From the NCBI GenBank assembly GCA_903856085.1, contig CAIOAT010000013.1, positions 1-39,429 on the forward strand: a stretch of 39,429 nucleotides of DNA, in the 5' to 3' direction. This DNA comes from Candidatus Omnitrophota bacterium. Lineage in GTDB: Bacteria; Omnitrophota; Omnitrophia; Omnitrophales; Aquincolibacteriaceae. Below are positions 1-39,429 of the stretch, one piece after another. The notes under the pieces were generated by a model that ran no database searches, was not told the DNA's origin, and saw only the letters and a program-made list of their open reading frames with translations. Position 1 is the stretch's first letter, and every line of letters begins with the position of its first letter. The position numbers were made by a program, and so were the translations under genes.

Positions 1-173
1 CTCAGTGCGATGATTTTCTTCCCAGTCGACTTCGAAGTAAGGACACAAGTCGCAGGATTTGCGACGTGAGATTCACGAGAAAAAATCCGGGCTTGGACCT
101 CAGGACTCATGGCCCTGGCCGGATGCTCCCCAATCCAATCCCATTGCTGGGTTGTAAGATTTTCTTTTTCCAT
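1..173 (-). CDS. Partial small protein of unknown function, 3' end beyond window, probable frameshift
   Basis: An ATG at 173 (a second in-frame ATG at 179) is preceded by GAGAGG at good spacing and opens a frame that runs to the window edge. It begins MEKENLTTQQWDWIGEHPAR and continues with AMSPEVQARIF. The first 35 or so codons look like protein, but beyond about base 65 the frame becomes less convincing. From about base 66 to base 1 the frame one base back reads RRKSCDLCPYF followed by EVDWEENHRTE, which looks much more like a cysteine-containing protein end. A TGA sits immediately before that segment in its own frame, so the two halves can only be joined by a shift. I do not recognise the family. 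Either a sequencing or assembly indel or a genuinely broken gene would explain this. Confidence 0.5.
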   Translation of the reverse strand, partial: MEKENLTTQQWDWIGEHPARAMSPEVQARIFSRESHVANPATCVLTSKSTGKKIIAL

Positions 174-413
174 GTGCATTGCCTCTCAATACAAGAATAC
201 ACTATAAAACAGAAAATATAGAACTTTTTATAAACATTTTTATGAATGACGCTTTTTATAGCAGTTTGTAACATTAAAACTAGCAAAGAATAGCATAATT
301 ATCAATTTTATCTTTAAAAGACAAGAAACTTGAAATTTTAGATTTCTAAAGGGAAAACGACGGGATAGCCCGCCATTCAAGAGGTCGCAGAAGGAATGAT
401 TTATTTTGAGGCG

Positions 414-451
414 GAAAAAAAAAGGCGCGGGGCGGTTCCGCCCCACGCCTA
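414..451 (-). terminator. Rho-independent terminator after the winged-helix gene
   Basis: On the minus strand the RNA forms a strong GC hairpin. The inner stem pairs 429-434 with 439-444, and the outer AGGCG/CGCCT pairs 423-427 with 446-450 across one mismatch. An unbroken run of nine U (bases 415-423) follows. It begins about 30 bases after the stop codon of the winged-helix gene at 481. The rest of 180-413 is AT-rich and holds no gene that I can see; it contains a short CGGG-ATAG-CCCG hairpin at 361-372 and presumably the promoter of the gene starting at 173. Confidence 0.88.
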
Positions 452-480
452 GGAATGCGTGCTGGTTTTCGCTCGAAAGC

Positions 481-693
481 CTAACCCTTCAGGAGGGAGA
501 CCTTCACGATCTTGCCGATCTTTCCAAAGTTGATATTATTCTCGCGGGCAAGCCAGCCGATGGCCTGGTTAAAAAGCGCCTCATCCGTCCCGACCTCTTT
601 GAGAAGCCGCGCAAGGGTCATCTCCCCTTTTTGGTCTAATGTTTTATAGATCTTTCCCGCCGTTTCGCCGATTCCATAATACTGTTCCTGCAT
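481..693 (-). CDS. Small winged helix-turn-helix protein (DUF2582-like)
   Basis: A 70-residue protein beginning MQEQYYGIGETAGKIY. The pattern 'GETAGKIYKTL', then a helix-turn-helix 'TLARLLKEVGTDEALFNQAI' and a C-terminal 'GWLARENNINF...VKVSL' wing is that of the small single-domain winged-helix family PF10771 (DUF2582). I chose the ATG at 693 because GAGAGGGAG lies 5-13 bases upstream; an ATG further upstream at 732 adds 13 residues with no such site. It follows the GH57 gene by 86 bases with a small hairpin between, and a strong terminator follows it. It may be read through from the glycan operon or transcribed separately. Its target is unknown; DNA binding is inferred from the fold only. 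Confidence 0.82.
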   Translation of the reverse strand: MQEQYYGIGETAGKIYKTLDQKGEMTLARLLKEVGTDEALFNQAIGWLARENNINFGKIGKIVKVSLLKG

Positions 694-729
694 GATGACT
701 CCCTCTCTGATGTTAGTCCCAATTCCTAT

Positions 730-752
730 CAATTTCAGAGCATCTGAAATTG
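730..752. repeat. Nine-base-pair inverted repeat between GH57 and winged-helix genes
   Basis: CAATTTCAG at 730-738 is perfectly complementary to CTGAAATTG at 744-752, with a five-base loop. No U-run follows on either strand, so it is not a standard intrinsic terminator. It lies 37 bases upstream of the winged-helix start codon. It could be an RNA processing or pausing hairpin or an operator for the small winged-helix protein itself. Confidence 0.45.
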
Positions 753-779
753 GGGCAATCCTTGTAAAATAATGTGATA

Positions 780-2357
780 TTAAAAAACCTCGTGATCCAC
801 ATCCGGAAAGATATTGTCTTTCCCTTCCAGCTCCCTAAGCCAGCCCTCATCGAGCCGGTTATTCATAAGATCGTCATAGATCCTTGTGAAGTTAAGGAGA
901 TGTTCTTTCGTCCGCTTCACCGCATACGGCACCACCGTGCCCGTGTGCATGATAAAAGCCCAATCGCTGGACTGTGCGAGAAAAAGCTCACGCGTGGCCT
1001 GCTTGAGCGCCCGGCCGACAGTTCCGTTTTGTCCGCGAAATTTCTGGGCCATCTCACTCATACGGAGCGACGCCTTGTGGAGATGCCGATAAATCCAGTC
1101 GTTGGCGCCGGAAAGCCAGGTCTCGCTGTAGCCCTTCCACCCCCAGCTCGAAAAACACGGCGTGGAAACCTGATTGACGGGATACTCCCTGAAATAATCA
1201 GACGGCGCGATCAAGCGGAACGTCTGCTGATCAAAAGCCGCCTTGCGCACAAAAAAATTCAAGAAATCCGGACCTTCATACCACCAGTGTCCGTAAAGTT
1301 CTGCGTCATAAGGAGCCACGATGAGAGGCTTGCGGCCCATAAAATCGTGAAGATACTCCACCTGCTTCTCGCGATTGAACATGAAATTTGAGGCATGACT
1401 CGCAGCCTTTTGCATGGCCCAGTTACGCACATACGGCTTTTTCTCTTCGGTGCTGCCTGTGATACGGTGATATTTGATGCCGGTATTGACACGCAGACCG
1501 TCGGGAGAGATATAAGGACGGATATACTCGAAATCCAGTTCAAACCCGATGTCGCGATAGAATTCGCGATAATCCGCATCGCCCGGATAGCCTTCAATGG
1601 CCGACCAAACTTGTTTGGAAGATTCCACGTCACGGCCGAACGCGGCCACCCCACTCGGGCAGAAGATCGGCGCGAAAACCCCATACTTCGGACGCGGTGA
1701 AGCGTGAAGAATTCCGTGCGTATCGGTCAGAAAATAACGGATGCCCTGCTCTTTTAAGTATTTATCCACGCCCGGATAATAACCGCACTCCGGAAGCCAA
1801 ATCCCCATCGGCCGACGACCGAGCACTTTTTCATAAAGTTCTGCCGCGGTCTTGATCTGACCACGAACGGTTCCCTCATTACGGCTGATGAGGGGAAGAA
1901 ATCCGTGCGTTGCCGCGCAGGTGATGATCTCGAGATGGCCATGATCCTGGAATTTCCGGAAAGCTTGCGTAAGGTCCCTGTGATAGCGATTCGCAAACGT
2001 ATCCTTGGCGCGTGTAAATTCCCAATAATAGTGGAGCGCAGTTTCATGAAACTCCGGCTGAAAACGCGTTCGCTCGATTTCCTTATTGGCCAACTCGATC
2101 ATCTTATCCAGATGCCGCAGATAGCGATTTTGCAAAAGCTCGTCCTGCAGCATGGACATAAGCGAGGGCGTAAGAGACATCGTAAGCCGCCAGGGAACGC
2201 CGTCCCGCTCTAAACCCTCGAACATATGGATAAGTGGAATGTAGGTCTCGGTGATGGCTTCGTAAAGCCAGGCCTCTTCGAGGAAATATTCGTGTTCAGG
2301 ATGGCGGATGAACGGCAAATGCGCGTGGAGGACTATGGAAAGAAAACCTTTTTCCAT
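780..2357 (-). CDS. GH57 1,4-alpha-glucan branching enzyme (DUF1957 type)
   Basis: A 525-residue cytoplasmic glycoside hydrolase family 57 enzyme that should transfer alpha-1,4 glucan segments to alpha-1,6 branch points in glycogen. The N-terminus 'SIVLHAHLPFIRHPE' is the hallmark first motif of the branching subgroup. The nucleophile glutamate is E190 in 'GIWLPECGYYPG' and the acid aspartate is D351 in 'APYDAELYGHWWYEG'. The C-terminal helical region ends in 'MNNRLDEGWLRELEGKD'. I chose the ATG at 2357, two bases after the stop of the DUF4912 gene, because protein homology begins there and AGGAAAG lies upstream; an open extension to 2468 just overlaps that gene. Length and motifs match the family. 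A second, unrelated GH13 branching enzyme is encoded at 23858-26134. Confidence 0.95.
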   Translation of the reverse strand: MEKGFLSIVLHAHLPFIRHPEHEYFLEEAWLYEAITETYIPLIHMFEGLERDGVPWRLTMSLTPSLMSMLQDELLQNRYLRHLDKMIELANKEIERTRFQPEFHETALHYYWEFTRAKDTFANRYHRDLTQAFRKFQDHGHLEIITCAATHGFLPLISRNEGTVRGQIKTAAELYEKVLGRRPMGIWLPECGYYPGVDKYLKEQGIRYFLTDTHGILHASPRPKYGVFAPIFCPSGVAAFGRDVESSKQVWSAIEGYPGDADYREFYRDIGFELDFEYIRPYISPDGLRVNTGIKYHRITGSTEEKKPYVRNWAMQKAASHASNFMFNREKQVEYLHDFMGRKPLIVAPYDAELYGHWWYEGPDFLNFFVRKAAFDQQTFRLIAPSDYFREYPVNQVSTPCFSSWGWKGYSETWLSGANDWIYRHLHKASLRMSEMAQKFRGQNGTVGRALKQATRELFLAQSSDWAFIMHTGTVVPYAVKRTKEHLLNFTRIYDDLMNNRLDEGWLRELEGKDNIFPDVDHEVF

Positions 2358-2359
2358 AG

Positions 2360-3400
2360 TTATAAGTGCTTTCCTGCCTTGAAGACAGGCGCGGGCCTTT
2401 CTGTATTTCGGCTCACGATCGGGGTGATAACCCTTTCTTCGATACCGTCCGAAGATTCGGCATGGCAATCAAAGATAAATTTCCCATCCGGCAAACCGTA
2501 GCGGAGCGTGAAGGTTCCGTCCGGCCGGAGCTGAACGGGTCTTCCCTGCATGGTGACCTTGGCATCGGGTTCCGTACCGCCATAGATGATGAGTTCACAC
2601 TCAAGCCAGAAATGGAAACCGCGCTTCTTGATCTTGACCGGGCTCGACATACTGGAAACAGCACCGGCACCGGAGCCTGACGTAATTGCGTTCTTGAAGC
2701 GCTCTTCCATAAGTTTGCGAAGTTCGGCAGAACTTTTCCCGACCTGAAAACCACCCGACAGGGCATACATCTTATCGAAATCAATCGACATCCACTGATC
2801 ATCGATGATCTCAGACATTCCGGATCTTGGCGTGGTCACGTGATTGGAACGGGCAAGGCAGACGAAACGGCCGTCACGATGCAGGAGCCCGATCTCGACG
2901 AAATAGCTGTGGTTGGGCTGAGTGCTAATGTACCAACACTTGCTCATATTCTGAAGCACGACATCAGAAACGGAAGGGGCCTTTCCTTCTTCAGTCGTGT
3001 CATAGACACGAAGCACGGAGACGACGCTTTCCCAACTTCCGCCGAGTTCCGCAAGGTGATGCTTCTGGTGATCCTCTTGGATCTCCCAATAGCAGTAAAT
3101 CCAGTAAGGATCGCGGACGAGAAGATAAATCTGATTATCGCCGTAGTTGTCCGGAAGTTCGCGCGGCATTTCCTGATAAGTCCGTGCTTCGACCTTGGGA
3201 GGCATAATGCCAATGTCAGGGACAGGCGCGAGAGGCTGCTTTTTGGAAAGGACCGAAGCAGATCTTTTTATGACGGGGACCCGCTTGAGAGTTGACGCGG
3301 CCGATTTAGCCGCTGTTTTTTTTACGGAGGTGTTGCCTTGTACCTTTTTAAGAGGTTCTTTTTTGACTTCCTGATTTTTCTTGCGAGGTGACAAAGCCAT
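2360..3400 (-). CDS. DUF4912 domain protein
   Basis: A 346-residue protein. The first 70 residues are a Lys/Ala/Pro-rich, probably disordered tail. Residues about 80-200 form the DUF4912 domain: 'LPDNYGDNQIYLLVRDPYWIYCYWEI', 'VLRVYDTT', and 'YFVEIGLLHRDGRFVCLARSN'. The C-terminal third ends in a beta-rich segment 'VTMQGRPVQLRPDGTFTLRY...DGKFIFDCHAES'. DUF4912 genes are repeatedly found beside GH57 enzymes and glycogen genes, and here the GH57 start codon follows its stop by two bases, so the two are surely co-translated. The domain resembles carbohydrate-binding or PapD-like folds, but its function is not established. There is no signal peptide, so it acts in the cytoplasm. An AAAGGACC ribosome site precedes the ATG. 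Confidence 0.9.
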   Translation of the reverse strand: MALSPRKKNQEVKKEPLKKVQGNTSVKKTAAKSAASTLKRVPVIKRSASVLSKKQPLAPVPDIGIMPPKVEARTYQEMPRELPDNYGDNQIYLLVRDPYWIYCYWEIQEDHQKHHLAELGGSWESVVSVLRVYDTTEEGKAPSVSDVVLQNMSKCWYISTQPNHSYFVEIGLLHRDGRFVCLARSNHVTTPRSGMSEIIDDQWMSIDFDKMYALSGGFQVGKSSAELRKLMEERFKNAITSGSGAGAVSSMSSPVKIKKRGFHFWLECELIIYGGTEPDAKVTMQGRPVQLRPDGTFTLRYGLPDGKFIFDCHAESSDGIEERVITPIVSRNTERPAPVFKAGKHL

Positions 3401-3479
3401 CTGTCCGGTCCTTTTTTAAATCACTTTCGAGCAGGAAAATGACACTCTTACTTGCACGCGCTAGTTTATATATGAAACT

Positions 3480-3485
3480 ATTATA
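3480..3485 (-). promoter_or_regulatory. Candidate -10 element for the DUF4912-GH57 operon
   Basis: A consensus TATAAT on the minus strand (3480-3485) lies 80 bases upstream of the DUF4912 start in an AT-rich stretch. No good -35 is visible at 16-18 bases, so this is only a candidate. The surrounding gap 3401-3661 contains no gene; I see no clear terminator for the upstream LysE-type gene in it. Confidence 0.4.
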
Positions 3486-3661
3486 ACCAAATAGAGAAAA
3501 AAATAGCGCCAGACCTTCCAAGTATTCAATGCGACCGGATGGGAAGCAGCGTCAATATATCAAAAGGGTGACGGCATAGCAATAGACATTTTTTCTGATC
3601 TCCTCCCGGAAGACCTCGACCGCCCCCTGAGAGCACCCAACGATTTTTCAGGACCAAAACG

Positions 3662-4279
3662 TTAAGAAAATTTGAAGTTTTCAAAAAAAATCAGATAGAG
3701 CGCGACCAATACGAGCGCCCCGGAAGAAAGCCGAGACAGGAAAGAGTGATTCTCCTCACTCCAGTGCTTCAGCCTCTTCAAAAAAATGAATGCCAGAGGG
3801 ATGAACCAAAGCATGCCACCGGTTAAAAACCCGACGAGAAAGAACTCCTTGAACCACAACTCGCGAGTCTCGGAAAAATGGGCCCTGAGAAAACCGATAA
3901 TTCCCACCCACATCAAGAAAACCACGGGGTTGGAAATGACCACCAAGAATCCAACAACAAAATTTTTTGTCGGGTTCCTCTTGCTCACCTCTTCGACCTG
4001 CGTATGGGGTTTGTTATGGCCCAAAAAGCCACGCACCGCCAGTGTCAAGATCACCCCGATCCCGACCCAGCGAATGATCCCCCACCACTCCGGATGCGCC
4101 AAGAGCGGTTGGGTGCCCGTGAAACCGACCGAAAGAAATATCATATCCGCCAGGATCGCCCCGCAACCCACCAGAAAAGCGGCTGTTCTCCCCCGCTTGA
4201 GCCCGCGCTGGATCGCGATCAAGTCGATCTGCCAGCCAAAACAGGACGCCAAAAAACCGGCCAGGATCCCGAGGAGCAT
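3662..4279 (-). CDS. LysE/RhtB family amino-acid exporter
   Basis: A 205-residue inner-membrane protein with about six hydrophobic segments. It starts 'MLLGILAGFLASCFGWQIDL', has the loop 'AIQRGLKRGRTAAFLVGCGAILADMIF' typical of LysE/RhtB exporters ('G...RG...A...G...G...D'), and contains 'KNFVVGFLVVISNPVVFLMW', matching the family's 'GFLxxxxNPK' motif but with V in place of K. Such proteins export amino acids or similar small metabolites; the substrate cannot be told. Its ATG shares one base with the pssA stop (TAATG), and AAGGAGG lies upstream, so it is translationally coupled to the phospholipid genes. Whether that reflects a lipid-related substrate is unknown. Confidence 0.85.
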   Translation of the reverse strand: MLLGILAGFLASCFGWQIDLIAIQRGLKRGRTAAFLVGCGAILADMIFLSVGFTGTQPLLAHPEWWGIIRWVGIGVILTLAVRGFLGHNKPHTQVEEVSKRNPTKNFVVGFLVVISNPVVFLMWVGIIGFLRAHFSETRELWFKEFFLVGFLTGGMLWFIPLAFIFLKRLKHWSEENHSFLSRLSSGALVLVALYLIFFENFKFS

Positions 4280-5019
4280 TAAGCGCCCCCTCCTTCGTCC
4301 GGAGCACCCTCGTCGGAGGCTTTATGGCATGAAACACAGTAGAACGGGGAAAGCACAATAAAGGTTAAAAAGATCGAGGCGATAGCACTTTCGATGTTGA
4401 GATAGAAAAACACACCAAAAAACGCGACCATCTGTACCACAAATAAGGTCCGCCAGGAACGAAACTTGATAGCCGAAACTTTCGGATAAGGAATATCACT
4501 GACCATGAGAAAACCAAGCGCCGTCATCAGGAACACCACGCTGATCAAGGAAAAGGATCGGTCGGCCCACGGGCTCTCGTGAAAAGCCAACATTGTCATC
4601 ATGAGCGTTAGAGCCGCGGCCGGTGTCGGGAGTCCTTCAAAGCACCCTCCATGGGTCGGGTTCACGTTGAACCGCGCCAGACGGAAGACTCCGGAGCAGA
4701 GATAGAACACGATGACCAGAAGAAGTGCCATGGGAGAATTTTGGAGGAAAGCCTTGTAAACAAGCATACAGGGAGCCACCACGAAAGAAACCGCGTCGGC
4801 CAGCGAATCCAGCTCGCGTCCAAACTCCGTTTCATTCCCGAAGATCCGGGCCACATGTCCATCCAAAGAATCAAGGATGAGCGCGAGAAAAACAAGCCAG
4901 ACAGCATATTCATATTTTTCCTGAACGCTCATCAGGATCGAAAAAAAACCCGCGACCAGATTGAGCATCGTGATCATGTTGGGGAATGCAGCGCTCGTAA
5001 AATAAAAACGTTTCTTCAT
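4279..5019 (-). CDS. pssA: CDP-diacylglycerol--serine O-phosphatidyltransferase
   Basis: A 246-residue inner-membrane enzyme that makes phosphatidylserine from CDP-diacylglycerol and serine. The CDP-alcohol phosphotransferase signature is complete: D-x2-DG-x2-AR-x8-G-x3-D-x3-D is read in 'DSLDGHVARIFGNETEF' followed directly by 'GRELDSLADAVSF'. Several membrane helices follow, and the protein starts 'MKKRFYFTSAAFPNMITMLN', where 'PNxxTxxN' is typical of the family. I chose the ATG at 5019, four bases after the psd stop, because GAGGAGG lies just upstream; an open frame to 5139 lies inside psd. Together with psd it forms the route to phosphatidylethanolamine. Confidence 0.95.
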   Translation of the reverse strand: MKKRFYFTSAAFPNMITMLNLVAGFFSILMSVQEKYEYAVWLVFLALILDSLDGHVARIFGNETEFGRELDSLADAVSFVVAPCMLVYKAFLQNSPMALLLVIVFYLCSGVFRLARFNVNPTHGGCFEGLPTPAAALTLMMTMLAFHESPWADRSFSLISVVFLMTALGFLMVSDIPYPKVSAIKFRSWRTLFVVQMVAFFGVFFYLNIESAIASIFLTFIVLSPFYCVSCHKASDEGAPDEGGGA

Positions 5020-5023
5020 GCTT

Positions 5024-5683
5024 TTAGTCCTCCTCGTTCCATGCCCCGAGGATCGTCGCTCCTCCGCAGACATGCTGGCCGACCCGAATACCAACCTGAA
5101 ACAACCTCTTAGGGATACAGACCTCAACCCCGGACCCATAGCAGATCATTCCAAGTTTTTCCCCGCGTCCCATCACTTGTCCGATCACTACATCCGAGTA
5201 GATACGCCGCGCAATCGCACCAGTGAGCTGACGCACCAAGACCCGCCGCGCGCGATTCTCGATACCGATCCAGTTGGACTCGTTATGGTCAAAAGCATCC
5301 TTGCGCAGCGCATTCAGGAACTTCCCCGGCACATAATTTTGATATTTGATGATGCCCGCCAAAGGCGCACGGGTGCTATGCACGTCAAACACCGAAAGAA
5401 AGATACGAATGCGCACCGCTTGTTCATGAAGAAATCGTTCTTCAAAGATCTCGTCAATTTTGACTACCTTCCCATCCGCAGGCGCCAGCAACCCCTGAGC
5501 CATCGGCGGTTCCCGCTGTGGATCTCTAAAAAAAAGAAGGTGGGCCACAAGAAGAACAGCGAATGAACGGATCACATACGGAACATTCAAAATACCTCGG
5601 AGGAGGAGTGCAAGAGAACCCAGGAATACGACTCCAGGCCACACCCGCTTATCGAGGGGAAACTTGCTTGTAATATTCATCAT
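5024..5683 (-). CDS. psd: Phosphatidylserine decarboxylase (short, archaeal type)
   Basis: A 219-residue proenzyme converting phosphatidylserine to phosphatidylethanolamine at the membrane. Two hydrophobic segments near residues 16-50 anchor it. Conserved motifs include 'FFRDPQREPP' (52-60), 'APADGKVV' with D70, 'FLSVFDVHSTRAPLAG' with H102, and the self-cleavage site Gly183-Ser184 in 'MICYGSGVEVCIP', where Ser becomes the pyruvoyl group. The short length and the GS rather than LGST site put it in the PSD-A group. The ATG at 5683 is immediately followed by a second ATG; AGGAG lies eight bases upstream and the gene overlaps the preceding radical SAM stop by four bases. pssA follows at four bases. 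Confidence 0.95.
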   Translation of the reverse strand: MMNITSKFPLDKRVWPGVVFLGSLALLLRGILNVPYVIRSFAVLLVAHLLFFRDPQREPPMAQGLLAPADGKVVKIDEIFEERFLHEQAVRIRIFLSVFDVHSTRAPLAGIIKYQNYVPGKFLNALRKDAFDHNESNWIGIENRARRVLVRQLTGAIARRIYSDVVIGQVMGRGEKLGMICYGSGVEVCIPKRLFQVGIRVGQHVCGGATILGAWNEED

Positions 5684-7299
5684 GACGCAACTCCTGCGGG
5701 AAATCGGCCCGTTTGAGTCGACTTCGGTTTCGGGCCCTCAGAATCTCCAACCTCTTCAAAAGGCGGTTTCTTCGGATCCTGCCCTTCCGGAATCCCTTGA
5801 GTTTCCGTCACATACTGACGAAAAGCCCGGTGCGTCGCGATCCAACGAAAAAATTCCAGCCATTTACTCATCGAAAATGGCCCGCCCTTCGCCACGCGAC
5901 AAAAGGTCCCAGCAAAAAATCTCATCCGTTCAAAATCAAAGGTCAGCAGATAATAAGCCAAAAGCTTGATTAGAAGATAAGTGAATTTAAAATCCAGCGA
6001 CGCACGTTTGTGCTCCGGATTCAGATTCCGAAAACGATTCAAGGCCGTCACCAGACGATCCGCGTAAGTGTCGTACCGGTAAAGACATCGACTCAGCCAG
6101 TTGTAACCTTGATGAAGTTCTTCGAGCGTCATGTTCTTCGGCTTGAAATTACAATCCGAGGAACCATGTCCATTCATCTCGGTCCATTCCAGGTCCAGGA
6201 GCCGTCCCTCGGTCTGAAGCCGTTTCATCAAGGGCGTATTCGGAAGCGCCATCAGTGTCCCGCAGGTCGTGAACGGAATTCCGAGTTCCATCAGAAAATC
6301 AAAATGCTCCTTGAAGATCTTTTTATCATCCGCATCGAATCCCACGATCATCCCGGCCACAACGGTCAGGTGGTAAGAGTGGATGCGCTTGATATCTTCC
6401 AGGACATTTTCGCGTGTATTCTGCACCTTACCAGATTCCACAAGACTCGCACGCCGCGGCGTCTCGATCCCGATGAAGAGCGCATAAAAATTCGCCGCCT
6501 GAAACAGTTCCAAAAGGTCGGGATGATGCGCCACATTGATCGTCAACTCACAGGAAAATTCAATGGGATAACCGTTCTTTTTCGAATAATCCGCCAATGC
6601 CGTAAGGAGTTCCCGGGCAAACGGAATATTGCCGATAAAATTCGCGTCACCAAAAACAATGTAATGAGCACCCTGTTTCACGCAATGATCTACCTCGGCA
6701 AGCACCTGCGAGATCGTCTTGGTGCGCGGCACACGCCCGTCCATCACGATAATGTCACAGAACTCGCAATTAAACGGACAACCCCGGCTTGTCTGAAGCG
6801 AAAACATATTGTACCGATCACCCCGAATGAGATCATAGCGGGGAACCGGACTTTTTTTGACATCCGCCTTGGCCACGGCCTTATAAAGTTCCCGGGCTGT
6901 CCCCTGCTCAAAATCGCGAAGAAACTCGGGCCAGATCTCTTCCGCTTCGCCCACGATCCTGTAATCGCATTTTCCTTCAAATGCTTCCGGGAAAAGACTG
7001 TTGTAGGGACCGCCCACGGCGATCTTCTTGCCGCGCTTCTTGAATTCCGCGATGATCTCAAGCGCCCGATGATACTGCACATTAAAAGCACTGAGCGCGA
7101 TCAGATCGGCATCTTTGTCAAAGTCGATATCCTCGACATTCTCATCAGCGATCTCCACTTCCCAGGGCTTGGGTGTGAGGGCGGCAACAGTGGCTAGGCC
7201 GAGAGGTGTGGTAGAAAAACGGGTCCCGGTAAGTGGCTGCAGTCCTTCAAAGGACCATATTGTCGGCTGAAAACGGGGATTGATAAGATAGACTTTCAA
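5680..7299 (-). CDS. B12-binding radical SAM protein with DUF4070 C-terminus
   Basis: A 539-residue class B radical SAM protein. Residues 1-130 form a cobalamin-binding Rossmann domain ('ADLIALSAFNVQYHRALEI', 'KKIAVGGPY'). It lacks the DxHxxG histidine, as is usual in this class. The [4Fe-4S] motif CxxxCxxC is C174, C178 and C181 in 'TSRGCPFNCEFCDI'. The C-terminal 'KRLQTEGRLL...CNFKPKNMTLEEL...GYNWLSRCLYRYDTYADR' matches DUF4070. The start codon is TTG at 7299; no ATG or GTG fits and the Shine-Dalgarno is weak. The best known relatives methylate unreactive carbons, for example hopanoid C-2 methylases; the substrate here is unknown. The gene overlaps psd by four bases, which hints at a lipid substrate. 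Confidence 0.88.
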   Translation of the reverse strand: MKVYLINPRFQPTIWSFEGLQPLTGTRFSTTPLGLATVAALTPKPWEVEIADENVEDIDFDKDADLIALSAFNVQYHRALEIIAEFKKRGKKIAVGGPYNSLFPEAFEGKCDYRIVGEAEEIWPEFLRDFEQGTARELYKAVAKADVKKSPVPRYDLIRGDRYNMFSLQTSRGCPFNCEFCDIIVMDGRVPRTKTISQVLAEVDHCVKQGAHYIVFGDANFIGNIPFARELLTALADYSKKNGYPIEFSCELTINVAHHPDLLELFQAANFYALFIGIETPRRASLVESGKVQNTRENVLEDIKRIHSYHLTVVAGMIVGFDADDKKIFKEHFDFLMELGIPFTTCGTLMALPNTPLMKRLQTEGRLLDLEWTEMNGHGSSDCNFKPKNMTLEELHQGYNWLSRCLYRYDTYADRLVTALNRFRNLNPEHKRASLDFKFTYLLIKLLAYYLLTFDFERMRFFAGTFCRVAKGGPFSMSKWLEFFRWIATHRAFRQYVTETQGIPEGQDPKKPPFEEVGDSEGPKPKSTQTGRFPAGVAS

Positions 7300-7350
7300 G
7301 ATCGTTTTGCTCTTTCTCTCACGGGAGTCGTCGTATCCATGAACGTATTT

Positions 7351-9444
7351 TTAATGTTTCCGCAAAAAGATCCCGGAAATAACAATGGAAAGGATGAACC
7401 TGGAAAATAAAACCGACTCCTCGATCGTCGTAAGGAAAATACGAATATAATTGATCCTCAAAATATCCCCCCGCTGCCAAGAGACACGGACATTATCCCA
7501 AAATCTTTGGAGGGGCTCGCGCGTCGAAGTCAGCCGAAGCGAAAAAAGATTCCCCTTGTCCATCCAGATTTGAAAATGCGACGGGATCCGGAACCGGTAA
7601 ACATTTTTTTTCTCAAGCGCGGTAGCGGCCTTTTGGTAAAGATGAAAAATCTCAGAGGTCCGGAGATCTCGCCATTCTTTCGCGCATTGGGTCAGTCGCG
7701 CAATCTCGGAAATCACCTTCTGCTCAAGCGGTCCCCGGAGGCGGGTTGCGAGCCAGACCTCTTCAAGTTCGAGTGTCAGCTTTAACCGGCCTTTCATAGC
7801 ACTCAAAATATCACGCACTCTCCGTTTAAAATAAACCCATCGGGCCTCAATCGGATAGCCCGGCCGACGTTCCAGGCGACCTTTCAAGCGAAAAAAACCG
7901 CTGATCATCGGATGCCCGCCTTCCACATCGATGGAATTTTTATACCACATAAAGTTTGAAAAAATGCCCCAGTAATTGTCCGCCTTGAGGTCCCGGGCCA
8001 AAATCCTCTTCATGTTCTCCGTGCTGTAAAAAGCCTGCCAGGCGGCCTCGTAAGCGGCCTGCCATTCTCCGGGATTCATCCGCGGATGACGATGTGTTTC
8101 ATGGAACGTGTCATAGTTATTAAGATCCGCGTCCAGCAACATTCCCTTCGCAAGAGCATTTTTATAATCCATAGCGCCCGGAAGCGGCGTCATCATGAAA
8201 AACGACGCCTGCCCTGCGCCAAAGGACAATAGCTTTTCCACATCTTGTTTGACCGAGGCCACCGTATCCAGGGGAAACCCGATGATATAGGCCAAGTGAC
8301 AAACGATGCCCACTTCGTGAAAAGAATCCACCAGCTTTTTGAAATTCTCGATGTCGTTCTGATTCTTCTTCGCAGCCTTGAGATTCTCCTGATTCAGACT
8401 TTCCATCCCGATAAAAACTTGCCGACAACCGGCGCGCGCAGCCTTTTCCACAAAATTCGGCACCGTATGCGCCTGGGTGTCCAGTTGCATCATGAAATGG
8501 AACGGGATTCCCTCTTTTTCTTTCAGCTCGATTAATCGGTCCAGGATCGTTTCCCAGTTCTTATGACGGCAGAAATTATCATCCGTGAAAAAATAATGCG
8601 AGATCTTGTGAAGCCGATAACCTTCACGGACCGTTTCGACAAGGAGCTCGACATCGCGAAACCGCATCTTGCGCCCCTGGACATTGATGACGGTGCAGAA
8701 ACTGCACCCGAAGGGGCACCCGCGACCGCAGTCGAGCGTGCCGAAATGCTGAAGCGCGTAACGCTTCTGATGTTTGGGATTAATACGCGGAAAGGGCGCT
8801 TTTGAAATATCCGGGATATCGTTCAGAAAATTATAAACGGGTTTGAGCCGGTCATGAATCGCATCGGAAAGCATCTGCTCCCAGTGCCCTCCCTCGGCTT
8901 CCCCCGCCGAAAGGCTCACGCCTGCGTTACGGAGCGTCACGAGTTCCGGGGAAAGATCCGGCAAAGTCGCCATCACGCCACTCACATGAAACCCGCCCAT
9001 CATCACATCGATCCCGGCCTTGCGGAATTTCATCGCGATATCTGCGGCGCGCGGCACCTGGTTGGATTGAACCCCGACCAAGCAGATCACAGTCTTGGTC
9101 CCGGCCCGGCGACTCTCTTTTATGATCTTTTTATAAGAGATCCCCTGGACGGTATCATCAATAAGTGTTATTTCCCATGTCAGGTCCTTACCCAAAATAC
9201 CGCGCTCGCGAACGTCTTCGCTGAGACCGTTCAGACAGGAAAGCGTATTGCTGGGAAGAACACCTTTCCAATAGCGAATGACATACCCTTCATCATCGTA
9301 TTTGGAGGGTTTGATCAGAAAAAGGTGGAGGCGCTCGTACTTGTGAGAACAAACCGCCTTGGCAGAGTCCTCGCCTTGGGCCTCCGGGGAGACCTCCAAA
9401 GAACAGCCACAGTCGGAAGAGATGGGATTTTCTCGAATTTGCAT
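7351..9444 (-). CDS. B12-binding-type radical SAM protein, long form
   Basis: A 697-residue radical SAM protein. After a 35-residue leader it has an N-terminal Rossmann-like region with 'TVICLVGVQSNQVPRAADIA' and 'GIDVMMGGFHVSG', as in cobalamin-binding radical SAM enzymes. The cluster motif is C243, C247, C250 in 'LDCGRGCPFGCSFCTVI'. The barrel continues with 'YFFTDDNFCRHKNWE' and 'GCRQVFIGMESLNQENLKAAKKNQN'. The C-terminal 250 residues are basic and helical and end in a hydrophobic segment 'FILSIVISGIFLRKH', which could bind the membrane. It precedes the DUF4070 radical SAM gene by 51 bases, and psd-pssA follow. The function is unknown; a methylation or other modification of a lipid or polyketide-like substrate is possible. 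Confidence 0.85.
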   Translation of the reverse strand: MQIRENPISSDCGCSLEVSPEAQGEDSAKAVCSHKYERLHLFLIKPSKYDDEGYVIRYWKGVLPSNTLSCLNGLSEDVRERGILGKDLTWEITLIDDTVQGISYKKIIKESRRAGTKTVICLVGVQSNQVPRAADIAMKFRKAGIDVMMGGFHVSGVMATLPDLSPELVTLRNAGVSLSAGEAEGGHWEQMLSDAIHDRLKPVYNFLNDIPDISKAPFPRINPKHQKRYALQHFGTLDCGRGCPFGCSFCTVINVQGRKMRFRDVELLVETVREGYRLHKISHYFFTDDNFCRHKNWETILDRLIELKEKEGIPFHFMMQLDTQAHTVPNFVEKAARAGCRQVFIGMESLNQENLKAAKKNQNDIENFKKLVDSFHEVGIVCHLAYIIGFPLDTVASVKQDVEKLLSFGAGQASFFMMTPLPGAMDYKNALAKGMLLDADLNNYDTFHETHRHPRMNPGEWQAAYEAAWQAFYSTENMKRILARDLKADNYWGIFSNFMWYKNSIDVEGGHPMISGFFRLKGRLERRPGYPIEARWVYFKRRVRDILSAMKGRLKLTLELEEVWLATRLRGPLEQKVISEIARLTQCAKEWRDLRTSEIFHLYQKAATALEKKNVYRFRIPSHFQIWMDKGNLFSLRLTSTREPLQRFWDNVRVSWQRGDILRINYIRIFLTTIEESVLFSRFILSIVISGIFLRKH

Positions 9445-9452
9445 GGGGTTGG

Positions 9453-9458
9453 ATTATA
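9453..9458 (-). promoter_or_regulatory. TATAAT box eight bases before the radical SAM start codon
   Basis: A perfect TATAAT on the minus strand ends eight bases before the ATG at 9444. If used, transcription would start at or next to the A of the start codon and give a leaderless message. No Shine-Dalgarno is visible in the AATCCAACCC that separates the two. The -35 region is poor, so this is a candidate only. Confidence 0.4.
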
Positions 9459-9560
9459 CCCCATCTCATGAGAGACAGCTAGGAATGGTTTTCGGAATGA
9501 CGCATCGCATTTCAGATGGTTATTTTTCCTCAATCAAGCGCCCCAGCGAAAAGCATTCCT

Positions 9561-10994
9561 CTAGTGATTTTGGAACTGGCAACGAGCGGACACGATCTTG
9601 GCTTGACGAATACAATCCGTGATACCGAATCCTCGGAATCCGTTCCCCGCAAAAAAAAGCCCGGGATATTGTGCAGTCAATGTTTCGATCCGCGCCACGC
9701 GCTCAAAATGCCCCGTTTCGTATTGAGGCAACGCGCGGGGATAGCGTTCGACATCGATGAACAAAGGCTTGGCCTGGATGCCAAAAAATTCGTCCAAAAA
9801 ATCCAGGAGTTTTTGCTTGAGCGTTTCATCACTCTCCATAAAAACCTCGGGAATCATTGTTTCGGAAAGAAATGCGCGCATGAACATGTGTTTTCCATCA
9901 GCGCTCTTGCCGAGCCATTTGAGACTCGAAAAAGGATAGCACTCACCGTCCATGGGCACCAGGAATCCGGGAGCCAGATCTCCGGCTGGTACATCTTCGA
10001 ACCTGTAAATGAGATTCACCGTCGCGATTGAATCGTACCGAATCTCAGAAAGTGCTCGGGAAAGTTCGGGAGCTTGACGAGACAACAATTTTGAGGACTC
10101 GCAGGCATTCATAGCTAGGCACAGACTATCCGCACGCAACAACTCGCCATTCTCCAAAAGAATTTCCCAGCCCGCGCCCATGCGATAAGTGCATTCCCGA
10201 ACAGGCGCTGATCTCCGCAACTCACAAGCCGGGATCCCAACACGCTCGCTTGGCCTTGACGGCCAGGCTTCGAAGACCCCCAACTCTCGTACGAGCGCCT
10301 GGACCAATCCTTCAAGGCCATGTTTCAGAGTGAGAAATTCCGCATGTCCCTTTTCTTTTTTTTTGCTCTTCATTTTCAAAAAAGATCCGGCAAGACTTCC
10401 GAAAGTCCTTTCGGCTTGTTTGAACCTCGGGAACATGGCTCCCAGGCTCAACACTTCAGGATCCATCATGTAAACACCTTGAACCAAGGGTTTTACGAGC
10501 TCCTGATAGAAACCTTGCCCCAAACGTCGGCGGATAAAACTTGCGAGGCTTTCATCTTGCTCGTCTCTGCAACGCGGGATGAACGGCTCCCCAAGCATCC
10601 GGAACTTCGTGAGAAAACTCAGCTGGGGATGCCACAAAAATCGAACCGTATCCAGAAATGAACCGGGTACGCCAGGAATAGGAAAATATCGTTTATTTTT
10701 CAGAAAGAAGAACCACCGGAAGCATGAGGCCGCCTCGACCAGATCTTTCTGAAGGCCCAGCTCGCGACAAAGATCCGTGGCATCATCCTGGCCGGCGTAG
10801 AAAGCATCCGCCCCGGCTTCCCTTTGAAAGCCTCCGCGGGTCATCGTACGAAGCACCCCGCCGAAACGATCCGAGGCTTCGAGCACGGTGATCTTGAGAG
10901 GAAAATGTTCCTGAGAGGCTCTTCGGGAAAGGAAAAAAGCGGTACTGAGGCCTGAGATGCCTCCTCCGACAATCACCACGCTGTGTTTATTCAT
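9561..10994 (-). CDS. hemY: Protoporphyrinogen/coproporphyrinogen oxidase, HemY-like
   Basis: A 477-residue FAD-dependent oxidase of late haem synthesis, oxidising a porphyrinogen to the porphyrin. The FAD fold is seen at the N-terminus, 'HSVVIVGGGISGLSTAFFLS', followed by 'ITVLEASDRFGGVLRTM' and 'REAGADAF'. The C-terminal FAD loop is 'PGLFFAGNGFRGFGITDCIRQAK', where GNxxxGxGxxDC is the HemG/HemY signature. Middle motifs 'SLASFIRRRLGQGFYQELVKPLVQGVY' also fit. I chose the ATG at 10994, where homology starts; a frame open to 11084 lies in the preceding gene and the Shine-Dalgarno is weak. Protoporphyrin and coproporphyrin specificity cannot be separated by eye. No other haem gene is in the window. 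Confidence 0.92.
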   Translation of the reverse strand: MNKHSVVIVGGGISGLSTAFFLSRRASQEHFPLKITVLEASDRFGGVLRTMTRGGFQREAGADAFYAGQDDATDLCRELGLQKDLVEAASCFRWFFFLKNKRYFPIPGVPGSFLDTVRFLWHPQLSFLTKFRMLGEPFIPRCRDEQDESLASFIRRRLGQGFYQELVKPLVQGVYMMDPEVLSLGAMFPRFKQAERTFGSLAGSFLKMKSKKKEKGHAEFLTLKHGLEGLVQALVRELGVFEAWPSRPSERVGIPACELRRSAPVRECTYRMGAGWEILLENGELLRADSLCLAMNACESSKLLSRQAPELSRALSEIRYDSIATVNLIYRFEDVPAGDLAPGFLVPMDGECYPFSSLKWLGKSADGKHMFMRAFLSETMIPEVFMESDETLKQKLLDFLDEFFGIQAKPLFIDVERYPRALPQYETGHFERVARIETLTAQYPGLFFAGNGFRGFGITDCIRQAKIVSARCQFQNH

Positions 10995-11023
10995 GGGATG
11001 CAACGAAAAAAACCGGCGTGTTT

Positions 11024-11953
11024 TTAATTCTCTTGGACAAGGATCGTAAAGATCTTGCGGGTTGGAACCGTTTTGGGCTCCCAAGGCCGTTCATAGACAA
11101 AATCAACTTTAGTTTCACCCGAAGTCACGGCTTTGAATTTATAAGCCTCTTCACCGGGCGCGCCCGGCATCATTTTCTGAGAAGCAACATGCTCAGAACC
11201 CAAAAGCTTAACGGTCTGCTGATCTTCCGGCAGGGTCATCTTCCAGCGAAATCCGGTCGAGGGATTGCTGGCTAAAACAATTGAAAATTCTTCACTGGGC
11301 CGAACCTTGATAGGAACACCAGGATCCCGAAAAACCAAGGGCTGGCTCCCCGCCGGCACCGCAAGATCTGACACGACAGCGGGAGACATTTTATTCATTG
11401 CAACCGGCGGCACTGGGGTTTGAGCGAGCGCTTGAGAAGTGGCTCCTGCGACCGGAGGCGGCGCACTTTTTTTCATTTCGTCAGGGACAATAACGTTCAT
11501 CGTAACCGGATCGCTCCAAAGCGGTTCCGCGACATCGCCGTCCTCGCTCATCTGCTTGAATCCGAGCCGAAAAATCACCGGTTCTGTTTTATCATTTTTG
11601 GGAATGTAGAGAATGACGTTTTTCGCATAAACATCGCCGGGCTGAAGCGTGATGTCTTCGAGGGTGTTTTCGTTACAAGTCCAGGATTGGATAAACACCC
11701 CGGCATTGTCCGTCACCCAATGTTTTTCATAGGAGCAAGTGTTGCTCCAAAAATCAACCGAGGTGTCGGAGCTCGAGTTTGTGACCTGCGCATGGACAAG
11801 GAACATCATACCGCCCTTCACGGAGTTCTGGTCGGGAAGCGCCTGGATCTTGAGCAGCGAATCTTCAGCCCGAACGCTCGTGCCGAAGAAACAAAGACAG
11901 GAAACAATAAGAAAAAGAAGCGCGACGGAAAAGAGAAGCGGGGTCTTTTTCAT
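11024..11953 (-). CDS. Secreted chagasin-type (I42) protease inhibitor with a second inhibitor-like domain
   Basis: A 309-residue exported protein. The signal peptide ends at about 'VRA-ED' (residue 29). The C-terminal domain, about residues 208-309, carries the three chagasin loops: N230-PSTGF235 (the NPTTG motif), a Gly/Pro loop around 263-268, and R289-P-W291 (RPW/RPF motif). These loops block papain-like cysteine proteases in known members. The N-terminal domain, about 35-155, has 'FLVHAQVTNSSSD...VDFW', 'DNAGVFIQSW' and 'ITLQPGDVY', which resembles the BsuPI proteinase-inhibitor fold; this part is less certain. C73 and C93 may form a disulfide. A Pro/Ala linker (163-206) joins the two. 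It starts eight bases after the KTSC gene. Confidence 0.85.
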   Translation of the reverse strand: MKKTPLLFSVALLFLIVSCLCFFGTSVRAEDSLLKIQALPDQNSVKGGMMFLVHAQVTNSSSDTSVDFWSNTCSYEKHWVTDNAGVFIQSWTCNENTLEDITLQPGDVYAKNVILYIPKNDKTEPVIFRLGFKQMSEDGDVAEPLWSDPVTMNVIVPDEMKKSAPPPVAGATSQALAQTPVPPVAMNKMSPAVVSDLAVPAGSQPLVFRDPGVPIKVRPSEEFSIVLASNPSTGFRWKMTLPEDQQTVKLLGSEHVASQKMMPGAPGEEAYKFKAVTSGETKVDFVYERPWEPKTVPTRKIFTILVQEN

Positions 11954-11961
11954 CGCGTAGG

Positions 11962-12186
11962 TCAGTTAACCTTCACAAAAGAATACTGGACCTTGATATG
12001 CTTCTGAAAGAAAGTCCCGTGCGAAGGTGCGGCCATCAGTCCGTGATAAATGCTTTCGGGAACGTCGTGATAGCGATACACACCGCCTGCGCGAAACACA
12101 ACCTCCAAGATCGCTGTCGCAGCATCATAACCGATCAACGCGAGATCGCGCGACCTTACGGGTTTTATGTCCATTTCTGTCGCCAT
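11962..12186 (-). CDS. KTSC domain protein
   Basis: A 74-residue protein, MATEMDIKPV... It contains the KTSC domain (PF13619): 'SRDLALIGYDAATAILEVVF...GGVYRYHDVPESIYHGLMAAPSHGTFFQKHI'. The usual pattern is 'S-x-I-x-x-x-x-Y-D...L-x-V-x-F-x-x-G-x-x-Y-x-Y-x-x-V-P...G-x-x-F...I', and the final 'K-x-x-Y' is also present. The domain is found alone and fused to lysyl-tRNA synthetases; its role is not established. I chose the ATG at 12186 because AGAGGGGGG lies five bases upstream; the frame is open further upstream but only inside the previous gene. No signal peptide, so it should be cytoplasmic. Confidence 0.85.
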   Translation of the reverse strand: MATEMDIKPVRSRDLALIGYDAATAILEVVFRAGGVYRYHDVPESIYHGLMAAPSHGTFFQKHIKVQYSFVKVN

Positions 12187-12202
12187 CCGAGCCCCCCCTC
12201 TT

Positions 12203-12652
12203 TTAGATCTTGGAAACCTGCTTACGCTGGGCTTCCTCAAGTTCATGGTATTTTTCTATGATCACATCGCGGACCGGCCGAGAAGTTCCGTCCTGGAACT
12301 TCATAAGGATGATATTGTTGCCAGAAAGCGACCGGTAACAATGTTTCTTTGCCCACTGCTCCGGATTTTCATTGTGGTAATTCGTCATCAGATACACCAG
12401 CCCGACCGGGTACGCGAGCTGAGTCGTATATTCGATCCCCTCATACCAAACGGTGATCGGTGCGTCCCGGAAATAATTCAGGATACAGATCATCTTAGCA
12501 AGATCGTTATCGGGTTTTTTGAGGAATTCCTGATAGGCCTGGGACTTCGCCACAGGTTCAAGCCCCTCCGCACTCAAGGCCGCCGGAACTGTCCCTAAAA
12601 AAACAGCGTTCAAGGAAATTGATAAAACAACGCTCACCAAGAATTTCTTCAT
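12203..12652 (-). CDS. Small exported protein, DUF5329-like
   Basis: A 149-residue protein with a clear signal peptide, cleaved at about 'ALSA-EG' (residue 28), so it should be periplasmic. The mature part has 'NDLAKMICILNYFRDAPITVWYEGIEYT', a helical middle 'YLMTNYHNENPEQWAKKHC' and 'GNNIILMKFQDGTSRPVRDVI'. This order (short helix with a strand, HL-type helix, 'G-x-x-Y-x-I-x-F-x-D-G') recalls the DUF5329 family, but I hold that loosely. Two cysteines (in 'MICIL' and 'KHCYR') could form a disulfide. The KTSC gene follows 16 bases later and the chagasin-type inhibitor after that, so the three may form an operon. Confidence 0.75.
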   Translation of the reverse strand: MKKFLVSVVLSISLNAVFLGTVPAALSAEGLEPVAKSQAYQEFLKKPDNDLAKMICILNYFRDAPITVWYEGIEYTTQLAYPVGLVYLMTNYHNENPEQWAKKHCYRSLSGNNIILMKFQDGTSRPVRDVIIEKYHELEEAQRKQVSKI

Positions 12653-12689
12653 TACCGTTATGATTCCTCAACCTTCCGTCTGATCGGTG

Positions 12690-12938
12690 TTATGTTTCGT
12701 CTATATAAGGCGTATGGCCCACGCTTTTTTTATAATAATCCAAACACTCCCGACAAATCCCGTCCCCATGCCCCCACTGAGGGTGCTCCTTCAAGATCAC
12801 CTCGATGATGTGATGGTCTGTGTGTTTCAAAAAAACCATCAGATCATGCTCCATCGCTTCCTTACAAACTGGACATACGTAATTTTCCACAGGGGCCTTT
12901 CTCTGGGGGGATATTTCAGACCTTTGAAACCAGCCCAT
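12690..12938 (-). CDS. Small zinc-ribbon-like protein
   Basis: An 82-residue protein with two Cys pairs, 'YVCPVCKEAM' and 'DGICRECLDYY', separated by a His-rich helix 'LKHTDHHIIEVILKEHPQW'. The spacing suggests a single zinc site made by CPxC and CxxC. There is no signal peptide or membrane segment. The ATG at 12938 has no clear ribosome site; a GTG at 12890 (giving a protein starting ENYVCPVC) is preceded by AAAGG at good spacing and could be the true start, removing 16 residues. I do not recognise a named family. It precedes the DUF5329-like gene by 37 bases. Confidence 0.7.
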   Translation of the reverse strand: MGWFQRSEISPQRKAPVENYVCPVCKEAMEHDLMVFLKHTDHHIIEVILKEHPQWGHGDGICRECLDYYKKSVGHTPYIDET

Positions 12939-13064
12939 AGCTTAAACGAACTAGCACTGCGTTACAATTAATTTTATGATTTGCCCCCTGATCCCATTGA
13001 AAATCAACGAGTCATCAGGTCAGCCCAAGTCGCCTTGATGATAAAAACAGAAACTTGGTCAGTG

Positions 13065-13463
13065 CTAGGCCGTTTCGTCAAAGCCCCAATTGGCGTGCAA
13101 GAAATATTTTTTGATCTCTGACTTGTGCTCCTTCAGCTGAAATTGAAAATTCGCAATCCCTCCCTGGGGCAGATGGTCCGGCTCGGTCGGAACACTGGTC
13201 CCTAAAAGAGGGACCTGGTTCTTATCAAAGATCACCAGCTGGGCGCGGATATGCTTTATGGAATGGCCGATATTGTTGATGACAATGCCCTGGAGGGATG
13301 CGCCTTCAGCTTCGTTGAAGTGGGTGCTCGCGCCTTTGATAATCACTTCGCGCGGCAGCTTCTGAAAATTCTCAATCTCTGGAAAGGATTCTATCCCCAT
13401 AGCCTCGCTCATGGCGTTCCCGTTCTCGACGCATGTTCTGTCATTCAAAACGAGAACTGTCAT
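13065..13463 (-). CDS. Conserved hypothetical protein with FxLYD-like beta domain
   Basis: A 132-residue protein without signal peptide. Residues 36-127 look like one beta-sandwich: 'REVIIKGASTHFNEAEGASLQGIVINN', 'KHIRAQLVIFDKNQVPLLGTS' and 'LPQGGIANFQFQLKEHKSEIKKY'. The pattern of a strand with 'G-x-I-x-N', a strand with 'V-x-x-x-F-D-x-x-x', then 'L-x-P-G-x-x-x-x-F' is that of FxLYD-type domains, usually found in exported proteins. I chose the ATG at 13463, with AGGAA just upstream; an ATG at 13412 would drop 17 residues. A large nested palindrome lies just upstream at 13480-13532. Function unknown. Confidence 0.65.
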   Translation of the reverse strand: MTVLVLNDRTCVENGNAMSEAMGIESFPEIENFQKLPREVIIKGASTHFNEAEGASLQGIVINNIGHSIKHIRAQLVIFDKNQVPLLGTSVPTEPDHLPQGGIANFQFQLKEHKSEIKKYFLHANWGFDETA

Positions 13464-13479
13464 GATTTCCTAATTTGAC

Positions 13480-13532
13480 CGTTTTTATGAAAATCATGGC
13501 TTGAAGGTTGCCATGCCTATACTATAAAAACG
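13480..13532. repeat. Nested inverted repeat in the leader of the FxLYD-like gene
   Basis: CGTTTTTAT at 13480-13488 pairs perfectly with ATAAAAACG at 13524-13532. Inside it CATGGC at 13495-13500 pairs with GCCATG at 13510-13515. The structure ends 17 bases before the start codon at 13463. A -10-like TATAGT (13521-13526) lies in one arm, so it may be an operator overlapping the promoter, or an RNA hairpin in the leader. Confidence 0.55.
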
Positions 13533-13618
13533 ACCAATCGAGGACTTTCCTTACACTATTTTTCCGGCTCTCAAGCTCTCATCGAGAGCAGAGACTTCTC
13601 CACCGACTGTTCATTCAA

Positions 13619-15082
13619 TCACAGGGTTGGAACAGACGGAATCCCCTTCTCCGTCTCAGGAACCAGGCTTTCCAGGAACTGTTCGAATTCATCTTCCAAA
13701 GCGAGATAGGGCACGGGTTTAAGCCCCGTGATCCGCTCAACCGCATCCAAAGTCCTGAGATCGAATGGATCGCACATCGCGATCCTCACCAACCCTTCAG
13801 AAACTCCGATGGGGACCACGCGATGATGGAAGATGAATTCCGCGTTAAAAAGATGAAAGATCGCCGGGTCCGGGGTCCACCCCTTCAGACTGAAATAAGG
13901 AACCTTGAGCTTCTTTTCAAGCATCCTGCCCACATCTTGGCTTGAAATGAGATTCATATCGATCAGGGTCTGGCCAAGTCGATGGCCGGTCTGGAGATGC
14001 TGCTTAAGAGCCTCGCCAAGCTGCTCTTCGGTGATCAGGCCGGAACTCACAAGAACCTGGCCCAGAGGGTCCGCGCGCTTTTTAGGCTTGGCGGGTTTGA
14101 TCTCCGGCTCCAGAATATGGACCGCATCATCCAGTTTCTTGATCGGGGACGAACGACGGTCTTGGAGATAATGGCTCCCCGGCTGGCTCTTGAGGAACGT
14201 CTTGACCTCCGCGGCATCCTGCGCAATCTCACGGAGATTCACGTAATTCCGGTAAAGATTGGTGCAGCCGGCGACCGAGCAGGACATGAGGGGAAAATTC
14301 TCCATCTTGCCGCGCCGGTTCTCTACGCGGATGAATCCCGCATCCCGGTCCGTCCTGTTGTAATAGGTCGGAATAATCCGGTCAAAATCATCGATAAATT
14401 GGCGTGCGAAAACCTCTTCAAGTTCCGCCGGAAGCACCACGATGAAATCGTCCCCGCCGATATGCCCGATGAAGCACTCCCCGTCACGCGCCACGGCGTG
14501 GCTGGTCGTCACAAGAAGCCGGGCAGTCTGAAGGATAGCCTCATCCCCTTTCTGAAAACTATAATGATCGTTGAACGCCTTGAAGTTATTGATATCCATA
14601 TACAGAACCGAGAATTTTTCCCCCGCCTGGATCTTCTTCGATACGATCTTCTCGATCGCATGATTGCCCGGAAGATGTGTGAGCGCGTTGGCCTCCACAC
14701 GCTCCATCGTCTTGGCAATATTAAGATTCACGCGCAGCTGCAGCACGAGCGGACTGAAAGGCCTGACGAGGAAATCGTCGAAACCTTTTTCATGACCGAG
14801 CATGAGTTCTGTCAGCTTGTGCTCCTCCGTGATCATGATGACCGGGACCGACATGAGATGGGAACGGGAACGGATGACCTGGATGAGCATCTTGCCGTTG
14901 ACGGGCTCCAGTTCGCTTGAAAGTAGGATCAGGTCCAGAACCTCGCGATCCAGAAATCTCAAGGCCTGGCTGCTTTTTGAAGCCTCAAAGACTTTGTGGT
15001 GGCGGGAATGAAGGCGCATCAGGATCATTTCCCGAGTCGCATCGTCTTTTTCAGCGACCAGGATCCGCTTTCCCTTGATCAT
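13619..15082 (-). CDS. Degenerate receiver - GGDEF - MshEN signalling protein
   Basis: A 487-residue cytoplasmic protein of three domains. Residues 4-120 are a receiver domain whose phospho-acceptor position is Ser55 ('DLILLSSELEPVNGK') and whose usual Lys is Arg107, so it is probably not phosphorylated. Residues about 125-300 are a GGDEF domain with 'LYMDINNFKAFNDHYSFQKGDE' and the active-site loop G209-G-D-D-F213, a variant of GGDEF. Residues 339-475 are an MshEN domain: 'LGQVLVSSGLITEEQLGEAL' and 'HRLGQTLIDMNLISSQDV' form the paired c-di-GMP-binding motif known from type II secretion/pilus ATPases. The protein may make or sense c-di-GMP. It overlaps panB by four bases (ATGA). Confidence 0.9.
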   Translation of the reverse strand: MIKGKRILVAEKDDATREMILMRLHSRHHKVFEASKSSQALRFLDREVLDLILLSSELEPVNGKMLIQVIRSRSHLMSVPVIMITEEHKLTELMLGHEKGFDDFLVRPFSPLVLQLRVNLNIAKTMERVEANALTHLPGNHAIEKIVSKKIQAGEKFSVLYMDINNFKAFNDHYSFQKGDEAILQTARLLVTTSHAVARDGECFIGHIGGDDFIVVLPAELEEVFARQFIDDFDRIIPTYYNRTDRDAGFIRVENRRGKMENFPLMSCSVAGCTNLYRNYVNLREIAQDAAEVKTFLKSQPGSHYLQDRRSSPIKKLDDAVHILEPEIKPAKPKKRADPLGQVLVSSGLITEEQLGEALKQHLQTGHRLGQTLIDMNLISSQDVGRMLEKKLKVPYFSLKGWTPDPAIFHLFNAEFIFHHRVVPIGVSEGLVRIAMCDPFDLRTLDAVERITGLKPVPYLALEDEFEQFLESLVPETEKGIPSVPTL

Positions 15083-15870
15083 GAGAAACTTTCCTTCTTG
15101 GAAGGGAATTTCTTCTTTTGAACATCACGGCAATAATTAACGGCCGCTTTTTTCATGATTTCTTCAAGGTTCGTGTAGCGCCGGACAAAACGAGGGCTCA
15201 CCCCCGAGCGGATGCCCAACAGGTCCTGAAATACCAGCACCTGCCCATCGGTCGCGGGTCCCGCACCGATCCCGATCGTCGGACATCGCACGGCTTGGGT
15301 GATCTCAGCGGCAAGTTTTGACGGCACACATTCCAGCACGATCGCGAACGCCCCCATCCGGTCCAGCAATTTCGCATCCTCCAGGATCATTTCAGCTTCG
15401 CTCGGATCCTTTCCGTAAACGCGGTATTTTCCATCTCCGACGCTTTGCGGCAACATGCCGACATGCCCCATCACCGAAATGCCTTCGGTCACAAGTCTTT
15501 GGATTTGAGCGTGGATTTTCGCACCACCTTCGAGCTTCACGGCATCGGCCCCAGCCTCTCGAACCAAACGTTGCGCGTTCTTGAACGCCAGCTCAGGATC
15601 GTTATAGGAATGGATCGGCATGTCCGCGACCACCAGCGCGCGCTTCACGCCCTTGACGACCGCCGCGGTGTGATAAAGCATGTGTTCGATCGTCATGCCA
15701 AGCGTATTCTCATGGCCCAAAAGCACCATACCGACCGAATCGCCGACCATAACAACATCCACGCCCGCCCCATCCGCAATTCTTGCGCTCGGATAGTCGT
15801 AGAGACTGAGCGAGACGATCTTCTCGCCAGCCTGCTTCTTTGAATAGATGGTTTGAGGTGTGTGTTTCAT
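15079..15870 (-). CDS. panB: 3-methyl-2-oxobutanoate hydroxymethyltransferase
   Basis: A 263-residue cytoplasmic enzyme that transfers a hydroxymethyl group from methylene-THF to ketoisovalerate, the first step of pantothenate and coenzyme A synthesis. Family motifs are present in order: 'SLSLYDYPSARIADGAGVDV' then 'VMVGDSVGMVLLGHENTLG', 'VVADMPIHSY' (metal-binding Asp), 'GADAVKLEGG', 'GHVGMLPQSV', 'AIVLECVPSKLA' (catalytic Glu) and 'IGIGAGPATDGQVLVFQDLLG'. Length is normal. The ATG at 15870 is preceded by GGGAG, which belongs to a repeat element at 15876-15950. It follows folD-fchA, which make and use the same methylene-THF cofactor. Confidence 0.96.
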   Translation of the reverse strand: MKHTPQTIYSKKQAGEKIVSLSLYDYPSARIADGAGVDVVMVGDSVGMVLLGHENTLGMTIEHMLYHTAAVVKGVKRALVVADMPIHSYNDPELAFKNAQRLVREAGADAVKLEGGAKIHAQIQRLVTEGISVMGHVGMLPQSVGDGKYRVYGKDPSEAEMILEDAKLLDRMGAFAIVLECVPSKLAAEITQAVRCPTIGIGAGPATDGQVLVFQDLLGIRSGVSPRFVRRYTNLEEIMKKAAVNYCRDVQKKKFPSKKESFS

Positions 15871-15875
15871 CGTCT

Positions 15876-15950
15876 CCCGTAAGGAATAAGGCGTAGGGTG
15901 TACGGTGAAAAATCTTTTTGTGATCTGCCGTATTCCTTACACCCTATACA
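15876..15950. repeat. Degenerate inverted repeat, copy A, upstream of panB
   Basis: TAAGGAATA at 15880-15888 is the perfect complement of TATTCCTTA at 15931-15939, and TAGGGTGTA at 15894-15902 is the perfect complement of TACACCCTA at 15938-15946. The order is a-b-a'-b', so the two stems cannot form in a nested way at the same time. Its edge supplies the GGGAG ribosome site of panB. The + strand run AAGGCGTAGGGTGTACGG resembles copy C at 18092-18120 on the other strand. The whole folD-panB gap is occupied by this element. Confidence 0.7.
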
Positions 15951-15952
15951 TT

Positions 15953-16810
15953 TCATTTCATCTGCCACTCATACGCGATGATGAGATTTTCCATGAGCAT
16001 GGTCACGGTAAGCGGCCCGACACCTCCAGGAACCGGCGTGATAAAACCGGCTTTTTTGACCGCTTCGTCAAATTCGACATCGCCCTGAAGCTTTCCGTCA
16101 ACCTCGGTGGTACCGACATCGATCACGACAGCGCCTTGCTTGATCCAGGCACCTTTCACAAGACCGGGCTTCCCCGAACAGGCCACCACGATTTCGGCAG
16201 CCCCGACAATCTTTTTCATATCTTCATCGGTGGTGCCGGTATTGCAAACAAGAGTCGTCACGCGCGCCTCACCCAGCAGAAGCTGCAACGGCCTTCCAAC
16301 AATAGCGCTCTGCCCGACGATCGCCGCCTTTTTTCCTCGAAGCATGATTCCGCTTGCTTTAATGAGCGTGTAGGCCGCAAACGCCGTGGGCGGGATCAGT
16401 TTCCCGCGCCTCAGGACGATCAACCCGAGACTGGTGGGATGAACGCCTTCGACATCCTTTTTGGGATCCATGGCCAGTAGAACCTTGTCGGAATTAATCC
16501 CCTCGGGAAGCGGCATAGAAATAAAAAGCCCGTGAACCGTTTTATCATCGCTGAGCTCCCGAACCTTCTGGAGCAGGGCATTCTCCCCTTTCACTTGATC
16601 CGGCATAATGCGCCTAAAATCAATGCCGAGTTTCGCCGCAAGTTTTTCCTGGCTGTTAATGTACCAGACCGCGGACGGATCTTCACTTGTCTGGATCGCA
16701 ACTAACGATGGCCTGGGAAGTCCCGCTCCCGCAAAGGATCCTATCTTCGCGACGATCTTTTCCTGCAGTCCCGCTGCGATTACTTTTCCTTCAAGTCTTT
16801 TTGCTTCCAC
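15953..16810 (-). CDS. folD: FolD-type methylene-THF dehydrogenase lacking the cyclohydrolase lysine
   Basis: A 285-residue cytoplasmic enzyme of one-carbon metabolism. FolD normally oxidises methylene-THF to methenyl-THF and hydrolyses it to formyl-THF. Family motifs: 'SAVWYINSQEKLAAKLGIDF', 'VHGLFISMPLPEGINSDK', 'DVEGVHPTSLGL', the Rossmann 'KKAAIVGQSAIVGRPLQLLL' and 'ITPVPGGVGPLTVTMLMENL'. In the YxxxK motif the Lys essential for the cyclohydrolase step is Gln (codon 16649-16651); the Gln of 'VQLPLP' is Ser and the Asp of 'DVDG' is Glu. It may therefore be only a dehydrogenase. I chose GTG at 16810, one base after the fchA stop, with GGGAG five bases upstream; a GTG at 16837 lies inside fchA without a ribosome site. 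Confidence 0.93.
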   Translation of the reverse strand: MEAKRLEGKVIAAGLQEKIVAKIGSFAGAGLPRPSLVAIQTSEDPSAVWYINSQEKLAAKLGIDFRRIMPDQVKGENALLQKVRELSDDKTVHGLFISMPLPEGINSDKVLLAMDPKKDVEGVHPTSLGLIVLRRGKLIPPTAFAAYTLIKASGIMLRGKKAAIVGQSAIVGRPLQLLLGEARVTTLVCNTGTTDEDMKKIVGAAEIVVACSGKPGLVKGAWIKQGAVVIDVGTTEVDGKLQGDVEFDEAVKKAGFITPVPGGVGPLTVTMLMENLIIAYEWQMK

Positions 16811-16811
16811 T

Positions 16812-17417
16812 TTAGCTCCCTTTTGTGAAGCGGCCACGGAGTTCCGCCAAAGCTTTTTCGGCGCGCTCTTTCCGCTCTTTGTTTTTCATATAGACCACAT
16901 TGATATGCGCAGTGTGGAAAGCCCCTTCAAACGCGGCGGACAAAAGACCATCACTTACGATCAAATCGTTGGCGACCGCGCCCTTGACAAGGGTTTTCAT
17001 GTGTTCGTTCCATTCTTTCGCCATCACAAGGATCAGCGCGAGATCCGCCTGCAACCGGAACGCGTTCTGGAGCGCATCTTCCAATTTCTCGGGCCCCGCC
17101 CCCTCTTTGTAACAAGCCATCACTTCATCGTAGACCTGAGGATCAAGGGATACCACTTGAAGCGCATCCGCCCGGGTCTTCTCAAGAGAATCAACGATCT
17201 CCTGCATACACTTGCGGTTGGCTTCGTCCTGAAATTTTTGCTCGGGGAGAAGATCGGCCTTGGGTTTGCGCTTGAGCGCGATCCGCGCGACCATCTGCGT
17301 CAGAGCCATGCCCAGAGCTCCGGCATAAGCGGAGACGCTCCCCCCGCCCGGCACCGGCGCATCGCTTGCAAGTTTTTCCAGATAAGTTTCAAGACTAAGG
17401 TCAGAATATTTTTTCAT
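16812..17417 (-). CDS. fchA: Methenyl-THF cyclohydrolase / formimino-THF cyclodeaminase
   Basis: A 201-residue helical cytoplasmic protein of the FTCD_C family. It begins 'MKKYSDLSLETYLEKLASDA' followed by the family's glycine-rich loop 'PVPGGGSVSAYAGALGMALTQMVARI'. Later conserved parts are 'DADALQVVSLDPQVYDEVM'-like 'RADALQVVSLDPQ' and 'GAVANDLIVSDGLLSAAFEGA'. Members hydrolyse methenyl-THF to formyl-THF (FchA of methylotrophs) or deaminate formimino-THF in histidine breakdown. There is no histidine-degradation gene here, and the next gene is a folD that lacks cyclohydrolase residues, so the cyclohydrolase role is the better reading. A TATAAT promoter candidate lies about 100 bases upstream and the leader contains repeat copy B. 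Confidence 0.93.
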   Translation of the reverse strand: MKKYSDLSLETYLEKLASDAPVPGGGSVSAYAGALGMALTQMVARIALKRKPKADLLPEQKFQDEANRKCMQEIVDSLEKTRADALQVVSLDPQVYDEVMACYKEGAGPEKLEDALQNAFRLQADLALILVMAKEWNEHMKTLVKGAVANDLIVSDGLLSAAFEGAFHTAHINVVYMKNKERKERAEKALAELRGRFTKGS

Positions 17418-17430
17418 ATTTACTCTCGCT

Positions 17431-17500
17431 GAACGGTGAACGTGGTACGGGGAATGAGAAAAGCTCTTAACGTTCGGTGTTCCCCGTTTCCCGAAGTTTC
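17431..17500. repeat. Degenerate inverted repeat, copy B, upstream of fchA
   Basis: ACGGGGAA at 17447-17454 is the complement of TTCCCCGT at 17480-17487, and GAACG at 17438-17442 is the complement of CGTTC at 17471-17475. The order is again a-b-a'-b', as in copy A, and GTACGGGGAA differs by one base from GTACGGTGAA in copy A. It ends 13 bases before the fchA ATG, where GAGAG serves as the ribosome site. Confidence 0.6.
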
Positions 17501-17518
17501 AACTTCTTTCGTGGGGTC

Positions 17519-17524
17519 ATTATA
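17519..17524 (-). promoter_or_regulatory. Candidate -10 element for fchA-folD
   Basis: A perfect TATAAT preceded by GTG on the minus strand, 102 bases upstream of the fchA ATG and 48 bases after the cobO stop. The -35 is weak. It would separate one-carbon genes from the riboswitch-controlled B12 operon upstream. Confidence 0.45.
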
Positions 17525-17571
17525 CACCAAGTGAGGGGCAAAATAAGAACGGGAAAAACGGCCCGGATTTT

Positions 17572-18087
17572 TTAGAAATCAATACCGGATTGGGCGAGAA
17601 CGCCTCGCTTAAAAGGATGCTTCACACATCTCATCTCGGTCACAAGGTCCGCCTGACGGATGATCGCCTGCGGCGCATCTCGACCAGTCAGGATCACGTG
17701 CTGGGTGGCCGGTCTCTTCTTGAGGGCTTTGATCACTTCAGCACTTTTGAGAAATTTATATTTTAAAGCGATATGGATCTCATCGAGGATGACCAGGCGA
17801 TATTTCGGATTCTTCAGAAGTTCGCCGCATTTTTTCCAAGCCCTTTGAACGGCTTTCCGGTTTTCCGCGCGCGTAGTCTCCCATGTAAACCCGCCGCCGA
17901 AACTCAATATCCTGAATAAAGAACCGAACTTTTTCAGAACCTTTTTTTCTCCCGCTCCCGGCTTGAAGAACTGGACAATCGCGACCCGTCCGTCGCGCCC
18001 GATCATCCTGAGTGCCGTCCCGAACGCCGCCGTGGTCTTCCCTTTACCGTCGCCTGTAAACACGATGACCCATCCTTTTTTATTCAT
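17572..18087 (-). CDS. cobO: Cob(I)alamin adenosyltransferase (CobA/CobO/BtuR type)
   Basis: A 171-residue cytoplasmic enzyme that adenosylates cob(I)alamin with ATP to make coenzyme B12. The P-loop is 'VIVFTGDGKGKTTAAFGTAL' (G12-T19), followed by 'RVAIVQFFKPG', 'YRLVILDEIHIALKYKFL' (Walker B-like) and 'HVILTGRDAPQAIIRQADLVTEM', all typical. I chose the ATG at 18087 because GGGGAG lies four bases before it; an ATG at 18099 would put that site inside the gene. It overlaps the btuD stop by eight bases. As the last gene of the riboswitch-controlled operon it turns imported corrinoid into the active cofactor. The ribosome site belongs to repeat copy C. Confidence 0.95.
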   Translation of the reverse strand: MNKKGWVIVFTGDGKGKTTAAFGTALRMIGRDGRVAIVQFFKPGAGEKKVLKKFGSLFRILSFGGGFTWETTRAENRKAVQRAWKKCGELLKNPKYRLVILDEIHIALKYKFLKSAEVIKALKKRPATQHVILTGRDAPQAIIRQADLVTEMRCVKHPFKRGVLAQSGIDF

Positions 18088-18874
18088 TTCTCTCCCCATA
18101 TGCCGTACGTCTTACGCCTTGAACGGTTTTCCACGGAACAATATAAAAAGCATCTTTGGTTCCATATTTCGCTTCGATATGATAACTTTTTTTGAGATTC
18201 TCAGGCGCAAGAACTTCCTCGGGCTTGCCCGATGCAAGCACCTTTCCCTGATGGAGCAGCACAAGCCGATGGCAAAAACGCGCGGCAAGCGTAAGGTCGT
18301 GCAACACCACGATCACTCCGTGCTCGGCGTCCGCGAAACGAGATAAAAGCTCCATCACTTGAAGCCCATGCGCCGGATCAAGCCCCTGAACGGGCTCATC
18401 GGCCAAAAGCACCGAAGGCTGGGTCGCAAGCGCACGGGCCAAAAGCACAAGATTCCGTTCGCCACCGGCCAGATGGTCAACAAAACGATCTTTCAGATGC
18501 GCGACATCCGTATCCTCCATGGCTTGAGCAATCGCTTTTTCATCTTCCGGACCCAGTTGCTCCCAAGGCATCAGATGCGGGATACGCCCCAACGAAACCA
18601 GCCGCTTTACACTGAGCGGCCAGTGGATGACTTGTCCCTGCGGCAAATAGGCGACTTTTTTTGCAACATGATCCTTTTTTCCATCCAGGATCTTGACGTT
18701 CCCAAACTCCGGCGTCAACTCGCCGATAAGCACTTTCAACAAAGTCGATTTGCCCGCGCCATTCGGTCCGATAAGCCCGAGGACCTCCCCCTTCCGGAGT
18801 TCGAGGTCCACATCCCGAAGGATCTTAAGACCGTCAAAGCTCACGCGAATCTTTTGAGCCTCGATCATTCTCAT
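18080..18874 (-). CDS. btuD: ABC transporter ATP-binding protein, corrinoid uptake
   Basis: A 264-residue ATPase of the FecE/BtuD group that drives import through the inner membrane. Walker A is 'GPNGAGKST' (36-44), Q-loop at Q79 in 'AYLPQGQVIHWPL', signature 'HLAGGERNLVLLARAL' (LAGGE, 135-139), Walker B 'VLLADEP' with D159 and E160, and the switch His192 in 'VVLHDLTLAARF'. It overlaps btuC by four bases (ATGA). The substrate is inferred as corrinoid from the riboswitch, receptor and cobO around it; by sequence alone iron-siderophore could not be excluded. Its last 13 or so residues, QGVRRTAYGERNE, are encoded by repeat copy C and are probably a late addition. Confidence 0.93.
   Translation of the reverse strand: MRMIEAQKIRVSFDGLKILRDVDLELRKGEVLGLIGPNGAGKSTLLKVLIGELTPEFGNVKILDGKKDHVAKKVAYLPQGQVIHWPLSVKRLVSLGRIPHLMPWEQLGPEDEKAIAQAMEDTDVAHLKDRFVDHLAGGERNLVLLARALATQPSVLLADEPVQGLDPAHGLQVMELLSRFADAEHGVIVVLHDLTLAARFCHRLVLLHQGKVLASGKPEEVLAPENLKKSYHIEAKYGTKDAFYIVPWKTVQGVRRTAYGERNE
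18092..18120. repeat. Degenerate repeat, copy C (half element), inside btuD end and before cobO
   Basis: Minus-strand AAGGCGTAAGACGTACGGCA matches copy A's plus-strand AAGGCGTAGGGTGTACGGTG at 15 of 20 positions, all differences being transitions. It encodes the last residues of BtuD (QGVRRTAYGERNE) and its edge supplies the GGGGAG ribosome site of cobO. No second arm is visible, so it is a half element. Confidence 0.5.
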
Positions 18875-19917
18875 AAAAGTTTCCGCCTCATCTTGAAAAT
18901 AAGCAGGATAAAGAATGGCGCGCCAATGAGCGATGTCACGACACCGAGCTTCAGCTCTACAATCGAAGGAATGAGCCGCACCGCGATATCGGATAAAAGA
19001 AGAAGGATCGCCCCGCCCAAAGCACTGATGCCCAAAAGTTTTCCCGGCTCATGCCCCACGAACGGACGCAAGAGATGCGGCACCACGAGCCCGACAAAAC
19101 CGATGCTTCCGCATACCGACACCGCAGCTCCCACGCACAGGGCCGTTCCAAGGATCATTCTCAAGCGGAGAGTTTTGAGATCCACTCCAAGACTTGCCGC
19201 TGTTTCTTCGCCGAGACTCAAAGCGTCGAGCGCACGCCGGTCCCACAAAAGCCATCCCCAACCGATCAGGATGAAGGGCAGCACCAGAAACACATGCGTA
19301 AAATTCCGGTCCGCAAGCGAACCCATCTGCCAAAAAACAATATCAAGCACGGCATACGGATCTTTTGTGAGATTAAGAACAAGCGAAGTTCCTGAGAACG
19401 CGATCACATTGATCGCCACGCCCGCCAGGATCAGCGTCTGAATGCTCGCGAGACGACCGGCAAAAAGATAGAGCAGGAGCACGGAAAGGAACGCCCCCAG
19501 AATTCCACCCAACGGCAAAGCCAGGGAAAAAGCAGACGCGAGCCCGGTATAAAAAACTAGTACCGCACCAAGCGCCGCGCCACCAGTCACTCCAAGTACC
19601 CCAGGCTCCGCTAAGGGATTACGCAGAAATCCTTGCATCGCAGCGCCGGCAAGTCCGAGCGTCGCGCCCACCAGGAGTCCCAGAATCGCGCGTGGCAAAC
19701 GTATATCCCAGAGGATAAAAGCTCCTTCCGAGGACGGGTGAAGGATCGCATTCCAAAGTGGAATCTTCGTGGGGCCGACATTCAAAGACCAGAGAGAAAC
19801 GGCTACAAGCGCGGCCCCAAGCACGCCATAAAGCAGCCACGCGGGGGCTTCGCTTAGACGATCCTGCGTATGTGCATGACGCAATGGATGTGTCGGATGG
19901 ATTCCGGAATGTTTCAC
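18871..19917 (-). CDS. btuC: FecCD-type ABC permease, corrinoid uptake
   Basis: A 348-residue inner-membrane permease of the FecCD/BtuC family with about ten helices. Typical parts are 'WDIRLPRAILGLLVGATLGL' followed by 'AGAAMQGFLRNPLAEPGVLGV', 'ILAGVAINVIAFSG', 'SLGEETAASLGVDL', 'GSIGFVGLVVPHLLRPFVGH' and 'GVVTSLIGAPFFILLI'. I chose a GTG start at 19917 that overlaps the btuF stop (GTGA), with GAGG at proper spacing; an ATG at 19977 lies inside btuF. The start gives a short His-rich N-terminal tail (KHSGIHPTHPLRHAHTQ) before the first helix. It works with BtuD and BtuF to import corrinoid. Confidence 0.93.
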   Translation of the reverse strand: MKHSGIHPTHPLRHAHTQDRLSEAPAWLLYGVLGAALVAVSLWSLNVGPTKIPLWNAILHPSSEGAFILWDIRLPRAILGLLVGATLGLAGAAMQGFLRNPLAEPGVLGVTGGAALGAVLVFYTGLASAFSLALPLGGILGAFLSVLLLYLFAGRLASIQTLILAGVAINVIAFSGTSLVLNLTKDPYAVLDIVFWQMGSLADRNFTHVFLVLPFILIGWGWLLWDRRALDALSLGEETAASLGVDLKTLRLRMILGTALCVGAAVSVCGSIGFVGLVVPHLLRPFVGHEPGKLLGISALGGAILLLLSDIAVRLIPSIVELKLGVVTSLIGAPFFILLIFKMRRKLL

Positions 19918-20771
19918 GGCTGCCTCGTCTCTTTCACAAGGATCTGAACTGCTTCGATGGATGCAGAAGATCCGCAATTCAGGATCGCGGACGGGAGGGT
20001 CACCGTTTTTACATGGGGCAATGCCTTCCGGATCGCGGGATGATCGAGCACTTCTCCCCGGATCGTCGGTTTTTGTTTCTGATCACTTGAGAAGATCAAC
20101 ACATCCGGCTTCATCTCAATTAATTTTTCCAAAGAAAGACTCCCGTAATTTTGAATACCAATCGTCGCCGCAAGATTTTCAAGCCCAGCGGCTTCCATGA
20201 TCGAATTCTCGAATGTGCCTGAGCCCGGGACAAGGCTCCCGCTTTGAAAAAAGAACGCTTTCTTTTTAGAGCCCGGACCCGGCTTAAGCGCTGCGAGATC
20301 CGACTGCATCGATTGGATGAGCTGGTCGCCTCGACCCTGCGCCCCCACCGCTTCAGCAAGTTTACGGATATCCGCGTAAATGTCTTCGAAATTTTTGGGG
20401 ATACCGAAAGTCAGAACCGGGATCCCTGAACGATTAAAAAAACGGAGCGTTTCCTTATGGCTGAATTTTCCGCCGACGAGAAGATCCGGCCCGCAAGCTT
20501 GAACATCTTCAATGCCGCCCTGGATCTTTTTGACGCCTTTTACCTGGAAGGCAATCGGCGAAACCTCGGGATCGGCGCTAAATTTCGTCACAGCCGCCAC
20601 ACGCTCCGGCCCCACAAGTTGAAGCAATAATTGATCCGTGCAAAGATTGATGGAAACGATCCGTTTGGGATTCGCTTGTTTTATATCAGACGCAAAAGTA
20701 ACCGGGCCATTCAAAGCGCAAAGGACAACGAACAAAGCGCAAATCGAAAGCTTCCTTCTATCGATGCCCAA
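19914..20771 (-). CDS. btuF: Periplasmic corrinoid-binding protein
   Basis: A 285-residue exported binding protein of the BtuF/FecB helical-backbone class. A signal peptide (RRKLSICALFVVLCALNG...TFAS) is followed by 'NPKRIVSINLCTDQLLLQLVGPERVAAVT', the N-terminal lobe motif of the class. Next come 'GGIEDVQACGPDLLVGGKFSHKE', a long backbone helix around 'NFEDIYADIRKLAEAVGAQ', and the second lobe 'YGSLSLEKLIEMKPDVLIFSS'. The frame opens with TTG at 20777, overlapping the tonB stop, but the GAGGA ribosome site touches that codon; TTG at 20771 is better spaced, so I chose it. The protein delivers ligand from the receptor to BtuCD. Confidence 0.9.
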   Translation of the reverse strand: MGIDRRKLSICALFVVLCALNGPVTFASDIKQANPKRIVSINLCTDQLLLQLVGPERVAAVTKFSADPEVSPIAFQVKGVKKIQGGIEDVQACGPDLLVGGKFSHKETLRFFNRSGIPVLTFGIPKNFEDIYADIRKLAEAVGAQGRGDQLIQSMQSDLAALKPGPGSKKKAFFFQSGSLVPGSGTFENSIMEAAGLENLAATIGIQNYGSLSLEKLIEMKPDVLIFSSDQKQKPTIRGEVLDHPAIRKALPHVKTVTLPSAILNCGSSASIEAVQILVKETRQP

Positions 20772-20773
20772 GA

Positions 20774-21274
20774 TCAATCCTCATGCTGAAGCTTGAACGT
20801 GACTGGAATATCCACGAAGTGAGGAACGGCCTCATCCTGTTTAGATTCAATCTCGAATTTCCAGTCTTTGATGCCCTCTTGCGCGGCCTGGTCGAGTACC
20901 TCATGACCGGAAGTTTTTGCCAGCGCCATCCGGCCCACCGATCCGTCCGGAAGGACCTCCGCAGCGACCACAGTCTGTCCTTCCCATCCCCTACGGATCG
21001 CCTTCCGCGGATAGACGATGGCTTTCGATGTCAGCACAGGAAAAGGCGGCAAGCTTTCTTCCCCGATCTGCTGAGGAATAGCCGTGGGGATCAAAGCCGC
21101 CGAAGACTCACGCGCTAAATCGTGAGTACTCCCTGTTACGGTCATAGAGATCGCACTCGACGAGCGTTGCCTTGGCTCGGGAGCCGCCCAACCCTGACCC
21201 GCGATCTCCTGCGCGCAGAGACTAGGCAAGCAAACGCACACGGTCAGAAGGGCTAGCGCGATAACCTTGATCAT
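20774..21274 (-). CDS. tonB: Very short TonB-like energy transducer
   Basis: A 166-residue protein with an N-terminal hydrophobic segment (residues 2-20) and a C-terminal TonB domain from about residue 85: 'IVYPRKAIRRGWEGQTVVAAEVLPDGSVGRMALAKTSG', 'VLDQAAQEGIKDWKFE' and 'VDIPVTFKL'. TonB links the inner-membrane ExbBD motor to outer-membrane receptors. Unusually, only some 60 residues separate the hydrophobic segment from the domain and there is no long Pro-rich spacer; the N-terminus could even be a cleaved signal peptide (SLCA-QE). No exbB or exbD lies nearby. I chose the ATG at 21274, with GGGAG five bases upstream; an ATG at 21286 is possible. It lies 42 bases behind the receptor. Confidence 0.88.
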   Translation of the reverse strand: MIKVIALALLTVCVCLPSLCAQEIAGQGWAAPEPRQRSSSAISMTVTGSTHDLARESSAALIPTAIPQQIGEESLPPFPVLTSKAIVYPRKAIRRGWEGQTVVAAEVLPDGSVGRMALAKTSGHEVLDQAAQEGIKDWKFEIESKQDEAVPHFVDIPVTFKLQHED

Positions 21275-21316
21275 AGAAACTCCCATTTCACCCCCGGAAT
21301 AAATTCCCTTGATGCT

Positions 21317-23452
21317 CTAATACTTCAATGAAAAACCTGTGACGACATTACGACCTTGCGCAGGATAATAGTCTGCCCCCCCCGCCCAATTGTCGACGCT
21401 ATACTCCGAGTACTTTTTATTAAAGAGGTTCGTAAACGATATCCAAACCGTCGCCCAACGCCAATTGTAACGAACCTTCAAATCGATGACGGTATAACTT
21501 TTAAGTTTCGGAAGATCATTCGCCTCGTCGTTAATGGCAAACTGATGCCCCAGATGATTCATCTCCGTGGAGACAGTCAACCCGTTCACCGGCGCAAGAA
21601 CAAACCCCGTCGCATATTTAAATTCGGGGACAAGGGGCACTGTCTTTCCGGAGTAATTTCCTCCCTTGAAATACACTTTTTGGGCCGTCAGGTTAAAGAA
21701 CGGCGCGATATTAAACCACCGCTTTTCAAAAAACTTCAGCGAAGACTCCGTCTCAAGGCCGTAGCGTCGCGTCGGGGACTCATAATTCGCATTCGCACCC
21801 CAGCCCCCCGGGCCGCCACTCGGATCATAAAAAATTTCATCCTTGATGTCGGCAAGAAAAAGATTCATGTTCATATTCAACGGTTTGAATGTGTTATCCC
21901 GAAAACCAAGTTCATAATCCATCTCCTGCTGTTGTTTTAAGCCCGCATTTAGGCCGCTTCCGAAGGTGCTGTAAAATTCATCGGTCGCTGGCATCCGAAA
22001 AGAACGGGAGATATCAAAATAGGCAAGAGACCTCTCAAACACTTTGTACCCAAATCCAAAATCAAACGAAGCGTTCCGCATCCCCGTCCGATCAAGGTTC
22101 GTCGTATCCCCGGACTGATCAAACCGGTACTTTGCCCAGCCACCGCGAAACCCCATATTCAATAGCAATTTATCCCACAAAGAAAAATTCTCGATCACAT
22201 AAACATCCAGCGATTTCTTGTTAATGGTCGCGAGCTTCGTAAACGTGGTCCCAACGTTTTTGACATCATTCGTCCCTGAGAAGAAATCAAGACCCGTCGT
22301 TAATTTGCTCGTGAGCCAATCGGTAAGGGAGCGCGTCCAGCTCATCTTGGGCTGGAACTCATAGGAATCCAGGTTGTTCACAGCACTGCTGACCATGGAG
22401 ACATAATCCGCCTTAGCCAAACGGCGCTGGAAAGAGTTGAAGCCGGAAAGTGTAAATCCGTTCTCTCCCAACTCAAATTTCCACTCCGGGTCCGCGGTAA
22501 AATATGTCTCCTGGCTCCAGGCATGATCCTTGGAAGTCGTACTCCCCGTTCGTCCCATAGTCTCCATCTCATCAACAGATAGGTCTCCCGGCAGCCCATA
22601 GCGATCGCGATGATGCCCCGCGGTGAAATTCACACCCGCTCCATAAAATGGTCCGACGCCGAACTTGCCGAACCAGTCGTTGGCCCAATATTGCGTGTTA
22701 TTGCGCCAGCCATCGTCTTGCGTGTTTTCATAATGGAAAAGGCCGTTCGCCCAGTCGTTCGCTCCGGAAACAGTCGCACCCGTCTGCTTGTATTGATGCA
22801 ATCCGATCTCAGTCTCTGCCTCGGCATGGACGCCAGGTTTTGCTTTTTTGGTCACCACATTGATCACACCTCCGGCAGCATTATCTCCATAGAGCACCGA
22901 GGAAGGCCCCCGAATGATCTCGATACGTTCAACCGTTTCAAGCGGAATAGCACTCCAGTCCGGCCCTGAGATATCCATAGGATTCGTCCGTCTCCCGTCG
23001 ACAAGCACAAGGACATTGCGATTCGCCGTATCGCCGAAACCGCGCATATCGACGGTCATTCCCTTGGGATTCCCGGTGGTGTTCGTCACAGTGATCCCTG
23101 CCTTGGACTTCAACAGTTCCGGAACATATCTGGCGGTGGAATTCTTGATCTCTTCCTGATCAATGACCGCGATGCTCCGGGTCACATTCGCGATGGGATC
23201 TTCAGTTCGTGTGACCTGGAGAACGGTCACATCGGCGGCCACAGGACGCGGTGGGCCTTTGATTTCCGCTTTCGGATCAGTCGGCGACGTGGTCACGGCT
23301 GGCTGAGTTTGTTCGTTTTTAGTTGAGCTTTGAGCGTTGCCCGTTACGCGGTCTTTAGAGAACGGCCAGCTCCATCCAATATTCAGAAGGCAAACCACGA
23401 GGAACAAACAGCTGATCTTCCGGAGTTGCTCGCTCCGGACTTTTCGATTCAT
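21317..23452 (-). CDS. btuB: TonB-dependent outer-membrane receptor, cobalamin type
   Basis: A 711-residue outer-membrane receptor. A signal peptide ends near 'NIGWSWPFS', then a 45-residue Thr/Pro-rich spacer leads to a TonB-box-like 'VTVLQVTRTEDP'. The plug domain is 'ARYVPELLKSKAGITVTNTTGNP', 'MRGFGDTANRNVLVLVDGRR' and 'VERIEIIRGPSSVLYGDNAAGGVINVVTKK'. The remaining 500 residues are a beta-barrel ending in 'YYPAQGRNVVTGFSLKY' with a final aromatic residue. A cobalamin riboswitch directly upstream and btuF, btuC, btuD and cobO downstream show that the ligand is a corrinoid. The start is ATG at 23452; a GTG lies two codons earlier. The leader's terminator ends only six bases before the ATG, so the ribosome site is weak. 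Confidence 0.94.
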   Translation of the reverse strand: MNRKVRSEQLRKISCLFLVVCLLNIGWSWPFSKDRVTGNAQSSTKNEQTQPAVTTSPTDPKAEIKGPPRPVAADVTVLQVTRTEDPIANVTRSIAVIDQEEIKNSTARYVPELLKSKAGITVTNTTGNPKGMTVDMRGFGDTANRNVLVLVDGRRTNPMDISGPDWSAIPLETVERIEIIRGPSSVLYGDNAAGGVINVVTKKAKPGVHAEAETEIGLHQYKQTGATVSGANDWANGLFHYENTQDDGWRNNTQYWANDWFGKFGVGPFYGAGVNFTAGHHRDRYGLPGDLSVDEMETMGRTGSTTSKDHAWSQETYFTADPEWKFELGENGFTLSGFNSFQRRLAKADYVSMVSSAVNNLDSYEFQPKMSWTRSLTDWLTSKLTTGLDFFSGTNDVKNVGTTFTKLATINKKSLDVYVIENFSLWDKLLLNMGFRGGWAKYRFDQSGDTTNLDRTGMRNASFDFGFGYKVFERSLAYFDISRSFRMPATDEFYSTFGSGLNAGLKQQQEMDYELGFRDNTFKPLNMNMNLFLADIKDEIFYDPSGGPGGWGANANYESPTRRYGLETESSLKFFEKRWFNIAPFFNLTAQKVYFKGGNYSGKTVPLVPEFKYATGFVLAPVNGLTVSTEMNHLGHQFAINDEANDLPKLKSYTVIDLKVRYNWRWATVWISFTNLFNKKYSEYSVDNWAGGADYYPAQGRNVVTGFSLKY

Positions 23453-23458
23453 GGACAC

Positions 23459-23496
23459 AAAAAAACCCTTTCTGCCTCAAGGGGCAAGAAAGGGTT
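23459..23496 (-). terminator. Riboswitch-controlled intrinsic terminator before btuB
   Basis: On the minus strand AACCCUUUCU (87-96 of block 23400) pairs perfectly with AGAAAGGGUU (64-73), ten base pairs plus an inner GCC/GGC, loop UUGA-like. Seven U (23459-23465) follow directly. The U-run ends six bases before the btuB ATG at 23452, so this is the expression platform of the cobalamin riboswitch: when formed it stops transcription before the operon. Confidence 0.9.
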
Positions 23497-23543
23497 GACC
23501 TGTCTCGACCTCTGCTCGGAGGCATGAATTGCGTTGATGATGA

Positions 23544-23781
23544 GATGACAGGTTGATATTCTGACTAGGTAAGTACAAGCCTACTTGCGAGCCTTCCCTT
23601 TCCTCGCGGAAAAGTGGCAATTCGCTTTCGTCCTTACCGACAGCGGCGGCACCGTGGAGTCCCTGCGAAATTCAGCAGGTCTCACTTCCCAACGCACTTA
23701 ATCTTCGATCAATCTTCACCGAGGATCAGTGCAGCACTGGTTCACTATAAAGCTTGATCGAAAACCAGGACGCCTGTCACC
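23544..23781 (-). promoter_or_regulatory. Cobalamin riboswitch aptamer
   Basis: Read on the minus strand, P1 is GGUGACAGG (23773-23781) paired with CCUGUCAUC (23544-23552), nine pairs with one wobble. Between them lie the conserved B12-element blocks in order: GGGAAGUGAG, GACUCCACGG..GCCGCUGU, GGUAAGG, GCCACU, GGGAAGGC and AGUCAGAAUAUCAACC (the B12 box). An extra stem CGAUCAA/UUGAUCG (23754-23760 with 23706-23712) closes a peripheral hairpin. The 3' strand of P1 can also pair with GACAGGU at 23498-23504 just before the terminator, giving a switch. It controls btuB, tonB, btuF, btuC, btuD and cobO; bound cobalamin should turn them off. Confidence 0.93.
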
Positions 23782-23808
23782 ATAGTTTCTTCAAAGAACA
23801 ATGATTGG

Positions 23809-23836
23809 AGTATAGTGGGTTACCTTAAAAAATCAA
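23809..23836 (-). promoter_or_regulatory. Promoter of the cobalamin operon
   Basis: Minus-strand TTGATT (23831-23836) and TATACT (23809-23814) are separated by 16 bases, a good sigma-70-type match. The expected start near 23802 lies about 20 bases before the riboswitch P1 helix and about 22 bases after the glgB stop. Confidence 0.65.
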
Positions 23837-23857
23837 TCTGATTTTCTTTTGTCTAGC

Positions 23858-26134
23858 TCACGCCAGACGAAAAATAAGCGCACCCAGCGGAGGAATTTGA
23901 AGATTTATGGAAAAGGGACGGTTCTGCCATGACACACCTTCCGCACGCACGCCGCCAAGATTCCCCAACCCGCAGCCGCCATATTCAAAGGCCTGGCTGT
24001 TCAGGATCTCCTGATAATAGCCCGCCCTGGGAACGCCGACACGGTAACGCTCAAGGATCGTGGGCGTCATATTGAAAACAAAAATCAGGACCTGGCTGTA
24101 ATCGTGCGACCAGCGAAGAAAACTGATAACCGAACGGTCCGCGTCCGAACAATCAATCCATTCGAAGGCTCCGCCTGAAAAATCTCCCTCATAAAAAGCA
24201 GGATTCTCCCGGTAAAGACGGTGCAAGTCCCGGATCAGAAGATTCACCCGCCGGTGCCGGGGCGCCCGCATCAAGTGCCAATCCAGCGACCTGTTGGAAT
24301 CCCATTCGTTCCTCTGAGCAAAATCATTCCCCATGAAAAGAAGCTTCTTTCCTGGAAATGCGAAAAGGTAGGACAGAAAAAGACGGAGATTGGCGAACTT
24401 CTGCCAATCATCGCCGGTCATCTTTTCAAGAAGCGAATGCTTTCCATAAACAATCTCATCGTGCGAGATCGGAAGGATAAAATTCTCGGAGAACGCGTAA
24501 TGGCTCGAGAGCGGGAAAACCCCCTGGTGGTATTTCCGGAAAAGAGGGTCTTTGGAAAAATATTCCAGCGTGTCATGCATCCAGCCCATGTTCCATTTCA
24601 TGCTGAACCCAAGCCCTCCCAAATGAACAGGTCTTGAAACGCCGGGCCAGGCCGTCGATTCTTCGGCGATCGTCAGGACGCCTGGGAAAGTAGCGTGAAC
24701 CACTTTGTTGAATTCTCTCAGGAAGTCGATCGCTTCAAGATTCTCATGCCCGCCATAGCGATTGGGTTCCCACTCCCCCGGTTTGCGGGCGTAATCCAAA
24801 TAGAGCATGCAGGCCACCGCGTCCACACGCAGGCCGTCCACGTGATACCGGTCCATCCAGAAAAGGGCGTTGGAGATCAGAAAATTACTGACCTCTTTTT
24901 TCCCGAAATCAAAGACCATCGTCCCCCACTCACGCTGTTCGGCCCTCTTCCAGCTTTCGGAGGCATAGATCTGCCGGCCATCAAAATCAAAAAGGCCGTG
25001 TCCATCTCTCGGAAAATGTGCCGGCACCCAGTCCAGGATCACGCCAACGTTATGGCGATGACAATGATCCACCAGATACATGAGATCCTCCGGACTGCCG
25101 AAGCGCCGCGTGGGAGCATAATAGCTAATGACCTGATAGCCCCACGATTCATCCAGAGGATGCTCCATCACCGGCATGAGTTCGATATGGGTGTAGCCCA
25201 TGAATTTGACATACTCCACAAGCTGATGCGCCAGATCCCGGTAGTTTAAAAACCCCCAGCCGTTCTTCTCATCCCTCTTCCAGGAACCGAGATGCACCTC
25301 ATAGATCGAGATGGAAGAACGCAAAGGATCCTGTTGCTTCCGCCTTGTCATCCATGTCTCATCCGACCACGCGAAGGTATCCAGACGGGTCACGACCGCG
25401 GCGCTGCCCGGCCTTAATTCCGTACCGAACGCGTAGGGATCCGTCTTAAGACGCACCTGCCCGTCGACTGAGGACCGGATCGCGAACTTGTAGACTTCCC
25501 CATCCTCCAGACCAGGAATAAAAAGACCCCAGACGCTTGACGTAGGAAGGCGGGCCATCGGATGCGCGCCCGGAAGCCAGTGATTAAAATTCCCGACCAC
25601 ACTGATACTTTTCGCGTTCGGCGCCCATACCGTAAAAAAAACACCCTGGACCCCTTTCAAGGTCAAAAGATGACTTCCGAATTTTTCATAACTCCGGTGA
25701 TGGGTCCCTTCCCCGATCAAATGAAGATCATAATCGCTCAACTGGTCGGGGAAAAAGGCATACGGATCCGTGATTTCCGTCAATAATCCCGCTTCATCAC
25801 ATTTCTCGATCTTGTAGGAAAAGATCGCACCGGCTTTTTCAAAAACAGCTTGGAAAAATCCTTCGGGATGGGTCTTCACCATCGGCGTGCGCACACTATT
25901 TTTTCCCTGGGTCCGAACCCAAGCCTTGGAGGCACGCGGAAGGAACGCACGAATGATCACGCCCCGGCCGTCCCTGGCAGGATGGGGTCCCAAAACCTTA
26001 AAAGGATCTCCTGTCTCAAAACGGAGGATCTTTTCGATCGCCTCCGGCTCCGTCGACCACCGGGGCTTTCGAGGCACGGGGATGCCTTTCTTTAGGGCCA
26101 CAGGCTTTCTTTTTTTTCGCGATCCAGTCGCCAT
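23858..26134 (-). CDS. glgB: GH13 1,4-alpha-glucan branching enzyme
   Basis: A 758-residue cytoplasmic enzyme introducing alpha-1,6 branches in glycogen. After a basic tail, residues about 36-135 form an N1 domain and 150-250 the CBM48 domain ('GVFFTVWAPNAKSISVVGNFN'). The catalytic barrel has 'HLGSWKR', 'GYTHIELMPVMEHPLDESWGYQ', 'DWVPAHFP', nucleophile D438 in 'DGLRVDAVACMLYLDY', acid/base E491 in 'TIAEESTAWPGV' and D559 in 'PISHDEIVYGK'. The C-terminal all-beta domain ends 'INLQIPPLGALIFRLA'. Length and motifs are normal for a full-length GlgB. It stands alone from other glycogen genes, behind an efflux operon, while a GH57 branching enzyme lies at 780-2357. Confidence 0.97.
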   Translation of the reverse strand: MATGSRKKRKPVALKKGIPVPRKPRWSTEPEAIEKILRFETGDPFKVLGPHPARDGRGVIIRAFLPRASKAWVRTQGKNSVRTPMVKTHPEGFFQAVFEKAGAIFSYKIEKCDEAGLLTEITDPYAFFPDQLSDYDLHLIGEGTHHRSYEKFGSHLLTLKGVQGVFFTVWAPNAKSISVVGNFNHWLPGAHPMARLPTSSVWGLFIPGLEDGEVYKFAIRSSVDGQVRLKTDPYAFGTELRPGSAAVVTRLDTFAWSDETWMTRRKQQDPLRSSISIYEVHLGSWKRDEKNGWGFLNYRDLAHQLVEYVKFMGYTHIELMPVMEHPLDESWGYQVISYYAPTRRFGSPEDLMYLVDHCHRHNVGVILDWVPAHFPRDGHGLFDFDGRQIYASESWKRAEQREWGTMVFDFGKKEVSNFLISNALFWMDRYHVDGLRVDAVACMLYLDYARKPGEWEPNRYGGHENLEAIDFLREFNKVVHATFPGVLTIAEESTAWPGVSRPVHLGGLGFSMKWNMGWMHDTLEYFSKDPLFRKYHQGVFPLSSHYAFSENFILPISHDEIVYGKHSLLEKMTGDDWQKFANLRLFLSYLFAFPGKKLLFMGNDFAQRNEWDSNRSLDWHLMRAPRHRRVNLLIRDLHRLYRENPAFYEGDFSGGAFEWIDCSDADRSVISFLRWSHDYSQVLIFVFNMTPTILERYRVGVPRAGYYQEILNSQAFEYGGCGLGNLGGVRAEGVSWQNRPFSINLQIPPLGALIFRLA

Positions 26135-26154
26135 CCCGAAATCCCTTTCTTCTT

Positions 26155-26171
26155 GCAGTTTTAAAAACCGC
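26155..26171. repeat. Palindrome upstream of glgB
   Basis: GCAGTTTTAAAAACCGC is a near-perfect palindrome (eight pairs with one G-T wobble around a single central base). It lies 21 bases upstream of the glgB start and could be an operator. The short loop makes it unlikely to act as an RNA hairpin. Confidence 0.35.
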
Positions 26172-26207
26172 CTAAGAATTCACTGAGCCACACAAAATAA
26201 AATTTAT

Positions 26208-27524
26208 CTATTCCCCCGTAAGGCTTTCAAGCCCCGTGGCTGCTTGTATCCCCTGAGTCACTTCAGCGATGATCCCCTTCTTCACATAAACCGGACGGAT
26301 CTCCTTACGGATCAGCGGCAATTTACTCATGAAGATAAAGGCCAAGACTACACAGGACGCGCCACCGATCAAAAGCGTATGCGGCGCTCCGATCCTTGAG
26401 GCCAGAACACCGGCAAGCAAACTCCCGAAAGGCATCGTCCCCATAAACGCCATCGTATAAAAACTCATCACCCGGCCGCGTTTATCCTCGTCCACAACGG
26501 TCTGCAAGATCGTGTTGCAGGCCGCCATATGGACCATCACGCCGAATCCGGATAGCAGAATGACCGGCATGGAGAACCAGAACACCCGCGAAAAAGAAAA
26601 AATGACGATTGTGGCCCCGAAAATTACAGCCGTCCACGCGATGATCCTTGGAAGCCCGATCACGCTTTTGCGTGCGGCAAGAAAAACAGCTCCGATAAGG
26701 GCCCCCATCCCGGACATCCCCATAAGAAAGCCCAGCGTGTTCGGACCCCCATGAAAAACATCCCGCGCAAAAATCGGCATCAGCACCTGATAAGGGACCC
26801 CCATCAGACTGATCATCGACAAAAGGATCAGGATCCATTTGATGGGTGCGAAGCTAAGAGCGTAGCCGAGGCCCTCTTTTAATTCCACCAAAATGTGGCG
26901 CGACGGTGTGGAAACTTGGGACGGAGCAATACGCATCGCCGCCAGAGACAGGATGACCGGGATAAAACTCACCGCATTCAAAAGAAAGCACACACCCTCT
27001 CCCACGCACGCGATCAAAAGTCCGGCGATCGAAGGACCGATAAGTCGCGCGGCATTGAGCATCGAAGAGTTCAGCGCGATCGCATTCCCGAGATCTTCCC
27101 GGTTTTCGATCATTTCGACCGTGAAGGCCTGACGGATCGGGATATCAAAAGAAAAAATAATCCCCAGGAAAACGCTCAAGACCATAATGTGCCAAACCTG
27201 GATCTGATGCGTCAAGACCAGGAAGGCCAGAATCGAGGCCTGTAGCATGGAAAGGCCTTGGGTCGCGATCAGCATGTTCCGGCGGTTGTGACGATCGGCG
27301 AGAACGCCCGCAAAAGGCGTAAAGAAAAAAGTCGGGATCTGGCTCATAAAACCGGTCATCCCCAAAAGGAACGGCGAGTTCGTCAGGCGATAGACCAGCC
27401 AGCTCAGAGCGACCTGCTGCATCCAGGTACCGATGAGCGAAGCGCTCTGTCCCAAAAAAAAGATGCGGTAGTTCCGGTAGCGCAGTGCGCGAAAGATATT
27501 TTTGAATTCAAAAGATTTATTCAA
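26208..27524 (-). CDS. MFS transporter, EntS-like (MFS_3)
   Basis: A 438-residue inner-membrane transporter with about twelve helices. The start 'FRALRYRNYRIFFLGQSASLIGTWMQQVAL' with 'SWLVYRLTNSPFLLG' is typical of the MFS_3 group that includes the enterobactin exporter EntS. The loop 2-3 motif is 'GVLADRHNRRNML' (G-x3-D-R-x2-RR) and the second-half equivalent is 'VVDEDKRGRVMSFYTMAFMG'. The start codon is TTG at 27524, 27 bases after macB, without a strong ribosome site; stop codons close the frame upstream. As last gene of the marR-led operon it is probably a second efflux route for the same compounds; the substrate is unknown. Confidence 0.88.
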   Translation of the reverse strand: MNKSFEFKNIFRALRYRNYRIFFLGQSASLIGTWMQQVALSWLVYRLTNSPFLLGMTGFMSQIPTFFFTPFAGVLADRHNRRNMLIATQGLSMLQASILAFLVLTHQIQVWHIMVLSVFLGIIFSFDIPIRQAFTVEMIENREDLGNAIALNSSMLNAARLIGPSIAGLLIACVGEGVCFLLNAVSFIPVILSLAAMRIAPSQVSTPSRHILVELKEGLGYALSFAPIKWILILLSMISLMGVPYQVLMPIFARDVFHGGPNTLGFLMGMSGMGALIGAVFLAARKSVIGLPRIIAWTAVIFGATIVIFSFSRVFWFSMPVILLSGFGVMVHMAACNTILQTVVDEDKRGRVMSFYTMAFMGTMPFGSLLAGVLASRIGAPHTLLIGGASCVVLAFIFMSKLPLIRKEIRPVYVKKGIIAEVTQGIQAATGLESLTGE

Positions 27525-27551
27525 AGGTCTGCACCAGGGTTATCAACCGAT

Positions 27552-29519
27552 TTATTCATATCGTAAAGCGCGGATCGGATCAAGGGCAGCGGCCTGCTTG
27601 GCAGGCCAGAGACCGAAAATGATGCCGACCGCGGCCGAACAGAAAAAAGCCAGGAGGAGCGAGCCCAACGTGATGATCATTTTCCAGTGAGCGATCGCCG
27701 CGATGATCCCGGAGATCACAGCCGCTAGCAGAATTCCGGCAAGCCCGCCGATAAAAGTGACCACGATCGCCTCAACCAGAAATTGCATCAGGATATCACG
27801 CGGGGTCGCGCCGATGGCCTTGCGCAAACCGATCTCGCGCGTTCTTTCTTTCACCGAAACAAGCATGATGTTCATGATCCCGATGCCGCCCACCACCAAC
27901 GAGATCGCAGCCACACACCCGAGCAGAACGGAAAATGTTTGCGTCGTGCTCGAAAGAGCCTGCTGGATGTCTGCATAATTACGAATATTAAAACTGTCGT
28001 AGCGTTCCGGAGTCAGGTGATGCCGGCGGATGATCATCGCATTGATCGCTTCTTCGGCCTGCGGCATCTTGGCAAGGTCTGCGATCTCGGCATCGATCTG
28101 GTCCAGATAGTCCTTCCCCATCAGACGGCGCATCGCGGTCGCGAGCGGGATCACGACCACATCATCCTGGTCATGAAAGGCATTGGCGCCCAGAGAGGGT
28201 AAAACCCCCAGAACCCGAAAATTGACCCGGTTGATCTTGATCGTCTGGCCCATGGGATCTTCGTTGCCGAAAAGTTCGCGCTGCACCGTTTGCCCGATAA
28301 GCACCAGCCGCTGTCGCGTCTGGTTCTCCTCCGCGGTAAAAAAACGGCCTGAGACAGGTTCCTGATTCCTGACGCTTGCATAATCGGGCGTGACCCCGAT
28401 CACTTGCGTGCTCCAGTTCTTATTCCCATAGACCAGTTGTCCCTGTCCGGTCACTTGAGGCGCCACTTTGGCCACAGAATCGATCTCCTGGATCGCCTTC
28501 ACATCCTCAAAATCCAACCGCGTCGCAGCCCCAGCCTCCGTGCTCACTCCGTGCACCTTCACCGAACCCGGCCGGACCGAAAGCAAATTGGAACCCAAAC
28601 GCGACAATTGTTCGGTGATCGATTCTTTCGCGCCACGCCCAAGCGCCAGCATGGTGATCACGCATGCCACCCCGATCAGCACCCCGAGCATGGAAAGAAA
28701 AGAACGGAGTTTATTACTCGCGATCATGCGATAGGCTTGTTTGAAGTGTTCGATGAATTCCTCGGAATTATATTTTTTCTTTCTTGAAAAATCCCGGAGA
28801 CGCGGCTGGTCTTCCAGAGGGATTTCTTTTCTTTTAAAGTCCGGCCGCTTTTCATCACTCACGATCTTTCCATCGTGCATCCGGATGATCCGCTGCGCCG
28901 CATTCCCGACATTTTCATCATGGGTCACGAGCACGATCGTCATCCCTTGCTTATGAAGATCCTTGAAGATCTCCAGGATCTCTTTGCCGGATCTTGAATC
29001 AAGGTTCCCGGTAGGTTCATCGGCGAGGATCATAAGCGGATGGTTCACAAGCGCCCGGGCGATCGCCACGCGCTGCTGCTGTCCTCCGGAAAGTTCATTC
29101 GGACGGTGTTCCATCCGATCGGCAAGCCCGACCTTCCCGAGCATCGCCTTCGACCGATCGAGGTCCCCGACACGATCCTCGGAATAAAGCAGGGGAAGAC
29201 AGACATTCTCAAGAGCCGTGGATCGCGTCATAAGATTGAACTGTTGAAAGACAAAACCGATCACGCGATTACGGAGAAAAGCGTATTCTTCTTCTTTTAA
29301 ACGGGAAGTGTCCTGTTCCATCAGACGGAAAACGCCGCTATCCGGTGTGTCCAAAAACCCCAAAAGATGCATCAGCGTGGATTTGCCGGAACCGGAAGGT
29401 CCCATGATCGCAACAAATTCCCCGACTTCGATAGTCACTGAGACACCCTGCAGCGCACGAATATCCACCTCGCCGATGCGGTAGGTCTTGGTGATGTTTT
29501 CAGCTTCCAGTAATTTCAC
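27552..29519 (-). CDS. macB: MacB-type ABC exporter (ATPase-permease fusion)
   Basis: A 655-residue inner-membrane protein. Residues 1-225 are the ATPase: '[15 protein letters not shown]', '[17 protein letters not shown]', '[13 protein letters not shown]' and the switch His in 'VLVTHDEN'. After a linker a first membrane helix starts near '[20 protein letters not shown]', followed by a large periplasmic MacB_PCD domain ('[15 protein letters not shown]') and three C-terminal FtsX helices ('[23 protein letters not shown]' is shortened here: '[18 protein letters not shown]', '[12 protein letters not shown]'). Such pumps push substrates from the periplasm through MacA and TolC. GTG start at 29519 overlaps the macA stop (GTGA), with AAGGAC upstream. 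The substrate is unknown. Confidence 0.94.
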
Positions 29520-30523
29520 GAGTGTCCTTGTCCCTGAGTGTTCGATTTTTTGGGGGGTCCTCCCATGGCAAACGGACTCACCGACATCTCTTTTTGTTTC
29601 TTTTGAACGATCTGGATCTCCCGGCCTTCGGTTAAACCGTCCTTGATCTCGGTCTCCCGGCCGTCCGAATCTCCGATACGCACTGCAACCGGGACTAGTT
29701 TCCCGCCGAACGTTTTTTCATAAACGGCGAATTGCGCGTCCTTGGGCTTGGGAACATTCTTCGGCCATTCCACGACCGCTTCCGAAGGAACGAGCAAAAC
29801 CCCTTTTTTTTCCTTCACGATAAAAGTGACATTGGCGGTCATCCCGCTACGGAACGCAGGCGGAATTTTTTGAGGAAGGATATCCACCGCATAGACATTC
29901 ACGTTGTTCATCAGCTTGCTTTCATACATGATGTGATCGACTTTCCCCCAAAAGATTTCCTTCGGGTAAGCGTCCAACTGGATCGCCGTCTTTTGGCCGA
30001 GCGCGATCAAGGAAAGATCGGTTTCATCCACCAAGGCCTCCACGATCAACCGATCGGAGAGAACCACCACAGGGTCTGCCGTGGTGACAGTCTGGCCCGG
30101 TTCCACCGCCCGGACAATAATCGTTCCATCCAGCGGCGCAAGAAGCGGCGCCATTTTGTACGCCTCTTCCCACCGCTTCATCGTTTCGTTTCCATGCGCC
30201 CGTGCCGCATCGAGCAAAGCGGCCCGTTCGGAGGAGCTCATCTGGGCAAGCACTTGGCCCTTTTTGACCCAATCCCCTTCACGGACCAAAACCTCTTCCA
30301 CGCGACCCGGGATCGGCGGTTTGATCTCCACCCGGTTGTACGGCTTCACGGTCCCAGTCGCGGTCACTTTGACCTCAAGATCGCCCTGATGGATCTTGAC
30401 GGAGCGAAGCACTTGCATGGAATCTTTTCCGTGCGAACAGGACGAAAACATTTTCACCAAGACGAACAGGACGACCAAGGTCAGCCCGATCTTCCACCCC
30501 TTTGATAAATTATTTATTTGCAT
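29516..30523 (-). CDS. macA: MacA-like periplasmic adaptor with short hairpin
   Basis: A 335-residue membrane-fusion protein. A hydrophobic segment (11-29) anchors it, possibly as a lipoprotein at Cys29. The first lipoyl half is '[21 protein letters not shown]' and '[22 protein letters not shown]'; the second is '[21 protein letters not shown]'. The alpha-hairpin between them, about residues 96-126, is only some 30 residues, far shorter than in E. coli MacA. Then come beta-barrel ('[21 protein letters not shown]') and membrane-proximal domains, and a Lys/Gly-rich tail. It joins MacB to the TolC-like lipoprotein. The ATG at 30523 lies inside the end of the tolC-like gene (14-base overlap). Confidence 0.92.
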
Positions 30524-31859
30524 TCAGGTCATCCTCCAAAGTTTTACCGCGGATCATTTCCCAATTTGCCTGCGCGTTCGACACATCGGCAAGGCTTAGC
30601 ACGTAATCATTTTCTGCATTATTCTGTTCTTGCTCGGCCGTATCAAAATCCTGAAACGTCATCAATCCGGAAGCGTATTCCGCGCGGACGATCTCCGCCC
30701 GTTTCTGCGAGGCTTCGAGGAATTTCTTGCGAACCGCAATATTATCGATCGCATTCGCGTATTTGACCCAGGCCTCCGCAAGTTGGGCCACAGCTTCATC
30801 CCGGGCACTGATCGCGAGTGTCCGCGCCACGTCATAGTCGGCTTTGGCCTTACGGATCGCGTTCACGTTTTTGCCACCGTTAAAAAACGGAACGATCACA
30901 TTCAGACCCCAGGAATGTTCGCTTTTCAAGTTGGAAACCCGCGAACCCGAATCGCCGTAATCCATGGTCCCGTCGACCTGAGGCCAGACAGCCGACTGCG
31001 CGGCAACAACATTAGCCTTCGCGGCTTCCGCGACTTTGATCAGCCGCTGCACCTGCGGCAGATTGTCCGCGATCTCCCCATAATCGGGCTCCATGACGAT
31101 CCCCAACGGAACCAACTGCTCCAGAGAATTCTTGATCATGACCGGCAAAACGAATTCGCCGCCGCTCTCCCGCGCGAGCCGAATCGTCTGACTATTAATA
31201 GAGCGTTCCGCCGCTTGGACATCAAAAGCCGCCTGGGCGGCAAGCGCCTCGGCTCGCAAAGCGGAACCGAGATTCTCACGTCCCGCTTCGTAACGGAGAC
31301 GAACCATTTCCGCATTCTGTTTTCTCCGTTCGAGGATTCCTTGGTTCACCTTCCAAAGGCGATTCCATTTCAGGACATCGACATACGCGAGTTTCAAAGC
31401 GTTGCGAACAGTCGCGCTCGTCACCACATACTGAAAATTCGCCGCATCCAGATCCTTCCGGGCTTTGATAAAACTTCCGGTCGTCCCGAATCCATTAAAA
31501 AGCGACTGGTTCCCCACGAGGTCCAAAGAAAGATTGTCCTGCAGCGCGCTCCCGCCGCCCGAACCCGACCCGCCCCCCGAAAATCCATTGCGGGAGACAC
31601 TCCGCTGGAGATCTCCCTGGAACGAAGGCAGGTAATCCCCAAAAGCGATATCGCGGCTTCGCGCGACGGAAGTCACCACATACCGGGCGCTTTGAAGATC
31701 AGGATTGAGTTGCAGGGCTTTTCGCACAAGACCCAGCCATGTCACCACTTCGGGTTGGGACACGCGTTGGATATGAGCCCCCGGTAAACGCACCGTGAGA
31801 CACCCTCCGAGGAGAAGCGTCATCAGCACGAGAATAAAAAATTTCTTCGGATATTTCAT
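30510..31859 (-). CDS. TolC-family outer-membrane efflux lipoprotein
   Basis: A 449-residue outer-membrane channel protein of the OprM/TolC family. The signal peptide ends in a lipobox, L17-G-G-C20, so it should be lipidated. Two outer-membrane efflux repeats are visible: 'ALQLNPDLQSARYVVTSVARSRDIAFGDYLPSF' region at 50-80 and 'LIKVAEAAKANVVAAQSAVWPQ' near 275, each followed by beta segments; a Gly/Ser run (GGGSGSGGGSA) near residue 95 lies in the first beta segment. Long helices end with 'EIVRAEYASGLMTFQDFDTAEQ' as usual. It forms the exit duct for MacAB in this operon. Confidence 0.92.
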   Translation of the reverse strand: MKYPKKFFILVLMTLLLGGCLTVRLPGAHIQRVSQPEVVTWLGLVRKALQLNPDLQSARYVVTSVARSRDIAFGDYLPSFQGDLQRSVSRNGFSGGGSGSGGGSALQDNLSLDLVGNQSLFNGFGTTGSFIKARKDLDAANFQYVVTSATVRNALKLAYVDVLKWNRLWKVNQGILERRKQNAEMVRLRYEAGRENLGSALRAEALAAQAAFDVQAAERSINSQTIRLARESGGEFVLPVMIKNSLEQLVPLGIVMEPDYGEIADNLPQVQRLIKVAEAAKANVVAAQSAVWPQVDGTMDYGDSGSRVSNLKSEHSWGLNVIVPFFNGGKNVNAIRKAKADYDVARTLAISARDEAVAQLAEAWVKYANAIDNIAVRKKFLEASQKRAEIVRAEYASGLMTFQDFDTAEQEQNNAENDYVLSLADVSNAQANWEMIRGKTLEDDLNANK

Positions 31860-31895
31860 CTTTCCTCTTTTTAAAACCGGTTCATAGCGACCGGA

Positions 31896-32666
31896 TCAAT
31901 TTGATGACGTCGACGAACTGCTGTCTGATTTTTTGCTCAGAAAAGCTTGAAGCAACTGTGCACCGGTCGTTGCCAACGCACTGGTCTGAGAAGTGCTTTG
32001 CGAAGTTCCGGACGCACTATCGACAGAATCCCCGGAATAACTGCGGCGGGAATGTCGATGATAACCCGCAGGCCTTGAATTGGAGAACGACGGATCGGAC
32101 ACGGGCTCAGTCTGTGCATATCCCGCCGGGGCACTCGGCGAAGCGCTATAACTTGGGGTGGCCGTAATCGGCGCTTGAGAACCCGAAGCGCTGTAAGGAG
32201 CCGGGATACTCTGCCGGAAGGGCGCCTCGGGTATGTTCATGGCGCCTTTGGCAATCTGCTGTTCCTCGGGGATCAAATTCACGTTGATCGACGATGCCAG
32301 ATCTTTTTCGATCTTAATGGTTTTGGTCTCGACTTTGTGAAGCGGCGCTGTGAATTTCACGACATAATTCCCTGTTCTGATGGACTCGACCAGATAATGC
32401 CCATCATCGTCGGTCGCCGCCGTGTTCACGACCGCGCCATCCAAGCCGGAGATTTCCACCGCCACAAGCTTCAAAGGCTTCGCGATCCTTTCATCCAGGA
32501 CGACCCCCTGCAAACTCCCGTGGGCCGGCCCTGCAAAAACATTGTTCTTCAATGAATAGATCCCTCCTGTGATCGAAATGACGCCGGCAAGAAGCGCGAC
32601 GACAAGGTTTATCACGTGAAGATGCGAGGCCGGTGATTTGGGGGCTGGATTCTCAGGTTCTTTCAT
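31896..32666 (-). CDS. Membrane-anchored carboxypeptidase-regulatory-like protein with Ser-rich tail
   Basis: A 256-residue protein. Residues 1-16 are cytoplasmic and 17-40 form a membrane helix ('VINLVVALLAGVISITGGIYSL'-like). Residues about 50-133 are a CarboxypepD_reg domain: 'GSLQGVVLDERIAKPLKLVAV' then 'VNTAATDDDGHYLVESIRTGNYVVKF'. The rest (140-256) is Ser/Pro/Ala/Tyr-rich low-complexity sequence ending in a run of Ser and Thr. It lies 29 bases behind marR and 36 before the TolC-like gene, clearly in the efflux operon. The domain is common in surface proteins as a structural module; what it does here is unknown. Confidence 0.75.
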   Translation of the reverse strand: MKEPENPAPKSPASHLHVINLVVALLAGVISITGGIYSLKNNVFAGPAHGSLQGVVLDERIAKPLKLVAVEISGLDGAVVNTAATDDDGHYLVESIRTGNYVVKFTAPLHKVETKTIKIEKDLASSINVNLIPEEQQIAKGAMNIPEAPFRQSIPAPYSASGSQAPITATPSYSASPSAPAGYAQTEPVSDPSFSNSRPAGYHRHSRRSYSGDSVDSASGTSQSTSQTSALATTGAQLLQAFLSKKSDSSSSTSSN

Positions 32667-32695
32667 AAAGATAAACTCCGTTCTGAATTGCTAGA

Positions 32696-33145
32696 TCATT
32701 TCCAATTTTGAGAAAGTTTTTCGACAAGTTTTTCTAGGATGCTCAAATAGGTCGATCGTTCTTCTGCGGTCAACGTTTCAAAAAGATTCAAGGTCGTTTC
32801 GCGCCGTTGATCCATGATCTCCCGGAGGACCTTCCGCCCTTTTGTGGAGACATCGACAAAAACAACGCGCCGGTCTTCGTCAGTCCGCCTTCGTTGCGCG
32901 AGCCCCTGTTTTACAAGGCGGTCGACCATCCCGGTGACGGACGAAAGCCCCATCTTCATAAAATTAGCGAGCTCACGCATCGGGCATTCCCTATTACGAG
33001 ACAGATAGCCAAGCACCCAAAGCTGGGGCAGCGTGATGGCTCCCTTCGTCAGATAATTATTTCCATGCCGTGCCATGCCCCGCGCCAACTGGGGAAAAAG
33101 CTCCGTAACGCGATCCGCAAACGCTTCCATACTTAGTCGGCTCAT
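32696..33145 (-). CDS. MarR family transcriptional regulator
   Basis: A 149-residue winged-helix repressor. Helix 1 'MEAFADRVTELFPQLARGMARH' and the last two helices form the dimer. The DNA-binding part is 'ITLPQLWVLGYLSRNRECPMRELANFMKMGLSSVTGMVDRLVKQGLAQ', followed by the wing 'RRRTDEDRRVVFVDVSTKGRKVL' with the family's D-x-R motif. The ATG at 33145 has GGAGG five bases upstream. It heads the efflux operon, and a perfect palindrome lies between its promoter and start codon, so it is probably autoregulated and released by a compound that the pumps export. Confidence 0.94.
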   Translation of the reverse strand: MSRLSMEAFADRVTELFPQLARGMARHGNNYLTKGAITLPQLWVLGYLSRNRECPMRELANFMKMGLSSVTGMVDRLVKQGLAQRRRTDEDRRVVFVDVSTKGRKVLREIMDQRRETTLNLFETLTAEERSTYLSILEKLVEKLSQNWK

Positions 33146-33156
33146 AAGCCCTCCGT

Positions 33157-33175
33157 TAATTTAGCATGTAAATTA
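33157..33175. promoter_or_regulatory. Candidate MarR operator palindrome
   Basis: TAATTTA and TAAATTA flank a five-base centre (GCATG on +), a perfect 7+5+7 inverted repeat. It begins 12 bases upstream of the marR ATG and lies just downstream of the expected transcription start. The size and AT-rich arms fit typical MarR-family sites. Confidence 0.6.
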
Positions 33176-33187
33176 TTCATGCCACGA

Positions 33188-33215
33188 AGTATATCAGACT
33201 TTCCCGCAAAGTCAC
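33188..33215 (-). promoter_or_regulatory. Promoter of the marR efflux operon
   Basis: Minus-strand GTGACT (33210-33215) and TATACT (33188-33193) are spaced by 16 bases. The start would fall near 33181, six bases before the palindrome at 33157-33175. Confidence 0.55.
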
Positions 33216-33229
33216 TTTAAAAACAAAAA

Positions 33230-33979
33230 CTAGCGGAGCTTGAGATCGCCGATGAGATAGAGGAGAGCGTGATGGGCGACGGCAAGGCCAAAGGCGCCGG
33301 TGACAGTCGGCGTACTGCCCAATTTGTGCCGGCGGCGGCCGCGGTCGTTATCCTGTTCTTCATTGAGGATACGGGTTTCCTGGATCGGCTCCTCGGAAAC
33401 GGGTGTGTCGGAATAAATACAGAAGATCCCCTTTTGGATCCCCCGCCGCCGGAGGCGTGAGCGAACATAGCGCGCAAGAGGGCAACCGGTCGTCTTAAAA
33501 AGATCTCCTGCCTTGATCGAAAAAATATTCATCCGGATCGCCGCACCCATGGAGGAAATGACGGGAATCTTTTTTTCGTGGCAGTACGCGAGGAGCTGCA
33601 CTTTGGGGTTCAGGGAATCCACGGCGTCGATCACAAGATCCGGCTTCCCTTCGACAATTTGGTCCATGGTCTCTGCCGCCGCAAAAGCGTTTACCACCTC
33701 GACCTTGCAATGGGGATTGATCTGAGCAATGCGTTCCTTGGCAGCCTCGGCCTTGAGTTTCCCGAGATTGGGGGTAATGGCGAGGAGGTGGCGGTTAAAA
33801 TTGGTCGTTTTGATGGTATCAAAATCCACGAGCCGGAGATGGCGGATGCCGGAACGCGCAAGGGCCTCAGTCGCGTAACTTCCCACCGCGCCGATCCCGA
33901 TCACCACCACAAAAGCCTTTTTGAGTCGCTCGACCTTTTCCTTACCGAGCAGAAGTTCCAGACAGAAAAGCCGTTCCAT
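33230..33979 (-). CDS. tcdA: tRNA threonylcarbamoyladenosine dehydratase (TcdA/ThiF-like E1 enzyme)
   Basis: A 249-residue ATP-dependent E1-like enzyme that cyclises t6A37 of tRNA. The N-terminus 'MERLFCLELLLGKEKVERLKKAF' is the TcdA pattern. The nucleotide fold is 'VVVIGIGAVGSYATEALARSGIRHL' (G28-x-G-x-x-G33), 'RLVDFDTIKTTNFNRHLLA' with D52, D54, N60 and R63, and 'LGKLKAE' with K74. 'DLVIDAVDSLNPKVQLLAYC' and 'PVISSMGAAIRMN' also fit. I chose the ATG at 33979, where homology begins; it overlaps the tatD end by 38 bases. A longer open frame to 34129 lies inside tatD. A general ThiF role in sulphur transfer is the alternative. Confidence 0.9.
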   Translation of the reverse strand: MERLFCLELLLGKEKVERLKKAFVVVIGIGAVGSYATEALARSGIRHLRLVDFDTIKTTNFNRHLLAITPNLGKLKAEAAKERIAQINPHCKVEVVNAFAAAETMDQIVEGKPDLVIDAVDSLNPKVQLLAYCHEKKIPVISSMGAAIRMNIFSIKAGDLFKTTGCPLARYVRSRLRRRGIQKGIFCIYSDTPVSEEPIQETRILNEEQDNDRGRRRHKLGSTPTVTGAFGLAVAHHALLYLIGDLKLR

Positions 33980-34724
33980 TCGCCCACACTGCTTTCTCGA
34001 GCGCGTCTTCGTCGATCCCTTTCGCGCGCACCGCAAGATTATAAATGCCCTGAAGACTTTCAAAATATTTCTCATCATGCACGTCCGCGCCGATCCGTCC
34101 CGGTTCGGTATACGGAAAATCCGTTTCAAGGAGCAGCCGGTCGAGAGGCACGTTCCGCATCGCGGCGATCGACTCCTCGGTGTCCCTCTGGAGACTCTTC
34201 CAGGAAAATGAGATATACCCCCCGAGATTTAAGAGGTCCTTCAGCACCTGCGGAGAGCCCTGAAAGGAATGAACCATGAACCGCGTTTTCGCGGGCAAGC
34301 TGCGTTTTAGAATATTCACGAGATCGCTCCACGCCCGGACACAATGGATCGCCAGAGGACGCGCTAAACGGCCCGCAAGCTCAAGCTGGCGGTGAAACAC
34401 CTCGGTCTGTCTCGCGAGGTCGACATTACGCGCCTTATCAAGACCCACCTCGCCGACCCCCGCCCCAGGATTCCTCTTTAAAAAGCTTTCGAGCATCGCA
34501 TACCAATCCGCCGGAAGCTTGGCAACATACCACGGATGAACCCCAAAGAACGGCACGACCCGCCGGTCCTCGGTCCTGAACTTCTCCACCGCAAGCCAAT
34601 CCTCCGGCCGGGTGGCACAGCACACAAATTGCCCGGTCCGGAGATGCTCCGCCAGCTTCAAAATACTTTTGAGCATGAGCGGGTCCGGAATATCCTGTAA
34701 ATGAAGATGCATATCGGTAAGCAT
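33942..34724 (-). CDS. TatD family metal-dependent hydrolase
   Basis: A 260-residue TIM-barrel hydrolase, cytoplasmic, with the full metal site: H6 and H8 in 'MLTDMHLHLQ', E92 in 'GVGEVGLD', H127 in 'PLAIHCVRAW', H152 in 'FMVHSFQGS' and D202 in 'LLLETDFPYTEPGR'. TatD proteins act as 3'-5' DNases or as D-aminoacyl-tRNA or related hydrolases; the exact substrate cannot be told. 'GVHPWYVAKL' and 'GGYISFSW' are also family features. The ATG at 34724 has no clear Shine-Dalgarno. tcdA follows with a 38-base overlap. Confidence 0.92.
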   Translation of the reverse strand: MLTDMHLHLQDIPDPLMLKSILKLAEHLRTGQFVCCATRPEDWLAVEKFRTEDRRVVPFFGVHPWYVAKLPADWYAMLESFLKRNPGAGVGEVGLDKARNVDLARQTEVFHRQLELAGRLARPLAIHCVRAWSDLVNILKRSLPAKTRFMVHSFQGSPQVLKDLLNLGGYISFSWKSLQRDTEESIAAMRNVPLDRLLLETDFPYTEPGRIGADVHDEKYFESLQGIYNLAVRAKGIDEDALEKAVWANGTAFLSGTSAR

Positions 34725-34960
34725 GGAAGGGATTGTATCCTGCTTGGAGGATTGCGTCTACTTTCGCAACGAGTAAGGTTTGCGAAAGCAGAACCGCGTT
34801 AGAGTCTTTGAGACCTGTGAAGTCCTGAATAAACTCCGACAAGCCCTTCGTCTGCGGTCGATGCCTCAATGAAATAGCATCGGCGATGCAACTACGGCAA
34901 AACAGCTTCGCCCTGTCGATATACGCTATTTTTTTATTTCACGCCTTGTTTCCGTCTTTT
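34725..34960. other. Gene-free stretch with palindromes
   Basis: No convincing gene. CTTTCGCAA at 34761-34769 is the perfect complement of TTGCGAAAG at 34780-34788 (ten-base loop), and a neighbouring TTGCG at 34752-34756 can compete for the same arm. GCATCG/CGATGC forms a second palindrome near 34877-34890. The minus strand is open from about 34943 through this stretch (LSEFIQDFTGLKDSN and so on) but has no good start codon or ribosome site and runs out of frame into tatD. It may be a decayed gene or a dispersed repeat. Confidence 0.4.
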
Positions 34961-35722
34961 CTACTTCCCAAGACGCCCAAGAGTTTTGACCAGCGGCGCG
35001 CTGGAGATTTTCATCGCCCCCGTAAGCGGTTTTTCCATCTCCAGGATCAAAAATATTGCTCCGGCCACCGAGATCGCACAGACAAGAAAAACAACGACCA
35101 CAGTTCCGTTGCGCGGGGCCAAAAGCCCGAAGCAGGCAAAGAGAACGGTCGCCCAGAATATAAGCACCCCAAGAAACATCGGCGGAAGCGAGGTTTGGAG
35201 CTGTTCGAAAAGTAACCACCGGATCTGCAACAGATCGTCGCTGATCTGAATGGCCTTTGCCTGGTATGAACGCTGGAGATTGTTTTGAGGAACGAGGTTC
35301 CGAAGAGCCGCTTGGATCTCTTCCATGTCAGTGAATTTTCCGGAAAGATCCGCGCCCTGGAGCCTTTCGATCTGTTCAGGCCAGACCTTCGCGATCCTGG
35401 CGCTGAGGAAACGCTTCAAAAGGCCGCGAATTTCTTTAGCCTCGGGACCATAGTTCGCCAAAACACGGTCCATCAAGAGAACCTTCGCGCCGCTCTGCGT
35501 GATCATCGTACTGGTTGTGTCAAAAGAGCCTTTTGAAGAGCTGATAAGCAAGCCGAGCACAAGAGCTGTCAGTGTCGCGACCAACCCGGCGCCTAATTTC
35601 ACGGCCTCCTTGGCATCGTCGCTGAGATGGTGCCCGGGCAATACCGTGCGAAGGAACAGACCGAAAAGGGACCCGCCAAACACGCAAGCAAAAATAATCA
35701 GACTGATTAAAATCGAGTTCAT
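34961..35722 (-). CDS. DUF4239 (bestrophin-like) membrane protein
   Basis: A 253-residue inner-membrane protein with four helices, about 3-25, 42-62, 182-202 and 208-228. The family signature is 'KLGAGLVATLTALVLGLLISSSKGSFDTTSTMI', followed by a long helical cytoplasmic or periplasmic part ('GPEAKEIRGLLKRFL'), then the second helix pair. DUF4239 proteins are called bestrophin-like but no activity is established. I chose the ATG at 35722 because GGAGGAAG lies just upstream; the frame is open to 35872. It follows a two-helix membrane protein at 37 bases, and the two may work together. Confidence 0.88.
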   Translation of the reverse strand: MNSILISLIIFACVFGGSLFGLFLRTVLPGHHLSDDAKEAVKLGAGLVATLTALVLGLLISSSKGSFDTTSTMITQSGAKVLLMDRVLANYGPEAKEIRGLLKRFLSARIAKVWPEQIERLQGADLSGKFTDMEEIQAALRNLVPQNNLQRSYQAKAIQISDDLLQIRWLLFEQLQTSLPPMFLGVLIFWATVLFACFGLLAPRNGTVVVVFLVCAISVAGAIFLILEMEKPLTGAMKISSAPLVKTLGRLGK

Positions 35723-35759
35723 ATTTCTTCCTCCGATCCTTGGGCCTTTTTGCGAGACA

Positions 35760-36113
35760 TCATTTCTGAAAATCTTTGTCGTCCATATGAAACTTATGAA
35801 GCATCCTATGTAAAACAGGCGAGAAAACGACCCCCATAACGGCAATAAATACAAGCCCGCTAAAAAGCGCATAAACCGACGCGAACACTTTGCCGCCTGT
35901 GCTGGTCAGCTGATTTACGGGACCCATACCCCCTAAGATCATAGACGCATTCAAAAGCGAATCGATCCAGGTTAGACCGGCTATCCAATGATACCCTGCA
36001 ATGCCAATAAATAAAGCGACCAGGATCAAAAAAAGAGCAAGTCCAAAACACAGAGCCAATCTTTTGACAAAGACCGAAACCGACGCTACGTTTTGGTGTT
36101 TTTGTTCGAACAC
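35760..36113 (-). CDS. Two-helix membrane protein with pore-loop-like segment
   Basis: A 117-residue protein with helices at about 20-40 and 75-100. Between them 'YHWIAGLTWIDSLLNASMIL' and then GGMGPV (61-66) look like the pore helix and filter of a two-helix potassium channel, but GGMG stands where TVGYG would be. It ends 'LHRMLHKFHMDDKDFQK'. GTG start at 36113 with GGAGG eight bases upstream. It is paired with the DUF4239 gene downstream. Similar short proteins are known to me only as conserved hypotheticals; channel function is inference. Confidence 0.72.
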   Translation of the reverse strand: MFEQKHQNVASVSVFVKRLALCFGLALFLILVALFIGIAGYHWIAGLTWIDSLLNASMILGGMGPVNQLTSTGGKVFASVYALFSGLVFIAVMGVVFSPVLHRMLHKFHMDDKDFQK

Positions 36114-36136
36114 GTCCTAAACCTCCATGGTTAGGC

Positions 36137-36151
36137 GGGTAGTATAAACCC
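36137..36151 (-). promoter_or_regulatory. Candidate -10 element inside a GGGT/ACCC dyad
   Basis: Minus-strand TATACT (36141-36146) is flanked by GGGT and ACCC (36137-36140 and 36148-36151). It lies 28 bases upstream of the GTG start of the two-helix protein. No good -35 is visible. The dyad could bind a regulator. Confidence 0.35.
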
Positions 36152-36225
36152 ACTCAATGGGAATGGCTAGGGAGTATCAAAATTAAAACACAGCACTTTT
36201 TGCCAAGACCTTTGCGGAGTACGTT

Positions 36226-37854
36226 TTATGCTGTGCGCGTAGCGTAAAGAGAAGCACGTTTGGCTTTGAGCTCGGGATCGGCGAGATAATCGTCCAAGGT
36301 AATGTCCCGTCGGTCGATCATGCCGCGCGGCGTGAGTTCAATGATCCTGTTGGCCACGGTCTGAACGAATTGATGGTCATGCGAGGAAAAAAGCACAGTG
36401 CCGGTGCAACTTTCGAGACCCTTATTGAGCGAGGTGATGGACTCGAGATCCAAATGGTTGGTCGGTTCATCCAAGATCAGCACGTTCGCACCGACAAGCA
36501 TCATGCGCGAGAGCATGCAACGCACCCGTTCTCCTCCGGAAAGCACGGACGCTTTTTTAAGCGATTCTTCGCCTGAGAAAAGCATACGCCCGAGAAAACC
36601 GCGAATAAAATTCTCGTCTGTTTCTTTGGAGAACTGCCGCAGCCAATCGACCAGGCTCATATCGGTCTCAAAATATTTTCCGTTCTCTTTGGGATAATAA
36701 GCCCGGGACGTAGACGCTCCCCACTTGAAAGTCCCTTTGTCCGCCGGAAGTTCGCCCATGAGCACCTGAAAAAGCGTGGTCTTGACGCGATCAAGCGGCC
36801 CGAGAAACGCAATCTTGTCGCCCTTGTCCACTCGGAGATTGAGGCCCGTGAACTGGACCTCCCCTTCGATCGATTTTTCCAGGCCTTCGATCTCCAGGAG
36901 ATCGTTACCGGAATCCTTCTCGAATTTGAACGCCACGTACGGATATTTCCGGGAGGAAGGCTTGATATCCTCAAGCGTCAGCTTTTCCAGGAGCTTCCTG
37001 CGGGAGGTGGCCTGACGTGCTTTGGACGCGTTGGCGCTGAACCGAGCGATAAAGGCCTGCAGTTCCTTACGCTTGGCCTCAGTATCCTTATTCGCCTCGT
37101 TTTTCTGACGAAGCGCAAGCTGGCTGGATTCCGACCAGAATGTGAAATTCCCTGAAAAAAGCTGGATCTTGCCGTAATCGATATCCGCGATATGCGTGCA
37201 GACCCGATCGAGAAAGTGGCGGTCATGCGAAACGACGATCGCCGTGTTCTTGAATTCATAAAGGAAATCCTCAAGCCACATGCACGTCTCAACATCAAGA
37301 TGGTTCGTCGGTTCATCGAGGAGCAGGACATCGGGATTCCCGAAAAGCGCTTGCGCCAAAAGCACGCGCACCTTTTCGCTGGCCTCAAGCTGCTTCATCG
37401 GGACTTGATGCATTTCGTCCGAGATCCCCAGATCGCTTAAAAGCTTCGCCGCCTCAGGCTCCGCGTCCCAGCCGCTCATATCTGCAAATTCATGTTCCAG
37501 CTCCGCGGTCCGAATACCATCGGCGTCCGAAAAATCGGGCTTGGCGTAGATCGCGTCTTTTTCCTTGATGATATTGTAAAGGCGCTCATGGCCCATGATG
37601 ACGGTCGTAAGTACCGTGTACTCGTCGTAGGCGAATTGATCCTGCTTCAGGAAGGAAATGCGCTCATTCTTGCCCGCGGCCACGGATCCGGCGTTGGGTT
37701 CGAGCAGACCTGCGAGGATCTTGAGGAACGTGGACTTCCCCGAGCCGTTGGCCCCGATCAACCCGTAGCAGTTTCCCGGCGTGAACATGATATTCACGTT
37801 CTCGAAGAGCACGCGCTTCCCGTATTGTAAAGTCACACCGTTCGCTGAGATCAT
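36226..37854 (-). CDS. ABC-F ATPase, YbiT-like, with one degenerate ATP site
   Basis: A 542-residue cytoplasmic ABC-F protein that should act on the ribosome. The first ATPase domain has a good Walker A 'GANGSGKST' (34-42) and Walker B 'VLLLDEPTNHLD', but its signature is L156-E-A-S-E160 instead of LSGGE. The linker contains 'FIARFSANASKARQATSRRK'. The second domain has a good signature 'LSGGERVR' (438-442) and Walker B 'LILDEPTNHLD', but its Walker A is G352-PLDRV-K358-TT, with two glycines lost. So only the site made from domain 1 Walker A and domain 2 signature looks intact. ABC-F members protect ribosomes or tune translation. A weak AGGA precedes the ATG. Confidence 0.94.
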   Translation of the reverse strand: MISANGVTLQYGKRVLFENVNIMFTPGNCYGLIGANGSGKSTFLKILAGLLEPNAGSVAAGKNERISFLKQDQFAYDEYTVLTTVIMGHERLYNIIKEKDAIYAKPDFSDADGIRTAELEHEFADMSGWDAEPEAAKLLSDLGISDEMHQVPMKQLEASEKVRVLLAQALFGNPDVLLLDEPTNHLDVETCMWLEDFLYEFKNTAIVVSHDRHFLDRVCTHIADIDYGKIQLFSGNFTFWSESSQLALRQKNEANKDTEAKRKELQAFIARFSANASKARQATSRRKLLEKLTLEDIKPSSRKYPYVAFKFEKDSGNDLLEIEGLEKSIEGEVQFTGLNLRVDKGDKIAFLGPLDRVKTTLFQVLMGELPADKGTFKWGASTSRAYYPKENGKYFETDMSLVDWLRQFSKETDENFIRGFLGRMLFSGEESLKKASVLSGGERVRCMLSRMMLVGANVLILDEPTNHLDLESITSLNKGLESCTGTVLFSSHDHQFVQTVANRIIELTPRGMIDRRDITLDDYLADPELKAKRASLYATRTA

Positions 37855-38028
37855 GATTTTATTCCTGTTAGAGATGAAGTAACGGGGAGGCGTATCCTAC
37901 CACAAAATCCCACAAACTCAATCGAGAAGGTGCTCTCAAGACACATCCCGCGACGGAAAGTATGGTAAGCCACGCTAAAGAGGCCGAGAGACAAGGTTTC
38001 CCATCGAGGCCGACGCGCGGTGGATGGA

Positions 38029-39429
38029 TTATTTCTTGGGAAGAACGGCGGAAATGGCGGCGAGGGTTGGAACGGAGACGGGACCGCGGAAAATGAGCGA
38101 GAGACGTCGGTCGGTGATGTCTTCCGCAGTGCGCGCCATTTCGGTTTCCACGGAATAGACGAGCTGGGCTTTAATGACAATCGGCTGAACCGAAACCTTT
38201 TCTTTGAGACTGGGATCTTTTTCAACAAGCTTCAGAACATCTTTATAGCGGGTGCCATAAAGATCCATGAGTGACTGCACCCCTTCCTTTTCAAGGCCGG
38301 ATCGCCGGGCCGCAGCTTCAACAGTTTCCGAGATAGTTCCGCTACCATAAACCGCGAACTTTTCTTTTTCATAAATCTTGTGGATCCGGTTCATGCAATC
38401 TTCGGCCACTTTCCGGTAGGTCGTGTACTTGCCACCGACCACGAAGATGACGCCGGATTTCGAGCTGTAAAATAGATGCTTGCGCGAGACTTTGCGAGGC
38501 GAGCCGCCTTTGCGAATAAGAGGCCTCAGACCCGCAAACGTTGCGAGGATCTTCGTGGGACTAAAATCAAGCGCCGGGAAAACACGTTTGGATTCGCGCA
38601 TCAGATAATCGATATCCTTCTGTTCCACCTTCACTTCATCGGGACCCGCGACATAATCCGTATCCGTCGTCCCGATAAGAGAATTCCCCATCCAGGGAAT
38701 GACAAAAAAGATACGCCTGTCACTTTGAGAACCTATCAAAATGGCATGTTTTGAGATCTCGCCTTTGTAAACGAGGTGGATCCCTTTGGTCGTGCGGACT
38801 TTTTTCTTTGCGTGCGGAATATCGAGACGCAAGAGTTCGTTCGTCCAAGGCCCGGTCGCGCAAATGACCCGCTTCGCTCGCACCTCGAACTCCTTGATCC
38901 CCAGCATGTCGTGCGCCCTGACGCCCGCAACCCGGCCATTCTCTTTTACAAAAGAGACCGCCTTCACATAATTGGCGACATGCGCGCCGTACTGAGCCGC
39001 CATAAGAACGTTCTCGAGACAAAGCCTCGCGTCATCCATCTGCGCGTCATAATAAAGCACGCCACCTTTCAGACCCTTTTGTTCAATGCCGGGTTCGAGG
39101 CGCATCACTTCTTCGCGGGTGAGGTTCTTGCGCGGCTTCACCCGGTACTTGCCCGCGAGCAGATCATAAAGGAAAACGCCAAGCTGCATCATCCAGAGAG
39201 GACGCTTATCCCCCTCATAGACCGGGATCACAAAGGGCAGTGGCTTCACCAAATGCGGCGCGACTTCAAGCTGGATATGGCGTTCTCTTAAGGATTCATA
39301 AACAAGGTCGACCTCGAAATTTTCAAGATAACGGATGCCGCCATGAATGAGCTTGGTCGACTTGCTCGAGGTACCGCTCGCGAAATCACCCTTTTCAAGA
39401 AGCGCGACCTTCATGCCGCGTTTGGCCGC
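38029..39429 (-). CDS. glpD: FAD-dependent glycerol-3-phosphate dehydrogenase, 5' truncated by window
   Basis: 466 residues are present; the start and the GxGxxG FAD loop lie beyond the right edge. The visible part begins 'AAKRGMKVALLEKGDFASGT' and has 'SSKSTKLIHGGIRYLENFEVDLVYESLRER', the strong GlpD signature. Then come 'FVIPVYEGDKRP', 'VICATGPWTNELL', 'FFVIPWMGNSLIGTTDTDY', 'FAGLRPLI' and 'IFVVGGKYTTYRKVAEDCMN'. A C-terminal helical domain follows. It oxidises glycerol-3-phosphate to dihydroxyacetone phosphate at the inner membrane, passing electrons to quinone, and links to phospholipid precursors. The gap to the ABC-F gene (174 bases) contains no gene. Confidence 0.94.
   Translation of the reverse strand, partial: AAKRGMKVALLEKGDFASGTSSKSTKLIHGGIRYLENFEVDLVYESLRERHIQLEVAPHLVKPLPFVIPVYEGDKRPLWMMQLGVFLYDLLAGKYRVKPRKNLTREEVMRLEPGIEQKGLKGGVLYYDAQMDDARLCLENVLMAAQYGAHVANYVKAVSFVKENGRVAGVRAHDMLGIKEFEVRAKRVICATGPWTNELLRLDIPHAKKKVRTTKGIHLVYKGEISKHAILIGSQSDRRIFFVIPWMGNSLIGTTDTDYVAGPDEVKVEQKDIDYLMRESKRVFPALDFSPTKILATFAGLRPLIRKGGSPRKVSRKHLFYSSKSGVIFVVGGKYTTYRKVAEDCMNRIHKIYEKEKFAVYGSGTISETVEAAARRSGLEKEGVQSLMDLYGTRYKDVLKLVEKDPSLKEKVSVQPIVIKAQLVYSVETEMARTAEDITDRRLSLIFRGPVSVPTLAAISAVLPKK

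Follow-up and report, generated by a model that had tools for sequence, protein, structure and literature searches.

A putative phosphorylation-independent GGDDF protein with a C-terminal MshEN domain in Omnitrophota

Does a protein that joins a receiver, a GGDEF domain and an MshEN domain in one chain make c-di-GMP, read it, or do both, and what controls it? This question is raised by a gene in a 39,429-nucleotide stretch of an Omnitrophota genome (contig CAIOAT010000013.1; hereafter the window; Table 1). Profile searches support the domain layout. Pfam Response_reg (PF00072) matches residues 7-118 (47.9 bits against a cut-off of 30.2), so that a receiver fold is present; Pfam GGDEF matches residues 133-220 (46.3 bits against 23.8), covering only positions 5-91 of the 161 in the profile; and Pfam MshEN (PF05157) matches residues 393-476 (72.4 bits against 23.1). 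Just ahead of the last, residues 339-390 match NCBIfam NF053729, 'cyclic di-GMP-binding, MshE-related' (60.9 bits against 38). No match to the T2SSE ATPase domain was found in the 487-aa protein among Pfam families at E<=1, and it is therefore not an MshE/PilB ATPase. The receiver-GGDEF-MshEN order, with no ATPase, that a sequence-only reading of this DNA had proposed is thus borne out by profiles that all score above their cut-offs, and the assignment of the C-terminus to MshEN is backed further by a Foldseek match to 5htl. The nearest named relative, from Omnitrophica bacterium MHFU01000015.1 (L045), is 94% identical to the query, and near-full-length homologs down to about 32% identity within the phylum argue against a chance open reading frame or fusion.

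Table 1. Position of the fusion gene, its domains and its upstream neighbours in the window
Feature	Position	Strand	Basis or remark
REC-GGDDF-MshEN protein gene	13619..15082	-	487 aa from ATG
Receiver (REC) domain, residues 5-118, phosphorylation site lost	14729..15070	-	Pfam and residue checks
Ser55 codon, replaces phospho-acceptor Asp	14918..14920	-	Alignment to PleD
Arg107 codon, replaces conserved Lys	14762..14764	-	Alignment
GGDEF domain, residues 130-312, LTxLPGN...GHIGGDDF subfamily	14147..14695	-	Pfam (133-220), alignments, model
GGDDF loop, residues 209-213	14444..14458	-	Alignment and window residues
MshEN N-terminal subdomain, residues 339-391	13910..14068	-	NCBIfam NF053729
MshEN C-terminal subdomain, residues 393-476	13655..13906	-	Pfam MshEN, Foldseek
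panB, ketopantoate hydroxymethyltransferase	15079..15870	-	Pfam Pantoate_transf 342.7 bits; directly upstream
folD, methylene-THF dehydrogenase/cyclohydrolase, upstream of panB	15953..16837	-	Pfam, synteny

Homologs were collected by two genome searches and one scan, and 146 distinct rows were aligned after 15 duplicates had been dropped; these samples are non-random and include near-copies. From the 146 we counted 67 fused and 69 unfused receiver-bearing proteins, having set aside four full and three unfused rows with too little receiver as well as L120, L086 and L121, which are other GGDEF proteins. L074, L077 and L083 are fused by alignment coverage but have no Pfam MshEN match, and were counted as unfused. 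The fused set comprises 43 proteins with a full MshEN domain (30 of the query's class, the query included, and 13 of a second group, f16) and 24 short proteins with a 53-residue MshEN part, among them L056 from Candidatus Velamenicoccus.

The receiver has lost the residues expected of a phosphorylatable one. That set consists of two acids at positions 11 and 12, Asp55, Thr or Ser at 85 and Lys107; in the query these positions read Glu11-Lys12, Ser55, Thr85 and Arg107, with Thr85 kept. All five residues are found together in 69/69 unfused homologs and in 0/67 MshEN-fused ones (0/43 with the full MshEN domain and 0/24 with only the 53-residue part). The route of loss varies: position 55 is Ser, Ala or Gly in 29/30 proteins of the query's class, Lys107 has become Asn in 12/13 f16 proteins, and the paired acids are incomplete in 24/24 short proteins. 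Judged by these residues, the dead receiver is a lineage trait, with losses that differ by lineage. Both replacements named in the sequence-only reading, Ser55 and Arg107, are read directly on the window, and they fare differently in the comparison: loss of Asp55 extends through the class, but position 107 there is Lys in 27/30, Arg in two and Glu in one, and the two Arg belong to the query and L045. We therefore reject Arg107 as a lineage feature; it is private to two close sequences.

The receiver of the query's class also diverges faster than in other groups. The ratio of receiver to GGDEF identity is 0.75 in the class (352 pairs at 50-70% GGDEF identity), against 1.03 in f16 (12 pairs), 1.01 in the short proteins (137) and 1.03 in the unfused ones (591), pairs that are in no case independent of one another. 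Asp102, Asp103 and Arg117, which presumably sit on the usual alpha4-beta5-alpha5 receiver dimer face, are present in 67/67 fused proteins, and Arg23, Arg27 and Gln115 in 30/30 of the class, positions at which other residues dominate elsewhere. This pattern of conservation suggests a receiver interface that is either kept or new.

The loop of the GGDEF domain had been described as altered, and it does read GGDDF; what did not stand is the implied defect. By alignment column counts, GGDD[FY] is found in 136/136 receiver-bearing homologs (Phe in 135, Tyr in one), and we therefore reject GGDDF as a defect of the query protein. Since the loop and the LTxLPGN motif also occur in proteobacterial EAL-CBS-GGDEF relatives, GGDDF instead marks a subfamily. 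Asp163, Lys168, Asn171, Asp172, Asp180 and Lys294 are each found in 135 or 136 of the 136 homologs; within the fused set, Asp163, Asn171, Asp172, the GGDD residues and Lys294 are present in 67/67, and Asp180 and Phe213 in 66/67. The RxxD I-site is missing from all 67 fused proteins (the query has DGEC there) and present in 2/69 unfused ones; because 67/69 unfused relatives lack it too, the lack of this site does not track MshEN. Hypr-type synthesis of cGAMP is weakly disfavoured, given that position 180, which we take to be the Hypr selectivity site, is Asp in 66/67 fused proteins. That assignment is taken together with a passage on Ser348 in PMC8835794.

Comparison with known systems places the N-terminal part of the protein near the cyclases of the PleD/DgcR type, in which a receiver is likewise followed by a GGDEF domain and which give the best PDB matches over this part. 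The query differs from them by the lost receiver residues, the missing RxxD I-site, the added MshEN domain and a GGDDF loop where PleD has GGEEF, and it falls far short of both family models (82.1 bits against 474 for the PleD equivalog NF007135, and 61.3 of 500 for DgcR, far below the cut-off). An AlphaFold2 model built from 77 sequences has a mean pLDDT of 84.8 and a pTM of 0.65, and Foldseek matches its REC-GGDEF part to PleD and WspR-like chains. The fold match does not discriminate on catalysis, since the GGDEF domains of FimX and LapD, which we take to be non-catalytic, reach Z scores of 19.6-19.8 against 21.5, near the active cyclases; the VIA-align rows cover mainly residues 4-314 and are silent on MshEN. 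The GGDDF loop itself is shared with EAL-CBS-GGDDF proteins (PA3258, RapA homologs and Bordetella DdpB), from which the query differs in having a receiver and MshEN instead of EAL and CBS. L098, with EAL, CBS and GGDEF domains by Pfam, and its relatives have LTxLPGN, NNFKAFND and GHxGGDDF in common with the query family, and PA3258 and DdpB probably share more than GGDDF with this subfamily.

Published activity of GGDDF proteins is mixed. In the available text of PMC8835794, the diguanylate cyclase loop is defined as [G/A/S]G[D/E]E[F/Y], from which the query's GGDDF departs; GSU1937, with the same GGDDF loop, was active in one chimera and inactive in E. coli at full length and in three of four chimeras; and PA3258 is cited as having had no effect on c-di-GMP in earlier work. 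Elsewhere, deletion of PA3258 is described as altering biofilm structure (PMC9355167), and PA3258 with its EAL domain disabled as having apparent cyclase activity (PMC12900916), each in the portions of those papers available. The accessible part of PMC12805831 terms it unknown what GGDDF does in Bordetella DdpB.

The MshEN domain shares its fold and two 24-residue motifs, which make up its N-terminal subdomain, with the MshEN/GSPII domains of MshE, PilB and Thermus PilF, and lacks their ATPase. Foldseek aligns it with MshE bound to c-di-GMP (5htl_B) at 29% identity over 137 columns (rmsd 3.9; TM 0.69 by target length) and with PilF GSPII-A at 31% identity (TM 0.55 by target length). The positions that matter most for c-di-GMP, the first and last residues of each motif, are Pro339, His362, Arg368 and Lys391 in the query (numbered on the MshEN consensus in the available text of PMC5013675), so that three of four are replaced: the first Arg by Pro, the Gln of motif I by His and that of motif II by Lys. 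Two of these changes run through nearly all fused proteins, with Pro at the first position in 66/67 and His at the end of motif I in 65/67 (Gln in one, Asn in one), and glycines 341 and 370 are present in 67/67. Motif II begins with Arg or Lys in 30/30 of the query's class and ends with Lys or Arg in 29/30, and its last residue is Gln in 13/13 f16 and 21/24 short proteins. Set against the consensus RLG...LxxxLxxQ in both motifs (PMC5013675 and PMC11731258, as far as their available text goes), or against its extension (R/K/L)LG...Q, the query has PLG...H362 and RLG...K391. It departs as well, by eye, from the relaxed motif of Wang et al., [RKPN]hGxxhhxx[GAS]hhxxxxhxxxhxx[QNKRYWST] (available text of PMC5013675), motif I at its last position (His) and motif II at position 10 (Asn377). 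With three pocket positions replaced, binding of c-di-GMP by this MshEN domain cannot be assumed.

Published changes in Thermus PilF bear on how much such replacements matter. According to the available text of PMC11731258, GSPII-B tolerates Leu at the first position with a KD of 2 nM; one Gln to Glu change reduces affinity to 0.46-0.95 micromolar, and with both Gln changed binding is lost. In GSPII-A, a non-binder, His and Arg take the place of the two Gln and Ser that of the second Arg, and its failure to bind is attributed in part to other structural reasons (PMC12002112, available portion); the His recurs in the query, which likewise has a basic residue at the second Gln position. Read from its residues, the pocket of the query family is altered yet conserved. 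Its ligand-contact columns are less variable than random sets of subdomain columns (across eight tests, a fraction of 0 to 0.005 of the random sets scored as low), which is no proof of a ligand because they include buried core positions, and mean identity in the class is 0.625 for the MshEN N-terminal subdomain and 0.626 for GGDEF. The 24 short homologs keep only this ligand-binding subdomain, which scores above the NCBIfam cut-off in 3/3 tested. Pro339 may provide stacking and His362 and Lys391 may meet phosphate, or the pocket may hold another ligand.

Counting the query, the genome itself contains 7 GGDEF, 3 EAL, 3 HD_5, 7 PilZ and 7 MshEN matches, and c-di-GMP signalling is therefore likely present. 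Among its six other MshEN domains, four end motif I in Gln and a fifth does likewise by eye; in the sixth, L002, motif I is not recognisable by eye. Further matches include a PAS histidine kinase (L013, 1492-3045, minus strand) with a GGDEF-like domain (45.5 bits) after its ATPase domain and no GGDEF loop by eye, a stand-alone 156-aa MshEN protein (L005, 1471-1941, minus strand) that adjoins an open reading frame resembling fumarate hydratase by eye, and a second short MshEN open reading frame (151 aa, L007) beside two larger ones.

In a tree built from GGDEF columns, all fused proteins lie on one side of a single branch (SH-aLRT 99). Fusion and receiver loss thus share a branch and amount to one correlated event, so that the link between them is not statistically independent; the idea that fusion repeatedly drove receiver loss is unsupported (one tree change per trait, one independent pair, p = 1). 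The pattern fits a single fusion event, inferred from the sequences and seen, within the scope searched, only in Omnitrophota. There, at least 47 of 384 sampled genomes have matches that reach residue 471 or beyond, some of them incomplete at the start, and at least 290 of the 384 carry a homolog of some kind at 1e-40. The Elusimicrobia phylum yields matches at 1e-50 in 69 of 149 genomes, with none among the 84 matches listed extending past residue 339; in the phylum to which the Chloroflexaceae record belongs, matches came from 2 of 151 genomes, neither going beyond residue 311. The sequence-only reading would have been refuted by an architecture both common and already characterised. Half of this applies: the architecture recurs within Omnitrophota, but the literature searched, with the supplementary tables of PMC5013675 outside its scope, held no description of a REC-GGDDF-MshEN protein, and the literature search found no paper on c-di-GMP in Omnitrophota. 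Outside the ATPases, Wang et al. (2016, PMC5013675, available text) pair MshEN with the signalling domains REC (Bd2402), HD-GYP, CheA and CheX; GGDEF is absent among the partners named in that text, supplementary tables aside.

Two further observations concern these relatives. In five f16 genomes (L106/L178, L107/L179, L129/L172, L128/L173 and L124/L174), an unfused receiver-GGDDF gene whose receiver is intact coexists with a fused copy whose receiver is broken. Downstream of the L019/L047 fusion gene lies a second MshEN C-terminal stretch (G003:C67:3305-3472, residues 422-477, 75% identity, in an 88-aa frame) that resembles a tail duplication.

What, then, does the protein do? The reading that we tentatively favour as most likely is a GGDDF protein that would work independently of phosphorylation, would probably be a cyclase and would be under the control of MshEN. 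The receiver, to go by its lost residues, would no longer take phosphate and would probably act as a dimer scaffold, and the GGDDF domain, in which the residues expected to contact metal and guanine are retained, would probably still convert GTP to c-di-GMP. As there is no RxxD inhibitory site, the protein would be regulated through MshEN at its C-terminus, where an altered, conserved pocket may sense a nucleotide, c-di-GMP or a relative, and feed back on the dimer. The proposal of the sequence-only reading that one protein could both make and read c-di-GMP is weakened by the mixed activity of GGDDF proteins and the three replaced pocket positions. It is possible, if on balance doubtful, that the protein is instead a non-catalytic reader, in which the GGDDF domain would bind GTP or c-di-GMP without catalysis and signal its state to MshEN or to another protein, much like other degenerate GGDEF proteins. 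The loop's place outside the cyclase definition (PMC8835794), the wording on DdpB (PMC12805831) and the fixation of Asp at the fourth loop position in 136/136 would suit such a role, but the positions checked for contact with metal and guanine are each kept by 66 or all 67 of the fused proteins, which goes beyond what a pure scaffold needs, and two GGDDF proteins have some activity (PMC8835794, PMC12900916, as available).

We think it rather unlikely that MshEN serves for docking and not as a ligand sensor, recruiting the protein to the type II secretion or type IV pilus machinery in which MshEN normally resides. In favour of docking, the same genome has MshEN open reading frames of 570-601 aa that look PilB-like, but MshE with c-di-GMP is the closer structure by TM-score, the ligand-contact columns are the least variable, the short homologs have retained just the ligand-binding subdomain, and the upstream neighbours in the query's class are metabolic genes. 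A decaying relic, with loss of the receiver switch marking a protein that is drifting from use, was already disfavoured and seems very improbable: the faster divergence of the class receiver fits it, but 43 full-length members, the query included, have open frames, GGDEF and the MshEN N-terminal subdomain stand at 63% mean identity in the class, Arg23, Arg27 and Gln115 are invariant there, and the linkage to panB is conserved. An extension of the preferred, MshEN-controlled reading is more speculative, and we give it little credence: the pocket, with its fixed Pro and His and the Lys of the class, would have been re-tooled for a non-canonical ligand and would have replaced the phospho-receiver as the control of a GGDDF cyclase without an I-site, tied in the class to a folD-panB operon. 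If so, one chain would make one nucleotide and be tuned by another. One phylum thus offers three related forms, an intact receiver-GGDDF protein, one with a 53-residue MshEN tail and one with full MshEN, and since both fused forms have a broken receiver, a swap of phosphorylation for another input becomes testable. The conserved non-consensus pocket raises the question of its ligand, and the widespread GGDDF subfamily that of whether it is catalytic.

The overlap with panB that the sequence-only reading had pointed out is real: the panB stop and the start of the fusion gene share an ATGA junction, a 4-bp overlap on the window, and a purine-rich, Shine-Dalgarno-like stretch precedes the ATG. 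The linkage is conserved, with panB upstream on the same strand in 27/29 aligned relatives of the query's class, within 90 bp in 26 of them and across a 1,264-bp gap in L054. The remaining two were not judged: L103 lies at a contig end, and in L045 tblastn gave no panB match in a stretch that is partly N, where the residues before the gene resemble the panB C-terminus by eye. In many class relatives folD lies upstream of panB, and the flanks fetched for the other fused groups, which extend to about 3 kb at most, gave no panB match. Rfam at the gathering score gave no riboswitch near panB and one match elsewhere in the window, a Cobalamin riboswitch (RF00174, 23534-23728, minus strand, 39.4 bits against 31.5) about 5 kb from cobO at 17572-18099. 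Shuffled sequence gives on average 2.9 promoter-like and 5.8 terminator-like sites (sd 2.6 for the latter), compared with 1 and 9 in the real one, a shortfall for promoters and a small excess for terminators. On the 3' side of the fusion gene, a 132-aa open reading frame (13065-13463, minus strand), which has no Pfam match at E<=0.01, recurs in seven close relatives at 65-93% identity. Farther along the same strand lie a KTSC protein (11962-12246, 78.2 bits) and a protein that carries a chagasin-like inhibitor domain at its C-terminus (11024-11953; I42, 76.8 bits).
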